Part shown: in pieces, positions 1 through 64,000 of the stretch
How the letters are laid out: every line of letters begins with the position of its first letter
How positions within the stretch are numbered: position 1 is the first letter of the stretch
DNA from: Rhizobiales bacterium Y(2018)
GTDB taxonomy: Bacteria; Pseudomonadota; Alphaproteobacteria; Rhizobiales; Aestuariivirgaceae
Reading direction: 5' to 3'
DNA length: 64,000 nt
Assembly (NCBI GenBank): GCA_005502925.1
Contig: SCPD01000002.1
Span: 248,001-312,000, forward strand
The notes under the pieces: generated by a model
Seen by the model: only the letters and a program-made list of their open reading frames with translations
Told to the model about the DNA's origin: nothing
Databases searched by the model: none
Program-made: the position numbers and the translations under genes

Positions 1-749
1 GCGGCATGGAGCGCGCCCGAATCGAGCGCCGCCAGGATATCGCCTTCGACCTGCTGCTTGCCGCGCCCGGCATTGATGATGACGGGCGCGCCGAGCGGAC
101 CTTTGCGCGACAGCTTGGCGATGAGGTCGCGGTTGATGATCCCCGTCGTTTCCGGCGTATGCGGCAGAAGGCACACGAGAATATCGGTTCGTTCCAGGAA
201 CGAATCGAATTCTTGCGGGCCGGCGAAACACTCGATGCCCGGAATGGATTTGCGTGAGCGGCTCCAGCCGGCCACCTTGAAACCGAGAAGCCTGAGCTTT
301 TGTGCCGCATCGGTGCCCAGCACGCCGAGCCCCATCACGCCCACCGACACCGCCGAGGCGGCCCGTTCCGCGAATGGCTCCCAGCGCCTGTGGCGCTGGT
401 TCTCGTCATGCCGGCGCTGCTGGCGGTGATGCAGCAGCACCTGCAGCACGACATATTCGCTCATCCGCATGGTGAGGTCGGGCTCGGCGATGCGCGCCAG
501 CGGCACATCCTGCGGCAGCGTCGGATCCTTCAATATGGCATCGACCCCGGCGCCCAGCGAGAAGATCAGCTTGAGGTTGGGCAGGCTCTTCAGGACATTG
601 GCGGGCGGCAGCCAGGCCATCGCATAGGTGATGTCCTCAAGCCTCCCGGCCTCCGGCCATGTCCTGATGTCGAGATCGGGCGCCTGCCGGCGCATCGCGG
701 TCGTCCATTCCTCGACCGGCCAGGAATTGATGAGATAGATGAGAGCCAT
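1..749 (-). CDS. 2-hydroxyacid dehydrogenase, GhrA-like (glyoxylate/hydroxypyruvate reductase A), C-terminus beyond the window
   Basis: About 249 N-terminal residues are visible; the 3' end lies outside the window. The protein opens MALIYLINSWPVEEW and carries a Rossmann dinucleotide motif GLGVLG in the segment VSVGVMGLGVLGTDAAQKL, followed by ILVCLLPHTPETTGIIN and INAGRGKQQVE, which are the usual landmarks of NAD(P)H-dependent 2-hydroxyacid dehydrogenases. The short N-terminal catalytic half and the SEYV/LLHHRQ region resemble the GhrA subgroup, which reduces glyoxylate and hydroxypyruvate in the cytoplasm. The start lies only 2 bases after the stop of the ABC ATPase gene, so it is probably the last cistron of the yej operon. 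The catalytic Arg/Glu/His cannot all be checked because of the truncation. Confidence 0.85.
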   Translation of the reverse strand, partial: MALIYLINSWPVEEWTTAMRRQAPDLDIRTWPEAGRLEDITYAMAWLPPANVLKSLPNLKLIFSLGAGVDAILKDPTLPQDVPLARIAEPDLTMRMSEYVVLQVLLHHRQQRRHDENQRHRRWEPFAERAASAVSVGVMGLGVLGTDAAQKLRLLGFKVAGWSRSRKSIPGIECFAGPQEFDSFLERTDILVCLLPHTPETTGIINRDLIAKLSRKGPLGAPVIINAGRGKQQVEGDILAALDSGALHA

Positions 750-751
750 GA

Positions 752-2380
752 TTATTGCTTGACGGTCCCTGAGGGAGCCGTGCGCAGATGCAGCGCCGCG
801 GCGATGAGGGCCTTGGTATAGTCGGTCTGCGGTTGATCGAAAATCTGCGCCGTCGGCCCATGCTCGACGGCCAGCCCATTGCGCATCACGATCACTTCAT
901 TGGCGAGCGCGCGCACCACTTTGAGGTCGTGGCTGATGAACAGGTAAGCGAGATTATGCGTCTCCTGGATCTGGCGCAGGAGGTCGACGATCTGCGCCTG
1001 TACCGACATGTCGAGAGCGCTGGTCGGCTCGTCGAGGACGACGAATTTGGGCTGCAGCGCCAAGGCCCGCGCAATGGCGACGCGCTGGCGCTGGCCGCCC
1101 GAAAATTCATGCGGATAGCGTTCCATCGTGGAAGGATCGAGACCGACTTCGCTGAGCGCCTGGGCGACGCGGTCGCGCCTTTCGTCGGCGCTGAATTCCT
1201 TGCCCTGGACGATCAGTCCCTCTTCGACGATCTGACGGATCGAGAGCCTGGGTGACAGAGACCCGTATGGGTCCTGGAACACGACCTGCATCTCCTTGCG
1301 CAGCGGTCGCATGCTGCGCGCATTGAAGCCGTCGATGCGCTGCCCGGCATAGGTGATCGGCCCTTCCGAGGCGATGAGGCGCAGGATCGCCAGGCCGAGC
1401 GTGGTTTTGCCGGAGCCAGATTCGCCGACGACGCCAAGCGTCTGGCCGGCTCTTACCGTCACGTCGACGCCGTCGACCGCCTTGATATGGCCGACCACCT
1501 TGCGGAAGAAACCGCGTTTGATCGGGAACCAGATCTTGACCTTGTCGGCGGACACGACGACCGGGGCCGTCGTGTCGGTCGTGGGCGGCTTGCCCTTGGG
1601 CTCGGCGGCGAGCAGCATCTTGGTATAGGCATGCTGCGGATGGGTGAAGACCTTCTCCGTCTCGCCCGCTTCGACGATCTTGCCGTGCTGCATCACACAG
1701 ACCTTGTTCGCCATGTGCCGGACGATGCCGAGATCATGGGTGATGAGGAGAAGCGCCATCTGGGTTTCGGCCTGGAGCTCTTTCAGGAGCTTCAGGATTT
1801 GCGCCTGCACCGTGACGTCGAGCGCTGTGGTCGGCTCGTCGGCGATGAGGAGGTCGGGATTGTTGGCGAGCGCCATGGCGATCATCACGCGCTGGCGCTG
1901 GCCGCCGGAAAGTTGATGCGGGAAATCCTGGAGCCGCGTCTCGGGATCGCGGATGCCGACCTTGGTGAGCAGGTCGATGATCCGGTTGCGCCGCGCCGCG
2001 CCGCCGAGATTCTGGTGCACTTCCAATATTTCACCGATCTGGCGCTCGACCGAGTGGAGCGGGTTGAGCGACGTCATCGGCTCCTGGAAGATCATCGAGA
2101 TGTCGTTGCCCCGCACCTTGCGCAAGGCATTCTCGTCGGCATGAAGCAGTTCCTGCCCTCTGAAGCGGATCTCACCCGAGGGATGCGACGCCGGCGGATA
2201 GGGAAGGAGCTTGGTCACCGAGAGAGCGGAGACCGACTTCCCCGATCCCGATTCACCGACCAGCGCCAGCGTCTCGCCCTTGTCGATGGAGAAGGAAACC
2301 TGATCGACCGCGAGGGTCGTCCTGCCGCCCTGGGTGAAGGCGACCGAGAGATCTTTGACCTCGAGAAGGGGCGCGCTCAT
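752..2380 (-). CDS. yejF: Fused duplicated ATPase of a YejABEF oligopeptide/microcin C-type ABC importer
   Basis: This 542-residue cytoplasmic protein contains two complete ABC ATPase domains in tandem. Domain 1 has Walker A GESGSGKS at residues 42-49, signature LSGGQRQR and Walker [13 protein letters not shown]. Domain 2 repeats the set with [16 protein letters not shown] and [12 protein letters not shown] two-in-one ATPase beside two permeases and binding proteins is the hallmark of YejF. The chosen ATG overlaps the yejE stop by four bases (ATGA), which indicates translational coupling; a longer upstream reading frame would run deep into yejE and is rejected. The protein powers uptake of short peptides. 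In Agrobacterium the homologous transporter takes up cell-wall (murein) peptides; whether that holds here is inference. Confidence 0.95.
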
Positions 2381-3480
2381 TGGAAGGTCTTTCTGGGATC
2401 GAGCGCGTCGCGCACCGCCTCGCCGATGAAGACGAGAAGCGACAGCATGATGGCGAGCACCAGGAAGCCGGTGATGCCGAGCCACGGCGCCTGCAGATTC
2501 TGCTTGCCCTGGTTGAGCAGCTCGCCCAGCGACGGTGAGCCGGGTGGCAGTCCGAAGCCCAGATAGTCGAGCGCCGTCAATGTCGTCACCGAGGCGGCGA
2601 CGATGAACGGCATGAAGGTCACGGTCGAGACGAGCGCATTGGGCAGAAGATGCTTGAACATGATCTTGGTGTTCGACAGGCCGAGCGCCCGGGCGGCCCT
2701 GACATATTCGAGATTGCGCCCTCTCAGGAACTCGGCCCTGACGAGCCCGACCAGCGCCGTCCACGAGAACAGCACCATGATGAACAGCAGGATCCAGAAG
2801 GTCGGGGCGATGAAGGCGGAGAGGATGATGAGCAGATAGAGACTGGGGATCGCCGTCCAGATGTCGATGAAGCGCTGGAACAGGAGGTCCGTCCAGCCGC
2901 CGAAATAGCCCTGCACGGCGCCCGCGGCGATGCCGATGATCGAGGAGAAGAGGGCCAGGATGAGGCCGAAGAACACTGATATGCGGAAGCCGTAGACGAG
3001 GCGGGCGATGACGTCGCGCCCCTGATCGTCGGTGCCGAGCCAGTTGAGATTACCGGCGATGCAATTGGGATCCTGGGCCCCGAGCGGATATTTGGCGCAG
3101 GCCTCCTCACGGCTCATCCGGAAGGCGGGTTTCGACGGGGCGGGCGTCGGCAGCTCGTTATTGACCGAGTCATAGGAGTAGCGCAGCGGCGGCCAGATCA
3201 TCCAGCCATTGGCCTTGACCTCGTCCTGGATGAACGGGTCGCGAAAGTCGGTGCGCGCCAGGAAGCCGCCGAATTTCTCTTCCGGATATTCGGTGAAGGT
3301 CGGGAACAGGATCTCGCCCTTGTAGGAGGCGAGGACCGGGCGGTCATTGGTGAGGAGGGGTGCGAAGATGCTGATCAGGAACAGGACGAGGAAGATCCAG
3401 AACGACCAGTAGCCGCGCTTGTTCACCTGAAACAGGTGCAGGCGTCGCTCGTTCAGTCCGGAGAGCTTGATCAGGGGCAT
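2377..3480 (-). CDS. yejE: YejE-type inner-membrane permease of the oligopeptide ABC importer
   Basis: This 367-residue permease belongs to the DppC/OppC class. After one N-terminal membrane segment (SFWIFLVLFLISIFAPLLT) there is a long periplasmic stretch of about 110 residues, as in YejE proteins, then NWLGTDDQGRDVIARLVYGFRISV, typical of OppC-like permeases. The EAA loop appears as EYVRAARALGLSNTKIMFKH, the site that docks on the ATPase. Several hydrophobic segments follow up to LAIMLSLLVFIGEAVRDALDP. It ends in a four-base overlap with yejF and starts 3 bases after the yejB stop, so the three genes are co-transcribed. Confidence 0.95.
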   Translation of the reverse strand: MPLIKLSGLNERRLHLFQVNKRGYWSFWIFLVLFLISIFAPLLTNDRPVLASYKGEILFPTFTEYPEEKFGGFLARTDFRDPFIQDEVKANGWMIWPPLRYSYDSVNNELPTPAPSKPAFRMSREEACAKYPLGAQDPNCIAGNLNWLGTDDQGRDVIARLVYGFRISVFFGLILALFSSIIGIAAGAVQGYFGGWTDLLFQRFIDIWTAIPSLYLLIILSAFIAPTFWILLFIMVLFSWTALVGLVRAEFLRGRNLEYVRAARALGLSNTKIMFKHLLPNALVSTVTFMPFIVAASVTTLTALDYLGFGLPPGSPSLGELLNQGKQNLQAPWLGITGFLVLAIMLSLLVFIGEAVRDALDPRKTFQ

Positions 3481-3483
3481 CGA

Positions 3484-4599
3484 TTAAAGGTTTCGGGATT
3501 CGAAATCGATTCGGGGGTCGACGAAGGTGTAGGTGAGATCGCTGATGAGCGCTATGATAAGACCGATCACCGCCACGATATAGACATTGGCGAAGAACAC
3601 CGGATAGTCGCGGTTGAGGGCGGCCGTGTAGGTCAAAAGGCCGATCCCGTCGAGCGAGAAAATCTGCTCGATAAGGAGCGAGCCGGTGAAGAAGGCGCCG
3701 AGGAAGGCGCCGGGAAAGCCGGCGATGACCAGCAGCATGGCATTGCGGAAGACATGGCCATAGAGCACGCGGCGCTCGGTGAGCCCCTTGGCCTTGGCGG
3801 TGACGACATACTGCTTGCGGATCTCGTCGAGGAACGAGTTCTTGGTGAGGAGCGTCGTGGTGGCGAAGCCGCCGATCCCCATGGCGATGAGCGGCAGCAC
3901 CAGATGCCAGGCATAGTCGGTGATCTTCCCGAAGAGGGAGAGATCGGAGAAATTGTCCGAGGTCAGGCCGCGCAAGGGAAACCAGGAGAAATAGCTGCCG
4001 CCGGCGAAGACGACGATCAGGAAGATGGCGAGGATGAATCCCGGAATGGCATAGCCGACGATGATCACCGCCGACGTCCAGATGTCGAAATGAGTGCCGT
4101 CCTTCACCGCCTTGCGGATGCCCAGGGGGATCGAGACGAAATTGGTGATGAGGAGCAGCCAGATGCCGAGCGAGATCGACACCGGCATCTTCTCGAGCAT
4201 GAGATCGACCACCGGCCTGTCGCGGAAGTAGCTGTCACCGAAATTGAAGGTGAGGTAGTTCTTCATCATCAGGACGAAGCGCTCGACCGGCGGCTTGTCG
4301 AAGCCGAACTGGACTTCGAGCTTCTTGATGAATTCGGGATCGAGGCCCTGGGCGCCGCGATATTTGACGGCCATCCCGGCATCGCCGAAGGAGCCGGGCT
4401 CGGCGCTGCGGACCCCGCTGTCGCCGCCCTGGCCGCCGCCGAACCGCGCCGTGGCATCGACGGCGGTGCCCTGGATCTGCGCGATGATGCGCTCGATCGG
4501 CCCGCCCGGCACGAACTGCACGATGGCGAAGGTCATCACCATGATGCCGAGCAAGGTCGGGATCATGAGAAGCAAGCGTTTGATGATATAAGCGCCCAT
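3484..4599 (-). CDS. yejB: YejB-type inner-membrane permease of the oligopeptide ABC importer
   Basis: This 371-residue permease is of the DppB/OppB class. It begins MGAYIIKRLLLMIPTLLGIMVMTF, the classical first transmembrane helix of this class, and has the family motif region FIKKLEVQFGFDKPP and an EAA-type loop YVVTAKAKGLTERRVLYGH facing the ATPase. The periplasmic insertion of roughly 70 residues after helix 1, with a low-complexity Gly/Ala patch (GGGQGGDSG), matches the longer YejB subgroup. It lies between the second yejA-like gene and yejE. The 65-base gap to the upstream gene contains a palindromic repeat (4615-4658). Confidence 0.95.
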   Translation of the reverse strand: MGAYIIKRLLLMIPTLLGIMVMTFAIVQFVPGGPIERIIAQIQGTAVDATARFGGGQGGDSGVRSAEPGSFGDAGMAVKYRGAQGLDPEFIKKLEVQFGFDKPPVERFVLMMKNYLTFNFGDSYFRDRPVVDLMLEKMPVSISLGIWLLLITNFVSIPLGIRKAVKDGTHFDIWTSAVIIVGYAIPGFILAIFLIVVFAGGSYFSWFPLRGLTSDNFSDLSLFGKITDYAWHLVLPLIAMGIGGFATTTLLTKNSFLDEIRKQYVVTAKAKGLTERRVLYGHVFRNAMLLVIAGFPGAFLGAFFTGSLLIEQIFSLDGIGLLTYTAALNRDYPVFFANVYIVAVIGLIIALISDLTYTFVDPRIDFESRNL

Positions 4600-4614
4600 T
4601 CCTGCCGTCCTACG

Positions 4615-4658
4615 GCATCGGCCCGAAAGCCGCGCGCGGCGTTGCGGAGTTCCGATGC
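4615..4658. repeat. Dispersed 44-45 bp palindromic element, copy A (diverged)
   Basis: The element begins GCATCGGCCCGAAA and ends with the complementary CCGATGC, giving a 7-bp terminal stem. It shares its left half with copies at 10842-10886 and 27144-27188. This copy sits between two co-directional cistrons of the yej operon, and its interior is more diverged (GCCGCGCGCGGC). It could act as an intercistronic RNA hairpin. Confidence 0.6.
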
Positions 4659-4664
4659 ATGAAA

Positions 4665-6479
4665 CTAGTTACCACGCCTCAATGTCTTCGCCTTCTCGGC
4701 ATCGACCCACCAAGTATCGGTGATCCCTCTGTCATAATCGGGCTTGATTTGGGGCTTTTCGAAGATATCCCAGTGCACGATCCAGTGACTGGCCTTGCCC
4801 CAGTTGGGCACCCAGATATGCTCGGCCCTGAGCACCCGGTCGAGGGCGCGCCCGGCATACATCAGCTCCTCGCGCGATTTCGCGGCGACCATCTTGTCGA
4901 TGAGCCTGTCGACGGCGGGGAGAGCAATGCCGGAAAGATTGTAGCTGCCGATGGTCTTGGCGGCGTCCGAGCTGAACTGCGCCTTGAGCTCGTCGCCGGG
5001 CGTCTGGCCGCCCACCAGGCGCACGATGTCGACATCGAAGTCGAAATCCTTCATCCGCTGTTCCTGCTGGGCGGGATCGATGCCGCGCAGCGTCGTATCG
5101 ATGCCGAGCAGCCGCAGGTTCTTGGCATAAGGCGCAAGGATCCGCTCGCTGGTCGGACCATCGATGAGGAATTCGACGGTGAACTTCTCGCCCTTGGCAT
5201 TGACGAGTAAAGTGCCTTCGCGCTTCCAGCCCGCTTCGGCGAGGAGCTGTGAGGCCTGCCTGAGGAGCTTGCGATCCTGTCCCGAGCCGTCCGAAACGGG
5301 TGGGAGATAGGCGTCCTCGAAGACCTCCGGCCGAAGCTCCTTACGGAACGGCTCCAGGATCTGGAGTTCTTCCGGCGAAGGTTTGCCCGTGGCCATCAGG
5401 GCGGAGTTCTCGAAGAAGCTCGTGGTGCGCTTATAGGAGCCGTAGAAGAGATTGGTGTTCATCCATTCGAAGTCGAAGGCGAGATCGAAGGCCTTGCGCA
5501 CGCGCACATCCTGGAATTTCTCGCGCCGCATGTTGAAATAGAGTCCCTGCGCGCCGGACGGCGTGTTGTCGGGCAGGACCTCCTTGATGAGGCGGCCTTC
5601 CTCTACCGATTTCGTGTTGTAGGCGGTGGCCCAGTCGCGCGAGGTGAATTCCTCGTGGAGGTCGAGGACGCCGGCCTTCAGGGCCTCGACGACGGCCGTG
5701 CGGTCCTTGAAATATTCGGTGCGCACTTCGTCGAAATTGAAGCGGCCCTTATTGACCGGCAGATCGGCACCCCAATAGTCCGGACGCCGCGCATAGGAGA
5801 CATACTGCCCGGCCTTGAAGCTGCCGATCTTGTAGGGCCCGGAGCCCAGCGGCGGATCGAGCGACGTCTTGGTGAAGTCATGTGTCGCATAATAGGCCTT
5901 GGAGAGGATCGGCAAGGCCGCGACGCTGAGCGGCAGATCGCGCGTATTGTCGCCCTTGAACGAATAGCGGACCTCATAGGGCGCCAGCATCTCGCATTTC
6001 TCGATGTCGCGAATGGCGATGCGGATGCGTTCGTCGCCATAGTCCTTGATCAGCCGGAAGCTGTCGCACACATCATCGCCGGTGAGCTTCGAGCCGTCGG
6101 CGAAACGGGCTTCCTCGCGCAACTGGAAGGTGACGCTCTTCTTATCAGGGGCGAGATCGGCTGTCTTGGCGACGAGGCCATACATGGCATCGGGCTCGTC
6201 GGTGGCGCGTGCCATCAGCGTGTCGAACAGGAGCCCGATATTCTCGGGCCAGGTGCCCTTGAGGATGAAGCCGTTGAACGAATCGAACGTGTCGCGCGCC
6301 AGGATACCCCGGCTGGCCAGCCTGCCGCCTTTCGGCGCGTCCGGGTTCACATAGTCGAAATGCTTGAAATCAGGCGGGTATTTGAGGTCGCCGAAGGCCG
6401 AAAGCCCGTGCCGGGGCTCGGCCTGCGCAGTGACGGTGAGAAGGCCGAGCGCCAGGACGGCGGTGAGCGCGGTTCTCAT
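4665..6479 (-). CDS. Periplasmic oligopeptide-binding protein of the Yej importer, second copy
   Basis: This 604-residue protein is a family 5 (DppA/OppA-like) extracellular solute-binding protein with an N-terminal Sec-type signal (MRTALTAVLALGLLTVTAQA). The mature part starts EPRHGLSAFGDLKYPPDFKHFDYVNPDAPKGG, the same signature seen in its upstream neighbour. Other landmarks are DPPLGSGPYKIGSFKAGQYV and RVRKAFDLAFDFEWMN. It starts within the last bases of the other binding-protein gene (ATGA overlap), so the two are translationally coupled. The paralogues align along their whole length but are clearly diverged, which suggests an old duplication with different peptide preferences. The YejA or YepA name is not assigned because sequence reading alone does not tell which copy serves which substrate. 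Confidence 0.9.
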   Translation of the reverse strand: MRTALTAVLALGLLTVTAQAEPRHGLSAFGDLKYPPDFKHFDYVNPDAPKGGRLASRGILARDTFDSFNGFILKGTWPENIGLLFDTLMARATDEPDAMYGLVAKTADLAPDKKSVTFQLREEARFADGSKLTGDDVCDSFRLIKDYGDERIRIAIRDIEKCEMLAPYEVRYSFKGDNTRDLPLSVAALPILSKAYYATHDFTKTSLDPPLGSGPYKIGSFKAGQYVSYARRPDYWGADLPVNKGRFNFDEVRTEYFKDRTAVVEALKAGVLDLHEEFTSRDWATAYNTKSVEEGRLIKEVLPDNTPSGAQGLYFNMRREKFQDVRVRKAFDLAFDFEWMNTNLFYGSYKRTTSFFENSALMATGKPSPEELQILEPFRKELRPEVFEDAYLPPVSDGSGQDRKLLRQASQLLAEAGWKREGTLLVNAKGEKFTVEFLIDGPTSERILAPYAKNLRLLGIDTTLRGIDPAQQEQRMKDFDFDVDIVRLVGGQTPGDELKAQFSSDAAKTIGSYNLSGIALPAVDRLIDKMVAAKSREELMYAGRALDRVLRAEHIWVPNWGKASHWIVHWDIFEKPQIKPDYDRGITDTWWVDAEKAKTLRRGN

Positions 6480-8353
6480 TTATTGGCCGCCGTCTGCTTG
6501 GCTTTCTCTTCATCCCACCACCACAAGGATGGGAAACCTACGCTGTAGGGAGGGGTGGGTTCCGGATAACCGAAGCGGTTCCAATAGGGCAGGAACTGTT
6601 CCGCCCGATAGAAGTCCGGCACCATGTAATAGTTCCACAACAGCACACGATCGAGCGCCTTGGTCGCGGCGATGAGCTCGGCGCGGCTGTTGGCGAAGAT
6701 GATGAGATCGATGATCTTGTCGATCACCGGATTCTTGATGCCGATCACATTGCGGCTGCCCTTCTGGTCGGCGGCCGCCGTTCCCCAAAAATCCCGTTGC
6801 TCGTTTCCGGGCGAAAGTGACTCGGCGAAGACCGAGGTGATCACGTCGAAATCGAAATCGCGGATCCGGTTCTGATACTGCGCCGAATCGATGGTGCGGA
6901 TCGTGACCTGGATGCCGAGCCGTTCGAGGCTCGGCTTGTAAGCGAGGTTCATATCCTCGAAGGACGGATCGTCGAGCAGGAACTCCATCGTCATCCGCTC
7001 GCCGGTTTTGTCATTGGTGAGCGCGTTACCCTTGATCGACCAGCCCGCCTCTTTCAGCAACTGCACCGCCTTGCGCAGGTTGTCGCGGATATTCTGCGGC
7101 GTGCCGTTGACGGGATTCTTGTACTCCGTCGTAAAGACTTCTTCCGGAATCTGGCCCTTGAACTGAGTGAGAATCTCCAGCTCGCGGCCTTGCGGCAGGC
7201 CGGTGGCGGCGAGCTCGGAATTCTGGAAATAGCTCTGGGTGCGCTTGTTGTAGTCGCCGAAGGACAGCACCCGCATGCGGCCTTCGAAATCATAGGCGAG
7301 ATTGAAGGCCTGGCGCACCTTGGGATCGGCGAATTTGGCCCGCCTGGTATTGAAGACGAAGCCCTGCATCTGCTGGGCGTCCTTGGTGAAGAACGCCTTC
7401 TTGATCACATTGCCCTTCTTGAAGGCAGGGAAATCATACTGGGTTTCCCATTCCTTGGTGCCGGCGCCGGTCCTGACATCTAGCTGGTCGCCCTTGAAGG
7501 CCTCGAAAATGATGCCGCGGTCGCGGAAATAGATGAGCTCGATCTCGTCGAAATTGTCCTGGCCGACATTGACCGGCAGATTGACGCCCCAATAGTCCTT
7601 CACCCGCTCGAACAGAATGGATTGCCCGGCCTTGAAGCTCTTGACGCGATAGGGGCCGGAGCCGAGCGGCGGCTCGAGCGTCGTGTTGTTGATGTCGCGC
7701 TGCTTGCCGGACGCGTCCTTGCCTTCCCAATAGTGCTTCGGCAGGACAAAGGTCTGGCCCATGATGCCGGGCAGCTCGCGATTGCCCTTGCTGTCGAAGG
7801 CGAAGGTGACTTCGTTGGGCCCGGTCTGCTCGGCCTTCTGAACATTCTTGTAGTAGGCCTGATAGAAGGGATGAGCGCTTTTGAGGAAGTCGAAGGCGAA
7901 GATGACGTCGGCAACGGTCACGGGTTGGCCGTCCTGCCAGCGCGCCTCGGGACGCAGCCGGAAGACAACATAGGAATGATCCTCGGGCTGGTACATGCTT
8001 TCGGCGATGAGGCCATAGGCCGAGGTCACTTCATCGAGAGCGGCCGAGGTGAGCGTTTCGAAGACGGTGCCGGCATAGGCGGCGGGATCGCCCTTGATGA
8101 TGAAGACGTTGAAATTATCGAAGGAGCCCGTGGTGCCGAGCCTGAGCCTGCCGCCTTTCGGCGCATTGGGGTTCACATAGTCGAAGTGCTTGAAGCCGGC
8201 CGGATATTTGAGCTCGCCATAGATGTTGTTGCCATGGCTGAATACCCGCTCCTGAGCCCTTGCCGGCTCGACCGAGAGTATCTTCAATCCGGAGACAGAC
8301 CCCAATCCCAAGAGGGACGCCGTTTTAATAAGGCCACGCCGGGTTAGGATCAT
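6476..8353 (-). CDS. Periplasmic oligopeptide-binding protein of the Yej importer, first copy (Tat-type signal)
   Basis: This 625-residue family 5 solute-binding protein is first in the yej operon. From the ATG chosen here the N-terminus reads MILTRRGLIKTASLLGLGSV, a plausible twin-arginine signal followed by ...EPARAQ; the downstream paralogue has an ordinary Sec signal instead. A GTG 12 bases upstream (8365) is an alternative start. The mature sequence contains GELKYPAGFKHFDYVNPNAPKGG and EPPLGSGPYRVKSFKAGQSI, as in YejA-like proteins. It delivers peptides to YejB/YejE. Use of two export routes for two related binding proteins is noteworthy, but the Tat call rests on motif reading only. Confidence 0.9.
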   Translation of the reverse strand: MILTRRGLIKTASLLGLGSVSGLKILSVEPARAQERVFSHGNNIYGELKYPAGFKHFDYVNPNAPKGGRLRLGTTGSFDNFNVFIIKGDPAAYAGTVFETLTSAALDEVTSAYGLIAESMYQPEDHSYVVFRLRPEARWQDGQPVTVADVIFAFDFLKSAHPFYQAYYKNVQKAEQTGPNEVTFAFDSKGNRELPGIMGQTFVLPKHYWEGKDASGKQRDINNTTLEPPLGSGPYRVKSFKAGQSILFERVKDYWGVNLPVNVGQDNFDEIELIYFRDRGIIFEAFKGDQLDVRTGAGTKEWETQYDFPAFKKGNVIKKAFFTKDAQQMQGFVFNTRRAKFADPKVRQAFNLAYDFEGRMRVLSFGDYNKRTQSYFQNSELAATGLPQGRELEILTQFKGQIPEEVFTTEYKNPVNGTPQNIRDNLRKAVQLLKEAGWSIKGNALTNDKTGERMTMEFLLDDPSFEDMNLAYKPSLERLGIQVTIRTIDSAQYQNRIRDFDFDVITSVFAESLSPGNEQRDFWGTAAADQKGSRNVIGIKNPVIDKIIDLIIFANSRAELIAATKALDRVLLWNYYMVPDFYRAEQFLPYWNRFGYPEPTPPYSVGFPSLWWWDEEKAKQTAANK

Positions 8354-8480
8354 TGCTGACGGCACTCCGCTGATTTGGTTTCCCCGAAGATACGCATTCC
8401 TGGCCGGAAAGCAAAACCTCGCAGCGGCGCAAAGGCGGTTAAATCTTTGTGAGATTTGCGTTATTTCCGGGGCAAAACGA

Positions 8481-8506
8481 AGAGGCCGGCGTTTCCGCCG
8501 GCCTCT
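8481..8506 (-). terminator. Rho-independent terminator downstream of the cytochrome c gene
   Basis: A perfect 11-bp stem, AGAGGCCGGCG paired with CGCCGGCCTCT around a 4-base loop, lies 30 bases past the stop of the minus-strand cytochrome gene. Read on the minus strand it is followed by TCGTTTTGCC. It separates the cytochrome transcript from the yej operon. Confidence 0.75.
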
Positions 8507-8535
8507 CGAATAATAAGGTCAATGAATTCAGCCGT

Positions 8536-9078
8536 TTACGGCGCCGGGAACGGCTTCGGGGCGTCCGAGAGCGTGCGCAGATAAGCGAGCAGGTCGGCGC
8601 GCGCCTGATCGCGCTTGATGCCGCCGAAAGTCATCTTGGTCTTCGGCGCAAAGCCCTTCGGGTTGGTGATGAACTTGTTGAGGTTTTCGAAGCTCCACTT
8701 GTCGGCGGCGTGCTCCTTCAGGGAATCGGAATAGGCGAAGCCCTCATGCGCGGCGATCGGGCGGTCGACCAGGTCCCAGAGATCCGGACCAGTCTTGTTC
8801 GCGCCGCCCTTTTCGAAGACATGGCAGGCGAGGCAGGCTTTGGCCTGCGCCTGGCCCTTCACGGGATCGGCCTTGGCGAGGAGGGTGCCCAGCGATTCGG
8901 TGGGCGTGGTTTCACCGCCGCCGGTCCCGCCGCCGGACTCGGCGACCTCGATGGCATAGCCCTGCTTTTCCGGCTTTTCCGCGTGATAGATCATGCTCTT
9001 GGCCTGGCCGAGGCCGAACACCACGAGCGCCGTGGCGAGAACCGCGCCGGCAATCTTATTGAATTCAAAACTGTTCAT
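8536..9078 (-). CDS. cycM: Membrane-anchored class I cytochrome c (CycM/c552 type)
   Basis: This 180-residue protein has one N-terminal membrane helix (IAGAVLATALVVFGLGQA) that probably stays as an anchor, a Gly/Thr-rich linker (ESGGGTGGGETTP), and a single c-type haem domain with the binding motif CLACH and a likely axial Met in APKTKMTFGG. This architecture is that of the CycM/c552 proteins of rhizobia, which carry electrons from the bc1 complex to the aa3 oxidase on the periplasmic face. It is monocistronic, with its own terminator, and is divergent from kdsB. The order cycM, kdsB, pheA is common in this bacterial order. Confidence 0.9.
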   Translation of the reverse strand: MNSFEFNKIAGAVLATALVVFGLGQAKSMIYHAEKPEKQGYAIEVAESGGGTGGGETTPTESLGTLLAKADPVKGQAQAKACLACHVFEKGGANKTGPDLWDLVDRPIAAHEGFAYSDSLKEHAADKWSFENLNKFITNPKGFAPKTKMTFGGIKRDQARADLLAYLRTLSDAPKPFPAP

Positions 9079-9202
9079 ATTGGTAGGCCGGCTCCCCGGT
9101 TCCCTCTATTTCGCTATTCGCCGCGGAAACTAATTGGTTCTCGAATGGCTCGCAATACGTTAAAGCTCGCCTGACCAATTTGCCGCGCCCCGCCTTAAGC
9201 CC

Positions 9203-9955
9203 ATGATCGAACACCAGAATACTATAGTCATTATCCCCGCCCGGATGGCCTCGACCAGGCTGCCCGGCAAACCTTTGGCCGATATCCATGGCGTCCCCAT
9301 GATCGTCCATGTGTGGAAACGCGCCATCGAGGCCAATGTCGGCCAGGTCCTGGTGGCCTGCGCCGAGATGGAGATCGCCCGCGCCATCAAGGCGCATGGC
9401 GGCGATGCGATCGTGACCGAACCGAGCCTCGCTTCGGGCTCGGACCGCATATTGGCCGCGCTCGCCCTGCGCGACCCCGAGCGCCGTTACCGCTTCATCG
9501 TCAATCTGCAGGGTGATCTGCCCACCGTGACGCCCCTCGATGTGCAGCGCTGCCTCGGCGGCCTCGTCAACGAGACGATCGATATCTCGACCATCGCCGC
9601 CCCCATCACCGAGGAAGCCGATGTCGCCAATCCGAACATCGTCAAGGCGATCGCGCCGTTGAGCGACGAGCGCGAGGTCGCCTTCGCGCGCGACTTCCAG
9701 CGCCTGCCGGGCCCTGAGCTCGGGCCCCGTTACTGGCATCACATCGGCATCTATGCCTATCGCCGCGAATCGCTCGAGCGTTTCGTCAAGCTGCCGCAGA
9801 GCGAGCGCGAGATCGAACGTCGCCTCGAGCAGATGCGCGCCCTCGACAACGGCATGAGCATCGCGGTGGTGCGCGTGGACTCGGTACCGCTCGGTGTCGA
9901 TACGCCGGCCGATCTCGAGGCGGCGCGCCAGATGCTGAAGGCGGGCCGTTTTTGA
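9203..9955 (+). CDS. kdsB: 3-deoxy-manno-octulosonate cytidylyltransferase (CMP-KDO synthetase)
   Basis: This 250-residue cytoplasmic enzyme activates KDO with CTP to CMP-KDO for the lipopolysaccharide inner core. It has the nucleotide-binding signature IIPARMASTRLPGKPLADI near the N-terminus, the segment FIVNLQGDLPTV carrying a conserved Asp, and IGIYAYRRESLERFV with the C-terminal GVDTPADLEAARQ. The length matches the family (about 250). It is followed 20 bases later by pheA on the same strand. The ATG follows CCGCCTTAAGCCC, and no strong ribosome-binding site is visible. Confidence 0.95.
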   Translation: MIEHQNTIVIIPARMASTRLPGKPLADIHGVPMIVHVWKRAIEANVGQVLVACAEMEIARAIKAHGGDAIVTEPSLASGSDRILAALALRDPERRYRFIVNLQGDLPTVTPLDVQRCLGGLVNETIDISTIAAPITEEADVANPNIVKAIAPLSDEREVAFARDFQRLPGPELGPRYWHHIGIYAYRRESLERFVKLPQSEREIERRLEQMRALDNGMSIAVVRVDSVPLGVDTPADLEAARQMLKAGRF

Positions 9956-9975
9956 ATTTTAGGGACTGAACCAAG

Positions 9976-10842
9976 ATGACATCCAAGATCGCCTATCAGG
10001 GCGAGCCCGGCGCCAATTCTCATATTGCCTGCCGTGAAGCCTATCCCGACCACGAGCCGGTGGCCTGCGGCACTTTCGAGGACGCCTTCGCCGCGGTGAA
10101 GGAGGGCGAGGTCGATCTCGCGATGATCCCGATCGACAATTCGGTGGCGGGCCGCGTCGCCGACATCCATCATCTTCTCCCCGCCTCCAATCTTTATATC
10201 GTCGGCGAGCACTTCCTGCGCGTCCATCACCAGCTTCTCCTGGTGCCGGGCGCCGATCCCTCGGGCCTCAAATCGGTTCACAGCCATGTTCATGCGTTGG
10301 GCCAATGCCGCAAGGTGATCCGCGCGATGAAGCTCAAGCCGGTGGTCGCCGCCGATACCGCGGGTGCGGCGCGTGAGCTCGCCGAGGCCAAGGACAAGAG
10401 CCGCGCCGCCATTGCCACCAAGCTCGCCGCCGAGATCTACGGCCTTGAAATCCTGAAAGAGAATGTCGAGGACGAGGAGCACAACACAACGCGTTTCATC
10501 GTGCTCTCCGCCACCCCGCATGATGCCGAGCCGGAAGACGCGCCGGTGGTCACGAGTTTTGTGTTTCGTGTGCGCAACGTTCCCGCCGCACTCTATAAGG
10601 CGATGGGCGGCTTCGCCACCAATGGCGTCAACATGACGAAGCTCGAATCCTACCAGCTCGAAGGCCAGTTCTCGGCGACGCAGTTCTATGCCGATGTCGA
10701 GGGCCATCCGTCCGAGCGCAATGTCAGGCTGGCGCTCGAGGAGCTCGAATTCTTCACCTCGCATCTGCGCGTGCTGGGCGTCTACAAAGCGAGCCCCTAT
10801 CGCGCCGAGATCGCGCGCCGTATGGCGAATTTCGGGAAGTAG
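9976..10842 (+). CDS. pheA: Prephenate dehydratase with C-terminal ACT domain
   Basis: This 288-residue enzyme converts prephenate to phenylpyruvate in phenylalanine synthesis. It is the monofunctional form, without a chorismate mutase domain. The catalytic region includes IAYQGEPGANSHIA, DLAMIPIDNSVAGRV and the essential Thr-Arg-Phe motif in NTTRFIVLS. The C-terminal ACT domain (about residues 195-275) should bind phenylalanine for feedback control; the position of the usual ESRP motif reads ESYQ. It probably shares a transcript with kdsB. Its TAG stop overlaps the first base of a palindromic element. Confidence 0.95.
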   Translation: MTSKIAYQGEPGANSHIACREAYPDHEPVACGTFEDAFAAVKEGEVDLAMIPIDNSVAGRVADIHHLLPASNLYIVGEHFLRVHHQLLLVPGADPSGLKSVHSHVHALGQCRKVIRAMKLKPVVAADTAGAARELAEAKDKSRAAIATKLAAEIYGLEILKENVEDEEHNTTRFIVLSATPHDAEPEDAPVVTSFVFRVRNVPAALYKAMGGFATNGVNMTKLESYQLEGQFSATQFYADVEGHPSERNVRLALEELEFFTSHLRVLGVYKASPYRAEIARRMANFGK

Positions 10843-10886
10843 CATCGGCCCGAAAAGTGCGCAGCGATTTTCGGGTAAGCCGATGC
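10842..10886. repeat. Dispersed 45-bp palindromic element, copy B
   Basis: It begins GCATCGGCCCGAAAAGTGCG and ends AAGCCGATGC, with an inner CGAAAA...TTTTCG pairing, so the RNA would fold into a long hairpin. It starts at the last base of the pheA stop and lies in the gap converging on nudC. The nearest relative in the window is copy C at 27144-27188. Confidence 0.75.
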
Positions 10887-10899
10887 GAAAAAATAGAGG

Positions 10900-11781
10900 C
10901 TACTTCAGCGCGTCGATGAGAATCTTGTGCGCGATCGCCATGGGCGGCGGCACGCTCAAGGCATCGGCGTGGCGGTCATCGAGCATCGCTTGTGCTTCCG
11001 CGCGTGAGAACCAGCGCGCCTGCTCGATCTCTTTCTCGTCGATCACGATGTCGCGGTTGAGCGCTTCGCCGATGAGCCCGATCATCAGGCTCGACGGATA
11101 GGGCCAGGGCTGGCTCGCCACATAGCGGATGGCGCCGACACGGATGCCGGTTTCTTCGAACACTTCGCGGCGTGCCGCTTCCTCGATCGTCTCGCCGGGC
11201 TCCATGAAGCCGGCGAGCGCCGAGAAGCGCCCCTCAGGCCATGAGCTTTGCCGGCCGAGCAGGACATCGTCGCCCGAGCGCACGATGATGATCACCACCG
11301 GATCGGTGCGCGGAAAATGGTCGCTGGTGCAATGGGAACAATGGCGGCGATAGCCGCCGTCCTTGATTTCGAGTTCGTGCCCGCAATTGGAGCAGTAGTG
11401 GCGGCGCTGATGCCAATGCAGCAGCGAGCGCGCCTGGGCCAGCATCGCCAGATCGCTGGCCGGAAGCTTCGCCTCGATGGCGAGGCTTCTCAGATCCTGC
11501 GCATTGTCGAGCGGCTCGACCGCTTCGCCGGCGAAGACAGCATGGCCATGGGAATCTATGCCGAGGAAGATGGCGTCCCCGTCGATCGCCGTCTCGTAGT
11601 GAAGGCCCCCCGCTTCGATGCGCACCTTGTCGCCATTGAGGCGGATGAGCCTGGCCGTCGGCTCGGCGCGCTTCTTGGCGACCCAGTCCGGTTCGCCACG
11701 AAAAACGGCGGCTCGGTCTAACGAGCCGCCGCAGAATCCTAGAGAACGGGAGCCGGTAGGCGCCCCCGTATCATTCGCCAT
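10900..11781 (-). CDS. nudC: NADH/NAD(+) pyrophosphatase, Nudix family
   Basis: This 293-residue protein hydrolyses NADH to NMNH and AMP, and members of the family also remove NAD caps from RNA. It has the zinc knuckle CSNCGHE...CSHC, the Nudix box GFMEPGETIEEAARREVFEETGI (described here only by its GX5EX7REUXEEXGU pattern), and the SQPWPYPSS motif that distinguishes NudC from other Nudix hydrolases. The ATG at 11781 overlaps the end of the MerR gene by 11 bases; another ATG at 11820 would overlap by 50. A terminator-like hairpin lies inside the 5' coding part (11707-11730). Confidence 0.9.
   Translation of the reverse strand: MANDTGAPTGSRSLGFCGGSLDRAAVFRGEPDWVAKKRAEPTARLIRLNGDKVRIEAGGLHYETAIDGDAIFLGIDSHGHAVFAGEAVEPLDNAQDLRSLAIEAKLPASDLAMLAQARSLLHWHQRRHYCSNCGHELEIKDGGYRRHCSHCTSDHFPRTDPVVIIIVRSGDDVLLGRQSSWPEGRFSALAGFMEPGETIEEAARREVFEETGIRVGAIRYVASQPWPYPSSLMIGLIGEALNRDIVIDEKEIEQARWFSRAEAQAMLDDRHADALSVPPPMAIAHKILIDALK
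11707..11730 (-). terminator. Intrinsic-terminator-like hairpin inside the start of nudC
   Basis: GGCGGCTCG pairs perfectly with CGAGCCGCC around a 6-base loop. Read on the minus strand it is followed at once by GTTTTTCGTGG. It lies 41 bases past the MerR stop but within codons of nudC that belong to the conserved N-terminal region (GFCGGSLDRAAVF). It may terminate most merR transcripts or attenuate nudC. Confidence 0.5.
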
Positions 11782-12223
11782 TGGCGGCGCGCCGCGGGGC
11801 GGTCGTCTCGGCGGCTTCACGCTCCTTCAGCATCCCGTCGACCACCGTGATGGTCTTTTCGAGGTCGCTGATGGCATCTTCGAGTTCGAGGCGCTGCTTG
11901 CGGAGCGCTTCGAGCCGTTCGCGGAACTTGGTCGAGGATACGCGCAGCTGGGTCAGCTGGCCGTCGCGCAGATTGTAGAGATCGAGCATTTCCTTGATCT
12001 CTTCCAGCGAAAAGCCAACCTTCTTGCCGCGCAGGATAAGCTGCAGACGGGCACGGTCACGATAGCTGAACAGCCGGGTCCAACCGCGCCGGTCGGGGTG
12101 CAGGAGGCCTTTTTGCTCGTAAAAGCGCAATGTGCGAGGGGTTACGTCGAACTCTCTGCAGAGTTCCGTAATGGAATAGGTTCGATCCCGATTCGACCGG
12201 TCAGCAACCGTCGACTGAGCCAT
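11771..12223 (-). CDS. MerR-family transcriptional regulator
   Basis: This 150-residue protein has an N-terminal winged helix-turn-helix, YSITELCREFDVTPRTLRFY (about residues 16-35), followed by EQKGLLHPDRRGWTRLFSYRD, and a C-terminal coiled coil rich in Leu/Glu/Arg (SSTKFRERLEALRKQRLELED) for dimerisation. There are no Cys residues in the effector region, so a metal-sensing role is unlikely. The tail (ETTAPRRAANGE) is short and polar. It is divergent from the PodJ-like gene and overlaps nudC at its 3' end. Target genes are unknown. Confidence 0.85.
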   Translation of the reverse strand: MAQSTVADRSNRDRTYSITELCREFDVTPRTLRFYEQKGLLHPDRRGWTRLFSYRDRARLQLILRGKKVGFSLEEIKEMLDLYNLRDGQLTQLRVSSTKFRERLEALRKQRLELEDAISDLEKTITVVDGMLKEREAAETTAPRRAANGE

Positions 12224-12423
12224 TTTTGCTCTCCGTTCGTTTTTAGTGCCCTAAGGGGCGATTGCCGTCGCGTCTGAGTATATAGGCAGCGCGACACGAT
12301 TCATAACCCCCACCGCCTTAAATTATGGATAGACAGGACAAGGCTGCCATAGGGGAACCGCATGGCTAACCATGGGTTGTCCTCTGGGTAGAGTTGAAAA
12401 AAGGCGAGGGCGTGGCAGCGAGC

Positions 12424-12438
12424 TTAACGGAAATTTTA
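12424..12438. promoter_or_regulatory. Near-consensus CtrA-type site before the PodJ-like gene
   Basis: TTAA, seven bases, then TTTA: seven of eight conserved positions of the alphaproteobacterial CtrA consensus TTAA-N7-TTAA. It lies 46 bases before the start of a gene that resembles a polar cell-cycle scaffold. Single near-matches occur by chance, so this is only a candidate. Confidence 0.3.
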
Positions 12439-12483
12439 CCTAAAACATTAACTTTTAGGAGGAGTTAGGGGACGCAATCCGCC

Positions 12484-15400
12484 ATGGGGGTCGAGACGCG
12501 GACCAATAAGGTAAAAACGGGCATGAAGCCGGGTATTCCGTGGAGCGTGAAGGGCATCGACAGCGAGGCGCGCGAGGCGGCCAAGCATGCCGCGCGTCGC
12601 TCCGGCATGACTTTGGGTGAATGGCTGAACACCGTCATTCGCGAGCAGGCCGACGACAACGAGCCGCAGCCTCAGCCGCAACCCCCACCGCAGCAGCGCC
12701 AGCCCCGCTCGCGCAATGCGATGCAGGACATCCAGGACAAGCTCGACCATCTGTCCGACCAGCTGACCCGTATGGTGCACCGCGAGCAGGACACCACCGC
12801 CGGGCGCTATTATGAGCGTGCCCGCCCGGTTCAGGACAATTCACTCGCCGACATATTGGCGCGCGTCGAGGCGAGCGAGCGCCAGACGGCCGAGAGTTTC
12901 GCTGAAGTCGGCGAACGCCTCGAAACGCTGGGCGACAAGCTCACCAAGGATGTCGGACGTTTCCCGCAGAATCCCGAGGACGTGCCGGGCTACCGCTCGC
13001 TCGAGACGGCGGTGCGCAATATCGTCGATCATATCGAGGTCAGCGAGCGCAAGACGCGCGAGACGCTGAAGGCGGTGCAGGAACGCCTGCACGAGGTCGC
13101 CTATGCCGCGACCGCGCCCATCGACAGCGACCGTCTCCTGGCCGATGCCCCGGTGATCACCAGGCTCGAAAGCCGCCTCGCCGATCTGACGAGCCGGGTC
13201 ACCGGCCACCAGGAGGTGGTGGAAGAGGATCTCCGCAAGCTGGTCCAGGGCGAATTCGGCAAGCTCACTCAGCGTCTCGATTCCGTGAAGCAGGCTTCCG
13301 AGGCGGCCGCCCAGCGGGCCCAGGGCCAGGCCGTGAAGGACCAGCGCGATTTCGAAGAGCGCATGCTCGACTTCCTGAAGCAGCAGCAGGCGGAAAATCA
13401 GCGCCAGGATGGCGACGACATGAGCCGGCTGCGCGCCGAGATGGAAAGCCTTGGCCAGCGCGTCGACGATCTCAAGGCGGAAGCCGCCTCGGAGCATGAC
13501 CTGCGCTCCTTGCGCGTGGTGATCGAGCAGCTTTCGGCCAGGGTCGCGCAGGGGCCGGATCTGCGGCCGCTCGCCGACCTCGACCGGCGCCTCACTGAGA
13601 TCTCCAAATGGCTGGAGCAGGGCCGCGGCGACCAGGTCGGCAATCAGATCGCCGATCTCGAGCAGCGTGTCTTCGATCTCGACAACCGCATCGCCCAGGC
13701 GATGCAGCAGGATCAGTCGGCGCAGGCCTGGGCCAGCGTCGAGCGTGAATTTGCCGGCGTCTCCGACCGCCTCGCCCATACCGAGCAGCAGCTCCAGCAT
13801 ATCCAGACGCTCGAGCAGTCGATCAATCAGCTCTATCAGAGCATGGAGCAGAATCAGGGCTGGGCCCGCGACATGGCCGAGGACGCCGCCAACCGCATGG
13901 CGAGCCGCCTCATGCAGGAATGGCCGGCCCGCGCCGCAGCGACGGAGCCGTCGCCCGAATTGCAGGCGCTCGAAACTGCCCTGGTCACGGTCAGGAACAA
14001 TTACGAAACCGCCGATCAGCGCAACCAGGAGACGCTCGGCGCCTTGCATGAGACGCTCGAGCAGATCGTCAACAAGCTGACCGAGCTTGAGGATCTGCGT
14101 GTCGAGCCTGCCCCGGTCGCGGCGGAGCAGGTTGCGGCTTTCGTGGCGCCCGAACCCGAAATTCCCGACGAGCCCGCGCCATCGCAGGCCTGGCCCGAGA
14201 TCAAGATCGAAGCGACGCCCGAAGCCTATCGGCCGCTCGACCTGCCGCCGGCTACCGGCCAGGCAGAACCCACACAAGCCTCCATCCAGGCCGACATGAT
14301 CGCCGCCGCGCGCCGCGCCGCGCAGGCTGCCTCGTCGCAGCAGACGCCGGATCTCTCGGCCGGGGGCTTCCTCGGCCGCAAGAGAGCGGTCGAGGCTCCC
14401 GCCGCGAAGAAATCCTCGCGCTTCTCGCTCTTCCGCCGGAAGGAAAATCCAGCCCAGCCGAAGGCCGCCATGCCCGCCGCGGCGATGACCGCCAAGCCCG
14501 AAGCGACGACCAGCGCCAAGCCTGCTGATGCCGGCAAGCGCCGCCGCCTGATCCTCATCGGGATCGTGCTTCTCGCCGCCGCCTCAGTGTTCGCTTACAA
14601 CACGCTGGTCAAGCCGAAGCTCGAAGCGCCCACCACGCCGCCCGCCGTGGAGCAGCCGAAGACCGGCTCGAACAGCTTCGAGCATCTGAACAAGACGCTC
14701 GCCAAGTCCGACGCCATGTTCGGCACCGGCATTTTCGCGAGCTCGTTGCCGGGAACCGTGAAGACGGCGGCCGCTGAGATCGCCATCACCGACGCCGATG
14801 CCTTGCCGGCCGGCATCGGCACCGAGGCGCTGCGCCAGGCCGCGCTCGACGGCGATGCGCGCGCCGCTTTCATCGTCGCCACCCGTTTCGGCGATGGCAA
14901 GAATGTGCCGCAGGACCGTGCCGCCGCGGCGCGCTGGTTCGCCGTCGCCGCGGCCAAGGGCCTCGCCCCGGCGCAATATCGCATGGGCGCCATTCTCGAA
15001 CGTGGCACCGGTGTTCCGATCGACATCGAGAAGGCCCGCCAGTGGTATGAGCGCGCGGCCGCCGCCGGCAATGTCCGCGCCATGCATAATACCGCCGTGC
15101 TCCTCGCCAATGTGCGCAGCCCCAAGGACAGCTATGAGAAGGCGGCCCGCTGGTTCGCCGAAGCCGCCAGCCACAATCTGAAGGACAGCCAGTTCAATAT
15201 CGCGCTCCTCTATGAGCGCGGCCTCGGCGTCGGTCAGGATCTGGGCGAAGCCTTGTTCTGGTACACGCTGGCGGCCCGCCAGGATGATGCCGATGCCGCC
15301 GCCAAGGCCAAGACGCTCGAGAACACCTTGCCGAAGCAGGTGACCCACCAAGTCAAGGCGCGTCTCGCCGCCTTCGTGCCGAAGCGGGATATCGCCGCGG

Positions 15401-15696
15401 CCAATGTCGTGGCGGTATCCAATCCTGATTGGCAGGACCGCCCGGTCGCGGCGCCGGCAAAATACGACCTGCCGATGGTGGGCGCGGCGGTCGCCGCCGA
15501 GACGAGCGCGGACAACCAGATTCTCGAGGCGCAGCAGCTTCTCAATCGTCTCGGCTTCGATGCGGGCGATGAGAACGGCGCCATGAGCACCCGCACCAAG
15601 AACTCGATCCGCCTGTTCGAATTGCAGTTGGGCATGCGGCTCAGCGGTGAAGTGACGCCGGATCTCCTGGCGAAGCTCAGAGCCAAGCTCGGGTGA
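12484..15696 (+). CDS. PodJ-like polar scaffold: coiled coils, one membrane helix, Sel1 repeats, peptidoglycan-binding domain
   Basis: This 1070-residue protein starts with a short conserved region (IPWSVKGIDSEAREAAKHAA, MTLGEWLNTVI) and then has several hundred residues of coiled coil up to about residue 560, with repeated segments such as RLESRLADLTSRVTG. A Pro/Ala-rich stretch leads to one transmembrane helix (LILIGIVLLAAASVFAY, about residues 687-704). The periplasmic part has Sel1-type repeats (about 785-945, for example YRMGAILERGTGVPIDIEKA) and ends with a peptidoglycan-binding domain (about 1013-1069). The order matches PodJ-type polar localisation factors in Caulobacter and rhizobia. 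A strong AGGAGGAG lies 18-25 bases before the ATG. Exact orthology to podJ is not proven. Confidence 0.85.
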   Translation: MGVETRTNKVKTGMKPGIPWSVKGIDSEAREAAKHAARRSGMTLGEWLNTVIREQADDNEPQPQPQPPPQQRQPRSRNAMQDIQDKLDHLSDQLTRMVHREQDTTAGRYYERARPVQDNSLADILARVEASERQTAESFAEVGERLETLGDKLTKDVGRFPQNPEDVPGYRSLETAVRNIVDHIEVSERKTRETLKAVQERLHEVAYAATAPIDSDRLLADAPVITRLESRLADLTSRVTGHQEVVEEDLRKLVQGEFGKLTQRLDSVKQASEAAAQRAQGQAVKDQRDFEERMLDFLKQQQAENQRQDGDDMSRLRAEMESLGQRVDDLKAEAASEHDLRSLRVVIEQLSARVAQGPDLRPLADLDRRLTEISKWLEQGRGDQVGNQIADLEQRVFDLDNRIAQAMQQDQSAQAWASVEREFAGVSDRLAHTEQQLQHIQTLEQSINQLYQSMEQNQGWARDMAEDAANRMASRLMQEWPARAAATEPSPELQALETALVTVRNNYETADQRNQETLGALHETLEQIVNKLTELEDLRVEPAPVAAEQVAAFVAPEPEIPDEPAPSQAWPEIKIEATPEAYRPLDLPPATGQAEPTQASIQADMIAAARRAAQAASSQQTPDLSAGGFLGRKRAVEAPAAKKSSRFSLFRRKENPAQPKAAMPAAAMTAKPEATTSAKPADAGKRRRLILIGIVLLAAASVFAYNTLVKPKLEAPTTPPAVEQPKTGSNSFEHLNKTLAKSDAMFGTGIFASSLPGTVKTAAAEIAITDADALPAGIGTEALRQAALDGDARAAFIVATRFGDGKNVPQDRAAAARWFAVAAAKGLAPAQYRMGAILERGTGVPIDIEKARQWYERAAAAGNVRAMHNTAVLLANVRSPKDSYEKAARWFAEAASHNLKDSQFNIALLYERGLGVGQDLGEALFWYTLAARQDDADAAAKAKTLENTLPKQVTHQVKARLAAFVPKRDIAAANVVAVSNPDWQDRPVAAPAKYDLPMVGAAVAAETSADNQILEAQQLLNRLGFDAGDENGAMSTRTKNSIRLFELQLGMRLSGEVTPDLLAKLRAKLG

Positions 15697-15753
15697 CGAC
15701 CATACTGGGCCTTCATGCCCGGTTTCCGCCGCATCCCGCGCTAGAATAACCCT

Positions 15754-16191
15754 ATGCCGGTGGGTCCTCCCATACCGGGGCCGATGCGCGCCATCGCCGT
15801 CCTCGCCCTGTTGCCGTTTCCAGCGCTCCTGGTCCTGGCCTGGATGTCGCCGGGGGGACTGGCGCCGGCTCTCCTGTCCTATGCCGCCCTCATCGCCGCC
15901 ATGCTCGGCGGCGCTCATTGGCTGGTGGCGACGGGGCCCTATGGCCGGGCGCGGATCGCCGCCGAAGGGCTCTCTGGCCTGGCCGTCCTGGCAGTCGCCT
16001 GGCTGGCGCTCATTGCACCGGCCTATCTCGGTTTCCTGATCCTGATCGCCGCTTTTTTCGTCCTGATCCTGCGCGATGCGCTCGCCGAGGAGGCCTCCGA
16101 GCGGCCGGGCTGGTTCACGCGCTGGCGTGCTTATATCGCGGCGGGTGCCGCAGCGACCTGCGTCCTGGGGCTGTTTCCCGTGCTCATCTGA
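15754..16191 (+). CDS. DUF3429-type small membrane protein
   Basis: This 145-residue protein is almost entirely hydrophobic, with about five predicted membrane helices (IAVLALLPFPALLVLAWM, LLSYAALIAAMLGGAHWLVA, LAVLAVAWLALIA, LGFLILIAAFFVLILRD, AAGAAATCVLGLFPVLI). The helix-2 motif ...MLGGAHW is typical of the DUF3429 family, whose function is unknown. It may start at the ATG chosen here or at a second ATG 30 bases in (MRAIAVLALLP). It overlaps the 3' end of pdeM on the opposite strand by 8 bases. Confidence 0.75.
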   Translation: MPVGPPIPGPMRAIAVLALLPFPALLVLAWMSPGGLAPALLSYAALIAAMLGGAHWLVATGPYGRARIAAEGLSGLAVLAVAWLALIAPAYLGFLILIAAFFVLILRDALAEEASERPGWFTRWRAYIAAGAAATCVLGLFPVLI

Positions 16192-16882
16192 TCCGGCCGG
16201 CCGGGAAGCAGTGGATCGCCTTGCCGCCGATCATCCAGACATCGAAGCGCCCGTCGGGAAAGATCGCCTGGAAGGGCTCCGCCGAAACGCTCAAGCCCCC
16301 GGTAAAGCTGCCATAGGCCGGCATGACGATCCGCCGCTCATGGCCGATGAAACATTTACGCCGAAGCGCCCGGCCGCGCTGGGCGAGCGAGGCGGCGGGA
16401 TGCAGGTGGCCCGCGATCTCGAATTCTTCTTCGGCCAGCGCCGCGGGAATATGCCGGAGCGTGATGGGGCCGAGCGCGATCTCCTCGGCGAAATGGCCAC
16501 CCAGCGCCTGGGGCGGCGAGGGATCGTGATTGCCGGCGAGCCAGATGACGTCGATGCCGCGGGTGAGGCGGGCGAGCTCCGCGATGTCGCTCGCATCGAT
16601 GCGCAGATGCGCCTCGTCGTCATGGAAGGAGTCGCCGAGCAGGATGAGCCGCTTGGGCCTGGCCGCCGCGAGCGAGAAGGAAAGATGCTCGAGTGTGGCG
16701 CGCGTGTCGTAAGGCGGCAGATGCACGCCGCGCCGCGCCAGCGAGGAGGCCTTTTCGAGATGGAGATCGGCGACGAGCAGCGCCTCGAAATCCGGGACAT
16801 AGAGGGCGCCGGCGAGATCCGGAAGGAGCTCGAGCCCGCCAAGCTCTATGCGGGCCGCTCTAGACAAGGCGCATGGCCTCAT
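16184..16882 (-). CDS. pdeM: Ligase-associated DNA damage response endonuclease PdeM
   Basis: This 232-residue calcineurin-like metallophosphoesterase shows the full motif series: VADLHLEK (DxH), LLGDSFHDD (GD), LAGNHDPS (GNHD), and GHLHPAAS (GHxH), which together bind two metal ions. It belongs to the family encoded beside lhr-like helicases and ATP-dependent DNA ligases in alphaproteobacteria. The chosen start (MRPCALSRAARIELGG) overlaps the 3' end of the helicase gene by 23 bases. A longer upstream reading would only add residues that mirror the helicase frame. No ligase gene is present within this window. Confidence 0.9.
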   Translation of the reverse strand: MRPCALSRAARIELGGLELLPDLAGALYVPDFEALLVADLHLEKASSLARRGVHLPPYDTRATLEHLSFSLAAARPKRLILLGDSFHDDEAHLRIDASDIAELARLTRGIDVIWLAGNHDPSPPQALGGHFAEEIALGPITLRHIPAALAEEEFEIAGHLHPAASLAQRGRALRRKCFIGHERRIVMPAYGSFTGGLSVSAEPFQAIFPDGRFDVWMIGGKAIHCFPAGRIR

Positions 16883-19349
16883 CGATGAGTTCATCTTCGG
16901 CTTCGGCGAGAAGAGCGTCATCGGCCTCGCCGTAAACGGATTCTTTCCCGATCTCAAGCATGACCGGCACGGCAAGCGGCGACACCGTGTCGAGGGCGCG
17001 ATGCACGATCTGGCCTCTGATCCGCTTCAGCAGCGCGCCCAGGCGATGCACGTCGATGAGCCCGTCCGCGGCGTCATCCCAGGCGGCACGCAGCAGGAGA
17101 TGCTGCGGCTCATGACGCAGGAGCACGTCATAGATGAGGTCGGAATTCACCGTCATCTGCCGCGCCGTCTTCTCCTTGCCGGGCCAGCGCCTTTCGATCA
17201 GCCCGGCGATGATCGCGGCGTTGCGGAAGGTGCGCTTCATCAGATTGGATTCGGCGAGCCAGGCATCGAGGTCATCGCCCAGCATGTCCTCGCCGAACAG
17301 ATGGCCGAGATCGAGCCGGCCGGTCGAGATCAGCAAGGACAGGTCGCGCAGGCACCAGACGACGAGCGCATATTCCGACGCGACGAAACCCATGGGCTGC
17401 GCGCCCATGCGCTCGAGGCGGCGCGTCAGCAGCATGCCGAGCGTCTGGTGCGCCAGCCGGCCCTCGAAAGGGTAGCACACCATGTAATGGCGCTGCGCCC
17501 GGGGAAAGGTCTCGATCAGCATCTGGCGCGGCGACGGGATGATCGACTTCCAGCGCTGCACCGAGAGCCAGTCGCGCACTTGCGCCGGCAGCGCCGGCCA
17601 GGCCTTGGGATCGGCCAGCATCTTGCGCACCCGCTCGGCGAGATAGGTGGAGAGCGGGAACTTGCCGCCGGCATAAGAGGGAATGGCGGGATCGCTCGCT
17701 TGCGTGCGCGACGCGAGCGCGCCGAACTCGTCGAGCCCTTCGAAGCGCAGGACCTCGCCGCCGAACAGGAACGTGTCGCCGCCTGAGAGCTGGCTCAGGA
17801 ACCATTCCTCCATCTCGCCCAGCACCCGCCCGCCGGTGACGACGCGCCGTCCGAGCCGCTTCTTGATGCTGGCGAGGCGCACTTTGAGCATCTCCTCTTC
17901 GACGATGGTGCCCATATTGAGCCGATATTGCTGAGCGAGCCGCGGATGGGTGAGGCGCAACTCGCCGTCGCCCCATGGTTTCAGCTTGGCATAACGTTCA
18001 TAGGCCTTGAGCGCGTAGCCGCCATTGGTGACGAACTCGACCGCGCGGTCGAAATCCTCACGCGTAAGGTTGCGATAGGTCCAGGCGGTCTTGACCTCGC
18101 CATAGAGCTGATCGGGATGGAAGGGGCTGGCGCAGGCGCGGCACGTGATATGCTGGGCCAGCACGTCGAGCTTGAGCACGGAAGGATATTCGGTGTCCTG
18201 GGCGCCTTCGGCGGCGGCCTGGCGCGCCGCCTCGCATTCGAGCACTTCGAAGCGGTTCGAGGGCACCAGCATGGCCTGCGAGGGCTCGTCGAGTCGGTGA
18301 TTGGAGCGGCCGATGCGCTGCAGGAGCCGGCTCGATCCCTTGGGCGCGCCGACATGGATGACGAGATCGACATCGCCCCAGTCGATGCCGAGATCGAGCG
18401 TCGAGGTGCAGACCACGGCGCGTAATTTGCCGGCCGCCATCGCCGCTTCCACCTTGCGCCTTTGCCCGACATCGAGCGAGCCGTGATGCAGCGCGATCGG
18501 CAGATGGTCCTCATTGGCCGTCCATAAGGACTGGAAGGTCATCTCGGCCTGGGCGCGTGTATTGACGAAGACGAGTGTCATGCGCGCCTGTTTGATCGCT
18601 TCGTAGATCTCGGGGATGGCGTAGCGTGTCATATGGCCGGACCACGGCACGCGCTCGGCCGATTTGAGAATGCTGATCTGCGGCGCCGCACCCGCATTGC
18701 CCATCACCAGCTCGGCGAGCTGGCGTTCGCTTGTCTGCGGGGTGAGCCAGGCGCGCAGCGCATCGGGATCGGCGACGGTGGCGGAAAGGCCGATACGGCG
18801 TATCTGAGGCGCGAGGCTTCTGACCCGCGAGAGCGCCAAGGACAGGAGCACGCCGCGCTTCGAGGTGACGATCGAATGCAGTTCATCCAGCACGATGGCG
18901 CGCAGATCCTTCAGCATATGCGCGGCACCTGGATCGGCGACGAGGAGCGAGACCTGCTCGGGCGTGGTGATCAATATGTCGGGCGGTTTCTCGCGCTGGC
19001 GCTTGCGGCGCGAATGCGGCGTGTCGCCGGTGCGCGTCTCGACACGGACCGGCAGCTGCATCTCGCTGACCGGTGTTTCGAGATTGCGCGCAATGTCGAC
19101 GGCAAGCGCCTTGAGCGGCGACACATAAAGCGTGTGGATGCCGTTGCGTTGGGGTTCCCGGGTCAGTTCCACCAGGCTCGGCAGGAATCCCGCCAGCGTC
19201 TTGCCGCCGCCGGTGGGCGAGATCAGCAGGACATCGAAGCCGGCTTGCGCCTTTTCCAGCACCTCCAGCTGGTGCGGGCGCGGGCTCCAGCCGCGCGTCC
19301 GGAACCAGTCGGTGAAGACCTGGGGCAGCCTGGTCGGTCGGTTGTCCAT
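16860..19349 (-). CDS. Ligase-associated DNA damage response DEXH box helicase (Lhr-like)
   Basis: This 829-residue superfamily 2 helicase has motif I SPTGGGKT (about 44-51), motif II DELH (155-158), motif III GLSATVADP and motif VI QRIGRSNHR. It ends with the DUF4145-like Lhr C-terminal region (RVLGEMEEWFLSQLSGGDTFLFGG). The order lhr-like helicase then pdeM is the established ligase-associated repair module. The chosen ATG (MDNRPTRLPQVFTDWF) fits the family N-terminus; an upstream ATG would add 20 unrelated residues. It is divergent from the MATE gene. Confidence 0.9.
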   Translation of the reverse strand: MDNRPTRLPQVFTDWFRTRGWSPRPHQLEVLEKAQAGFDVLLISPTGGGKTLAGFLPSLVELTREPQRNGIHTLYVSPLKALAVDIARNLETPVSEMQLPVRVETRTGDTPHSRRKRQREKPPDILITTPEQVSLLVADPGAAHMLKDLRAIVLDELHSIVTSKRGVLLSLALSRVRSLAPQIRRIGLSATVADPDALRAWLTPQTSERQLAELVMGNAGAAPQISILKSAERVPWSGHMTRYAIPEIYEAIKQARMTLVFVNTRAQAEMTFQSLWTANEDHLPIALHHGSLDVGQRRKVEAAMAAGKLRAVVCTSTLDLGIDWGDVDLVIHVGAPKGSSRLLQRIGRSNHRLDEPSQAMLVPSNRFEVLECEAARQAAAEGAQDTEYPSVLKLDVLAQHITCRACASPFHPDQLYGEVKTAWTYRNLTREDFDRAVEFVTNGGYALKAYERYAKLKPWGDGELRLTHPRLAQQYRLNMGTIVEEEMLKVRLASIKKRLGRRVVTGGRVLGEMEEWFLSQLSGGDTFLFGGEVLRFEGLDEFGALASRTQASDPAIPSYAGGKFPLSTYLAERVRKMLADPKAWPALPAQVRDWLSVQRWKSIIPSPRQMLIETFPRAQRHYMVCYPFEGRLAHQTLGMLLTRRLERMGAQPMGFVASEYALVVWCLRDLSLLISTGRLDLGHLFGEDMLGDDLDAWLAESNLMKRTFRNAAIIAGLIERRWPGKEKTARQMTVNSDLIYDVLLRHEPQHLLLRAAWDDAADGLIDVHRLGALLKRIRGQIVHRALDTVSPLAVPVMLEIGKESVYGEADDALLAEAEDELIDEAMRLV

Positions 19350-19455
19350 GCCGCAAGCATAGCCGGATTTGCCGTTGGGCTGGTGCCAGATTTTGTCAGC
19401 AGCGGGCAAGTTCCCGACTGTGCGGAGCCCGGAATCGTTCTAATAGTAACGGCCC

Positions 19456-20781
19456 ATGCACTCCCCGCAATCGACACCGGTTACGCATAGAGGCGTACTC
19501 GCCATCGCCGTGCCGATCATGCTGTCCAATGTGACGCAGCCGATCATCGGCATCGTCAATGCGGCGGTGATCGGACAATTGCCGGGGGCCTATTATATCG
19601 GCGCGATTACTGTCGGCGCCCTGATCTTCAATTTCATCTATTGGGGCTTTGGTTTTCTGAGGCTCGGCACCGGCGGGCTCACCGCCCAGGCGACCGGACG
19701 CGGCGACGCCCAAGAACTCGTGGCGGTGCTGATCCGTGCCCTCATCATCGCCGTGATCGCCGGGGTGGCGATTATCCTGCTGTCGCCCCTGATCGGCAAG
19801 CTCACCTTCAGCCTCATCAACGGCTCCGAGGAAGTCGAAAGCCACGCTGCGCAATACTTTTATATCCGCGTCTTCTCCGCTCCCTTCGCACTGATGGACT
19901 TTTGTCTCATCGGCTGGTTCGTCGGCCAGGGGCGTGCCCGCGTCGCTTTTCTCCTTCAGATTTATCTCAATCTCACCAATGGCGCCTTGAGCCTGCTCTT
20001 CGTCCTGGGGCTAGGCATGACCTCCGACGGCGTGGCGCTCGCCGTCCTCATCGCCGAGGTCACCGCCGCCTTGCTCGGGCTCGGCATCGCTTACAGGCGC
20101 CTCAAGGAAATGGGAGCCCGTTTCGAGCGGGCGCGCGTCTTCGACCGCGCCAAGCTCATCCGCACTTTCGTCATCAACCGCGACATCATGATAAGGACCG
20201 TCTGCCTGGTCCTGGTCTTCTCCTGGTTCACCGCCAGGGGCGCCCAGGCCGGCGACGTCATTGTCTCGGCCAATGCCGTCCTCATGCATTTCTTCGATTT
20301 CGCCGCCTTCCTGATCGACGGCTTCGCGCTCGCCACCGAGACATTGGTCGGTCAGGCGGTCGGCGCCCGCGACCGGCAGCGTTTCAACACTGCCATCCAG
20401 CTCACCTGGCTGTGGCTGACGCTCACCGGCGTCGCCGCCGCGGCGCTCATCTGGTTCGGCGGGCCGTATTTCATCGATCTGATGGCGGCGAATGAAGATG
20501 TGCGCGCCACCGCGCGGATGTATCTTTTCTGGGTGGCCCTGACGCCATTGGCCGGCATCGCCTGCTTCCAGTATGACGGCATCTTCACCGGCGCCACCCA
20601 GACCGCCGACATGCGCAACATGATGCTGCTGTCGATGGTCATCACCCTCATCGCCTGGTGGCCGCTCGAGCGATATTACGGTAATCACGGCCTGTGGGCG
20701 GCGATGATGGTCTTCTTCGTATCGCGCGGCATATTGTTCGCAATGCGCATGCCGGCGTTGAGAAGAACTGCGTTTGGATAA
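19456..20781 (+). CDS. MATE-family multidrug/metabolite exporter (DinF-like)
   Basis: This 441-residue inner-membrane protein has about twelve hydrophobic helices. It begins VLAIAVPIMLSNVTQPIIG and contains GGLTAQATGRGD and FIDGFALATETLVGQAVGARD, motifs found in the DinF subgroup of MATE transporters, which expel organic cations or other compounds in exchange for Na+ or H+. It stands alone on the plus strand, divergent from the helicase gene. The substrate cannot be predicted. Adjacency to DNA repair genes recalls the lexA-dinF link of enterics, but no LexA-type box is evident here. Confidence 0.9.
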   Translation: MHSPQSTPVTHRGVLAIAVPIMLSNVTQPIIGIVNAAVIGQLPGAYYIGAITVGALIFNFIYWGFGFLRLGTGGLTAQATGRGDAQELVAVLIRALIIAVIAGVAIILLSPLIGKLTFSLINGSEEVESHAAQYFYIRVFSAPFALMDFCLIGWFVGQGRARVAFLLQIYLNLTNGALSLLFVLGLGMTSDGVALAVLIAEVTAALLGLGIAYRRLKEMGARFERARVFDRAKLIRTFVINRDIMIRTVCLVLVFSWFTARGAQAGDVIVSANAVLMHFFDFAAFLIDGFALATETLVGQAVGARDRQRFNTAIQLTWLWLTLTGVAAAALIWFGGPYFIDLMAANEDVRATARMYLFWVALTPLAGIACFQYDGIFTGATQTADMRNMMLLSMVITLIAWWPLERYYGNHGLWAAMMVFFVSRGILFAMRMPALRRTAFG

Positions 20782-21094
20782 CTCTCCCTCCACCGCCGAA
20801 GGCGGGGAGGGTGGCGCGCGGAACGCGCGACGGGTGGGGTTTCTCCGCTAGAGAGATCTCTCACGCAAGAATTTGATGGATACCTGTCGGTGGAGAGACC
20901 CCACCCGTCCGCCCCTAGATCACGATCAATTCAGGTCGGTTCGGCCTGAATTGATAAACGTGATCGGACTCTTAGTTTGGCGCGTGATCGGACGGAAAAC
21001 CGGCATCCACTTTTCCTGATCACGCGCTAAGGGCGGACACCCTCCCCGCGCTTCGCGCGGCGGAGGGAGAATACGCCTATGAAGCTCGACTGAG
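20782..21094. repeat. Composite palindromic intergenic element between the MATE and TerB-like genes
   Basis: The 313-base gap has no gene but is full of nested inverted repeats. Outer arms are CTCTCCCTCCACCGC near 20783 and GCGGCGGAGGGAGA near 21056. Inside lie GGGTGGGGTTTCTCC near 20835 paired with GGAGAGACCCCACCC near 20892, a hairpin at 20918-20965 (GATCACG plus ATCAATTCAGG with their complements) and another at 20980-21027 (GCGCGTGATC and GATCACGCGC). The second contains CCGGCATCCACTTTTCC, a string that looks like rhizobial dispersed repeats. Its role is unknown; a mobile or RNA-structural repeat is likely. Confidence 0.7.
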
Positions 21095-21508
21095 TTACTC
21101 GGTCTGGTATCTCGCGATGGCGCCGCGCTCGAGCGCCGCGGTGACGAGCTTGTCGAGGCCGAGATGGTCGCGCAGCATGGCGAGGAAACGCAGTTCCTCC
21201 TTGCCGACCGCGAGGTCGGAAGCCGCCACTTCGACCGCCAGCGCATAGGCGGTCTCGCGCAATTTCGGCGCCAGCGCCTCGGCGGCGAGGCCGAAGACCG
21301 CCTCGAGCCCTTCCTTGTCCTGCAGGATCTCGCCGCATTCCTGCGCCACATGGGTGAGCTTGTCGGCGTCGAAGGCGCGGAAAATAGGCAATTGCTTGAC
21401 GATGCGGCCGATCGCCTTGAGCTCGCGGTCGCCGAGATGGCCCTCGACGGCGGCGATCGTGACCATGACGTAAATCAAGGCGTGATGGGTGCTGATGGTT
21501 TTGCTCAC
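21095..21508 (-). CDS. TerB-family (tellurite resistance-like) protein
   Basis: This is a small helical protein of about 137 residues. The core IYVMVTIAAVEGHLGDRELKAI carries the acidic pattern of TerB-like domains, followed by a second helical repeat (ELRFLAMLRDHLGLDKL). TerB-like proteins are cytoplasmic or membrane-linked and are connected with stress and metal-related processes; the exact role is unknown. There is no ATG at the front. The GTG at 21508 is preferred because GGAG stands 8 bases upstream; a GTG at 21520 would add MEFP. It lies between a palindromic element and the amidohydrolase gene. Confidence 0.75.
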   Translation of the reverse strand: MSKTISTHHALIYVMVTIAAVEGHLGDRELKAIGRIVKQLPIFRAFDADKLTHVAQECGEILQDKEGLEAVFGLAAEALAPKLRETAYALAVEVAASDLAVGKEELRFLAMLRDHLGLDKLVTAALERGAIARYQTE

Positions 21509-21568
21509 CGGAAACTCCACTGTTCCGCCGACTGGCTAGCGGGAGAAGGGCGCTTTGTCCAGTTTGCC

Positions 21569-22705
21569 TTAACTGGCCCACCATTCGCCCCGCATGACGA
21601 CGCCATGGGCCGAGATGCGTTTGGTGCCGGTAAGGTGCTCACCGGTGACGTCGACATAGTCGAACTGGCCGTCATCGATCCTGATGAGGCTGGCGTCGCC
21701 CAGCGCGCCTGGCCTCAGCGTACCGAGGTCGTGCCGCTTGATGGCGCGCGCCGGCGTTTCGGTGGCCGAGCGGATGATGTCGTTGAGCCCCATGCCGAGG
21801 CAGAGGAATTTCGACATAGTGGTGACGAGATCATGCGCCGGCCCGTCGATGCACAGAGCATGCACGTCGGAGGAGATCGTGTCGGGCAGGAAACCGTTGG
21901 CCAGCATCGCGCGCGCCGTCTTGAAGGCGAAGGAGCCCATGCCGTGGCCGATGTCGAACAATACACCGCGCTTGCGGGCGGCGAGCACAGCGGGTTTGAT
22001 CGTGCCCTGCACCGTCACCGGCGCATTAGGGAAGGGACGGAAGGCATGGGTCAGCACATCGCCGGGGCGGAGCCTCGCCAGCACGTCTTCATAGGTCGGC
22101 GGCGGTTCGTCGATATGCGCCATCAGCGGCAGGCCTGATTCATTGGCGGCATCGAGCGCCACGTCGAGCGGCGCCACACCCTGGTCGCCCGACGCATGCC
22201 GCCCGACCCTGACCTTGATGCCGATGATCTCGTCCGGATATTTCGCCGCGACCTCTACGGCGCCACGCGGATCCATGAGCCGCATGTCCTCGCTCTCGCC
22301 CACATGCACGAGCGTCGAGAAGCCGTAGATGCCGGCATGCGAGACATGCAGATAGGCATAGATGCGCGAGCGCGCTCGCGCGATCACATGTTTGGCGAAG
22401 CCGGCGAAATTGCCGGGACCGGCCGAGCCCGTGTCGATCGAGGTGGTGACGCCGCTTTTGAGCGCATAGAGATCGGGATCGACACCGAGCGAGGTACCGC
22501 CCCAATAGACATGGGTATGGAGATCGATGAGGCCCGGCGTCACAATGAAGCCGCTGACATCCTTGACCGTCGTCCGGGCGTCGCGCTTGAGGCCGGGGCC
22601 GATGCCCGACACCTTGCCTTGGGCGAAGCCCACTTCGGTGACGGCATCGAGGGCCTGCGACGGGTCGATGACGCGCCCGCCGGTGAGGATGAGGTCGTGA
22701 GCCAT
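21569..22705 (-). CDS. Amidohydrolase/deacetylase family metallohydrolase (cog3964 type)
   Basis: This 378-residue enzyme of the amidohydrolase superfamily shows a complete binuclear metal set: His63 and His65 in DLHTHVY, Lys164 in IIGIKVRVG (probably carboxylated), His197 in PLMAHIDE, His220 in DVLTHAFRP and Asp280 in TISSDVHA. The pattern fits cog3964 proteins, often misnamed dihydroorotases. Members from Agrobacterium and Ochrobactrum have been shown to hydrolyse acetyl-(R)-mandelate. The natural substrate here is unknown. It is cytoplasmic, lies 17 bases after the methyltransferase gene on the same strand, and probably shares its transcript. Confidence 0.85.
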   Translation of the reverse strand: MAHDLILTGGRVIDPSQALDAVTEVGFAQGKVSGIGPGLKRDARTTVKDVSGFIVTPGLIDLHTHVYWGGTSLGVDPDLYALKSGVTTSIDTGSAGPGNFAGFAKHVIARARSRIYAYLHVSHAGIYGFSTLVHVGESEDMRLMDPRGAVEVAAKYPDEIIGIKVRVGRHASGDQGVAPLDVALDAANESGLPLMAHIDEPPPTYEDVLARLRPGDVLTHAFRPFPNAPVTVQGTIKPAVLAARKRGVLFDIGHGMGSFAFKTARAMLANGFLPDTISSDVHALCIDGPAHDLVTTMSKFLCLGMGLNDIIRSATETPARAIKRHDLGTLRPGALGDASLIRIDDGQFDYVDVTGEHLTGTKRISAHGVVMRGEWWAS

Positions 22706-22722
22706 AGTCTTCGCGCTTTGCT

Positions 22723-23304
22723 TTAGTGGGTTCTTTTGGGCGGGGCGGCGAGCGGGAGCTCGTCGAAAAGGGAAGGCGCAGTGTCGGTCTTTGCGCGCTC
22801 GATGGCAAGCATGCGGAATTTGGTTTGGATCCCACCCGGTGCAGAAAACCCGCCGGTCTTGCCGCCGGCCGCCAGGATGCGGTGGCAGGGCACGATGATC
22901 GGATAGGGATTGCGCCCCAAGGCCTGGCCAACCTCGCGGGCGAGATGGAGCCCGCCCATTTCCTTGGCGATGTCGCCATAGGTGCGGGTGGCGCCGGGCG
23001 GGATGCGCCTCGCGATCTCATAGACCCGCCGGCTGAATTCCGAGAGGCCGGTCTCATCGAGCGGTATGTCGGCGAGATCGTCGGCGGCACCCTGGAGCAA
23101 TGCCTGGATACGCCGGATCGCGTCCGCGATGTCGGGCGGTGGCGTGCCTTCCTGTGCCTCCGGATGGCGCGCCGCGAACCGTGCTGTGAGGTCGTTGGCG
23201 CTGTCTTCCGGCAGGCTGGCGCCAATGATGCCGGCGGGACCCCAGGCAATGCCGCAGCGGCCGATGGCGGTGTCGAAGACCGTGTAGAAGACAGGCTGGC
23301 TCAT
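22723..23304 (-). CDS. Methylated-DNA-[protein]-cysteine S-methyltransferase (Ogt type)
   Basis: This 193-residue repair protein takes the alkyl group from O6-alkylguanine onto its own cysteine. It has the active-site motif IVPCHRIL, the preceding RxxGxALGRNP helix (REVGQALGRNPYP) and the helix-turn-helix region PPGATRTYGDIAKEMG. There is no N-terminal Ada domain, so it is the unregulated single-domain form. The start overlaps the stop of the DinG-like helicase gene by four bases (ATGA), so both repair proteins are made from one transcript with the amidohydrolase gene after them. Confidence 0.9.
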   Translation of the reverse strand: MSQPVFYTVFDTAIGRCGIAWGPAGIIGASLPEDSANDLTARFAARHPEAQEGTPPPDIADAIRRIQALLQGAADDLADIPLDETGLSEFSRRVYEIARRIPPGATRTYGDIAKEMGGLHLAREVGQALGRNPYPIIVPCHRILAAGGKTGGFSAPGGIQTKFRMLAIERAKTDTAPSLFDELPLAAPPKRTH

Positions 23305-26129
23305 GGAGGGCTCTGGATAAAATCGCGGACCATGTCGATCGCATCGACAAGACCGACGCGTTCGATGCGCATGCCGGGCGGGAAGGCGGTGCAGAAACGC
23401 GAGGCGAGGCGGGGATCGAGCACCACGAAGGCGCCGCGGTCCCCTTCGCGCCGGATGAGGCGGCCGAAAGCCTGGCGCAGGCGCAGGCGCACTGTCATGT
23501 CGGTATAGGCCTGGCCACCGAAGGCCTGCTTCCTGGCGCGTTCGAGAATGGTGGGCGTGCCCCAGGGCACCCGGTCGAGCACGATGAGCCGCAAGGAGTC
23601 TCCCGGCACGTCGACGCCGTCCCGCACCGCATCGGTGCCGAGGAGGCAGGCGTCCCGCTCGGCGCGGAACATGTCGACCAGCGTGCCGGTGTCGATCGGA
23701 TCGACATGCTGGGCGTAGAGCGGCAGGCCCTTCTGCGCCAGAGGCCTGACCAGCCGCTTGTAGACGGCGCGCAGGCGCGAAATCGCGGTGAACAGCCCCA
23801 GACTGCCGCCGCGCGCGCCCAGGAACAATTCGCGATAGGCGGCGGCCAGCTGGTCCATGTCCTCGCGATTGACGTCGTTCACCACGATGATGCGGCTCGA
23901 ATTCTTGTAGTCGAAGGGCGAGTCATAGCTCACCCGCCGGACCGGATATGGCAGGTGCACGGCGCCGGTGCGCATCTCGGCATTGGTCCAGTCTTCCGGC
24001 GCCTCGGGCGGACGGTCCTTGAGTGTCGCCGACGTGATGACGACGCCATCGGCCGGTTTGAGCACGACGAGCGCCAGAGGTTCGGTTGGGTCGATCCAGT
24101 GGCTGTGGAGGCCGACATCGGCCTCGCGCCCGAACATCTGGTCGACCGAGAACCATTCGACGAAAAGCGGATTGGGCTTGTCGAGCAGCCTTTCGATCAT
24201 GTCGATCCAGCTGCCGACCATCAGCTCGCCGCGCCGCCGGAGTGAGCGTGCCACCGCCTCGATGCGGCCGCGATCATAGGTCGACAGCTCGGCGGCTTCA
24301 TCGTCGAGCTTCTTGGCGAGTGTATTGGCGAGCGACGCCATGGGGCGCTTGAGATCGATGAGCGCGGCGGCGAGCTCGCCGGCCGCTGTGGAGAGCCCGT
24401 CGACCAGCGGCATGCAATCGGTCTCGAGCGTCTGGCCGGAATTCTGCTCGGCGCGGGCCAGCACCTGCTGGCGCACCAGGGTGAGGAAGCTTTCGGCCGC
24501 CCCTTCCGGCGTGCCGGCCTGGATGCGCCGCGTCCAGCCGGGACCGGGCAGCGCGTAAGCGGCGCTGAGCACGGCATTGAGATGTTTCTCCGCCGTCTCG
24601 TCGTCGCTGACGAGATCGCCGACACGCTCTTTCAAGCCGCGGCCGCGCCGGCCGGCGGCTTCCGGTCCCCTGAGCCAGCGCCTGAGCTCCGCTGTCTCGA
24701 GCGCGGTCAGATGGCCGGAAAAAGCCGAGTCCGAGGCATCGAAGAGATGATGGCCTTCATCGAAGACGAGCCGGCGCAGATCCTGCGGCGCTGAGGATTC
24801 TTCCTTGGTCTGCGTGTAACCGATGGCCTGGTCCACCGCCGCCTTGCGTAAGACCAGCGCGTGATTGGCGATCACGAGATCGGCCTTGCGGCCCTGGATC
24901 ATGGCGCGTTCGATGAAGCATTTGCGGTAATGCGGGCAGGCGGCATAGATGCATTCGCCGCGCCGGTCGGTGAGGCCGAGTGCGGCGGGTGACAGCGCCC
25001 GGTTCTCGCCATCAAGCGCCACGTCGTTGAAGAGCGGCAGGAGCCAGGACGGAAAGTCGCCGCCCACCATGTCGCCGTCGCGGCTCGCCCTGACCCAGCG
25101 CGCCACGAGCGCGGCGAGCAGCGCCGAGCGCGGATTGGCCGAGCTCATCTTGGCGAAGGCTTCCTGCAGATTGAGCAGGCAGACATAATTTTCGCGGCCC
25201 TTGCGGATGACGATGCGGTCGCGCCGCTCGGCCGGGTCTGCGACGATGCGCTGCGTCTCCTGGTCGATTTGGCGCTGCAGGTTCTTGGTGTAGGTCGACA
25301 CCCAGACCGGCGCGTTGTTCTTGCGCGCCCACAGCCAGGAGGGCGAGAGATAGCCGAGCGTCTTGCCGAGGCCGGTGCCGGCTTCGGCGAGGAGGATGTG
25401 GTTGGAGGTCTCCTCGTCGCGCGGCTGGAAGGCATGGGTCGTGGTCGCGGCATAGTCCTTCTGCTCGACCCGCGCCTCGGCGTCCGCGCCCAGCACCTTG
25501 GCAAGGAAGTCCTTCGCCTCGTCGGGGCTGACGCCAAGATGCGAGCCGGGCGGCCTGCCGCCGTCATCTTCCCATTCATCGATCCGGTCCCACACATTGA
25601 GGCCGGTGACGAAGGTTCCGACATCGAGGCGCGGATTGGCCTTCAGCAGCGCCGCCATCACGGCGCGCGCCCAGGGCCAGTTGGCGCGGGCGAGGAAGGT
25701 GGCGTTTTCGGCCGTCTCGCGCAGCAGCGGATAATTGGGGCTGGCGAGCCGGCCGATCAGGTCGTCGGCAATGGCGCGGAGAAGCTCGGTCTCCTCCATC
25801 TCGACATCGAGGCCCAGAGCACGGGCGACGCCTTTGGGGGTCGGGGTGGCGAAACGCGCCGGGCAGACGAAGGCGAACAGCTCGGCGACGTCGACATGTT
25901 TCTGCTCGCGCGCCTGGCGGATCACCGCGCGCGGCGCCTCGGCGGCGAAACCCAGCCTCTCGATGACGAAGGCGGAATGGCAGAGGAGATGCGGCTCACG
26001 GATGAGATGGGTGAGCGCTTCCGCCGCCTCGACCCGCTTATTGGGACCGAGCTTGAGCGCAATGCCGTCGAGCACGGCGACGGGGGCCGTTTCGTTCTGG
26101 GGAAAGAGCAGGGAGGAGGACAAAGACAT
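23301..26129 (-). CDS. DinG-like ATP-dependent DNA helicase with Fe-S cluster
   Basis: This 942-residue XPD/DinG-type superfamily 2 helicase has motif I AEAGTGLGKT (Walker A at 250-257) and motif II DEGH (457-460). Between them four cysteines (317, 393, 398, 404; the last three in GECIYAACPHYRKC) sit where DinG and XPD bind a 4Fe-4S cluster. The C-terminus has RLRQAFGRLIRREGDRG, motif VI. About 235 residues precede the helicase core, an extension common in alphaproteobacterial members and of unclear role. It should unwind forked DNA and R-loops during damage. The ATG chosen gives MSLSSSLLFPQNETAPV; an ATG 24 bases upstream is possible. Confidence 0.9.
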   Translation of the reverse strand: MSLSSSLLFPQNETAPVAVLDGIALKLGPNKRVEAAEALTHLIREPHLLCHSAFVIERLGFAAEAPRAVIRQAREQKHVDVAELFAFVCPARFATPTPKGVARALGLDVEMEETELLRAIADDLIGRLASPNYPLLRETAENATFLARANWPWARAVMAALLKANPRLDVGTFVTGLNVWDRIDEWEDDGGRPPGSHLGVSPDEAKDFLAKVLGADAEARVEQKDYAATTTHAFQPRDEETSNHILLAEAGTGLGKTLGYLSPSWLWARKNNAPVWVSTYTKNLQRQIDQETQRIVADPAERRDRIVIRKGRENYVCLLNLQEAFAKMSSANPRSALLAALVARWVRASRDGDMVGGDFPSWLLPLFNDVALDGENRALSPAALGLTDRRGECIYAACPHYRKCFIERAMIQGRKADLVIANHALVLRKAAVDQAIGYTQTKEESSAPQDLRRLVFDEGHHLFDASDSAFSGHLTALETAELRRWLRGPEAAGRRGRGLKERVGDLVSDDETAEKHLNAVLSAAYALPGPGWTRRIQAGTPEGAAESFLTLVRQQVLARAEQNSGQTLETDCMPLVDGLSTAAGELAAALIDLKRPMASLANTLAKKLDDEAAELSTYDRGRIEAVARSLRRRGELMVGSWIDMIERLLDKPNPLFVEWFSVDQMFGREADVGLHSHWIDPTEPLALVVLKPADGVVITSATLKDRPPEAPEDWTNAEMRTGAVHLPYPVRRVSYDSPFDYKNSSRIIVVNDVNREDMDQLAAAYRELFLGARGGSLGLFTAISRLRAVYKRLVRPLAQKGLPLYAQHVDPIDTGTLVDMFRAERDACLLGTDAVRDGVDVPGDSLRLIVLDRVPWGTPTILERARKQAFGGQAYTDMTVRLRLRQAFGRLIRREGDRGAFVVLDPRLASRFCTAFPPGMRIERVGLVDAIDMVRDFIQSPP

Positions 26130-26264
26130 TGCGCGTGAACATACAGTGATCAAATCGATGGGTACAGCAAAGTCTTGTGTTCCGCTCAGGAGAATGTGAT
26201 CCGCCCGTGCTGGAACATGACGTGAGCGCCCGGCATTGTTCCCTCTTCAGCAGGAGGAAACCCC

Positions 26265-27128
26265 ATGGACCAGAAATATATCGATCTTTTCGACCGCTAT
26301 ACACATGGCCAGATCAAGCGCCGTGATTTCCTCGAAAGGCTGGCGGCGCTGGCGGGAAGTACCGCAGCGGCCGTGGCCCTGTTGCCGGTGCTCGAGAACA
26401 ATTATGCCAGGGCCGAGATGATCGCCGAGAACGACACCCGCATCCTGCCCGAGACGATCAGCTATGAATCGACCGCCGGCAAGGTGTCGGGCTATCTCGT
26501 CAAGCAGAAGCAGTTTCCCAAGGCTGGCGGCGTCATCGTCATCTCCGAAAATCGCGGCCTCAATCCGCATATCAAGGACGTGGCGCGCCGCCTCGCCACT
26601 GAAGGTTTCCTGGCGCTGGCGCCGGATTATCTGAGCATCAAGGGTGGCACGCCGGAAGATGCCGACAAAGCGCGCGACATGATCGGCACGCTCACCCCCG
26701 ACGAGACGGTGGCCATTTCCCGCGCCAGCCTCGCGGCTCTGGCGGCGCGTGCCGATTGCACCGGCAAGGTCGCGGCGGTCGGCTTCTGCTGGGGCGGCGG
26801 CAAGGTGGGCGAGCTCGCCGTGGCGGAGCCGTCGCTGGCGGCGGGTGTCGTTTATTACGGATCGCAGCCCAAGGCCGACCAGGTCGCCAATATCAAGGCA
26901 CCGCTTTTGCTCAATTACGCCGGGCTCGACGAGCGCATCAATGCCGGCATCCCGGCCTTCGAGAAGGCGCTCAAGGACAATGGCAAGTTCTATGAGCTCT
27001 TCATCTATGACGGCGCCAATCACGCCTTCAACAACGACACCAATGAAGCGCGCTACAACAAGGATGCCGCCGAGCTGGCCTGGAGCCGCACCGTCGAATT
27101 CCTCCGTAAGAATCTTGCCGTTGCCTGA
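26265..27128 (+). CDS. Dienelactone hydrolase family protein with Tat-like N-terminus
   Basis: This 287-residue alpha/beta hydrolase has the family triad: nucleophile Cys175 in GFCWGGG, Asp in YAGLDERIN, and His in GANHAFNND. The N-terminal region reads IKRRDFLERLAALAGSTAAAVALLP, a twin-arginine motif plus hydrophobic stretch ending NYARA, so it is probably exported folded to the periplasm, as are many proteobacterial homologues. Classical dienelactone hydrolases act in chlorocatechol degradation, but exported paralogues have unknown substrates. A good site AGGAGG lies before the ATG. It stands alone, 160 bases before the aldo/keto reductase. Confidence 0.85.
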   Translation: MDQKYIDLFDRYTHGQIKRRDFLERLAALAGSTAAAVALLPVLENNYARAEMIAENDTRILPETISYESTAGKVSGYLVKQKQFPKAGGVIVISENRGLNPHIKDVARRLATEGFLALAPDYLSIKGGTPEDADKARDMIGTLTPDETVAISRASLAALAARADCTGKVAAVGFCWGGGKVGELAVAEPSLAAGVVYYGSQPKADQVANIKAPLLLNYAGLDERINAGIPAFEKALKDNGKFYELFIYDGANHAFNNDTNEARYNKDAAELAWSRTVEFLRKNLAVA

Positions 27129-27143
27129 AAATCAGGCAGCGCA

Positions 27144-27188
27144 GCATCAGACCGAAAAGTGCGAAGCGGTTTTCGGATGATCTGATGC
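27144..27188. repeat. Dispersed 45-bp palindromic element, copy C
   Basis: It begins GCATCAGACCGAAAAGTGCG and ends GATCTGATGC. The middle repeats AAGCGGTTTTCGG of copy B (10842-10886). The outer arms differ from copy B by compensating bases (CATCAGA with TCTGATG instead of CATCGG with CCGATG), so the stem is kept. It lies just past the dienelactone hydrolase stop. Confidence 0.75.
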
Positions 27189-27288
27189 CCTTATAAATAC
27201 GGATGGCTCCCTTCCGCATTTCGCTCTTGCCTCGAGCGGAAGCGCCTGCATCATGACGCCTCCCAATTGGTTCGACAGGAGAGCGACG

Positions 27289-28323
27289 ATGGAATTCAGG
27301 CAGCTTGGCGGCTCGGGATTGAAAGTCCCGGTGCTCAGCCTCGGCACGGGCACATTCGGCGGCGGCACCGAATTCTTCAAAGCTTGGGGCACGAGCGGTG
27401 TGAAGGAGGCGACGAAGCTCGTCAGCATCTGCCTCGAGGCCGGCGTCAACATGTTCGACAGCGCCGACGTCTATTCCAAGGGACTGGCGGAAGAGATCCT
27501 CGGCAAGGCGATCAAGGGCCGCCGCGACAAGGTCCTCATCTCGACCAAGGCGACCTTCCGTTTTTCCGACGAACCGAATGATGTCGGCTCGTCGCGCCAG
27601 CATCTCATCAAGCAGGTCGACGGCAGCCTGAAGCGTCTCGGCACCGACTACATCGATCTCTTCCAGCTGCATGGTTTCGACGCCATGACGCCGATCGAGG
27701 AAGTGACATCGACGCTCGACGATCTCGTGCGCGCCGGCAAGATCCGTTATCTCGGCTGCTCCAATTTCTCCGGCTGGCATCTGATGAAGTCGCTGGGGCA
27801 CCAGGACCGCTTTGGCTATTCGCGTTATGTCGCCCATCAGGCCTATTACTCGCTGATCGGGCGCGATTACGAATTGGAGCTGATGCCGCTGGCGGTCGAC
27901 CAGAAAGTCGGCTGCGTGGTGTGGAGCCCGCTTGGCTGGGGCCGCCTCACCGGCAAATTGCGCCGCGGCGCCGGCCTGCCGAAGCAGAGCCGCCTGCACA
28001 AGACTGCCGACAACGGCCCGCAAGTAACGGACGAATATCTCTACAAGGTGGTCGATGCGCTGGACGAGATCGCCAAGGAGACCCGCAAGACCATCCCGCA
28101 GATCGCCATCAACTGGCTTTTGCAGCGCCCCAGCGTATCGACCGTGATCATCGGCGCCCGCAATGAGGAGCAGCTGCGCCAGAATCTGGGCGCCGTCGGC
28201 TGGAATCTGACCAAGGAGCAAGTGGCGAAGCTCGATGCCGCCAGCCTCACCAAGCCGCCATATCCTTATTGGCATCAGCTCGAATTCGTCGAGCGCAACC
28301 CGTTCCCGGTCGACCGAGGTTGA
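27289..28323 (+). CDS. Aldo/keto reductase
   Basis: This 344-residue NADPH-dependent oxidoreductase has a TIM-barrel fold. The catalytic tetrad is readable as Asp and Tyr in DSADVYSKG, Lys in LISTKATF and His in LFQLHGFD. Cofactor-binding signatures SNFSGWHL and VSTVIIGARNEEQL are present near the C-terminus, as in the AKR11-14-like group. The ATG at 27289 is chosen because ACAGGAGA stands 6 bases upstream; an ATG at 27253 lacks such a site. The substrate is unknown. A strong terminator follows the gene, so it is monocistronic or the end of a short unit. Confidence 0.9.
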   Translation: MEFRQLGGSGLKVPVLSLGTGTFGGGTEFFKAWGTSGVKEATKLVSICLEAGVNMFDSADVYSKGLAEEILGKAIKGRRDKVLISTKATFRFSDEPNDVGSSRQHLIKQVDGSLKRLGTDYIDLFQLHGFDAMTPIEEVTSTLDDLVRAGKIRYLGCSNFSGWHLMKSLGHQDRFGYSRYVAHQAYYSLIGRDYELELMPLAVDQKVGCVVWSPLGWGRLTGKLRRGAGLPKQSRLHKTADNGPQVTDEYLYKVVDALDEIAKETRKTIPQIAINWLLQRPSVSTVIIGARNEEQLRQNLGAVGWNLTKEQVAKLDAASLTKPPYPYWHQLEFVERNPFPVDRG

Positions 28324-28352
28324 CGCAGCCTGATACGGCTTATACAGCAAGG

Positions 28353-28383
28353 GCCCGGCAAATATGGATTTGCCGGGCTTTTT
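28353..28383 (+). terminator. Rho-independent terminator after the aldo/keto reductase gene
   Basis: GCCCGGCAAAT pairs perfectly with ATTTGCCGGGC around the loop ATGG and is followed by TTTTT. It is a textbook plus-strand terminator 30 bases after the stop and isolates lysS from upstream transcription. Confidence 0.9.
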
Positions 28384-28407
28384 AACCTTATCCAAAAAGA
28401 CAGGACA

Positions 28408-30051
28408 ATGACCGACCAGCTCCTTCGCGCCGCCGCTCTCGACAGCAAGGCGTGGCCTTTTGAAGAGGCCCGCAAGCTTTTGGAGCGCGTGAAGGGCAAA
28501 AAACAACCGGTCAGGGAAGTCCTGTTCGAGACGGGCTACGGGCCCTCGGGGCTCCCGCATATCGGCACCTTCGGCGAGGTGGCGCGCACCTCGATGGTGC
28601 GTCATGCCTTCGAGACCATGTCGGATATTCCGACACGGCTCCTGTGCTTCTCCGACGACATGGACGGCCTGCGCAAGGTGCCGGACAATATTCCGAACAA
28701 GGAGTTGATCGCTCAGCATCTGGGCCGCAAGCTCACCACCATTCCCGATCCGTTCGGCAAGTATGAGAGCTTCGGCCATCACAACAACGCCATGCTGCGC
28801 CGCTTCCTCGACGCCTATGGCTTCCAATACGAGTTCGCCAGCGCCACCGATTATTATACCTCGGGCCGCTTCGATAAGGCGTTGCTGCGGGCGCTCGAAT
28901 GTTACGACGAGATCATGGCGATCATGCTGCCGTCGCTGCGCGAGGAGCGTTCGCAGACCTATTCGCCCTTCCTCCCCGTCCATCCGGAATCGGGCGTCGT
29001 CATGCAGGTGCCGATCGAAAGCCGCGACGTGAAGGCGGGCACCATCGTCTGGCGTGATCCGGCGTCCGGCAAGGCCTATGAGACGCCGGTCACCGGCGGT
29101 CATTGCAAATTGCAATGGAAGCCTGATTGGGCGATGCGCTGGTATGCGCTCGATGTCGATTATGAAATGTCGGGCAAGGACCTGATCGATTCCGTCAAGC
29201 TTGCGAGCCGCATCTGCAAGGTTCTGGGCGCGCCGCCACCCGACGGCTTCAATTACGAGCTCTTTCTCGACGAGAAGGGCCAGAAGATCTCGAAGTCGAA
29301 AGGCAATGGTCTCACCATCGACGAATGGCTGACCTATGCCGACCCGCAGAGCCTGCAGCTCTTCATGTATTCGAAGCCGCGCGAGGCGAAGAAGCTCTAT
29401 TTCGACGTGATTCCGCGCGCCGTCGACGACTATCAGGCGTTTCTCGACGCCTATGGCCGCCAGGATCTGGCGCAGAAGCTCACCAACCCGGTGTGGCATA
29501 TCCACACGGGCTCACCGCCCGCGCCGGAGGTGCTGGTTTCTGAAGCTGGCGGGCGCACCCAGGCGGTCTCCTTCGCGCTCCTCCTCAATCTCGTGGCGGT
29601 CGCCAATGCCGAGAGCAAGGATGTGCTGTGGGCCTTCCTCAAGCGTTATGCGCCCTCGGTGTCGCCCGAAACGCATCCGCGTCTCGATGCGCTGGTCGGT
29701 TATGCGATCCGCTACTTCCAGGATTTCGTGAAGCCGCAGAAGAAGTATCGCCAGGCCACCGCCGACGAGCGCCAGGCGCTGGAGGATCTGTCAGCCGCGC
29801 TCGAGCGCCTGCCGAAAGAGGCGACGCCGGAAGAGATCCAGCAGGCCGTCTATGATATCGGCCGCCGCGATCCCTATAAGACGGTGCAGAAGGACGGCTC
29901 GACCGGCGTGTCGCTCGCCTGGTTCAACACCCTCTATCAGGTGCTGCTCGGCGAAGAGAAAGGCCCGCGCTTCGGGTCCTTCGCGGCCTTGTATGGTCTC
30001 GACAACACCCGCGCGCTGATCGGCAAGGCGCTGAAAGGCGAGCTTGGCTGA
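28408..30051 (+). CDS. lysS: Lysine--tRNA ligase, class I
   Basis: This 547-residue enzyme charges tRNA-Lys. It is the class I (archaeal-type) form used by alphaproteobacteria instead of the class II enzyme. The two class I signatures are present: HIGT at 51-54 ([10 protein letters not shown]) and KISKS at 293-297 ([11 protein letters not shown]). The C-terminal helical part ends [12 protein letters not shown]. The length fits class I LysRS (about 520-550). It is the only aminoacyl-tRNA synthetase in the window, follows a terminator, and is followed 22 bases later by a small coiled-coil gene. Confidence 0.95.
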
Positions 30052-30073
30052 ACTTCGGCACAGGAGAAGTCCG

Positions 30074-30226
30074 ATGCCCACGGTTGAAGAGTTGCAGAAG
30101 AAACTGGACGATCAGGCCAAGGCGCTCGACGCCTTGGCCCTGAGAGTCCAGCAGCTCGAGGACTTCGTGGTCTCCGCCAATGCCGTGAATGTGCTGAAGA
30201 ACAATCTGCCGCCGCCGCGGCGATAG
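30074..30226 (+). CDS. Small coiled-coil protein downstream of lysS
   Basis: This 50-residue protein, MPTVEELQKKLDDQAKALDA onward, forms a predicted single coiled coil with heptad-spaced Leu/Ala and a short Pro/Arg tail (NNLPPPRR). It has an excellent ribosome-binding site (CAGGAGAAG, 5-6 bases before the ATG) and lies 22 bases after lysS, which argues that it is translated. The function is not known; it is possibly a small scaffolding or regulatory peptide. A reading starting 30 bases earlier would overlap lysS and lacks a site. Confidence 0.6.
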   Translation: MPTVEELQKKLDDQAKALDALALRVQQLEDFVVSANAVNVLKNNLPPPRR

Positions 30227-30552
30227 GCTTCGGCGGCGCGTAACTCGCAAGCTCGATGCCCGGATTGCGCCCGTCAAGTCGGCGAGACTTGGCGGCGGAT
30301 TTAGCTGGTATTTCGAATCTGTCGAATCGCAGCCCCGGTCTCCACCGCTGCTTTTCTTGAGTCGCAGCGATACAGTCATAGCGCCATTGGAGATTGCAAC
30401 ATCGGTTTTCTGGATCACTTCGCCAGTGAGTACTCGCCGGATTGATGCAAGGATTCCGACACCCATCCTGGTCACCCTGATCGCCGTGCCATTTCCTCGT
30501 CCAGGGGAAATATGCGGTAAGCGTTCAGCCTTTGAAAGTGCGCCGGCGAGAT
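30227..30552. other. 326-base stretch without a convincing gene
   Basis: This gap separates the small coiled-coil gene from the convergent FecR-domain gene. Short open frames exist on both strands, but none has a clear ribosome-binding site, recognisable motif or alphaproteobacterial codon pattern. GAATCTGTCGAATC near 30316 is a short imperfect inverted pattern. I see no terminator with a T-run on either strand, although two convergent transcripts meet here. Confidence 0.5.
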
Positions 30553-31458
30553 TTATTTGTCCTTGCCTTTGCTCTTGCCGCCATCGCTGTGCGGCCCACC
30601 CTTGCCCTTGCCGGGATTCTGCGATTCACTAGGCCCGCCGTCGTCGGCCTCGCCGCCATTGCCAAAGCCTTTGTTGGACTTGCCCGACACGCCGGGAGGT
30701 CCTTCCGGACCGGGCGCTCCGGGTGGCTGCGCCGCGGCAGCGGCCGCAGCTTTGACACTGGGCGAGACCGATTTGATCGTGGGCGTGCGTTGCACCGCGC
30801 GGCTGAAACAGTTGCGCGTGCCTTGCCGGAATTTCGAATTGAGCCGGCTCTGATTGACCGCGAGTGGGAAGGCCTCGCCGATATTGAGGCCTTGATCTAT
30901 GCCGGCGCTCAGCGCTTGCGGGTCGCTGATCTTGCCGCCGCTCGCGACGAGATAGTCGCAGCTGCTGCGCAGCGTCTTGCAGTTGCCGCCTCTGCAGAAG
31001 CTGACAGCACCACGGAACAGGAGGATGTAGACGCGGCCGTTCCGAATGGTGAAATCGAAGGCGGTGCCACGGATGCCGATGGTGCCATAGGGCGTGTCGA
31101 TCTTTTTCACCGAGAAAGCGCCGCTGATGAAGCGGAAAGCGCCCTTCGACGCCTGGATGCTCGCCTGTTGGACCGACTTGCCGCCTTTGTAGATCGACTT
31201 GTCGATGGTCACCGTGGCGGAGGGGCCGATGGCCAGCCGACCGCCATCATTGAAGATGAACTGGCCGATGCCGGTGGCGTTGGAGCGCAAGACGTCGTTG
31301 AAGAAGACGGGCGAGGATTTCTCGAGGACGCGTCCGCTGGCGCTGACCGTCGTCGAGGCCTGCACGGTATTGCCGATAGGACTTGCCGCGATTGCCGGGC
31401 CGATGGCCGAAAGGGCCGCGCAGGACAGCGCGGTTAAAAAAAGGCGCCAGTTACGCAT
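30553..31458 (-). CDS. Exported FecR-domain protein with collagen-like, Gly/Lys-rich tail
   Basis: This 301-residue protein has a Sec signal (MRNWRLFLTALSCAALSAIG...AIAA) and a FecR domain (about 45-150) with the typical SVKKIDTPYGTIGIRGTAFDF core. Two cysteines in FCRGGNCKTL and others later may form disulfides. The C-terminal third turns low-complexity: an Ala run, collagen-like Gly-X-Y triplets (PPGAPGPEGPPGVSG), then Gly/Lys/Asp-rich sequence ending KGKDK. FecR domains occur both in anti-sigma factors and in surface proteins; here no sigma gene is adjacent and there is no cytoplasmic part, so an envelope or surface role is more likely. A perfect CtrA-type box lies 45 bases upstream. Confidence 0.8.
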   Translation of the reverse strand: MRNWRLFLTALSCAALSAIGPAIAASPIGNTVQASTTVSASGRVLEKSSPVFFNDVLRSNATGIGQFIFNDGGRLAIGPSATVTIDKSIYKGGKSVQQASIQASKGAFRFISGAFSVKKIDTPYGTIGIRGTAFDFTIRNGRVYILLFRGAVSFCRGGNCKTLRSSCDYLVASGGKISDPQALSAGIDQGLNIGEAFPLAVNQSRLNSKFRQGTRNCFSRAVQRTPTIKSVSPSVKAAAAAAAQPPGAPGPEGPPGVSGKSNKGFGNGGEADDGGPSESQNPGKGKGGPHSDGGKSKGKDK

Positions 31459-31501
31459 GACACCGCTCCGATCTGGGCTTTCCGCCCGTGCCCTCGGATT
31501 T

Positions 31502-31517
31502 TTAACCTTAGGTTAAC
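31502..31517. promoter_or_regulatory. Perfect CtrA-type binding site before the FecR-domain gene
   Basis: TTAACCTTAGGTTAAC matches TTAA-N7-TTAAC exactly and is itself a near-perfect palindrome. It lies 44-59 bases before the ATG of the minus-strand FecR-domain gene, within the expected promoter zone. CtrA is the alphaproteobacterial cell-cycle response regulator. Actual binding is inferred from the motif only. Confidence 0.55.
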
Positions 31518-31583
31518 TATAGCAGATTGTCAAATTGCGAACACGGGACTGCCCGAGCGACTCGCGTGGCAGGACCTTCGTCC

Positions 31584-32219
31584 TTATTGGCTGGCCCAGA
31601 TGATGCGGGCGATCCAGTCGATGTCCTTCATCTCGATGCTGCGGACATCTTCGGCCGGATTGAAGGACGAGAGTTCGACCGTCTTGGCCGACTGGCGGTG
31701 CAGGATGCGCGCCATCACCTCGCCATTCGTCATCCTGACGATCACCCGGTCGCCCTTGCGGATCGAGGTCGAGGGCGAGACGATGACGATGTCGCCCTCG
31801 CGATAGACGGGCAGCATGCTTTCGCCCTGGATTTCGACCGCATAGGCATTCTGATCGATGACGCCTGGCGCTTCGATCTCGTCCCAGGACGTGCCGGTCG
31901 GAAAGCCTGAATCGTCGAAGAAGCCGGGCTTGCCCGCTTGCGAATAGGCGATGAGCGGAATCTGCCGCCGTTTTGGCGGCTGGCCCTTGCGGCCGCTCAG
32001 GAGATCGCTGAATTCCTCGATCGAGGCGCCAGAGGCCTCGAGCACGCGCGCGATGCTTTCGGTCGTCGGCCAGCGCGGCCGCCCGTCCGGCCCATGCCGT
32101 TTCGAGGGATTGAACGAAGTCGGGTCGAGGCCAGCCTTCTTGGCAAGGCCCGAGGCCGAGAATCCATAGCGCTCGGCGATGACATCGATAGCGGTCCAGA
32201 CTTGCTTATGCGTGAACAT
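31584..32219 (-). CDS. Helix-turn-helix regulator with S24 (LexA/CI-like) peptidase domain
   Basis: This 211-residue protein has an N-terminal helix-turn-helix (AIDVIAERYGFSASGLAKKA) and a C-terminal S24 domain with the catalytic Ser in EIQGESMLPVYREGD and the Lys in IRKGDRVIVR. The linker around PLIAYSQAGKPGFFDDSG contains AG followed by K rather than the usual AG/CG cleavage context, so self-cleavage is uncertain. Such single regulators are widespread in Rhizobiales chromosomes and are distinct from LexA. The start is set by GAGGAG 7 bases upstream of the ATG. It is divergent from the DUF952 gene, and the 160-base spacer could hold its operator. Confidence 0.8.
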   Translation of the reverse strand: MFTHKQVWTAIDVIAERYGFSASGLAKKAGLDPTSFNPSKRHGPDGRPRWPTTESIARVLEASGASIEEFSDLLSGRKGQPPKRRQIPLIAYSQAGKPGFFDDSGFPTGTSWDEIEAPGVIDQNAYAVEIQGESMLPVYREGDIVIVSPSTSIRKGDRVIVRMTNGEVMARILHRQSAKTVELSSFNPAEDVRSIEMKDIDWIARIIWASQ

Positions 32220-32379
32220 GCCGCGCTCCTCGACAATACCTAGGGCGTCCGGTGTGGTTCTGTGTTTTCGCAACTATAGGAATAATACCTTAAGTAAAGA
32301 GCTTTGTCGAGTCTCGCCAAAGTCCCCGTTCCGGGTGTGCTTTTTATAGTTTATGGCTCGGCCGTATCGAGGAGAATTT

Positions 32380-32724
32380 ATGGCGACGATCTACAAGATT
32401 CTGGGCCGCGACGAATGGGAAAAGGCGCTGGCGCAAGGCGTTTTCGAAGGCTCGGCGGTCGACCGGCAGGACGGCTTCATCCATTTCTCGGCCGCCCATC
32501 AGCTGCGCGAGACGGTGCGCCGGCATTTCGCTGGGCGGTCCGATCTCATCCTGGCCGCGGTCGACGCGGAGACGCTCGGTCCCGAGCTCAAATGGGAAGC
32601 CTCGCGCGGCGGCGATCTCTTCCCGCATCTTTATGCGCCGCTTGCCGTCGCCCGCATCCGCCATGCCGCTCGCTTGCCGTGGCAGGGTGGCGAACACAAT
32701 TTTCCGGCGGACATTCCCGCATGA
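32380..32724 (+). CDS. DUF952 family protein
   Basis: This 114-residue protein belongs to the DUF952 family, recognised by IYKILGRDEWEKALAQGVFEGSAVD (given here by pattern), DGFIHFSAAHQL and the C-terminal FPHLYAPLAVARI. The fold resembles glutathione S-transferase-independent, ADP-ribosyltransferase-like proteins; the function is unknown. The start follows GAGGAG by 6 bases. The stop overlaps the pyrD start by four bases (ATGA), so the two are coupled. The pairing with pyrD is frequent in alphaproteobacteria. Confidence 0.85.
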   Translation: MATIYKILGRDEWEKALAQGVFEGSAVDRQDGFIHFSAAHQLRETVRRHFAGRSDLILAAVDAETLGPELKWEASRGGDLFPHLYAPLAVARIRHAARLPWQGGEHNFPADIPA

Positions 32725-33800
32725 GCCTCGCCCGCCTGAGCTTCCCGCTTATCCGCCCGCTGCTGCATGCATTCGATGCCGAGACGGCGCATCGCCTCAC
32801 CATCACCGTGCTGAAGCTGGCGCCCGCGGCTCAGGCCCGGGCCTTCGCGCCCGAGCTCGCGACGAGGCTTTTCGGTCTCTCCTTCGCCCATCCCTTGGGG
32901 CTCGCCGCCGGCTTCGACAAGAACGGCGAAGTGCCCGATGCCATGCTGGCGGAAGGCTTGAGCTTCGTCGAAGTGGGCACGGTGACGCCTTTGCCGCAAC
33001 AGGGCAATCCGCGTCCGCGTCTCTTCCGGCTCAGCGAGGATCAGGCGGTCATCAACCGCATGGGCTTCAACAATGAAGGCCATGACGCGCTGCGCCGGCG
33101 CCTCGAGGCACGTCGTGCCAAGGGTGGCATCGTCGGCGTCAATATCGGCGCCAACAAGGACGCCGCCGACCGCATCGGTGACTATGTGAAAGGCCTCGAA
33201 GCCTTCCGCGATCTCGCCAGCTACCTGACGGTGAACATCTCCTCGCCCAACACGCCGGGCCTGCGCAATCTTCAGTCCAAGGCCGAGCTCGAAACGCTGC
33301 TTGGGAGATTGAACGAAGCGCGGGCGCGCAAGGCTGCGCCGCCACTCCTCGTCAAGATCGCGCCCGACCTCGCCGAAGCGGATCTCGACGATATCGCGCA
33401 AGTCTTCCTGACGGAAAAGGTGGACGGCGTCATCGTTTCCAACACGACGATCACCCGGCCGCCTTTGCACTCGGGCCATGCGGGCGAGACCGGCGGATTG
33501 TCGGGCCGGCCGCTCTTCGACCTCGCTACCTATATGCTGGCGCAGCTTTATCTGAGGCTCGAGGGCCGCATTCCGCTCATCGGCGTCGGCGGCATCGACA
33601 GTGCGGAAGCCGCCTTTGCCAAGATCGCGGCCGGGGCACATCTTCTGCAAGTCTATTCGGCGCTCGTCTTCGAAGGACCTGCGCTCATCGCCCGGATCGT
33701 CGACGGGCTCACCGCGAAAAGCCGGGCTTCGGGTTTCACGAACATCGGTGAGGCGGTGGGGTGCTCCGCCCGCGCCTACCAGAAGCGGCCGGGAATATAG
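32721..33800 (+). CDS. pyrD: Quinone-dependent dihydroorotate dehydrogenase (class 2)
   Basis: This 359-residue membrane-associated flavoenzyme oxidises dihydroorotate to orotate in pyrimidine synthesis and passes electrons to ubiquinone. The N-terminal helical extension (SFPLIRPLLHAFDAETAHRL) is the quinone-site and membrane-binding part of class 2. FMN and catalytic motifs include GLAAGFDKNGE, NRMGFNNEG, NISSPNTPGLR with the class 2 catalytic Ser, and IGVGGIDSAEAA. The start overlaps the DUF952 stop. The last 25 bases overlap the convergent binding-protein gene. Longer reading frames upstream mirror DUF952 in another frame and are rejected. Confidence 0.95.
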   Translation: MSLARLSFPLIRPLLHAFDAETAHRLTITVLKLAPAAQARAFAPELATRLFGLSFAHPLGLAAGFDKNGEVPDAMLAEGLSFVEVGTVTPLPQQGNPRPRLFRLSEDQAVINRMGFNNEGHDALRRRLEARRAKGGIVGVNIGANKDAADRIGDYVKGLEAFRDLASYLTVNISSPNTPGLRNLQSKAELETLLGRLNEARARKAAPPLLVKIAPDLAEADLDDIAQVFLTEKVDGVIVSNTTITRPPLHSGHAGETGGLSGRPLFDLATYMLAQLYLRLEGRIPLIGVGGIDSAEAAFAKIAAGAHLLQVYSALVFEGPALIARIVDGLTAKSRASGFTNIGEAVGCSARAYQKRPGI

Positions 33801-34657
33801 CGCCCGAAGATGCGGGCATAGCTGCCCGATTCCTGCAACTGGTCGAGCGCATAGTCGAAGGCCTGGCGCAATTCGTCGTCGCCGCGCCGCACCAGGAAGA
33901 CATAGGGCCGGCTGAACAGCGCGTTGTCGTAATAGGCGCCTTCGATATATTTGCAGCAATTCTGCGAGGCTTCGCCGCGCATCCAATAGACGAGCTGCAG
34001 CCCGTCGCCGAACAGGAGGTCGACCTCGGCGCTGCGTAGCGCGTCCTCGGCCTCGCCGAGCGTCGGGAAGGGCACGATTTCCGCATCGGCGAAATTGCGT
34101 GTGAGCCAGGTCTCGTAACCGCTGCCGCCGACGACGGCGATACGTTTGCCATCGAGCTCGTCGGGCGTGATCGTCGTGAGCTCATTGTCCTTGCGCGCGA
34201 CGAAACGGCCGATGGCGCGATAGATGGGCCGCGTCGGCTGGAACTGGCTGAGGACCTTGTCGTCGAGGCGCAGGCCCGCCACCACTCCGCCGCTGTTGGA
34301 GGCGCCGCTCGTGAGCTTCTCCCAGGGCATCAGCACGACATTGCATTTGGTGCGCAGTTCGGCGCAGACCGCCTCCGCCGTCTCGACCGCGATGCCCTTG
34401 GCTTCGCCTGCCGCTCCCGCATAGCTGAATGGCGCGAAATCGTCATCGACCAGGACGATCACCGATTCGCGCGTGAAGGAGGCGGGCTTGCCGGCGAGAT
34501 CGATATGCCGGAAGCGCGGCAAGGGTGGCGTTTCCTCCGTCGTGCTCGCCGTGATGGCGGCCTGGTCCTGCGCCCATAGGGGCGCCAGCCCCGCCGGGGT
34601 TGCGGCGAGGAGGAAAGCGAGAAAGGCGGATTTGACCGCAAGCGAATCCCGGAACAT
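33776..34657 (-). CDS. Periplasmic amino-acid-type solute-binding protein (family 3), no transporter nearby
   Basis: This 293-residue protein begins with a Sec signal (SAFLAFLLAATPAGLAPLWA). The mature domain shows the family 3 pattern VLVDDDFAPFSYAGAAGEAKG, then VETAEAVCAELRTKCNVVLMPWEKL, KRIAVVGGSGYETWL and EDALRSAEVDLLFGDG. Family members bind amino acids for ABC importers or act as sensors, but no permease or ATPase is adjacent, so it may be an orphan or enzyme-like relative. A Cys pair (NCCKY) is unusual. It is convergent with pyrD and overlaps its end. The neighbouring hydrolase gene is 43 bases upstream on the same strand. Confidence 0.75.
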   Translation of the reverse strand: MFRDSLAVKSAFLAFLLAATPAGLAPLWAQDQAAITASTTEETPPLPRFRHIDLAGKPASFTRESVIVLVDDDFAPFSYAGAAGEAKGIAVETAEAVCAELRTKCNVVLMPWEKLTSGASNSGGVVAGLRLDDKVLSQFQPTRPIYRAIGRFVARKDNELTTITPDELDGKRIAVVGGSGYETWLTRNFADAEIVPFPTLGEAEDALRSAEVDLLFGDGLQLVYWMRGEASQNCCKYIEGAYYDNALFSRPYVFLVRRGDDELRQAFDYALDQLQESGSYARIFGRYIPGRFW

Positions 34658-34700
34658 CGTCGCCAGACCTACAACCTCCCTGCGGCAAAAAAAAGCCGGC

Positions 34701-35642
34701 TCAAATGGTGAGCAGCTGTTCGATGAACCCGCTGAGGGCGCGGCGGTAGCGGCCGGCATCGTCGTGCCAGGACTGCAGATGGCCCGCTTCGCTCCTGATG
34801 AAGGTGGTGGGGCCTTGCCGTGCCGCGAAAACGGCATCGCTGATGCTCATCGGCACCAGCCGGTCGCCGGTGCCATGGGCGATGAATAAGGGGCCTGGAA
34901 AGGCCGCGACGGCCGCGATGCTGTTGGCGTTGGTCAGCGGTACGGTGAGCTGCAGTGCCAGGAAACTGTGGACCACCGGCTCGATGGCCGCCGGCAGCGG
35001 GAAGCCGAACTGGCTGATCAGGTTGCGGATGATGGCCCGGCTGTCGAGGGCGGGTGAATCGAGGATCAGCGCCGCGACGCTCTTGGCCTGCTCGGAATGC
35101 ATGAGGAACTGCCCGACGATGGCGCCACCCATCGATTCGCCCACCAGGATGATCCGCGTGACGCCGCGCTGGCGCAGGAAGCTCACGGCGGCATCGAGGT
35201 CCTTCCATTCGGTCAGTCCGAACGCATATTGCCGCTCGAGGGACACGGGCGCATCGGCATCGTTCCGGTAAGTGACGAGCAGGACCGGAATGCTCGCTTT
35301 ATGCAGCACCGAGAGGTGGCGATAGCCATTCTCGCGCAGGCCCGCTATGCCATGGACATAGATGGCCGCGATATTGCCGGGTCCCTCGGCCGGCACCAGC
35401 CAGGCGGGCGCCAGGCCGAGCTCGGTCGCGATCTTCACTTCCTCGAAGGGATAGCCGAAGGCCATCTGCGGATCGCCGCGGAAGCCGATGGCGAAGGGGT
35501 TGAGCACCGGGTGCTTGGGCCGCTCCGTCTTCGCCACCGTGAGCAGATCGCGGGCATTATGCGCGATGATCCAGCCGCTGCCGACGATATAGACGAGGAA
35601 TAGCGCGGCGAGGATCGATATGAGGGTGACGAATTTCTTCAC
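34701..35642 (-). CDS. Membrane-anchored alpha/beta hydrolase
   Basis: This 313-residue serine hydrolase has an N-terminal hydrophobic anchor (FVTLISILAALFLVYIVGSGW), so the enzyme domain probably faces the periplasm. The nucleophile elbow is GESMGG, the catalytic Asp likely in AHGTGDRLVP, and the His in SEAGHLQSW. The oxyanion region is IYVHGIAGLREN. The fold resembles the BAAT/dipeptidyl peptidase-like acyl hydrolases; the substrate is unknown. It starts with GTG. It lies between the binding-protein gene and the YbaY/META gene, all on the minus strand and closely spaced. Confidence 0.8.
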   Translation of the reverse strand: MKKFVTLISILAALFLVYIVGSGWIIAHNARDLLTVAKTERPKHPVLNPFAIGFRGDPQMAFGYPFEEVKIATELGLAPAWLVPAEGPGNIAAIYVHGIAGLRENGYRHLSVLHKASIPVLLVTYRNDADAPVSLERQYAFGLTEWKDLDAAVSFLRQRGVTRIILVGESMGGAIVGQFLMHSEQAKSVAALILDSPALDSRAIIRNLISQFGFPLPAAIEPVVHSFLALQLTVPLTNANSIAAVAAFPGPLFIAHGTGDRLVPMSISDAVFAARQGPTTFIRSEAGHLQSWHDDAGRYRRALSGFIEQLLTI

Positions 35643-35663
35643 GACGGCCGCCGTCGGGTTGCG

Positions 35664-36440
35664 TCACATTCGGGCGAGGAGCAGTACTTCGCCGCCCTGC
35701 GCGTCAAGAAGATAGAGCTTGCCGCGCCGGTCGTCGATCCGCCATTTCCGTGCATCGCCGAGTGCTGCGAGGAACTTGGCTTCCTGGTCCATGGCGGCGG
35801 GCACGCAGGCCATCCTGGTCGAGGCCATCGGTCCGAAGCTGATGCGGCTGCCGGAGATCTCGGCCTTGCCGCTGATCCGGTTGCAGCCGCCGCTGCCCGA
35901 CACCCGCCCGTCGCGGCCGATTTCGAGCACCGTCTGCAGATTGTCGATCACGCCGCGCCGGCGGATCGATTCCGCCAGCCATTTGCCGCGCGGATCGCCC
36001 GTCTCGTCGCCACCGCTGCCGGATACGCGCTCGACCTTGATGTCCGTCTGGTCCCGGCCGCCGGTGAACACCGAGTGGCGGGTCGTCGTGACGAACCACA
36101 ATTTGCCGTCGACCGTGATCTGCGCCTGTAGCGCATAAGTGTGGTTGCGGCGGATGCGGCTGTCGTCATAGCGCAGCCGGTAGGGGATGGGCATGCGATG
36201 GCGCGTTTTGACGCGGGTGACGGCGAGGGTCTTCGCCGGGGCATCGGCGAGCGAGACGTCGAGGAGACGTACTTCCAGTACCGCATGGGGCGGCAAAGCG
36301 ATACGCTCGCGATAGGAGACGCTGCCGGTGAGCCGCCGCGTCGCGGCGAAGGCCGGTGAAGCCGGCGCCAGGGCAGCAAGTGCGGCGAGCTTGATGAGCT
36401 GGCGCCGCGAGATAGGGTTAACGGACTTCCGGTCGCTCAT
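35664..36440 (-). CDS. Exported YbaY-like plus META domain protein
   Basis: This 258-residue protein has a twin-arginine signal (NPISRRQLIKLAALAALAPA...AFA). The first mature domain is YbaY-like (TGSVSYRERIALPPHAVLEV and IPYRLRYDDSRI). The second is a META domain (WLAESIRRRGVIDNLQTVLEI, GCNRISGKAEI, and CVPAAMDQEAKFLAAL). META domains, first seen in HslJ, are linked to stress and novobiocin tolerance; YbaY-like domains are found in lipoproteins of unknown role. There is no lipobox Cys. The start has AGGAG before the ATG; a longer reading upstream has no site. Confidence 0.8.
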   Translation of the reverse strand: MSDRKSVNPISRRQLIKLAALAALAPASPAFAATRRLTGSVSYRERIALPPHAVLEVRLLDVSLADAPAKTLAVTRVKTRHRMPIPYRLRYDDSRIRRNHTYALQAQITVDGKLWFVTTTRHSVFTGGRDQTDIKVERVSGSGGDETGDPRGKWLAESIRRRGVIDNLQTVLEIGRDGRVSGSGGCNRISGKAEISGSRISFGPMASTRMACVPAAMDQEAKFLAALGDARKWRIDDRRGKLYLLDAQGGEVLLLARM

Positions 36441-36574
36441 GCCTTTCTCCTTCTTATTCTTCCTATACAACAAAATAAGGTCGGAAGGAGGCTGCCCCTC
36501 CAAAGCCGGGTAAATTCTGTTGCAATTGCCGCCAATTGCTCCAAGCTTTGCGGTTAGATCACGGGACGGCAAAA

Positions 36575-38389
36575 GTGGCGACGGGGCCGAAAGAGACGGC
36601 GCGAGGCGAGAGCGGGGACAAGAAGTCCGCGCCGCGTTATGTGCTGCCCACCATCCCCACCACCGCGCAGCTGCAGGAAGCCATCCAGCGCCTGACGCCG
36701 GCCGAGGCGCAGCAGGCCTGTCGCCACCGCGTGCTGCCGATCGCCTGGGAGCCGGGAGCTACCCGCTATGTGGCGTCGGGCGAGCGCGCCAAGGCCTATG
36801 CCACGGCGCAGGGGCTCACCGTCTCGGCGGTGACCAATGAGCGCACCTTGCTGCGCGAGTTGCAGCGCGGCCGCGAGAGCGAACTCCTCCATCATGCCAC
36901 CTCGGGCTTGAAAGACCGCTTTCCGCAGCATTCGGCGGCGCAGGGCTTCACCGCCGACCAGGCGCTCTGGCTGGTTTTCGGCCTCGGCGTCATCGCCTTC
37001 GCCGCGATGTGGGACCGCCCGACCGGCGAGGTCGCCGCTTTGGCGGCCGTGCTGGCGCTCTTCGCGCTGATGGGGGCGCTCAACATCTGGTGCCTGCTGC
37101 CGGCGAAGCTGCCGCAGGCGCCGCCCGCCAATGCGGTGCCCGACGATGCGCTGCCCGTCTATACGGTGCTGGTGCCGCTCGCGCGCGAGACGAAGCTCGC
37201 CGACCGGATCGTGCAGGTCTTGAGCGCGCTCGATTATCCCAAGGCCAAGCTCGACATCAAGCTGGTGCTCGAAGAGAGCGACCGCGCCACGGTCAAAGTC
37301 TTCGAGGAGATGCGCCTGCCGTTTCATTTCGAAGTGATCGTTGTGCCGAAACGGGCGCCGGAGACGCGCCACAAAGCGTTGAACTACGCTTTGTCCTTTG
37401 CGCGTGGCGATCTCCTCGCCGTCTATCACGCCGACGACATGCCGCCCGCCGACCAGTTGCGCCGCATCGCCGGCGCTTTCGCGCTGGCGCCCAAGACGGT
37501 GGCCTGCCTGCAGGCGAAACTCGGCTACTACAACCGGGCTGAAAACTGGCTGACGCGCCAGGTCGCGATCGAGCAGGCCTTCCGCTTCGGCCTTCTGTTT
37601 CCGCGCCTCGCCCGCTTCGGCGCGCCTTTGCTCTTCGCCGGGGCGGCGAGCCATTACCGCGTTCAGGCTCTGCGCCAGGTCGGCGGCTTCGATGCCCATA
37701 ATCTGGCACCCGATTCAGGGCTGTCGATGCGCTTCGCGCGCTTCGGCTTCCGCACCGCGCTCGTTCCCACGCTGACGCGCGGCGAGGCGCCCTGCCGTCT
37801 GAGCGATTGGCTGGCGCAACGGGTGCGCAATATAAAGGGGACGCTGCAGACGGCGCTCGTCAATACGCGCACCCCGCTTAGGATGTGGCGTGATCTGGGC
37901 TCGCGCAATTTCCTCATCACCCAGGCGCTGACCGGCGGCGCCATCATCAACGCTTTGCTGCAGCCCTTCTTCCTCGTCTGGATCGCCATCGCCTTCACGC
38001 TCGAGGCGGTCGGCCGGCCGATGGCCGAACGGCTCTGGCTGTTCCTGCTGGCCCTTTACGGCCTCGTCGCGATCTTCGCCGGCCTCGCGGCCCTCGCCTC
38101 GTCGATCCGCGCGTCACTCTTCCTGGGGCGCGGCTTCTCCTGGGTAGTAGCACTTATAACACTGCCGGCCTATTGGCTGATGATCTCCCTCGCCACCTGG
38201 ATCGCGGTGGTGCAATTCTTCGCCAGGAAGCGGCGCTGGACCAAGACCGCGCATGGCGTGAGCCGCATCAAGCCGCAAATGACGGCATCAACGGCGGTGC
38301 CCGAAGCGAAGCCGGCGCCGGCGCCGGCGCCGAAGCCATCAGCTGCGCCGGTGGCGCTGCCCGAGGCGAAATTGAATCCCGCCAAATAG
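36575..38389 (+). CDS. Family 2 glycosyltransferase with GspE-N-like leader domain
   Basis: This membrane glycosyltransferase has about 604 residues. From the N-terminus it has a domain with LTPAEAQQACRHRVLPIAWE and VTNERTLLRELQRGRES that resembles MshEN/GspE N-terminal folds. Two membrane helices (ALWLVFGLGVIAFAAMW, ALFALMGALNIWCLLPA) precede the GT-A domain (LVPLARETKLADRIVQVLSA; DxD-like VYHADDMPP; GFDAHNLAPDSGLSMRFAR; QRVRNIKG in place of QxxRW), then further helices. It probably polymerises or adds a sugar to an exported glycan. A Pro/Ala tail (PAPAPAPKPSAAP) closes it. GTG at 36575 is chosen; a TTG at 36536 is less likely. Confidence 0.8.
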   Translation: MATGPKETARGESGDKKSAPRYVLPTIPTTAQLQEAIQRLTPAEAQQACRHRVLPIAWEPGATRYVASGERAKAYATAQGLTVSAVTNERTLLRELQRGRESELLHHATSGLKDRFPQHSAAQGFTADQALWLVFGLGVIAFAAMWDRPTGEVAALAAVLALFALMGALNIWCLLPAKLPQAPPANAVPDDALPVYTVLVPLARETKLADRIVQVLSALDYPKAKLDIKLVLEESDRATVKVFEEMRLPFHFEVIVVPKRAPETRHKALNYALSFARGDLLAVYHADDMPPADQLRRIAGAFALAPKTVACLQAKLGYYNRAENWLTRQVAIEQAFRFGLLFPRLARFGAPLLFAGAASHYRVQALRQVGGFDAHNLAPDSGLSMRFARFGFRTALVPTLTRGEAPCRLSDWLAQRVRNIKGTLQTALVNTRTPLRMWRDLGSRNFLITQALTGGAIINALLQPFFLVWIAIAFTLEAVGRPMAERLWLFLLALYGLVAIFAGLAALASSIRASLFLGRGFSWVVALITLPAYWLMISLATWIAVVQFFARKRRWTKTAHGVSRIKPQMTASTAVPEAKPAPAPAPKPSAAPVALPEAKLNPAK

Positions 38390-38441
38390 GGCTGTGCTAG
38401 ACTGACCGGCGCGATCAACCGCTCACAGACGAGGTCCGCCC

Positions 38442-38648
38442 ATGAAAATCATCCGCCCTGTCCTCTCCGTCATCGGTGTCCTTATGGTTCTGCTCGGCAT
38501 CGTATGGATCGGGCAGGGCAGCGGCTATTTCCCCTATCCGGCCGCAAGCTTCATGATCAATCAGACGCCCTGGATCTATTGGGGCCTGCTGCTCGCGGTG
38601 GCGGGGGTGATCGTCTTCCTGATCGCCCGCAAGCTCGGGCGGGCGTGA
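38442..38648 (+). CDS. Small two-helix membrane protein
   Basis: This 68-residue protein has two hydrophobic helices (IRPVLSVIGVLMVLLGIVWI and IYWGLLLAVAGVIVFLIARK) joined by a loop with GQGSGYFPYPAASFMINQ. Its compact form and high codon bias fit a real gene. Similar small proteins are common in rhizobia without known function. GAGG stands about 10 bases before the ATG. It follows the glycosyltransferase gene by 52 bases and may be co-transcribed with it. Confidence 0.75.
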   Translation: MKIIRPVLSVIGVLMVLLGIVWIGQGSGYFPYPAASFMINQTPWIYWGLLLAVAGVIVFLIARKLGRA

Positions 38649-38716
38649 CCTGAAGCGCATCCAAGGGGGGCTGGCGCGCTCCAGGTCTGGCACGGCGCCT
38701 GTCGCCGCCGATCAGG

Positions 38717-38812
38717 TCAGCGCCGGCTCGTCCGGCTGGTGACGAACAACGTCACGCCGAAAGCCAGGAACGCGGCAATCACCAGAGCCAGATAAAATCC
38801 TTCACTGAACAT
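38717..38812 (-). CDS. 31-residue single-helix membrane protein behind an FNR/FixK box
   Basis: This tiny gene encodes MFSEGFYLALVIAAFLAFGV and then TLFVTSRTSRR: one membrane helix with a basic end. It is supported by a strong ribosome-binding site (AAAGGAG, 8 bases before the ATG) and by a perfect FNR/FixK box about 49 bases upstream. Size, topology and oxygen-responsive control recall small respiratory oxidase subunits such as CydX, but no oxidase gene is nearby, so that is only analogy. It lies on the minus strand between two plus-strand genes. Confidence 0.6.
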   Translation of the reverse strand: MFSEGFYLALVIAAFLAFGVTLFVTSRTSRR

Positions 38813-38860
38813 GGGTCGATCTCCTTTGCCTTCAACTAACAGGCACCGGCGGTCGCGGCA

Positions 38861-38874
38861 TTGATCTGGATCAA
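38861..38874. promoter_or_regulatory. FNR/FixK-type box
   Basis: TTGATCTGGATCAA fits TTGAT-N4-ATCAA perfectly. It sits between divergent starts: 49 bases before the 31-residue protein (minus) and 95 bases before the DUF1254 gene (plus). A site centred near -41 would fit class II activation in either direction. FNR/FixK proteins respond to low oxygen. Confidence 0.65.
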
Positions 38875-38968
38875 GCTGATGGTCGCTTCGCGATGTAGGT
38901 CCATGGGCCAATAGTCCCTCGCTCTCGGCTGATCTAAGAGAGAGCACTGCGCATGGGAGGAGTAAGCT

Positions 38969-39997
38969 GTGAAATCTCATCTGAAAATATGCGTCCTCGC
39001 TGCGGGTCTCGTCGCTTCCTGCGGCTTCGTCGCCAAAGCCTTGGCCGATGCCGTGCCGGTGACGGTCGACAATTTCATCCGCGCCGAATCCGATCTCTAT
39101 TTCGGCAATCTCATCAAGGATGGCGGCCTCGGCAAACTGACTCATCGGCGTGAGCCGGCCTCGATCGACAATCAATCCGTCATCCGCCTCAACCGCGACA
39201 CGCTTTATTCTTCTGCCGTCTTCGATCTCGATGCTGGGCCGGTCTCGATCACACTGCCTGACGCGGGCAAGCGCTTCATGTCCATGCAAGTGGTCAACGA
39301 GGATCACTATGTGCCGGAGGTCATCTACGGCGCCGGCACCTACAAGATCGACAAGGACAAGGTCGGCACGCGTTATGTATTGATCGGCATCAGGACGCTG
39401 GTCGATCCGGCGAATCCGGACGACGTGAAGAAGGTCCATGCGCTGCAGGATGCCATCAAGGTCGAGCAGGCAGGCACCGGCAATTTCGAGATTCCGACTT
39501 GGGACGAGGCGAGCCAAAAGAAAGTGCGCGACGCGCTGCTGGCGCTGGGCTCGACCATGCTCGATTTCAGGAAGGCCTTCGGCACCAAGGCGGAGGTCGA
39601 TCCCATCCGCCATCTCCTCGGCACCGCGATGGGCTGGGGCGGCAATCCCGACAAGGACGCTACCTATCTCAACATCACGCCGGCCGGCAATGACGGCAAG
39701 ACCGTCTATACGCTCGCCGTGAAGGACGTGCCGGTCGACGGTTTCTGGTCGGTCAGCCTCTATAATGCCGAGGGCTATTATCAGAAGAACGATTACAACG
39801 CCTATTCCGTCAACAGTGTGACGGCGAAACGCAATGACGATGGCTCGGTCGCGATCCAGTTCGGTGGCTGTGACGGCAAGATTCCCAATTGCCTGCCGAT
39901 CATGACGGGCTGGAATTACACCGTACGCCTGTATCGGCCGCAGGCCCCGATCCTTGACGGCAGCTGGGAGTTCCCCGCCCCCCAGCCGAAGCCCTAG
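38969..39997 (+). CDS. Exported DUF1254/DUF1214 protein
   Basis: This 342-residue protein has a Sec signal (MKSHLKICVLAAGLVASCGF...ALA). The N-terminal DUF1254 part shows DNFIRAESDLYFGNL and SVIRLNRDTLYSSAVFDL. The C-terminal DUF1214 part shows YTLAVKDVPVDGFWSVSLYN and WNYTVRLYRPQAPILDGSW. These paired domains are common in periplasmic proteins of unknown function. The start is GTG at 38969, chosen because GGGAGGAG stands 7 bases before it. The FixK-type box upstream suggests oxygen-linked control, which is inference. Confidence 0.85.
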   Translation: MKSHLKICVLAAGLVASCGFVAKALADAVPVTVDNFIRAESDLYFGNLIKDGGLGKLTHRREPASIDNQSVIRLNRDTLYSSAVFDLDAGPVSITLPDAGKRFMSMQVVNEDHYVPEVIYGAGTYKIDKDKVGTRYVLIGIRTLVDPANPDDVKKVHALQDAIKVEQAGTGNFEIPTWDEASQKKVRDALLALGSTMLDFRKAFGTKAEVDPIRHLLGTAMGWGGNPDKDATYLNITPAGNDGKTVYTLAVKDVPVDGFWSVSLYNAEGYYQKNDYNAYSVNSVTAKRNDDGSVAIQFGGCDGKIPNCLPIMTGWNYTVRLYRPQAPILDGSWEFPAPQPKP

Positions 39998-40098
39998 GCG
40001 CTACCGCCGCAGCAATAGACTTCGAGATCGAGACCGGTGATGTCCTCCGCCTCTCGCCAGATATGGGCGACGCGAAGGCGGGTGCTGGAAGATTGCAT
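39994..40098 (-). CDS. Possible 34-residue ORF resembling the start of a PDR/VanB-type reductase
   Basis: The frame reads MQSSSTRLRVAHIWREAEDI followed by TGLDLEVYCCGGSA. The stretch TRLRVAHIWREAEDITGLDLE looks like the first FAD-domain strand of phthalate dioxygenase reductase-like enzymes, but the frame stops at once in CCGGSA. It could be a fragment of a lost gene or a small peptide with a Cys-Cys pair. Only a weak GAGG precedes the start. It overlaps the end of the DUF1254 gene by 4 bases on the other strand. Confidence 0.3.
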   Translation of the reverse strand: MQSSSTRLRVAHIWREAEDITGLDLEVYCCGGSA

Positions 40099-40239
40099 GC
40101 CTCAATACCGTGACGGGGCAGAGGCCCCGGGAAGTTGAGGCGAGAATAGGAGCGGGCCGGGGTCCGGCCGTTCAGGATTTCGACATGCGAAGGGCCATTT
40201 TCGCCCTGGCGTCGCCGCAAGAAAGATTCCCGCGGTCGC

Positions 40240-41166
40240 TCAGCTGTTCTGGGCTTGCGCCTGGGTGATGAGGCTGCCCGCCGGCACGCTGTCGGTCAGC
40301 CAAACATTGCCGCCGATGATCGAATCCCGTCCCACCGTGACGCGGCCCAGGATCGTGGCGCCGGCATAGATCACGACATTGTCCTCGATGATGGGATGGC
40401 GCGGCACGCCTTTGACCAGCGTGCCGTCGGCGCTGGTTGGAAATCGTTTGGCGCCGAGCGTGACCGCCTGATAGATGCGCACCCGCTTGCCGATGATCGC
40501 GGTTTCGCCGATCACCACGCCAGTGCCGTGATCGATGAAGAAGCTCTCGCCGATTTCGGCGCCGGGATGGATGTCGATGCCGGTTCCGGCATGGGCGATA
40601 TCGGCGATGAGCCGCGCGATCAGGCTGGCGCCCAGCCGGTGCAGCGCATGCGCCAGGCGATGATGGATGATTGCGGTGATGCCGCGATAGCACAACAGGA
40701 TCTCGGCGATGCTGGTCGCCGCCGGATCGCCGCTCAGCGCCGCCTTGAGATCGCTCACCAAAAGCGCCCGTACCGCCGGCAGCTCCCGGGCGAAGGCCCG
40801 GGTGATCTCGCGGGCTTTTCCCTTGGGATCGGCGGCCGGCTCATGCGCTTCGGGCGCGAATTGCAAGCCCCGGCGCAGCTGGTCCTGCAGATGCGTCAGA
40901 GCGCGCGCCAGGCTGTTGCCGACGAAATAGTCGATGCTGTCGTCGCTGAGCGTGGTCCGTCCGAAATGAGTGGGGAACAGCACCGCGGTGATGTCTTCGA
41001 GAAACCGCGCCATCACATCGCGCGACGGGAGCTCGCGGACGACGCCCCGATGACGGATATTGTTGGCGATCTCGCGCGACTGCCGCAATTCCTCGACGAT
41101 CCCCGTCAGATCCCATTCATCGGTCGGGGTCTCCGTCGCTGTCAAAGCCTGCGCCATTGCGGTCAT
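40240..41166 (-). CDS. epsC: Serine O-acetyltransferase, EpsC-type (CysE-like, long form)
   Basis: This 308-residue left-handed beta-helix acetyltransferase makes O-acetylserine from serine and acetyl-CoA, the precursor of cysteine. The C-terminal hexapeptide-repeat domain has IDIHPGAEIGESFFIDHGTG with the catalytic His/Asp pair, then VVIGETAIIGKRVRIYQAVT. The N-terminal helical region is about 130 residues long, longer than in enteric CysE, as in the EpsC-type family. No cysK or other sulfur gene is next to it. The start is an ATG at 41166; MAQALTATETP nine bases later is also possible. Whether it is the main cysteine enzyme is unknown. Confidence 0.85.
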   Translation of the reverse strand: MTAMAQALTATETPTDEWDLTGIVEELRQSREIANNIRHRGVVRELPSRDVMARFLEDITAVLFPTHFGRTTLSDDSIDYFVGNSLARALTHLQDQLRRGLQFAPEAHEPAADPKGKAREITRAFARELPAVRALLVSDLKAALSGDPAATSIAEILLCYRGITAIIHHRLAHALHRLGASLIARLIADIAHAGTGIDIHPGAEIGESFFIDHGTGVVIGETAIIGKRVRIYQAVTLGAKRFPTSADGTLVKGVPRHPIIEDNVVIYAGATILGRVTVGRDSIIGGNVWLTDSVPAGSLITQAQAQNS

Positions 41167-41269
41167 CCCTCATCGCCCTGCACGGATGAGGCATATGGGC
41201 AAAGCGGGCGGCCGTCAGTCGAGATTAAGTTCTTCCCGGATTTAGTTTTTCTGCGGCTGGAAAGAAAAG

Positions 41270-41293
41270 GCGCTCGACCAAAAGGCCGAGCGC
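41270..41293 (-). terminator. Candidate terminator between mmsA and the serine acetyltransferase gene
   Basis: GCGCTCG pairs with CGAGCGC around a 10-base loop that is itself partly self-complementary (GGCC/TTTTGG). Read on the minus strand it is followed by CTTTTCTTTCC. The T-run is broken, so strength is uncertain. It lies 108 bases past the mmsA stop. Confidence 0.4.
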
Positions 41294-41400
41294 AAGTCTA
41301 GGGAGGAAACAGCCACGACGGCTGTCACGTGATTTCTATCACGCCGAGAGAATGCCGGGCTTGAGAAAACCGGAGCCCTAGGGTTAGTTTCTCTCGCGCT

Positions 41401-42900
<1,500 letters not shown>

Positions 42901-42950
42901 TGCTGTTCTCTCCCGAGGGTTGTCAGGAGCGCTTATCGGCTTTAGGCTGG

Positions 42951-42987
42951 TGCACAACAATGAATGAAACTGCAGTATCGTTGTGCA
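42951..42987. promoter_or_regulatory. Candidate LysR operator between mmsA and lysR
   Basis: TGCACAAC (42951-42958) and GTTGTGCA (42980-42987) are perfect inverted arms 21 bases apart. They lie 50 bases before the mmsA ATG and 17 before the LysR ATG, within the 103-base divergent spacer. This is the expected place for a LysR regulator that controls its neighbour and itself. Confidence 0.6.
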
Positions 42988-43003
42988 AAATTAGTTATCG
43001 GTC

Positions 43004-43897
43004 ATGGACTGGGACCATATAAGGGTGTTTCTGGCGGTGGCGCGTTCCGGGCAGATCCTGGAGGCGGCCCGCCAGCTCAAGGTGAACCACACCACCGTGG
43101 GGCGCCAGCTCAGTGCGCTCGAAGCGAGCCTCAAGACCAGGCTGCTCGAACGGCGCACCAATGGCTGCGTGATCACGCCGGCGGGCGAGGTCCTGCTGCG
43201 CGCCGCGGAGCGGGTCGAATCCGAAATCCTCCAGGCGGGTACGCAGATATCAGGGGCGGGCGAAGGCCTGACCGGCACGGTCAGGGTCGGCGCGCCGGAC
43301 GGCCTCGGCAATTACTTCCTGTCGCGCGAGCTGGGCGTGCTGGCGATGGAGCATCCGGGGCTGACGATCCAGCTGGTGCCGCTGCCGCGCACCTTCTCGC
43401 TGCCGCGCCGCGAGGCCGATATCGCCGTCACCCTCGACCGCCCGAAGCAGGGCCGGCTCATGGTCAAGAAGCTCACCGACTACACGCTGAGCGTCTATGC
43501 CGCGCGGGATTACCTGGCGCGCTCCGGGCCGATCGCGTCGCGCGATGATCTGGCGGGGCATCTCTTCGTCACCCATGTCGAGGACTTCGTCTATAGCCGG
43601 GCGCTAGATTATGCCGCCGAGCTCGGGCGTCTGATGCATCGGCATTATGAATGCGGCAGCGTGGTCGCCCAGATGGAGGCGGTGCGCGCCGGCCACGGCA
43701 TCGGCATCCTGCATGATTACGCGGCGAGCCAGTTCCCCGAATTGCAGCGGCTGCTGCCGGATATCCGCTTCACCCGCACCTACTGGCTGATGTCGCATCC
43801 CGACACCCATCACATGCGCCGCGTGTCGGAAGTCTATGGCTTCATCGCCAAGGCGGTCGCGGGCGCCAAGACGACCTTTGTGAGACAGGTCGCGTGA
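43004..43897 (+). CDS. LysR-family regulator, probably of mmsA
   Basis: This 297-residue regulator has the N-terminal winged helix-turn-helix ([20 protein letters not shown], with [12 protein letters not shown]) and a C-terminal effector domain ([32 protein letters not shown]). The HTTV motif in the recognition helix is shared by the group of LysR proteins seen divergent from mmsA in alphaproteobacteria. The start is 17 bases from the dyad, with almost no leader and no clear ribosome-binding site. The likely effector is an intermediate of valine or inositol catabolism; this is inference from context. Confidence 0.9.
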
Positions 43898-43939
43898 GCC
43901 TCTGGACTAGGCATCTCCTTTGAGGAATGGTGGGCCGGG

Positions 43940-45097
43940 ATGCGACAGGGAATTGACGATTTCGACGAAAACCGCGTCGCGGCGATCAGCCGGGATGTCG
44001 CCGCGGCGATCGATGCCGCGACCTTCGGTGCCGGGTCCTGGGACGAGGTGCCGCTGGCGCTGAGCCGCGCTTTTCCCGGCTCCTTCGGCCTTCTGTACAA
44101 CATGAACTTCCCGGAAAAGCGGCTGAACTTCCTGTCGATCCAGAATACCGACCCGGCCTTCGTCGACTCCTATGGCGCGCATTTCGCCTATATCAATCCC
44201 TGGGCCGGCTATTGGAGCGCCATCAGGCGGTCGGTCGTCGCCGCCTCGGAGGATGTGTTTCCGGCGCGCAGCTTCGCCCGATCGGAGTTCTACAATGACT
44301 GGCTCCTGCCGCAGAACAAGGCGGAAGCCGCCGCCGGCATGAAGATCGTCGGCGAGCGCGACGAGGCGGTCTATCTCCTTCTGCATTTCCCGCTCGCCAA
44401 GTCCGGCCTCTATGACAAAGCGGGCGTCGAGATCCTCAACCGGGTGCGCGGAAATCTGGAGCGATCGGTCAATCTGGCGCGCCATCTGCGTGTGGATGTC
44501 GAGGCGGCGCTTGCCGACACGGCGCTCATCGAGCGCAGTCGGTCGGCGGCCTTCATCGTCGAAGGCGACCGGCGGCTGCGCGATGCGAATGCCGAGGCCG
44601 AGCGGCTGCTGTCGGCCGCAGATGGGGTGGCGGTCCGCCATGGCCGCTGTCACCTCGTGGACAAGGAAGCGGATGCTCGTTTCGGCGCCGCGCTGGAAAA
44701 GCTCATCGCGGGAATCCCGACAGGTGTTTCCCGCATCGCCTTCCGCACCACCGCCGGCGCCTGGCAGGTTTCGCTCGCCGCCATTCCGGTTCCCACCGAA
44801 TCCGGCGCGGTCGCATCTTTGCTGCCGCCGCGCCCGATGGTCCTGGTGCTGGTCACCGATCTCAGGCCGCAGACCATGGGAACCGGTGATCTTACCGTCC
44901 TTGCAAGTCTCTTCGCGCTGACGCCCGCGGAGATTGCGTTCTGCCGGCGGCTGCTTCTTGGGGAATCGGTGGCTGAGGCCGCCGAACGGCTCAGCCTCAC
45001 TGAAGGCACCGCCCGAACCCGGCTCAAGGCCATTCTTCACAAGACCGGCACCACGCGGCAGGGCCAGCTCATGCTGCTTTTGTCGCGACTCGGCTGA
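43940..45097 (+). CDS. LuxR-type regulator upstream of the exported-protease operon
   Basis: This 385-residue cytoplasmic protein ends with a LuxR-type helix-turn-helix (LTPAEIAFCRRLLLGESVAE followed by AAERLSLTEGTARTRLKAI, about residues 328-368). The first 300 residues form a sensory part without membrane helices. It is PAS-like in places (AFIVEGDRRLRDANAEAERL), followed by a region FRTTAGAWQVSLAAIPVP. It has no response-regulator Asp, so it is not a classic two-component output. It starts 42 bases after the LysR gene and is followed 83 bases later by three exported-protein genes, with a LuxR-like dyad between. Confidence 0.8.
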   Translation: MRQGIDDFDENRVAAISRDVAAAIDAATFGAGSWDEVPLALSRAFPGSFGLLYNMNFPEKRLNFLSIQNTDPAFVDSYGAHFAYINPWAGYWSAIRRSVVAASEDVFPARSFARSEFYNDWLLPQNKAEAAAGMKIVGERDEAVYLLLHFPLAKSGLYDKAGVEILNRVRGNLERSVNLARHLRVDVEAALADTALIERSRSAAFIVEGDRRLRDANAEAERLLSAADGVAVRHGRCHLVDKEADARFGAALEKLIAGIPTGVSRIAFRTTAGAWQVSLAAIPVPTESGAVASLLPPRPMVLVLVTDLRPQTMGTGDLTVLASLFALTPAEIAFCRRLLLGESVAEAAERLSLTEGTARTRLKAILHKTGTTRQGQLMLLLSRLG

Positions 45098-45109
45098 GCC
45101 TTTTGCTGC

Positions 45110-45129
45110 CCACTCCCATTTGGGAGTGG
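45110..45129. promoter_or_regulatory. 20-bp dyad, candidate operator for the LuxR-type regulator
   Basis: CCACTCCCA and TGGGAGTGG are perfect 9-bp arms around TT. The site lies 50 bases before the first gene of the exported-protein operon and 12 bases after the LuxR-gene stop. It lacks a T-run, so it is not a good terminator. A dyad of 18-20 bp suits LuxR-type dimers. Confidence 0.5.
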
Positions 45130-45179
45130 CCCAAGCCGTCCCGGCCCCTAGAAGCTGGCATCGTTCAGGAAGGATACCG

Positions 45180-45524
45180 ATGCCGCAAATCATTCACAGA
45201 GTACCGTGGGCTGTCCTTTGTACCATCATGCTGGCCAGTCCGGCATTTGCCGCCGCCGATTGCGAGTTCACCGATCCCGGCAAGGGGTTTTCGGTCGAAG
45301 GCGCCGTGCTCAATGTCGGCGCCGCCAATGATCTCGTCGTCGAGATGGGGTATCGCAAGGTGGTCGCCATTCAGGATAGGAATCGCGGCTGCATCGCTTA
45401 TGTGCAGACCCGCAAGGCTCACGCCTGCGCCAAGGGCAAGACCGCGACAGCCAAGGGCAAGACCTTCGTCATCACCTTCACGCCAGTGGTGTTGCCGGGT
45501 GCCGACAGCGTCAAATGCCGCTAG
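45180..45524 (+). CDS. Small exported protein of unknown function, first gene of the protease operon
   Basis: This 114-residue protein has a Sec signal (VPWAVLCTIMLASPAFAAA). The mature part of about 88 residues has four cysteines (in ADCEF, RGCIA, HACAK, VKCR), which could make two disulfides, and is rich in beta-prone Val/Ile (VVEMGYRKVVAIQ; FVITFTPVVL) and Lys/Ala. I do not recognise the family. AGGAAGGAT just upstream gives a strong start at 45180. It is 13 bases before the next gene. Confidence 0.7.
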   Translation: MPQIIHRVPWAVLCTIMLASPAFAAADCEFTDPGKGFSVEGAVLNVGAANDLVVEMGYRKVVAIQDRNRGCIAYVQTRKAHACAKGKTATAKGKTFVITFTPVVLPGADSVKCR

Positions 45525-45537
45525 CGGACGGAACGAC

Positions 45538-45861
45538 ATGAAGAAGCTTCTCCTCGTTCTCTTGTTCTGCACTGCTGCGAGCACGTCCCAGGCGAAATGC
45601 CCGGGCGACTCCGACGACGGCAAGCGGGTGACGGTCACCGGCAAGATCGCCTATGCCGACCGTCAGAGCGGCAAATTTCTCTTCGGACTCGAAGAGTGCG
45701 GGATTCTCGTCCACGCGAACAGCAACGGCAAAGGCGCCTGCAAGCTCGGCAGGACGCTCACGGTGACCGGCACCTTCTATGCCTGTGACTTTCTCGGTGA
45801 TTGCATGAAGGAGCTCGGTGACATGGATGCGATCGAGGCGAGCAAGGTGACATGCAAGTGA
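45538..45861 (+). CDS. Small exported cysteine-rich protein, OB-like, second gene of the protease operon
   Basis: This 107-residue protein has a Sec signal (MKKLLLVLLFCTAASTSQA). The mature part has six cysteines (KCPG, EECG, GACK, YACD, GDCM, VTCK) and beta-strand patterns VTVTGKIAYADR and LTVTGTFYACDF, compatible with a small OB-like fold; that is inference. The family is not recognised. The stop overlaps the start region of the protease fusion gene. It could be a chaperone, inhibitor or partner of the protease. Confidence 0.7.
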   Translation: MKKLLLVLLFCTAASTSQAKCPGDSDDGKRVTVTGKIAYADRQSGKFLFGLEECGILVHANSNGKGACKLGRTLTVTGTFYACDFLGDCMKELGDMDAIEASKVTCK

Positions 45862-47357
45862 TGATGATCTTGCGGGCGCTTCCTGTCATCGCGGTTCTGC
45901 AGGCGGGCATGATGGCTCTGCCCGCACAAGCGGCCGACGAAATCCGCGTCGGCTTCATGGAAGTCTACAGCGAGACCGGGCAGCGCCGGGAACGTTTCGA
46001 TGCGGCGATCGCGCGGGAACTGTGCCAATCCATCGGCAAGCCCTGCCGGACAGTCGAGATCAAGACGATGCCCGCCGGGAAAGATCTGCTCGAGGGGCGG
46101 GTGGATGTGCTGGTTTCCTATTTTGACAGCATCACCCGGGACGACAGGATTGCGGGAACACGCGACTATGCTCGCATGCCGCTTGCTTTTGTCGTGCGCA
46201 AGGACGCCGGAGTGAGCGAGATCAGCCCGGCGGCACTCGCGGGAAAGAAGATCGCTGTCGGCGACATGGTGGGCAAGGGTTTCGTCACCACCAGGCTGTC
46301 CAGGTCTGTACTGAGCCCGCGCGGGGATTTTCTCACGGCTCTTGCCAGCGGCGACGCCGATCTGGCGGTCGCGCGGCTTGATCTGGCGGTTTACGAAATC
46401 GACGCGGCGTCCGGCGAGTCCTGCTGCAAGGTTGTCGAAGTCCTCAATGACGTCGCCTCGATCACTCCCAACGATAGAGTCCTGGTCAGAAAATCCGACA
46501 AGGCGCTCAAGGAACTGGTCGACAAGACCATCGGCGAGATGGAGCGGAGCGGCAAGATCAAGGCGGCCGCCAAGGCCACTTTCGGTTTCGACGTGTCGCC
46601 CGAGGCGAAATCGGACAACCCTCATTTCCCGACCGCACCGGAAGCTTCGCGCGATATCGAGCCGGTGATCGCTACGCGCACGGTCAGGCTCGACATCAAC
46701 GGGGCGAGATGCTCAGGTGTTCTGGTGAGCGGCAGGGCGGTTCTGACAGCGGCGCACTGCTTCGACGATGCGAAGGGTAAAGTGAATGTGAAGCCTCGTC
46801 AGGTCGCACTTTACCAGAATGACAAGAAGCTCTCCCGCAAGGCTGCGCGCATCGTCATTCACCCCGACTATCGCGCCCTGACGGCCACGGATGTCGGGAG
46901 CAGCGACATAGCCCTGCTTCTCCTCGACGACGATGGGTCGACCTTGGCGCCGCCAAGACTCCTGACCGGACGCGAGGCGTTTCTGACCACGGATATGATG
47001 GATCTCCTGTTCGTCGACGCCGCACTTTATGGCTATGGGAACCGTGACCGGAAGGATGCGCGGCTTCTGAAGAGCCGGGCAAGAGTGAGCCTGATGGTGC
47101 CGCAGCCCGACTCCTTTCTCGGCCAATCCGTGAAGGTCTTTTTGAGATCACCGGAGTTCTGTCATGGCGACTCGGGTGGCGGCGTGTTCCTGGCGCCCGG
47201 CGGTGTCGTCGGCCTGGACGAACCACCCTTGCTGTTGGGAGTAGCGAGCGCCATCGGGGAAGCGAAAGCGCAGTGTGATGACTTCGGCGAGATCACGCGC
47301 GCCGATTTCTTTGCCGACTGGATGGCCGGCATCCTGAAGGAACACGGCGCTGATTGA
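45852..47357 (+). CDS. Exported fusion: periplasmic solute-binding domain plus chymotrypsin-fold serine protease
   Basis: This protein of about 501 residues has a signal peptide (ALPVIAVLQAGMMALPAQA), then a family 3 solute-binding-like domain (about 29-245; IRVGFMEVYSETGQRRERFD, DGRVD-like LEGRVDVLVSYFDS, GKKIAVGDMVGKGFV). From about 270 it is a trypsin-like protease: His302 in LTAAHCF, Asp352 in SSDIALLLL, Ser441 in HGDSGGGV. The spacings of 50 and 89 residues match chymotrypsin folds. Cys pairs flank the His (RCSGV, AHCF). ATG 45861, overlapping the previous stop as TGATG, is an alternative start. The fusion suggests ligand-gated proteolysis in the periplasm; this is inference. Confidence 0.8.
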   Translation: MQVMMILRALPVIAVLQAGMMALPAQAADEIRVGFMEVYSETGQRRERFDAAIARELCQSIGKPCRTVEIKTMPAGKDLLEGRVDVLVSYFDSITRDDRIAGTRDYARMPLAFVVRKDAGVSEISPAALAGKKIAVGDMVGKGFVTTRLSRSVLSPRGDFLTALASGDADLAVARLDLAVYEIDAASGESCCKVVEVLNDVASITPNDRVLVRKSDKALKELVDKTIGEMERSGKIKAAAKATFGFDVSPEAKSDNPHFPTAPEASRDIEPVIATRTVRLDINGARCSGVLVSGRAVLTAAHCFDDAKGKVNVKPRQVALYQNDKKLSRKAARIVIHPDYRALTATDVGSSDIALLLLDDDGSTLAPPRLLTGREAFLTTDMMDLLFVDAALYGYGNRDRKDARLLKSRARVSLMVPQPDSFLGQSVKVFLRSPEFCHGDSGGGVFLAPGGVVGLDEPPLLLGVASAIGEAKAQCDDFGEITRADFFADWMAGILKEHGAD

Positions 47358-47369
47358 GTCACTCTGTTA

Positions 47370-47397
47370 GTATGATGAATTTTGATAGACATCATAC
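47370..47397. promoter_or_regulatory. nikR operator: NikR operator before nikA
   Basis: GTATGA, 16 bases, then TCATAC: an exact match to the well-known NikR operator consensus GTATGA-N16-TCATAC. It lies 54 bases before the nikA ATG, and nikR itself is at the other end of the operon. Nickel-loaded NikR should repress nikABCDE here. Confidence 0.9.
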
Positions 47398-47450
47398 TTT
47401 GGCCTGTATAGGTTTCCGCTCGGCGTAAACAAACGAAGCGGGAGCGGGCG

Positions 47451-49016
47451 ATGCGAATAGCGAGGATCTTGGCTGGTCTGGCCATTCTGGCGCTGCTCGT
47501 CTCCGGGCCGGCGCGCGCCGAGACGACGCTGACCTATTCCTGGACCGCCAATGTCGGGCCGCTCAACCCGCATGCCTATGCGCCGAATGAGATGTTCGGA
47601 CAGGCCATGGTCTATGAGCCGCTGGTCAAGTACCACGCCGATGGCACGGTGGCGCCCTGGCTCGCCACCGGCTGGACCGTCTCCGGCGACGGCCATGTCT
47701 ATACCTTCACCTTGCGCAGGGACGTGAAATTCTCCGACGGCACGGTGTTCGACGCCGCCGCGGTCAAGGCCAATTTCGACACGGTCCTGGCGAGCCGCGA
47801 ACGCCACAACTGGCTCGAGCTCGCCAACCAGATCCGGCGGACGGAAGCTCTCGACGCCTCGACCTTCCGCCTCACCTTGAAGGAGGCCTATTACCCGGTC
47901 CTGCGGGAACTGGCGCTGATCCGGCCGTTCCGGTTCATTTCGCCGCCCGCCATTCCCGCCGAAGGCACCGCCGACAAGATCATCGCGCCGATCGGCACCG
48001 GGCCGTGGAAGCTCGCCGAGACGCGGCTCGGCGAATATGACCTCTTCGTCCGCAATGAGACCTACTGGGGACCGAAGCCGGTCTTCGACCAGATCCTGGT
48101 CAAGGTCATTCCCGATCCCAACAGCCGCGCCGTCGCCTTCGAGACCGGCGACATCGATCTGATCTATGGGGCGGGGCAGATATCGCCCGATGTCTTTGCG
48201 CGCTTCCAGGCCATGTATCCGAACAAAACGGCGGTGTCCCAGCCTTTGACGACCGAAATGGTGGCGCTCAACACCAATCGCGCGCCGACGAATGATCTGT
48301 TCGTCCGCAAGGCGATCAACCACGCGGTGGACAAGGACGGGATCGTCGACAGCGTCCTCTATGGCACGCAGAAACGAGCCGCTGCTTTGTTCGCCCCCAA
48401 TTTTCCTTATGCTGATGTGGGGCTCCATCCCTACATCTATGATCCGGCCAAGGCGGAAGCGCTTCTCGATGAAGCCGGCTGGCGCCGCATCGACGGCGAG
48501 GCGATCCGCGCCAAGGAGGGCGTGAAGCTCCGCATCGAGCTTTGTTATGTCGGCAACAATGCGCAGCAGAAGGCCATCGCCGAGGTCATCCAGGCCAATC
48601 TGCGCAAGATCGGCATCGATGTCATGCTGGTGGGCGAGGAATCCAATGCCTTCGAGACGCGCCAGCGCGAGGGCGAGTTCGGCATGATCTTCGGCGAGAC
48701 CTGGGGCGCTCCCTATGATCCGCATTCCTTCATCAGCTCGATGCGGGTGCCGTCGCATGCCGATTATCAGGCGCAGCTCGGCCTGCCGCTGAAGGGCGAG
48801 CTCGACGCCAAGATCGGCGAGGTGCTCGTCACCGTCGATGAGACCAAGCGCCGGCGGCTCTACCGCGACATCCTTACCGCACTCCACGAAGAGGCGGTTT
48901 ATCTGCCGCTGACCTACAGCACGGCGCCGCTGGTGGCGGGACCGAAGCTCGGTGCTGTCGGCTTCGGCCCGTCGGTTTCCGAGATCCCGTTCGAGACCTA
49001 TCCTCCGGCGAACTGA
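47451..49016 (+). CDS. nikA: Nickel ABC importer, periplasmic binding protein
   Basis: This 521-residue family 5 binding protein has a signal peptide ([18 protein letters not shown]). It contains [20 protein letters not shown], a NikA-type start of the mature protein, and [20 protein letters not shown] and NKDG-like [19 protein letters not shown]. NikA binds nickel as a chelate and delivers it to NikBC. It is the first gene of a full nikABCDE operon with a NikR operator. The stop overlaps the nikB start (TGATG). Confidence 0.93.
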
Positions 49017-49960
49017 TGCTGCGTTTCATCGCCGGCAGGCTCGCGCTGATCCCCTTGATGCTGCTGGGCGTCTCAGGCGTCGTCTTCGCCATGCTGCGCC
49101 TTGGCCGCGGCGATCCGGCGCTCGATTATCTCAGGCTCTCACAGATCCCGCCGACCGATGCGGCGATCGCCAAGGCGCGCGCGCTTCTGGGCCTCGACCG
49201 CCCGCTGGTCGAGCAATATCTGAGCTGGCTGTGGGATGCGGTGCGTCTCGATTTCGGCGTGTCCTATGCGACGCGGCGGCCGGTGCTCGACGAATTCCTC
49301 TACTACCTGCCCGCCACGCTGCAGCTCGCCGCCGTCGCTCTGCTGGTGACGCTCGCGGTGAGCGTGCCGCTCGGCATCTGGGCGGCGCGCCATCCGGACA
49401 AGCCGCCCGATCAGATCGTGCGCGGCATCGCCTTCATCGGCGTCTCGATGCCGAATTTCTGGCTGGGATTCCTGCTGGTGATGGTCTTTTCGGTGTGGCT
49501 GGGCCTGTTGCCGCCGCTCGGCAAGGGCGGCATCGAGCATATGCTCATGCCGGTCCTGGCGGTGTCGCTGATGTCGCTGTCGATCAATGCGCGTATGCTG
49601 CGCACCAGCATGCTCGAGGCTGGCGGCCAACGGCATGTGCTCTATGCGCGGCTGCGTGGGCTCTCCGACAGAAACGTCACGCGCCATCACATCCTGCGCA
49701 ATGCGCTTCTGCCCATCGTCACCGCCACCGGCATGCATATCGGCGAATTGATCGGCGGCACGCTGGTGGTGGAGAACATCTTCGGCTGGCCGGGGCTCGG
49801 CCGCTATGCGGTATCGGCCATCTATAATCGCGACTTTCCCGTGTTGCAGTGCTTCGTCCTGTTGATGACGCTGATTTTCGTTCTGTGCAATCTCATCATC
49901 GACATCCTCTATGCCTGGCTCGATCCCCGGATCCGTATGTTCGCGGAGGGACAGCGATGA
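49016..49960 (+). CDS. nikB: Nickel ABC importer, permease NikB
   Basis: This 314-residue permease of the DppB class starts [20 protein letters not shown] and contains the EAA-type loop ...[20 protein letters not shown] that docks to the ATPases. It has about six membrane helices, with [20 protein letters not shown] near the end, a hallmark of nickel/dipeptide permeases. It overlaps nikA by one base and nikC by four. Confidence 0.92.
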
Positions 49961-50823
49961 GCATGGAGAATGCCTTGCCGGCGCCGGTCCTGGCCGCACC
50001 ACGCCGCCGCGGCGTCTGGCAGGTTCGCCTCGCTGCGGCGATCGTAGCGCTGCTCGCTTTGTTCATTGTCGCCGCTCCGCTCATCGCGCCGCATGACCCG
50101 GACCTCGTGGACCTGGCCGCCAAGCTGCAGGGGCCCAGCGCCGCGCATTGGCTCGGCACCGATCATCTCGGCCGCGACATGCTCGCGCGGCTGATCTATG
50201 CCACGCGGATCTCGCTCGGCTCCGTCGCCATCATCCTGCTGCTGGTCCTGGCGCTGGGGATCATTGTCGGCGGCGCCTCCGGCTTCATCGGCGGCCGGTT
50301 CGACCGGATCGTGATGCGCTTCTGCGACGTCTTCCTGACCTTCCCGACTTTCGTGCTGGCGATGTTCATGATCGGCGTGCTCGGCATCGGCATGGCCAAT
50401 GTGATCGTGGCGGTGGTGCTGTCGCACTGGGCCTGGTATGCGCGCATCGTGCGTGGCCTGGTCCTGTCGATGCGCGAGCGTGATTACATCGCCGCGGCCG
50501 AGATCGCCGGCGCCGGGCGCATGCGGATCTTCATCGAGCACATCATGCCGGGCGTGCTGGCGCAGCTCGTCGTGCTGGCGACGCTCGATATCGGCCATAT
50601 GATGATGCATGTCGCAGGCCTCTCCTTCCTGGGGCTGGGCGTCGCGGCGCCGACACCCGAATGGGGTGTGATGATCAATGATGCGCGCCAGTTCGTGTGG
50701 ACGCAGCCGCTCCTAGTGCTTTGGCCTGGCATGATGATCCTGATCAGCGTGATGGCCTTCAACCGGCTCGGCGACGCGCTGCGTGACCGGCTCGACCCCG
50801 CCTTCAGAATCGAGCACTGCTGA
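49957..50823 (+). CDS. nikC: Nickel ABC importer, permease NikC
   Basis: This 288-residue permease of the DppC class has an N-terminal helix ([20 protein letters not shown]), the periplasmic marker [20 protein letters not shown], an EAA loop [19 protein letters not shown] and a final [19 protein letters not shown]. The ATG overlaps the nikB stop (ATGA). Longer readings upstream overlap nikB in another frame and are rejected. The stop overlaps nikD by one base. Confidence 0.92.
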
Positions 50824-51608
50824 TGGGAGGGATGCTGACCATCGAAGGCCTCAGGCTGGCGACGCGGCGCCATGGCGCGCCGATCGAGCTGGTGCGCGGC
50901 CTCGATCTCAGCGTTCCCGCCGGTCAGGTGACCGCTTTGGTCGGCGCCAGCGGCTGCGGCAAATCGCTGACCTGCCTCGGCATCCAGGACTGCCTGCCGC
51001 CCGGCGTGACGCGCATTGCTGGCCGCGTGGCGGTCGACGGGCAGGTGAAATCGGGTCTCGAGCTGCGCGGCCGGCTGGTGGCGACCATTTTGCAGAACCC
51101 GCGCAGCGCCTTCAATCCGGTGCTGTCCATGCGGGCGCATGCGCTGGAGACGCTGAAGGCCACGGGCCGCCAGGGCCCGGACAGCGACAAGCGCATCCTC
51201 GCCGCCTTCGCGGAGGTCGGCCTTGATGAACCGGCGCGGGTCCTGGAACTCTATCCGTTCCAGATGAGCGGCGGCATGCTGCAGCGGGTGATGATCGCGC
51301 TGGCGCTGTTGTCGGAAGCGTCGTTCCTCATCGCCGATGAGCCGACCACCGATCTCGATCTCGTGCTGCAGGCGCATGTGCTCGATCTGATCGAGCGGCT
51401 GGTGGCGACGCGGGTTCTCGGCGTGCTGCTCATCACCCATGACATGGGTGTGGTGGCGCGCACCGCCCGCACCGTCGCCGTGATGGAGGCGGGTCAGATC
51501 GTCGAACGTGGTGATGTGCGCGACATTTTTTCAACGCCCCGGCACGCGGCGACCAAGGCCCTCGTCGCGGCACATCTGGCGCTCTATCCCGAGGAGCAGG
51601 TGGCATGA
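50823..51608 (+). CDS. nikD: Nickel ABC importer, ATPase NikD
   Basis: This 261-residue ATPase has Walker A GASGCGKS, Q-loop ILQNPRSAFNP, signature MSGGMLQRV and Walker [13 protein letters not shown]. The MSGGMLQR form of the signature is typical of NikD. It works with NikE to power import. It begins [12 protein letters not shown] at one base overlap with nikC; MLTIEGLRLATRR three codons later is a possible start. Confidence 0.92.
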   Translation: MGGMLTIEGLRLATRRHGAPIELVRGLDLSVPAGQVTALVGASGCGKSLTCLGIQDCLPPGVTRIAGRVAVDGQVKSGLELRGRLVATILQNPRSAFNPVLSMRAHALETLKATGRQGPDSDKRILAAFAEVGLDEPARVLELYPFQMSGGMLQRVMIALALLSEASFLIADEPTTDLDLVLQAHVLDLIERLVATRVLGVLLITHDMGVVARTARTVAVMEAGQIVERGDVRDIFSTPRHAATKALVAAHLALYPEEQVA

Positions 51609-52387
51609 GCCTGATCGCGGCCGAAGCGGTCGGCAAATCCTATCGCTCCGGCGCCTGGCTCGCGGCGCCTGAGCCCAAGACGGTTCTGCGGGATGTCGAC
51701 CTCGCCATCGCGCCCGGCGAATGTGTCGGGCTGCTCGGCCGTAGCGGCTGCGGCAAGAGCACCTTGGCGCGGCTGCTGCTCGGCCTCGAAACGCCCGATA
51801 CCGGGCGGATCACTTTTCGCGGGCGTGACATTGCCGGCATTGGCGGTGCGGAGCGGCGCGATTTCCGCCGCGCCGTCCAGCTCGTCTTTCAGGATTCGAT
51901 CGGCGCCGTCGATCCGCGCCATACGATCGAGCGGACGGTCGGCGAGCCGCTGCGGCATCTGACCGATCTCGACCACGATGCCCGAAGCGCGCGCGTCGCG
52001 GAATTGCTGGCGCTGGTGGGGCTCGACCGCCGCGACGGAGAGAAGCTGCCGGGGCAGATGAGCGGCGGCCAGCTCCAGCGCGTCTGCATCGCCCGCGCCT
52101 TGGCGCCGAAGCCGGAACTGATCGTCCTCGACGAGGCGGTTTCCAATCTCGATCTTGTCCTGCAATTGCAGATTCTCGATCTGCTGGCAGGCTTGCGCCG
52201 GCAACTGGGCACCGCCTTCCTGTTCATCACCCATGATCTGCGCCTCGCCCGGCGCCTGTGCGATCGGGTGCTGGTGATGGAAGAGGGCCGTATCGTCGAT
52301 GCGGCGAAGACGGTCTCGAGCCTTCATCATCCCGCATCGCGGGCGCTCAGCGCCGCAGTCTTACCGGCGCTTCCTATTTCACCTTGA
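51605..52387 (+). CDS. nikE: Nickel ABC importer, ATPase NikE
   Basis: This 260-residue ATPase has Walker A GRSGCGKS, Q-loop LVFQDSIGAVDPRHT, signature MSGGQLQRV and Walker B LIVLDEAVSNLD; the DEAVSNLD sequence is characteristic of NikE. It overlaps nikD by four bases (ATGA). Its last 14 bases overlap the 3' end of convergent nikR, so the operon and its regulator meet tail to tail. Confidence 0.92.
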   Translation: MSLIAAEAVGKSYRSGAWLAAPEPKTVLRDVDLAIAPGECVGLLGRSGCGKSTLARLLLGLETPDTGRITFRGRDIAGIGGAERRDFRRAVQLVFQDSIGAVDPRHTIERTVGEPLRHLTDLDHDARSARVAELLALVGLDRRDGEKLPGQMSGGQLQRVCIARALAPKPELIVLDEAVSNLDLVLQLQILDLLAGLRRQLGTAFLFITHDLRLARRLCDRVLVMEEGRIVDAAKTVSSLHHPASRALSAAVLPALPISP

Positions 52388-52841
52388 TATGCATATGGCG
52401 GTGCGGCGAGCTCTCGCCATGGCCGTGGCTGTGCGCTTCCATCTCGACCGGGATCAGCACCAGCTGACCATGGCGCACGCCGCGTTCGGCAATGACATGC
52501 TCGGCGCTGTGGCGGATTTCCTCCGTCGGCCCCTTCAGCACATTGATCTCCATGCAATTGTCGTGATCGAGATGGATATGCAGCGTCGATACCGACAGAT
52601 GATGATGGTCATGGAAGGTCTGCACCAGGCGCTTCGACAGCTCGCGGGCCGAGTGATCATAGACATAGATCAGCGCGCCGACGCAGTTGCCGGTCTCCGG
52701 CACGCTGACGGTCGCCTCGCGGATGCCGGCGCGCGCCAGGTCGCGGATGGCCTCGGAGCGGTTTTGATAGCCTTTCATCTCGATGACGCGATCGAGCTCG
52801 CTCATGAGATCGTCGTCCAGGGTGACGGTTACGCGCTGCAT
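52374..52841 (-). CDS. nikR: Nickel-responsive regulator NikR
   Basis: This 155-residue ribbon-helix-helix repressor has the N-terminal DNA-binding strand MQRVTVTLDDDLM and an ACT-like nickel domain. Nickel ligands align with those of E. coli: His77, His88, His90 and Cys96 in FHDHHHLSVSTLHIHLDHDNC. A His-rich tail (HSHGHGESSPHRHMH) after residue 140 is an extra metal-binding feature. Its cognate operator is at 47370-47397. It lies 60 bases after the fthC stop on the same strand. Confidence 0.95.
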   Translation of the reverse strand: MQRVTVTLDDDLMSELDRVIEMKGYQNRSEAIRDLARAGIREATVSVPETGNCVGALIYVYDHSARELSKRLVQTFHDHHHLSVSTLHIHLDHDNCMEINVLKGPTEEIRHSAEHVIAERGVRHGQLVLIPVEMEAHSHGHGESSPHRHMHIKVK

Positions 52842-52901
52842 CGGCCGGCCTCGCCAGGAAATTGCATGGTGAGGCTGTGATCGCAGGCGGAAGGCGGTCC
52901 G

Positions 52902-53600
52902 TCAATCGGTGATGATCAGGTCCATGGCGACGTCATGCGGCTGCGGATGGATGGTGGCAAGCCGGCTCTGCGCGAAGCCGACGCCGATGGCGAGCGGCTT
53001 GCGTTTCATGGCGGCAAGGGTGCGATCGAAGAATCCGCCACCATAACCTAGCCGGTAGTGCAGGGCATCGAAGCCGACCACCGGCGCGATTACGATGTCG
53101 GGCTCGACCGCCGGGCCGAAGACCGGAACCAGGATGTTCCAGACGCCACGCTCCAGGGGATCGCCCGGCCGCCAGACGCGATAGTCGAGCGGTTGTCCCT
53201 TGGCGATGACGACCGGCAAAGCGATATGGCCGCCTCGCGCGATGAAGCGGAGGCCCCAGTTGCGCAGATCGGGCTCGCCGCGGAACGGCCAGTAGGTGCC
53301 GACGATGCGGCCGCCCGGCTTGCCTAGTCTCTGATCGAGCAAATTCGCGATCCGTTCGGCGCCGGCCTCGCGATATTCAGGGTTGAGGGCGAGGCGCTCA
53401 TCGATGAGGCGCCGGCGCTCCGCCTTTCTCCATCTTGAGATGTCGCTCCAGTCGTCCGGCCGGGGCGGGGTGGCGCTGAGCGCCGGGGCCTGATCGTGCA
53501 GGACGTGCGGAGTGGACGCTTTTTCAACGGGGTTGGTTTGCGTCTCGTCCTGCACGATCAAACGTCCGGCATAAGTTGCAGCATCAAGCTGCGCTCTCAT
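52902..53600 (-). CDS. fthC: 5-formyltetrahydrofolate cyclo-ligase with unusual N-terminal extension
   Basis: This 232-residue protein converts 5-formyl-THF to methenyl-THF with ATP. Core motifs are ISRWRKAERRRLIDERLAL at the domain start, YWPFRGEPDLR, and the GYGGGFFDRTL loop. The usual family length is about 190; here about 50 extra residues precede the core and are rich in Pro, Thr and Gln (VQDETQTNPVEKAS). That region contains a 15-bp perfect inverted repeat, so the true start is unclear; no in-frame ATG lies between the repeat and the core. It is divergent from a LysR gene. Confidence 0.85.
   Translation of the reverse strand: MRAQLDAATYAGRLIVQDETQTNPVEKASTPHVLHDQAPALSATPPRPDDWSDISRWRKAERRRLIDERLALNPEYREAGAERIANLLDQRLGKPGGRIVGTYWPFRGEPDLRNWGLRFIARGGHIALPVVIAKGQPLDYRVWRPGDPLERGVWNILVPVFGPAVEPDIVIAPVVGFDALHYRLGYGGGFFDRTLAAMKRKPLAIGVGFAQSRLATIHPQPHDVAMDLIITD
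53491..53560. repeat. 15-bp perfect inverted repeat at the 5' end of fthC
   Basis: TGATCGTGCAGGACG (53491-53505) and CGTCCTGCACGATCA (53546-53560) are exact inverted copies separated by 40 bases. In RNA from the minus strand they would form a strong hairpin with an inner GACGC/GCGTC stem. The element either lies within the N-terminal extension of fthC or forms its leader. Confidence 0.7.
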
Positions 53601-53665
53601 AAACCATAAGGCAAACGGATTTAAATGCATTATAAGTACAAAATTATTGCACTAAAGGGATTCCA

Positions 53666-54487
53666 ATGGACATCGACCGCGCCCGGACCTTTCTGGAGAT
53701 CGTCCATACCGGCAGCTTCCTGAAGGCGGCGGAACGTCTGCATGTCACCCAGACGACGGTGAGCGCCCGCATCCGCACCCTCGAGGAGGAATTGGGCCGC
53801 CAGCTCTTTACCCGCAACCGCAACGGCGCCGTCCTCACCGCGGCGGGGCGCGAATTCGAGCGTTTCGCCCAGTCATTCGTGCAGATCTGGGAGCGCGCGC
53901 GCCAGCAGCTGCGGCTGCCGCCGGGCCGCGCCGGCGCTGTCGCTCTGGGCGGCGAGCTCAGCCTGTGGAGCCCGCTGCTGGTCGACTGGCTCGTCTGGAT
54001 GAAGCGGCAACAGCCGAAGATCGCCATCCGCGCCCAGATCGGCATGCCGGATCAGCTGCTGGAGCAGCTGCGCACCGGCGTGCTCGATGTCGCGGTCCTT
54101 TACGCGCCGATGATCCTGCCCGGATTCACGGTGGAGCTTATCGAGGAAGAGCGGCTGGTGCTGGTGAGAAGCACTAAGGGTGATGACGAGGCGCGCGATT
54201 ATGTTCATGTCGACTGGGGGCAAGGTGGCCTCGGCCGCGCCGACTCGGGAGAGCCCGACCTTCTCGTCGGCTATGGACCACTTGGCCTCGCTTACATCCT
54301 GCGCACCGGCGGCATGGGCTATTTCCGCAAAGGCGCGGTGACGCCTTATCTGCAGACGGGAGAGCTCGCGCTTGTCGAGGGCGCGCCGGAATTCACCTAT
54401 CCGGCCTATGCCGTCTATCCGGAATCGTCGGAAGATCGTGCCGATATTCAGGAAGCTTTGCGTGGTCTCAAGGCGGTGGCGCGATGA
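53666..54487 (+). CDS. LysR-family regulator
   Basis: This 273-residue regulator has the N-terminal helix-turn-helix TFLEIVHTGSFLKAAERLHV with TQTTVSARIRTLEEEL, and a short effector domain (GELSLWSPLLVDWLVWMKRQ, VLDVAVLYAPMILPGF). It is divergent from fthC with a 65-base spacer and is the only regulator there. The target is unknown. The first ATG at 53666 follows AAAGGGA 6 bases upstream. Confidence 0.88.
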   Translation: MDIDRARTFLEIVHTGSFLKAAERLHVTQTTVSARIRTLEEELGRQLFTRNRNGAVLTAAGREFERFAQSFVQIWERARQQLRLPPGRAGAVALGGELSLWSPLLVDWLVWMKRQQPKIAIRAQIGMPDQLLEQLRTGVLDVAVLYAPMILPGFTVELIEEERLVLVRSTKGDDEARDYVHVDWGQGGLGRADSGEPDLLVGYGPLGLAYILRTGGMGYFRKGAVTPYLQTGELALVEGAPEFTYPAYAVYPESSEDRADIQEALRGLKAVAR

Positions 54488-54679
54488 CAGGTGAACCATC
54501 CGAAAGACCTCCAGTCGCGTTTAGGCGCCGTCGTGCGGGAAAATATTCCCTATACGGACGAGCCGGAACTGTGATCGAAAGGCCACAGTCTCGCGGAATT
54601 TCGGAATCTGAACCTTTCCCGCAATTGACCGGCGGTAATGTCGAATCTATCTTCGTGGACAGCGATGGAGGGAAGCAAC

Positions 54680-55381
54680 ATGTTCAAGCGGATTATTGTT
54701 GCGGGCGCGGTCTCGATCTTGGCTGTTTCTACCGCGCAAGCCGCTGATATCGAGGAGCCGGTTGCTTTCGACTGGACCGGTCCCTATGTCGGCGTGCATC
54801 TGGGCTATGGCGATCCGTCCTTCGATGGAATCTATGATTCCGGCGAACTTCCCGATGATCCGGAAGACGCCACCTATGTCGACGACATCAACGCGGACGG
54901 AATTCTTGGCGGTCTTCAGGCCGGCTACAACGTCCAGATGGACAATATCGTCCTCGGTATCGAAGCCGACATCAGTTTCACCGATTTTTCCGGTGACGCG
55001 GAAGATGAAGATGGCTTCGACGTGGTCGAGGCCGATGTCGATTTTCTTGCCTCGCTGCGTGCCCGGCTCGGCTTCGCGATGGATACGCTCCTGATTTATG
55101 CGACCGGCGGCCTTGCCTATGCGGACGGAGAGTTCAAGGTTACCGATGCCGATGAAGAGGTTCAAAGAGCCTCGTTTGACATCGACGAGTTCGGCTATGT
55201 CGTCGGTGGCGGCCTGGAATGGGCGGCGAACGAGACCTGGAGCTTCCGGGTCGAGGGCCTCTATTATGGCTTCGGCCATGAGGAAGACATTGACGGCGCC
55301 ACGGATGATGCCGACGAGGACGATTTCGTGGAGCTGAAGGATGTCGTCGTCGTTCGCGGCGGGGTCAACTGGCGCTTCTAG
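54680..55381 (+). CDS. Outer-membrane beta-barrel protein (Omp25/RopB-like) with highly acidic loops
   Basis: This 233-residue protein has a Sec signal (IIVAGAVSILAVSTAQAA) and an eight-strand-like barrel: FDWTGPYVGVHLGYG at the start, ATGGLAYADGEFKV in the middle and a final strand VVVRGGVNWRF ending in Phe, the outer-membrane insertion signal. The loops are strikingly acidic (DDPEDATYVDDINADG, GDAEDEDGFD, GATDDADEDDFVEL). The start at 54680 is fixed by GGAGGGAAG. It stands just before the two-component genes on the other strand. Confidence 0.85.
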   Translation: MFKRIIVAGAVSILAVSTAQAADIEEPVAFDWTGPYVGVHLGYGDPSFDGIYDSGELPDDPEDATYVDDINADGILGGLQAGYNVQMDNIVLGIEADISFTDFSGDAEDEDGFDVVEADVDFLASLRARLGFAMDTLLIYATGGLAYADGEFKVTDADEEVQRASFDIDEFGYVVGGGLEWAANETWSFRVEGLYYGFGHEEDIDGATDDADEDDFVELKDVVVVRGGVNWRF

Positions 55382-55432
55382 AGCTGCGGGCATCCTCGCC
55401 GATGTTGCTTCGCATTCGCCCTGAGCCACCAT

Positions 55433-56755
55433 TCAAAGGCTGATGCGAAAGCGGGCGCCGTGATCGCTGGCCACTATCCCCACCTCGCCACCGTGACGTT
55501 GAACGATCTGTTTCACCAGATTCAATCCCAAGCCGGCGCCGCTGCGCTTTGGCGCCGTCCGATAGAACGGCTCGAACACATCTTCCCGTTGATTGGCAGG
55601 TATTCCCGGTCCCTCATCGGTGACCTCGATGATGTTCGGAAAAGCGGCTACGACCTGGATGAGGCCTTTTCCGCCACCGTGTTCGATCGCGTTCCTGACC
55701 AGGTTGGAAATCGCCCGCTCAAGCGCACCGGCATCGCCTGACACGGGGATACGATCGCGATTGGTCGAGAAAGACAGCTCATATCCCGCAGCGATGGCGT
55801 TGGGCGCCAGGTCTCCGGCGACAGACTTGCAGAGCTCTACCAGATCGAGTTCCTCCATGCTTTGCATGTTGTTGTCCATCCGGTGCAGATCGAGGAGCTG
55901 CTCAGCGGTGTTTGCAAGGCGTCCGACATCGTTCAGGAGTTTGCGCTGTTGCCGGCTGTCCGGCATGGCTTCGAGATTTGTATGAAGGATGGCGATAGGC
56001 GTTCGCAATTCATGTGCGGCGTCGGCCAGGAAGCGCTTCTGCTGGGTATAGCCATGGTCCAATCGCTCGAGCGCTGCGTTGATCGCCGTCACGAGCGGCA
56101 GCATCTCCTCCGGCACGTCATCGAGAGGAAGCCGTTGGCCGCGCCGGTCGATGTCTATGCTGGTGGCGATTTCCGTCGTGCGGCTTAGACCCGCCAGCGC
56201 CCGCTTGACCAGGATGGGCACCGACAGGAATGCGGCGATCAATGTGAAAGCGAGGAAAGGCAGATAGATGATTTTCATTCTGCTGAGAAGTTCGACAGCA
56301 AAAGAATCGGCCTGGAGCCGGCCTCCGAACATGATGCGCAATTCGCCGGCAGGCGAGGGCAGTCGCGCGATTTGGGAAGTCAGTGCCGAGGCCCCTTCAG
56401 CGCGTATGTCTCCGTCAAGAATGTTGCCGAGTTGTGCCGCGATTGTCTCCAGTCCAGGCGGAACTTGTCCGTATTGAACTTTGCGATTGCCTTCGGCGCG
56501 GGCGATGAACCAAAGATCGGGGCTTTTCTCCTGGAGCTTGGCGAGCTCCGGCGTGGGCAACAGCAGGAGCCGACCTGCGCCGTCCTGGTATATCGAGCTG
56601 GCAATGTGCGGCAGCACCGTTTCATCGACGGATCGGCTGCTGGTCATCACGGTCATCAAATAAAAATATAACCCCACGGCGACGATGATCGTGACCAAGG
56701 TGAGGACGAAGATCAGCGGCCAAACGATTCTCCAGCGGAGGCTGTGAGTCGTCAT
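55433..56755 (-). CDS. Sensor histidine kinase of a two-component system
   Basis: This 440-residue inner-membrane kinase has helix 1 (about 12-34, VWPLIFVLTLVTIIVAVGLY), a periplasmic sensor of about 125 residues, helix 2 (about 161-182) and a HAMP region. The H-box phosphoacceptor is His248 in FLADAAHELRTPI. N-box SNLVRNAIEHGG, G-boxes DEGPGIP and GAGLGLNLVKQI form the ATP-binding domain. It starts with a four-base overlap on the response-regulator gene. The signal is unknown; linkage to an efflux operon suggests an envelope or toxic-compound stress. Confidence 0.92.
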   Translation of the reverse strand: MTTHSLRWRIVWPLIFVLTLVTIIVAVGLYFYLMTVMTSSRSVDETVLPHIASSIYQDGAGRLLLLPTPELAKLQEKSPDLWFIARAEGNRKVQYGQVPPGLETIAAQLGNILDGDIRAEGASALTSQIARLPSPAGELRIMFGGRLQADSFAVELLSRMKIIYLPFLAFTLIAAFLSVPILVKRALAGLSRTTEIATSIDIDRRGQRLPLDDVPEEMLPLVTAINAALERLDHGYTQQKRFLADAAHELRTPIAILHTNLEAMPDSRQQRKLLNDVGRLANTAEQLLDLHRMDNNMQSMEELDLVELCKSVAGDLAPNAIAAGYELSFSTNRDRIPVSGDAGALERAISNLVRNAIEHGGGKGLIQVVAAFPNIIEVTDEGPGIPANQREDVFEPFYRTAPKRSGAGLGLNLVKQIVQRHGGEVGIVASDHGARFRISL

Positions 56756-57426
56756 TCGGAGGCCTTCAAAAGATAGCCAATGCCCCTGATCGTGTGAATT
56801 GCGACCCCGGCATTCAGGCACGTCAGCTTCTTTCTGAGACGCGAGACATGGGCATCCAAGGAGTTTGATTGTATCTCGACGTCGAAACTATAGACGGCGT
56901 TGACAAGGGCTTCACGGGTAACGGTCCGGCCGCTGCGCTTCATCAGGGCCGCGAGAACCAGGAGTTCACGGCGTGGCAGCAGCAATTGCTTGCCGTCGAA
57001 CGATGGCTCCATATGAGCCACATCGAAGGCGAGGCGTCCGACCCGGATGATGTCTGGAGACAGGAGTGTCGGCCGACGGAGGACCGCCCGGAGCCGCGCT
57101 ATCAGCTCTTCGACGACGAACGGTTTTCCCATGTAATCGTCGGCGCCGAGATCGAGGCCGCGGATGCGGCCCTCATGGTCGTTGTGAGCCGTCAGTACGA
57201 TGATTGGGGAATCGATGTTGTCGGCCCGGAGCTCGGGAATGAGGCGCAGGCCTTCGCCATCCGTCAACTGCCGATCCAGGAGGATTGCGTCATAGGACCG
57301 CCCCTGAACGGCCTCGCGTGCATCCGCGATCGATGCCACGTGATCGATGACGATATTATGCTTGGACAAGGCGTCGTTGAGCGCGCTGGCCATGTCCAGT
57401 TCGTCCTCGACCAGAAGGATTCGCAT
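56752..57426 (-). CDS. OmpR-type response regulator
   Basis: This 224-residue regulator has a receiver domain with the acid pocket (LVEDE, residues 5-9), phosphoacceptor Asp51 in AILLDRQLTDGEG and Lys in YMGKPF, followed by a winged-helix OmpR/PhoB domain (LLPRRELLVLAALMKRSGRT, SLDAHVSRLRKKL, IRGIGYLL). It lies first in the operon, with the kinase after it. An ATTGCG direct repeat 43 bases upstream is the probable autoregulatory site and recurs before mipA. Confidence 0.92.
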   Translation of the reverse strand: MRILLVEDELDMASALNDALSKHNIVIDHVASIADAREAVQGRSYDAILLDRQLTDGEGLRLIPELRADNIDSPIIVLTAHNDHEGRIRGLDLGADDYMGKPFVVEELIARLRAVLRRPTLLSPDIIRVGRLAFDVAHMEPSFDGKQLLLPRRELLVLAALMKRSGRTVTREALVNAVYSFDVEIQSNSLDAHVSRLRKKLTCLNAGVAIHTIRGIGYLLKASE

Positions 57427-57468
57427 GAAGCACCTGTTCGTTCCTGCTCAAGCCTATTCGGCATAAAG

Positions 57469-57491
57469 ATTGCGGTAACATTGCGCAAATA
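57469..57491. promoter_or_regulatory. Direct-repeat operator, copy 1 (before the response regulator gene)
   Basis: ATTGCG at 57469-57474 and again at 57480-57485 (11-base period) followed by CAAATA. The 23-base site matches 21 positions of the site at 59472-59494. Direct repeats spaced one helical turn are typical of OmpR/PhoB-family regulators. It is 43 bases before the regulator ATG. Confidence 0.65.
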
Positions 57492-57642
57492 GCCGGCCAG
57501 AGCGCCATGTGGGCGCAATGTCCACCTGGAAGATTGTCCGTCGAAGCGAAATCGGTCGCTTCCTGGAAATCTCCCGGACCTCAGCACGATTTGACGGCTT
57601 TATCCCAGTCCTCGTGCTCGGTCTCCAAACGCAGTGGTGGTG

Positions 57643-59346
57643 ATGAGAGATAGGAATTATTCCCGAAAACACGCGATGCCTTGGATGCACCACATTCCGA
57701 CATTCGATCGACGTCCCCCATCTCAGGGCGTCGGATTCCCCCGGAAACGGCTGCAAGTCACAGTCATCGATCTCGTCAACAAAGGCCCGGCGAAAAGCCT
57801 CTTTGCGCGCCTGATGAACGCCAATCTCGCCAGCATAATGCCCCAGGTCGTCGCCGTCTGGTGCGAGGAGCTCGGTCACGATGTCCGTTATGTGTGTTAC
57901 ACGGGCTTTGAGGATCTCCACGGCGAACTTGTCGACCAGGCCGATGTCGTGTTCGTCGGCGCCTTCAGCCGTTCGGCGCAAACAGCCTATGCCATCAGTA
58001 ATCTCTATCGGCGAAGAGGGGCGGTTACTGTGATCGGAGGGCCACATGCCCGCTGCTATCCCGACGATGCCGCGCGCTACTTCGATTATGTTCTGGGATT
58101 TTCGGATAAAACCACCATTGACGATGTCCTGCGTGATCGGGCGCCGCAACGCCCGATGGGGCGTTGCTTGAGTGCGGCGCGGCAGCCGACAGCCCTCCCT
58201 AGCGTCGCGTCACGCTGGAAGTTCATCGAGCAGACGATCGCCAAAGCGCCCTTTCTCAAGTTCATTCCCATGATCGGCAGCATGGGGTGCCCTTATACCT
58301 GCAGCTTTTGCATCGATTCCGTCGTCGACTACCAGCCCCTGGCCTTTGACCAGATACGCGACGATCTGCGCTTCGTGCTTGGCAAGCTGCGGCGCCCTGT
58401 CGTCGCCTGGCATGACCCGAATTTTGGTGTCCGCTTTGACGACTACATGTCGGCCATCGAGGATGTCGTACCGCCCGGTCGTATGCGGTTCATCGCCGAA
58501 AGCAGCTTGTCACTCTTGTCAGAACCGCATCTCCGGCGACTGAAGGCCAATGGCTTTGTCGGGATCCTGCCGGGCATCGAGTCGTGGTTCGAACTCGGCA
58601 ATAAATCCAAGACCGGCCGGCTTGTCGGGATGGAGAAAGTCCGCCAGGTGTCCGAGCACGTCAATATGATCCTGCGGTACATTCCATTCGTCCAGACGAA
58701 TTTTGTATTTGGTCTCGATAGCGACGAAGGGCGCGAGCCGTTTGAGCTGACGAAGCGGTTTTTCGACATGACACCTGGTGCCTATCCCGCATTCTCGCTG
58801 CTCACGGCCTATGGTCGCGCCGCCCCCTTGAACCTCGACCTGCAAAAGGCAGGGCGCGTGTTGCCATTTCCATTTTACTTCCTTGACGGCAACCATGCCA
58901 TGAACGTGCGCCCGCTCAATTATCAATGGGCCGAGTTCTACGAATTGGTTGTCGACGCGACGCGCTACGCGATGAGCGGCCGGCGGTTGCTTAACCGGTT
59001 TGCCACCAACGGCGATGTCGTGACGAAACTGCTGAATTTGGTGCGCGCCACGTCTTCGAAGCGTGCGAGATTCCAGGGGCAAGTTCATCACCTGCTGAGG
59101 ACGGATGCCAGCGTCCGCCGGTTCTTCGCCGGCGAGAGCCGGGTTTTGCCTCAGTTCTATGTCGAACGCGTACAGCAGGGTCTCGGGCCACTATGGGACG
59201 CTTTGCCGTCCGGCGCGCTGATGCATGACGAGAATGCCTACCGGTCCGATCCGCCTGGTCAATCGATCGGTTTGATATCCACGCGCCCGCAGCCACCCTT
59301 GAGAGGGCCTGTTCTTGGAGCTCCGGCGGCACCGAGCCTTCAATAG
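57643..59346 (+). CDS. Radical SAM protein with B12-binding-like N-terminal domain
   Basis: This protein of about 567 residues has an N-terminal Rossmann-like domain (QVTVIDLVNKGPAKSLFARL; VVFVGAFSRSAQTAYAIS; VTVIGGPHARCYPDD) similar to B12-binding domains but without the DxHxxG cobalamin motif. The radical SAM core has Cys216, Cys220 and Cys223 in GCPYTCSFC. Such proteins methylate or rearrange unreactive carbons; the substrate is unknown. The start is unsure: GTG 57634, ATG 57643 (used here) or ATG 57676. It is the first gene after the two-component promoter, before the MipA-efflux operon. Confidence 0.8.
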   Translation: MRDRNYSRKHAMPWMHHIPTFDRRPPSQGVGFPRKRLQVTVIDLVNKGPAKSLFARLMNANLASIMPQVVAVWCEELGHDVRYVCYTGFEDLHGELVDQADVVFVGAFSRSAQTAYAISNLYRRRGAVTVIGGPHARCYPDDAARYFDYVLGFSDKTTIDDVLRDRAPQRPMGRCLSAARQPTALPSVASRWKFIEQTIAKAPFLKFIPMIGSMGCPYTCSFCIDSVVDYQPLAFDQIRDDLRFVLGKLRRPVVAWHDPNFGVRFDDYMSAIEDVVPPGRMRFIAESSLSLLSEPHLRRLKANGFVGILPGIESWFELGNKSKTGRLVGMEKVRQVSEHVNMILRYIPFVQTNFVFGLDSDEGREPFELTKRFFDMTPGAYPAFSLLTAYGRAAPLNLDLQKAGRVLPFPFYFLDGNHAMNVRPLNYQWAEFYELVVDATRYAMSGRRLLNRFATNGDVVTKLLNLVRATSSKRARFQGQVHHLLRTDASVRRFFAGESRVLPQFYVERVQQGLGPLWDALPSGALMHDENAYRSDPPGQSIGLISTRPQPPLRGPVLGAPAAPSLQ

Positions 59347-59366
59347 CTAGAGCGCTTCCCACCAAA

Positions 59367-59420
59367 GCCCTTTTTCCCGTTTTGATCGAATCGGAACGAT
59401 TCGATCAAAACGGGAAGGGC
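59367..59420. repeat. Long perfect hairpin after the radical SAM gene
   Basis: CCCGTTTTGATCGAATCG (59376-59393) pairs perfectly with its complement at 59397-59414 around a 3-base loop. Outer GCCCTT/AAGGGC extend the stem to 59367-59420 with a small bulge. No T-run follows, so it is more a repeat element than a terminator. It resembles palindromes seen in other rhizobial gaps. Confidence 0.65.
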
Positions 59421-59471
59421 TCTAAGCGAACACTTCGGTTGTCCGTCAACAACGGCTCACGCGAACCCGAC

Positions 59472-59494
59472 ATTGCGGAAACATTGCGTAAATA
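59472..59494. promoter_or_regulatory. Direct-repeat operator, copy 2 (before the mipA-efflux operon)
   Basis: ATTGCG at 59472-59477 and 59483-59488, then TAAATA. It is the near-identical partner of the site before the response-regulator gene and lies 108 bases before the mipA ATG. It implies that the neighbouring OmpR-type regulator controls the operon. Confidence 0.65.
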
Positions 59495-59601
59495 TTCTTG
59501 GACTTCATGGCGGCTGGCAATGTTGAGGCAACCTGGCGACGCGAAAACCGATGCCGAGACGGCAGTCAAATCATCGAAATGAACCCGAGCGGAATTGAAG
59601 A

Positions 59602-60429
59602 ATGCCCAATCCACACCGTCAAAAGACCTGGTCGACCGTTACTTCCGCCCTTCTGGTCATGGTGGCATCGTCGAATCCGACGCATGCCGGTGACGCATCC
59701 GAAGACGCGCCGAATGGCGGTTCCTGGCTGGAGAAAGCCGGCCGGCAAGCGGCCGAATGGAACGTGATGCTTGGCGCCGGGGTGCGAGCCGAACCCAAGT
59801 TCGAGGGCGCCAAGGACTTCACGATCATACCGCTTCCGATGATCTCAGCGGAGTTCGGGCAGTATGTCAGTGTCGATCCTTCCGGTCTCACCATCAATGC
59901 GTGGCAATATGATGGCCTGAGCGTAAAGGGCCGCCTCGGTTACGACTTCGGACGGGATTCCGACGACGACAAGCATCTCGACGGGCTGGGTGACATCGGC
60001 GCCAGCGCCGTGCTGGGTGTCGATCTCTCCTATGAACTGATGCCGTTCGAGTTCAAGCTTTCCCTCGACCAGAACCTGGGCGGCAGCGATGGCTTCTCCG
60101 CCAAGTTCGGGACCGCGCTGATGGTGCCGATGGATCCCTTCATGTTCTCGATCGGCCCCTCCGTCACTTGGGCTGACGGCAACTACATGGAGTCCTATTT
60201 CGGTGTGACGGAGAAGCAGTCGATCAGATCGGGCTTGCGCGAGTTCGAGGCGGAAGCGGGGTTCAAGCGGGTCGACCTTGAAATATCGGGTCTCTACTTC
60301 ATCAACGAGCATTGGGCGCTTCGGGGCGAGGTCGGCGTCGGATACCTCGTCGGCGACGCGGCCGATAGCCCGGTCTCGCAAGAGAATCTTCAGCCATATT
60401 CGATGTTCATCCTGGGGTACAAGTTTTGA
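59602..60429 (+). CDS. MipA/OmpV family outer-membrane protein
   Basis: This 275-residue protein has a signal peptide (STVTSALLVMVASSNPTHAG) and a barrel with EWNVMLGAGVRAEPKFEGAK, the MipA start, DLSYELMPFEFKLSLDQNLG in the middle and a final FILGYKF ending in Phe. MipA/OmpV proteins are outer-membrane barrels, some linked to murein synthesis complexes or to small-molecule entry, and are often encoded next to two-component systems and efflux genes. It is the first gene of the operon with the RND pair. Confidence 0.88.
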   Translation: MPNPHRQKTWSTVTSALLVMVASSNPTHAGDASEDAPNGGSWLEKAGRQAAEWNVMLGAGVRAEPKFEGAKDFTIIPLPMISAEFGQYVSVDPSGLTINAWQYDGLSVKGRLGYDFGRDSDDDKHLDGLGDIGASAVLGVDLSYELMPFEFKLSLDQNLGGSDGFSAKFGTALMVPMDPFMFSIGPSVTWADGNYMESYFGVTEKQSIRSGLREFEAEAGFKRVDLEISGLYFINEHWALRGEVGVGYLVGDAADSPVSQENLQPYSMFILGYKF

Positions 60430-60490
60430 CGCTGGTCGTCGGGAGAGTTGGGCCGTCGCCGGCGTCGGTTATGACCGGCGAGGCGGGCTG

Positions 60491-61585
60491 ATGATCAGCA
60501 TCCGGCCAGCCCCGATCATTGTGGGCTTGCTTCCGCTTATCCTTCTCGGTGGCATCACCGTCTTTGCAATTCAGAGAACGTCCGCGAACAGCATGGAGCC
60601 GGCGACCGAAACTATTGCGCCAGAGCACGGCGCCATGGCGGTCGTTACCGAGCGGGCCACCTTTGCGGAATGGCAGGATGCCATCGAAACCTCAGGCGTC
60701 ATCGCGCCCTGGCAGGAGGCCGTTATCAATGCACAGATCGGGGGTTACCAGGTTGTTGAAATACGCGCCGATGTCGGTGATGTGGTCCAGAAGGGACAGG
60801 TGCTCGCGATCCTCAATCAGGAATTCCTCGAGGTGCAGCGCGATGAGCTCCAGGCAAAGTGGAACAGGGCAACCGCCGACCTGAGGCGTGCAGCGACCTT
60901 GAGCACTAAGGGGAATATCAGCGAGAAGGATCTCCTTCAAGTTCAGACGGAGGAGAAAATTGCCAAGGCGCTGCTCGAACAGAAGCTGCTGGAAATCAAA
61001 TACGCGACCGTCACGGCGCCGGATGCCGGCGTCATTGTTTCGCGCTCGGCCATGCTGGGGCAGGTCGGCCAGCTCGGTACGGAGCTGTTCCGTATCATCC
61101 GTCAAAGCCGTCTCGAGTGGCGTGCCGAGATTGCGGCATCGGACTTCAGCAAGGTAGCGGCTGGACAAAAAGTGGAAGTTGATTTCCCTGACGGTGGCGT
61201 CGCCGTCGGTATCGTTCGGATGATATCGCCGACCTTGGACGACACGACACGTCGCGGCCTAGTCTACGCCGACCTCACAGGCGATAGCGTCGCTCGTGCT
61301 GGAATGTACAACGGTGGACGCATCCTCCTTGGTAAGCGCCGAGCCCTCGTCGTTCCAGCCGCGAGCCTCCTGGTCAGAGACGGAAGGCACTATGTCGCCA
61401 AGGTATTGGGGCCCGAGAATGGGACGAGTGTATCGTTGGTTCCGGTGGCGATTGGCCGATATTCGGGCGACAAGACAGAAATAACGAATGGCTTGTCGCC
61501 GGAAGACACGATTATCGGCGAAGGTGCCGGGCTGCTGGACGATGGCGATCGCGTGCGTGTGGTGCGATCCATCTCGCGCGAGTGA
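60491..61585 (+). CDS. RND efflux periplasmic adaptor (membrane fusion protein)
   Basis: This 364-residue adaptor has an N-terminal anchor (IIVGLLPLILLGGITVFAIQ), then a lipoyl-like half-hairpin (QIGGYQVVEIRADVGDVVQKGQVLA), a short coiled-coil hairpin (ELQAKWNRATADLRRAATLS), the second lipoyl half (ATVTAPDAGVIVSRSAMLGQ) and beta-barrel and proximal domains. It should link the inner-membrane RND pump to an outer-membrane channel. The start ATG 60491 is 61 bases after mipA. It ends 9 bases before the pump gene. Confidence 0.9.
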   Translation: MISIRPAPIIVGLLPLILLGGITVFAIQRTSANSMEPATETIAPEHGAMAVVTERATFAEWQDAIETSGVIAPWQEAVINAQIGGYQVVEIRADVGDVVQKGQVLAILNQEFLEVQRDELQAKWNRATADLRRAATLSTKGNISEKDLLQVQTEEKIAKALLEQKLLEIKYATVTAPDAGVIVSRSAMLGQVGQLGTELFRIIRQSRLEWRAEIAASDFSKVAAGQKVEVDFPDGGVAVGIVRMISPTLDDTTRRGLVYADLTGDSVARAGMYNGGRILLGKRRALVVPAASLLVRDGRHYVAKVLGPENGTSVSLVPVAIGRYSGDKTEITNGLSPEDTIIGEGAGLLDDGDRVRVVRSISRE

Positions 61586-61594
61586 GTATTTTCA

Positions 61595-64000
61595 GTGAAT
61601 TTCGCGACCTGGTCCATTCGCAACCCGATTCCGGTCATCGTCCTCTTCGCACTTCTGGCGATGGCCGGACTCTGGAGCTTCGGGCGACTGCCAATTCAAG
61701 ACTTCCCCGACCTCGACTACCCGACTGTCAAGCTCGAGCTGTCGCAACCGGCCGTCACGGCTTCTCAGCTCGAAACGGAAGTGGCCCGTCCGGTTGAGAA
61801 CGCGATCGCTTCGCTTGATCGCTTGGCACATATGACGACGTCGATCACCGAAGGCCTGGTGTCCATTCAGGTCTTCTTCGATTTGGGCAAGCCGCTCGCC
61901 GAAGCCTTGTCGGAGGTCAAGGAAGCGGTGGATGGGATCCGATCGACGCTGCCCAAGGATCTCGAGGAACCTTCGGTCAGCGCGGTCAAGATCGGCGGCG
62001 ATCCTATCCTGGTCTATGCCGTGAAATCGTCGGAAATGGGCGAGGAAGCCCTATCGTGGTTCCTCGACAATGTCGTGGCGAGAAAGGTCTCCAAAGTATC
62101 TGGTGTCGGGCGTTTCCTCAGGGTCGGAGGAGTTGACAGAGAGATTACCGTCGAGATCGATCCCGATACCGCGGCCGCGATCGGCGTTACGCCGATGATT
62201 GTCTCGCGAGCTTTGGGGGCCATGCAGAAGCAGCTGTCGGGCGGTCGTGGCGAGCTGGGGGAAGGAGATCAATCGATCAGGGTCTCGGCGCTCGTGCCCG
62301 ATGCCAAATCGCTCGAAAGCACCGCGATATCCCTTCCTAGCGGCGGTTATGTGAAGCTTCGCGAGCTGGCGACGGTACGGGACAGCATCCGGGAACGTTC
62401 TGAAATCGCCATCTTGAATGGGCAGCCGGCCATTGGCTTCAAAGTCTTTCCGGCCAAAGGTGCGGACGTGACGAAGGTGGCGCTGAGCGTCGAAGGCGAA
62501 ATAAAGGCGCTGGTTGCGGCCAGTCGGGGACTCCAGGCGAAGATCATTTCGAATTCAGTCCATCAAGCACAAAAACAATATGAAGGCTCGATGAGCATGC
62601 TGTATGAGGGCGGCATACTCGCGATGATGGTCGTGTGGCTGTTCCTCAGGGATCTGCGGGCAACCGCCATCGCCGCGACCTCCCTGGCGCTTTCGATCCT
62701 TCCGACGTTCATCGCCATGGACATGCTGGGCTATTCGCTCAACATACTGACGCTTCTGGCTCTTGCGGTGACGATCGGAGTCCTCGTCGATGACGTTATC
62801 GTCGAGATAGAAAATATAAAAAGGCATGCGATCGGCGGCAAGCCTATGATACGAGCCGCCGCGGACGCCGTTGTCGAGATTGCTCTCGTCGTGGTGGCGA
62901 CCACGCTTTGCCTCGTCTGCGCCTTTCTTCCGACCACCCTCATGCCCGGGGTGCCTGGGTTGATGTTCAAGCAATTCGGGTGGACCGCGATCATTGCGGT
63001 TCTATTCTCTCTGCTTGTGGCCAGAACCCTCGCACCAATGATGGCAGCTCGGCTGCTGCGGCCTGGCGCGGAAGCTGAGCAGAGCGATGGTCGCTTGATG
63101 CGGCTTTACCTGATCACGGTGGATTGGTGTCTGGTCCACCGCATTGCGACAACCGTCATGGCCGGTGTGTTCTTTGCGGCTTCCATTCTCCTCGTGCCTT
63201 TGCTGCCTTCCGGTCTGGTGCCCGCGGATGATCTTGGATACACGACGATCAATGTCGAGTTGTCGCCCGGAGCCGCACTGGGGACCACAAAGGCAAAAGT
63301 GGAAGAGATACGCGGGGCGCTGGCATCGGTAAAAGAGATCGAGCATGTTTTTGCTGTTGTCGGGAGCGGCGGCAGCGAGGAAGTCGGCGGCGGCAACAAG
63401 GCTGAGTTGCTCGTGACCCTCGTCGCCGAAGATGCCCGTCCCCGACAGGCGGTCGTCGAAGATTTCATACGGGCCGCCTTGACCGACGTGCCCGGCGTGA
63501 GATTTTCGGTCGGATCAGGCGGCCTGGGGCAGGGGGTTGAGCTGCTGTTGGCAAGCGACGATGCCGACGCGCTGCGCAATTCCGTGCGCGCCATCGAGCG
63601 GGAAATGCGGAGCCTCGCCGACCTGTCGAATATCAGATCCAGCGCCAGCCTTGAGCGCGGCGAAATCGTCATACGGCCGGACACTGTCAAGGCTGCGGAA
63701 CGTGGGGTTGCGACCGAGGCGATTGGTGATTCAGTGCGCGTGGCGACCGCTGGCGACTTCGACAATCAGGTCGGCAGGATGAGCTTCGATAGCCGGCAAG
63801 TCTTTCTGAGGGTGCGTTTCGGTCAAGCCACCAGGTCAGACGATCAGGCTTTCGCCAATATGCGCGTCCCGGGGCGCAAGGGATTGGTGCCGTTATCCAG
63901 CATCGCCCAGATTTCCATCGAGGGCGGCCCGACGCAAATCGATAGATATGATCGGCAGAGATACGTGTCGATCAGCGCCGATTTTGGCAACGCGTCGTTT
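61595..64000 (+). CDS. RND efflux pump inner-membrane subunit, 3' end beyond the window
   Basis: The open frame runs from a GTG at 61595 to the window end (802 codons, no stop). The N-terminus VNFATWSIRNPIPVIVLFAL and VKLELSQPAVTASQLETEVA are RND hallmarks. TM4 carries the proton-relay acidic pair in TIGVLVDDVIVEIENI. Periplasmic porter segments (SVKEIEHVFAVVGSGGSEEV) follow. It is of the HAE1/MdtB-like class, with substrates unknown. Start codon GTG is supported by the 9-base gap after the adaptor stop. It probably works with the preceding adaptor. Confidence 0.9.
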   Translation, partial: MNFATWSIRNPIPVIVLFALLAMAGLWSFGRLPIQDFPDLDYPTVKLELSQPAVTASQLETEVARPVENAIASLDRLAHMTTSITEGLVSIQVFFDLGKPLAEALSEVKEAVDGIRSTLPKDLEEPSVSAVKIGGDPILVYAVKSSEMGEEALSWFLDNVVARKVSKVSGVGRFLRVGGVDREITVEIDPDTAAAIGVTPMIVSRALGAMQKQLSGGRGELGEGDQSIRVSALVPDAKSLESTAISLPSGGYVKLRELATVRDSIRERSEIAILNGQPAIGFKVFPAKGADVTKVALSVEGEIKALVAASRGLQAKIISNSVHQAQKQYEGSMSMLYEGGILAMMVVWLFLRDLRATAIAATSLALSILPTFIAMDMLGYSLNILTLLALAVTIGVLVDDVIVEIENIKRHAIGGKPMIRAAADAVVEIALVVVATTLCLVCAFLPTTLMPGVPGLMFKQFGWTAIIAVLFSLLVARTLAPMMAARLLRPGAEAEQSDGRLMRLYLITVDWCLVHRIATTVMAGVFFAASILLVPLLPSGLVPADDLGYTTINVELSPGAALGTTKAKVEEIRGALASVKEIEHVFAVVGSGGSEEVGGGNKAELLVTLVAEDARPRQAVVEDFIRAALTDVPGVRFSVGSGGLGQGVELLLASDDADALRNSVRAIEREMRSLADLSNIRSSASLERGEIVIRPDTVKAAERGVATEAIGDSVRVATAGDFDNQVGRMSFDSRQVFLRVRFGQATRSDDQAFANMRVPGRKGLVPLSSIAQISIEGGPTQIDRYDRQRYVSISADFGNASF

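Follow-up and report, generated by a model that had tools for sequence, protein, structure and literature searches.

A LuxR-like regulator gene, a conserved palindrome and a candidate operon of putatively exported proteins ending in a solute-binding/trypsin-like fusion in Aestuariivirgaceae

In the window (the whole stretch of 64,000 nucleotides that was analysed, from contig SCPD01000002.1 of Rhizobiales bacterium Y(2018)), a LuxR-like regulator gene is followed by a palindrome and by three genes, A, B and C, the last of which encodes a family 3 solute-binding domain (SBP) joined to a trypsin-like S1 protease domain (Table 1). The reading that we tentatively favour is that the LuxR-like protein binds the palindrome and activates A-B-C, and that C is an S1 protease with the SBP domain as its sensor. 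Comparison of sequences within the genus indicates that the conserved module consists of the regulator, the site, A and B, and that the last gene is exchangeable.

Table 1. Features of the locus, with positions in the window
Feature	Position	Strand	Remarks
LuxR-like regulator gene	43940..45097	+	385 aa
Palindrome, candidate operator	45110..45129		perfect, 20 bp, CCACTCCCATTTGGGAGTGG; between LuxR-like gene and gene A
Possible -10 element TAGAAG	45149..45154	+	putative, picked by eye
Gene A	45180..45524	+	114 aa, putatively exported, 4 mature cysteines
Gene B	45538..45861	+	107 aa, putatively exported, 6 mature cysteines, OB fold predicted
Gene C	45852..47357	+	501-aa fusion, putatively exported: SBP_bac_3 49-244 + S1 trypsin 278-490
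NikR-type box GTATGA-N16-TCATAC	47370..47397		start of separate nik unit; in the window, L007 and L101
nikA, nickel-type solute-binding protein	47451..49016	+	TIGR02294, 681 bits, cut-off 393; neighbour, outside the operon

The list of open reading frames gave a gap of 13 bases between A and B and an overlap of 10 bases between B and C, in agreement with the layout described in an earlier note on this DNA. That note had also read the genes as one operon; the gene spacing, together with the conserved palindrome before gene A, fits one regulated operon. The NikR-type box was named after what we take to be the NikR consensus. Two further genomes of the genus were compared with that of the window (G000): G054 (locus L007) and G057 (locus L101).

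Both domains of C exceeded their Pfam cut-offs (PF00497, SBP_bac_3, 42.9 bits against 26.4; PF00089, Trypsin, 57.6 bits against 20.6), which confirmed the 501-residue fusion first proposed. The catalytic residues named along with it, H302 (TAAHC), D352 (SDIAL) and S441 (GDSGG), all lie in family motifs when aligned with four trypsin rows, and are also kept in the L007 fusion. C was modelled from a 10-row alignment; a 53-row alignment, in which SBP rows were misplaced on the trypsin half, was not used. The model was of moderate confidence (pLDDT 67.8, pTM 0.54). When it was compared by Foldseek, LAO/NocT/ArgBP-type proteins led, with E-values down to 1.6e-13 and, among the matches listed, TM-scores by target of 0.45-0.69; the SBP half is thus modelled as a two-lobe periplasmic binding fold. 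With VIA-align, trypsin-like proteases led (Z 18.9-19.4, rmsd 3.0-3.6 over 196-215 residues). PADLOC matched the protease part of C to LmuA (20.6 bits, E 5.5e-5), which was taken as generic protease similarity.

A second full-length fusion, 77.9% identical to C and in the same gene order, was found in Aestuariivirga sp. YIM B02566. Its presence in another species speaks against the possibility, allowed for in the earlier note, that the domains were joined only by a sequencing artefact. The overlapping samples of 69 family, 337 class and 249 phylum genomes yielded no further full-length fusion, nor did plasmids, where 59 records matched C but none had 80% of its length in a single place. Inspection by eye of the open frames of five long trypsin hits (L045, L046, L058, L064, L066) revealed no SBP domain. 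Term searches of one open-licence library, which are weak evidence of absence, returned no description of an SBP-trypsin layout.

Ligand-controlled proteolysis by C is plausible, with MltF (below) as a precedent. C would be a periplasmic or secreted S1 protease, with the N-terminal SBP domain as its sensing or regulatory part; the ligand would be small, probably amino-acid-like or a short peptide, and closing of the clamshell would alter access to, or the order of, the protease active site. Alternatively, the SBP domain may serve for docking or targeting (to a substrate, membrane partner or the cell wall) without switching the protease, which we consider rather unlikely. In the alignment with HisJ/LAO, R96 of C falls on R77 and E182 on D161, so that these candidate anchors are kept in kind; together with D50 and S89 they retain the character of pocket positions, which argues against mere docking. 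Several other pocket positions are changed (S70 to Y90, S72 to D92 and residue 52 to T72), and the loop 38-46 is shortened and of low model confidence, as docking would allow. No permease or ATPase genes of its own were found beside C, and the adjoining ABC genes, nik-type genes served by a binding protein of their own, NikA, also fit docking. In the SBP half dN is lower than in the protease half (0.105 vs 0.163), which speaks against docking, but so is dS (0.187 vs 0.467).

It is doubtful that C is a neutral or recent fusion of one lineage, an exported protease carrying a leftover solute-binding domain. Such an origin would suit the restriction of the fusion to two species (G000 and G054) within the samples searched, its absence from G057, and a dN/dS of C (0.42, window against second species) that is the highest of the block. 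Against it, the substitution rates indicate purifying selection on both halves of proteins that have diverged by 22%, and the triad residues are kept.

The N-terminus of the protease domain counts against the favoured reading. An IVGG-type N-terminus is absent at residues 255-277 in the window and L007 fusions, and no activation cleavage site is conserved there (SRDIEP in the window vs SWEIEP in L007); hence, a free N-terminus of C may never form. In the alignment with factor D, V278 of C pairs with residue 16 of the factor D chain, and the first residue of that chain, presumably the Ile of the mature enzyme, falls near P263. Position 189 (by count) is a Glu, E435, in both fusions, from which a preference for basic P1 residues (Arg/Lys) may be expected. 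The single-domain trypsin-like proteins L038, L039 and L041 align with C at TAAHC, D352 and GDSGG (30-39% identity by alignment), but carry an IKGG-type terminus directly after the signal-like sequence, where C has its SBP domain.

Partners A and B had been described as small, exported, Cys-rich and unrecognised. Their small size, their cysteines and the signal-like N-termini that precede these were borne out on reading the sequences, and neither protein had a Pfam family above cut-off; for B, however, a low-confidence model suggests an OB fold. Foldseek on the model of B (pLDDT only 59.6) returned OB-containing proteins (best E 1.8e-4), and VIA-align gave Z up to 10.3, with an rmsd of 2.6 over 85 residues. 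Gene A is 89% identical in G054 and 67% in G057, gene B 87% and 75%, and gene B was present in 3 of the 69 family genomes. A and B look alike by eye, but homology between them was rejected (hhalign probability 1.1%; Smith-Waterman z from 3.5 down to 1.0 in four pairs). Also rejected were PDB matches for A to 14 CTLA-4 sequences (E 0.12-0.19), which covered residues 10-47, including the signal region.

The regulator, called LuxR-type in the earlier note, is LuxR-like by layout only, since all Pfam matches of its C-terminal HTH were below cut-off. The best was sigma-70 region 4 (PF08281, Sigma70_r4_2; 19.2 bits, cut-off 25.7), higher than the LuxR HTH GerE (PF00196; 11.9 bits, cut-off 23.5). For a relative in G323 the best match was GerE, likewise below cut-off (17.7 bits). 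The middle part is weakly PAS-like (PAS_4, 14.0 bits, below cut-off), and an autoinducer-binding domain was absent among the four Pfam matches at E up to 1. Two PDB matches for the LuxR-like profile (E 0.12 and 0.58) were rejected. The regulator is 79% identical in G054 and 76% in G057. As the local regulator, it would bind the palindrome and would activate, rather than repress, the A-B-C operon, so that exported, disulfide-rich proteins would be made together.

The 20-bp palindrome is invariant in G000, G054 and G057, while the flanking bases differ; a remnant in G055 has it with 1 mismatch. Each of these four genomes has a single occurrence of the 16-bp core at up to 1 mismatch, and a control pattern occurs 3 times in G000. 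The core also lies beside related regulator genes, exact or with 1 mismatch, in four genomes that belong to three other families; in three of these genomes, unrelated exported or secreted proteins follow it. When 15 regulator loci were searched, the window included, the 14-bp core was exact at 3 and present at up to 1 mismatch at 5 (2 and 4 among the 14 other loci), leaving 10 of the 15 with no site at that level; 29 permuted palindromes gave 0 exact occurrences and at most 1 at up to 1 mismatch. With 2 mismatches allowed, the palindrome did not surpass the best control (7 vs 7; in the other run, 7 vs 10), and the second-closest regulator outside the genus (G982 C23, 498 bits) had no site even then. 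In nine genomes of other families, some chosen after sites had been seen, 5 of 18 sites had a regulator gene no more than 400 bp away. TAGAAG follows the palindrome by 19 nt in the window and L007, which would place the palindrome centre near -42; G057 has TGCAAG at this distance, and no sigma-70 consensus was found around 45149-45154. It may be noted that the TspR site of Acidithiobacillus, TGTCCCAAATGGGACA, which an excerpt of PMC6335251 assigns to a thiosulfate two-component system, resembles the palindrome; no link was made.

An 8-bp hairpin would form from the palindrome in RNA, but that it is an attenuator, or a terminator after the LuxR-like gene, and not a protein site appears improbable: no terminator was predicted at the palindrome, there is no T-run, and the intergenic region folds no better than shuffles (z -0.86). 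Moreover, related regulator genes in G323 and G284 have a similar core (1 mismatch) on their 5' side, where it would be pointless as the gene's own terminator.

Whether the regulator and the three genes stay together in other genomes was also surveyed: all do so in G054, but the third gene differs in G057. There, the order LuxR-palindrome-A-B-NikR box-nik is kept, and a 914-aa exported beta-propeller protein stands in place of the fusion that two species share. PADLOC gave no match for this protein, A or B. Since G057 has the LuxR-palindrome-A-B arrangement without the fusion, the system is not centred on the fusion. A broader proposal, which we regard as speculative and unlikely, is a plug-in export cassette, in which a LuxR-like regulator family, many members with their own CTCCCAnnTGGGAG operator, drives operons whose last protein is exchangeable and is served by constant partners; chaperoning, inhibiting or anchoring whatever stands last would be the common role of A and B, and the payload here would be a ligand-switched periplasmic protease. 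An accessory role of the operon for the nickel uptake system downstream, for instance in periplasmic metal handling, is very improbable, for although the block directly precedes nik genes in G000, G054 and G057, and an opp/nik-looking ABC set was seen by eye at least 2 kb after the regulator, beyond other genes, in G284 and G243, a separate NikR-type box precedes the nik genes and no nik-like set was seen by eye in the stretches read of G307, G323, G280 and G982.

The regulatory N-terminal domain of MltF belongs to SBP family 3. Switched by muropeptides, it controls the catalytic domain, according to an excerpt of PMC10746161. As is proposed for C, MltF is an envelope enzyme with an N-terminal ligand domain and a C-terminal catalytic domain, and may serve as a precedent for ligand control, although its catalytic domain is a lytic transglycosylase and that of C an S1 trypsin. 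The amino-acid and opine binders LAO, HisJ, NocT and ArgBP share family and fold with C, and their Arg and acidic anchors are kept in kind; unlike them, C is fused to a protease, has several pocket positions changed and adjoins ABC genes of nik type. Venus flytrap sensor kinases of the BvgS type use a bi-lobed periplasmic domain for sensing, as described in excerpts of PMC4352136 and PMC5829827. Their output is a kinase, without a protease; that of C would be a protease. The regulator resembles the PAS-LuxR regulators PimM and PteF of Streptomyces in combining a LuxR-type HTH with a PAS domain, both assignments being below cut-off here. Regulators of the PimM/PteF type have a palindromic operator, but operator and targets differ from those proposed for the window regulator.

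Solute-binding domains are known from transport and, as sensors, from kinases and a cell-wall enzyme. With an S1 protease attached, such a domain would have a new output and offer a natural scaffold for proteolysis gated by a ligand. As a different exported protein can stand at one place behind an unchanged regulator and site, the palindrome and the regulator provide a testable handle for operons of exported proteins that no family name would reveal.

Gene C encodes a real, unusual protein of 501 residues. An earlier note had read it as a solute-binding domain fused to a trypsin-like domain with His302, Asp352 and Ser441, and this was borne out: residues 49–244 matched SBP_bac_3 (42.9 bits, cut-off 26.4), residues 278–490 matched Trypsin (57.6 bits, cut-off 20.6), and alignment with four trypsin rows placed the triad in the family motifs (H302 in TAAHC, D352 in SDIAL, S441 in GDSGG). 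The fusion is not a sequencing artefact, as a full-length homologue, 77.9% identical (388/498 aligned residues), lies in the same gene order at locus L007 of Aestuariivirga sp. YIM B02566. This alphaproteobacterium of the order Hyphomicrobiales is the nearest named relative found for the window's genome.

The AlphaFold model of C, made from a 10-row alignment, had a mean pLDDT of 67.8 and a pTM of 0.54. It matched LAO/NocT/ArgBP-type binding proteins in Foldseek (E down to 1.6e-13), and the model of residues 267–501 matched trypsin-like proteases in VIA-align (Z 18.9–19.4, rmsd 3.0–3.6 over 196–215 residues, among the matches listed). When aligned with HisJ, C retained D50, S89 and R96 (D30, S69 and R77 of HisJ); E182 took the place of D161, and Y90, D92 and T72 substituted S70, S72 and residue 52. 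These are presumed pocket positions, in line with LAO mutant entries among the Foldseek matches. The loop at 38–46 is shorter than in other solute-binding proteins and was poorly modelled.

In the protease half, both fusions have Glu435 six residues ahead of Ser441, which by count is position 189; from this we infer a basic P1 preference. No IVGG-type terminus was found in residues 255–277; the candidate SRDIEP of the window's protein is SWEIEP in L007. Three single-domain relatives (L038, L039, L041) carry an IKGG-type start directly after a signal-like sequence. The solute-binding domain of C thus sits where the activation terminus would be, so that the protease would either work without one or gain another when its linker is cut.

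Full-length C was found in 2 of 69 family genomes, and in the class (1/337) and phylum (1/249) samples, which overlap with each other and with the family sample, only as itself. Any match to C occurred in 52, 66 and 65 genomes of these samples, respectively, all partial beyond the full-length ones; the row straddling both domains most (G773, query 184–359) has an internal TAG stop. The trypsin half gave matches in 76 of 397 order genomes, exceeding 53 bits only in the window's own. A peptide-pattern scan of 84,980 species, a method that reaches close relatives only, returned one locus, and none of the 59 plasmid records matching C reached 80% cover.

Selection was assessed by the Nei-Gojobori method against G054, a genome of the same genus. 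dN/dS was below 1 for all eight genes: MMSDH 0.01, LysR 0.05, LuxR 0.23, A 0.27, B 0.26, C 0.42 (the maximum), NikA 0.16 and NikB 0.10. dS was 0.587 for the LuxR-like gene and 0.467 for the trypsin half of C, far above the flanks (about 0.18–0.20), which suggests past recombination or allele swapping.

Positions of the features discussed (window, or locus of another genome)
Feature	Position	Strand	Remark
suhB/mmgR small RNA	window 41256–41329	-	43.8 bits, gathering 41
LuxR-like gene	window 43940–45097	+	dS raised
Palindrome CCACTCCCATTTGGGAGTGG	window 45110–45129		between LuxR-like gene and A
Gene A	window 45180–45524	+	114 aa
Gene B	window 45538–45861	+	107 aa
Trypsin half of C	window 46602–47357	+	dS raised
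NikR-type box	window 47370–47397		before nikA
NikR gene	window 52374–52841	-	end of nik genes; NikR_C 98.4 bits, cut-off 22
Related regulator, degenerate site, lipoprotein-like gene, Slam	L162 5784–9560	-	genome G982
Small gene, second behind site	L161 5542–5934		genome G323
One-mismatch palindrome with gene A fragment	L102 about 10388–10470		genome G055

The window lies on contig C22 of a 7.1-Mb genome (G000). Its sole Rfam match above gathering is the small RNA in the table. The LuxR-like gene, A, B and C were all present as first described, and the order LysR-LuxR-A-B-C-nik is common to the window and L007. The regulator and the three-gene operon stay together in L007, but G057, of the same genus, keeps only part: next to a LuxR gene of 76% identity it has the exact palindrome and genes A and B (67% and 75% identical), then D, a putatively exported 914-aa protein with beta-propeller matches; the NikR-type box and nik genes known from the window come after D. 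D had one weak second match within G057 itself (E 1.4e-4) and none in the other seven genomes tested. The three-gene operon A-B-C is therefore not the conserved module. G055 has, behind a gene that by eye resembles metF, a palindrome with one change and then just a piece of gene A, a module remnant at another place. The nickel uptake unit is self-contained, given the box before nikA, which is of NikR consensus type, and the NikR gene closing the nik genes.

Both partners had been called unrecognised. This holds for A, which has no family, but the low-confidence model of B (five strands, pLDDT 59.6, pTM 0.52) resembles OB folds (Foldseek best E 1.8e-4; VIA-align Z up to 10.3). A profile of B matched 3 of 69 family genomes; the single sequence matched 1 of 397 order genomes, its own.

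The regulator looks LuxR-like by its length and C-terminal HTH, but every Pfam match was below cut-off (sigma-70 region 4, 19.2 bits; PAS_4, 14.0; GerE, 11.9), and no autoinducer domain was among them. Its relatives gave similarly weak matches. A three-regulator profile had matches in 50 of 249 order genomes (E up to 1e-10) and, within genus g70, in 9 of 99 (E up to 1e-30).

The 16-bp core of the palindrome, at up to one mismatch, occurs once each in G000, G054, G057 and G055, and is absent from G056 (87% complete); the aligned block is unchanged in three genomes, with a single change in G055. Since a reversed control pattern has three occurrences in G000 and one in G054, the place of the palindrome, not its count, is the evidence. 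TAGAAG, 19 nt past its end, is conserved in the window and L007 (TGCAAG in G057); were this the -10 element, the palindrome would be centred at about -42, a usual position for LuxR-type activators. The region showed neither a terminator nor a sigma-70 consensus, and RNA folding was unremarkable (z -0.86).

Sites beside related regulators were counted against 29 permuted palindromes. Among 30 loci (L104–L133) from the order-genome profile search, the window's own included, 2 had an exact site and 5 a site at up to one mismatch, where the controls gave 0 and no more than 1. The site at L117, one of the five, falls within the regulator's coding sequence and is probably chance. At two mismatches there was no signal (7; control mean 3.7, maximum 10). 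A narrower set of 15 loci, those judged closest (order-genome search, 7; genus g70, 8; a second G290 regulator gene, 119 bits and without a site, was excluded), gave 3, 5 and 7 at up to 0, 1 and 2 mismatches, or 2/14, 4/14 and 6/14 without the window; controls gave 0, at most 1, and a mean of 2.1 with maximum 7. When positions were compared by hand in nine genomes from other families, 18 sites (up to one mismatch) were counted, 5 of them no more than 400 bp from a regulator gene; such neighbourhoods cover about 0.04% of 49 Mb. This count is biased by including G307, G323, G280 and G284 after sites were seen there.

In G307 the exact core lies about 180 bases past the regulator gene, ahead of a putatively exported 347-aa protein. 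G323 has a one-mismatch site 5' of its regulator gene and an exact one after it, ahead of a similar 350-aa protein. The second gene behind the exact site is small and putatively exported, and G307 (L135) has a similar gene; the G323 gene has a Rap1a immunity match below threshold (17.7 bits, cut-off 27.7). One-mismatch sites precede a protein of 937 aa with RTX repeats (PF00353, 23 stretches) in G280 and lie 5' of the regulator gene in G284; G170 has a two-mismatch site 5' of its own. In G982, a two-mismatch site on contig C38 is followed by a lipoprotein-like gene and by one for a Slam protein (PF04575, 100 bits), and the regulator there is possibly one of surface lipoprotein export. The regulator on its contig C23, second-closest outside the genus, had no site at up to two mismatches.

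Term searches of the open-licence literature found no paper on the SBP-trypsin layout. The palindrome is similar in sequence to the TspR site of Acidithiobacillus caldus (PMC6335251). According to PMC10746161, muropeptides engaging the regulatory N-terminal domain of MltF trigger the active conformation, which makes MltF the nearest mechanistic precedent for fusion C. The system is best described as a set of putatively exported proteins that would be driven by a LuxR-like regulator having a probable operator of its own, the fusion being the last and lineage-specific; by analogy, the function of C would most likely be ligand-gated proteolysis.
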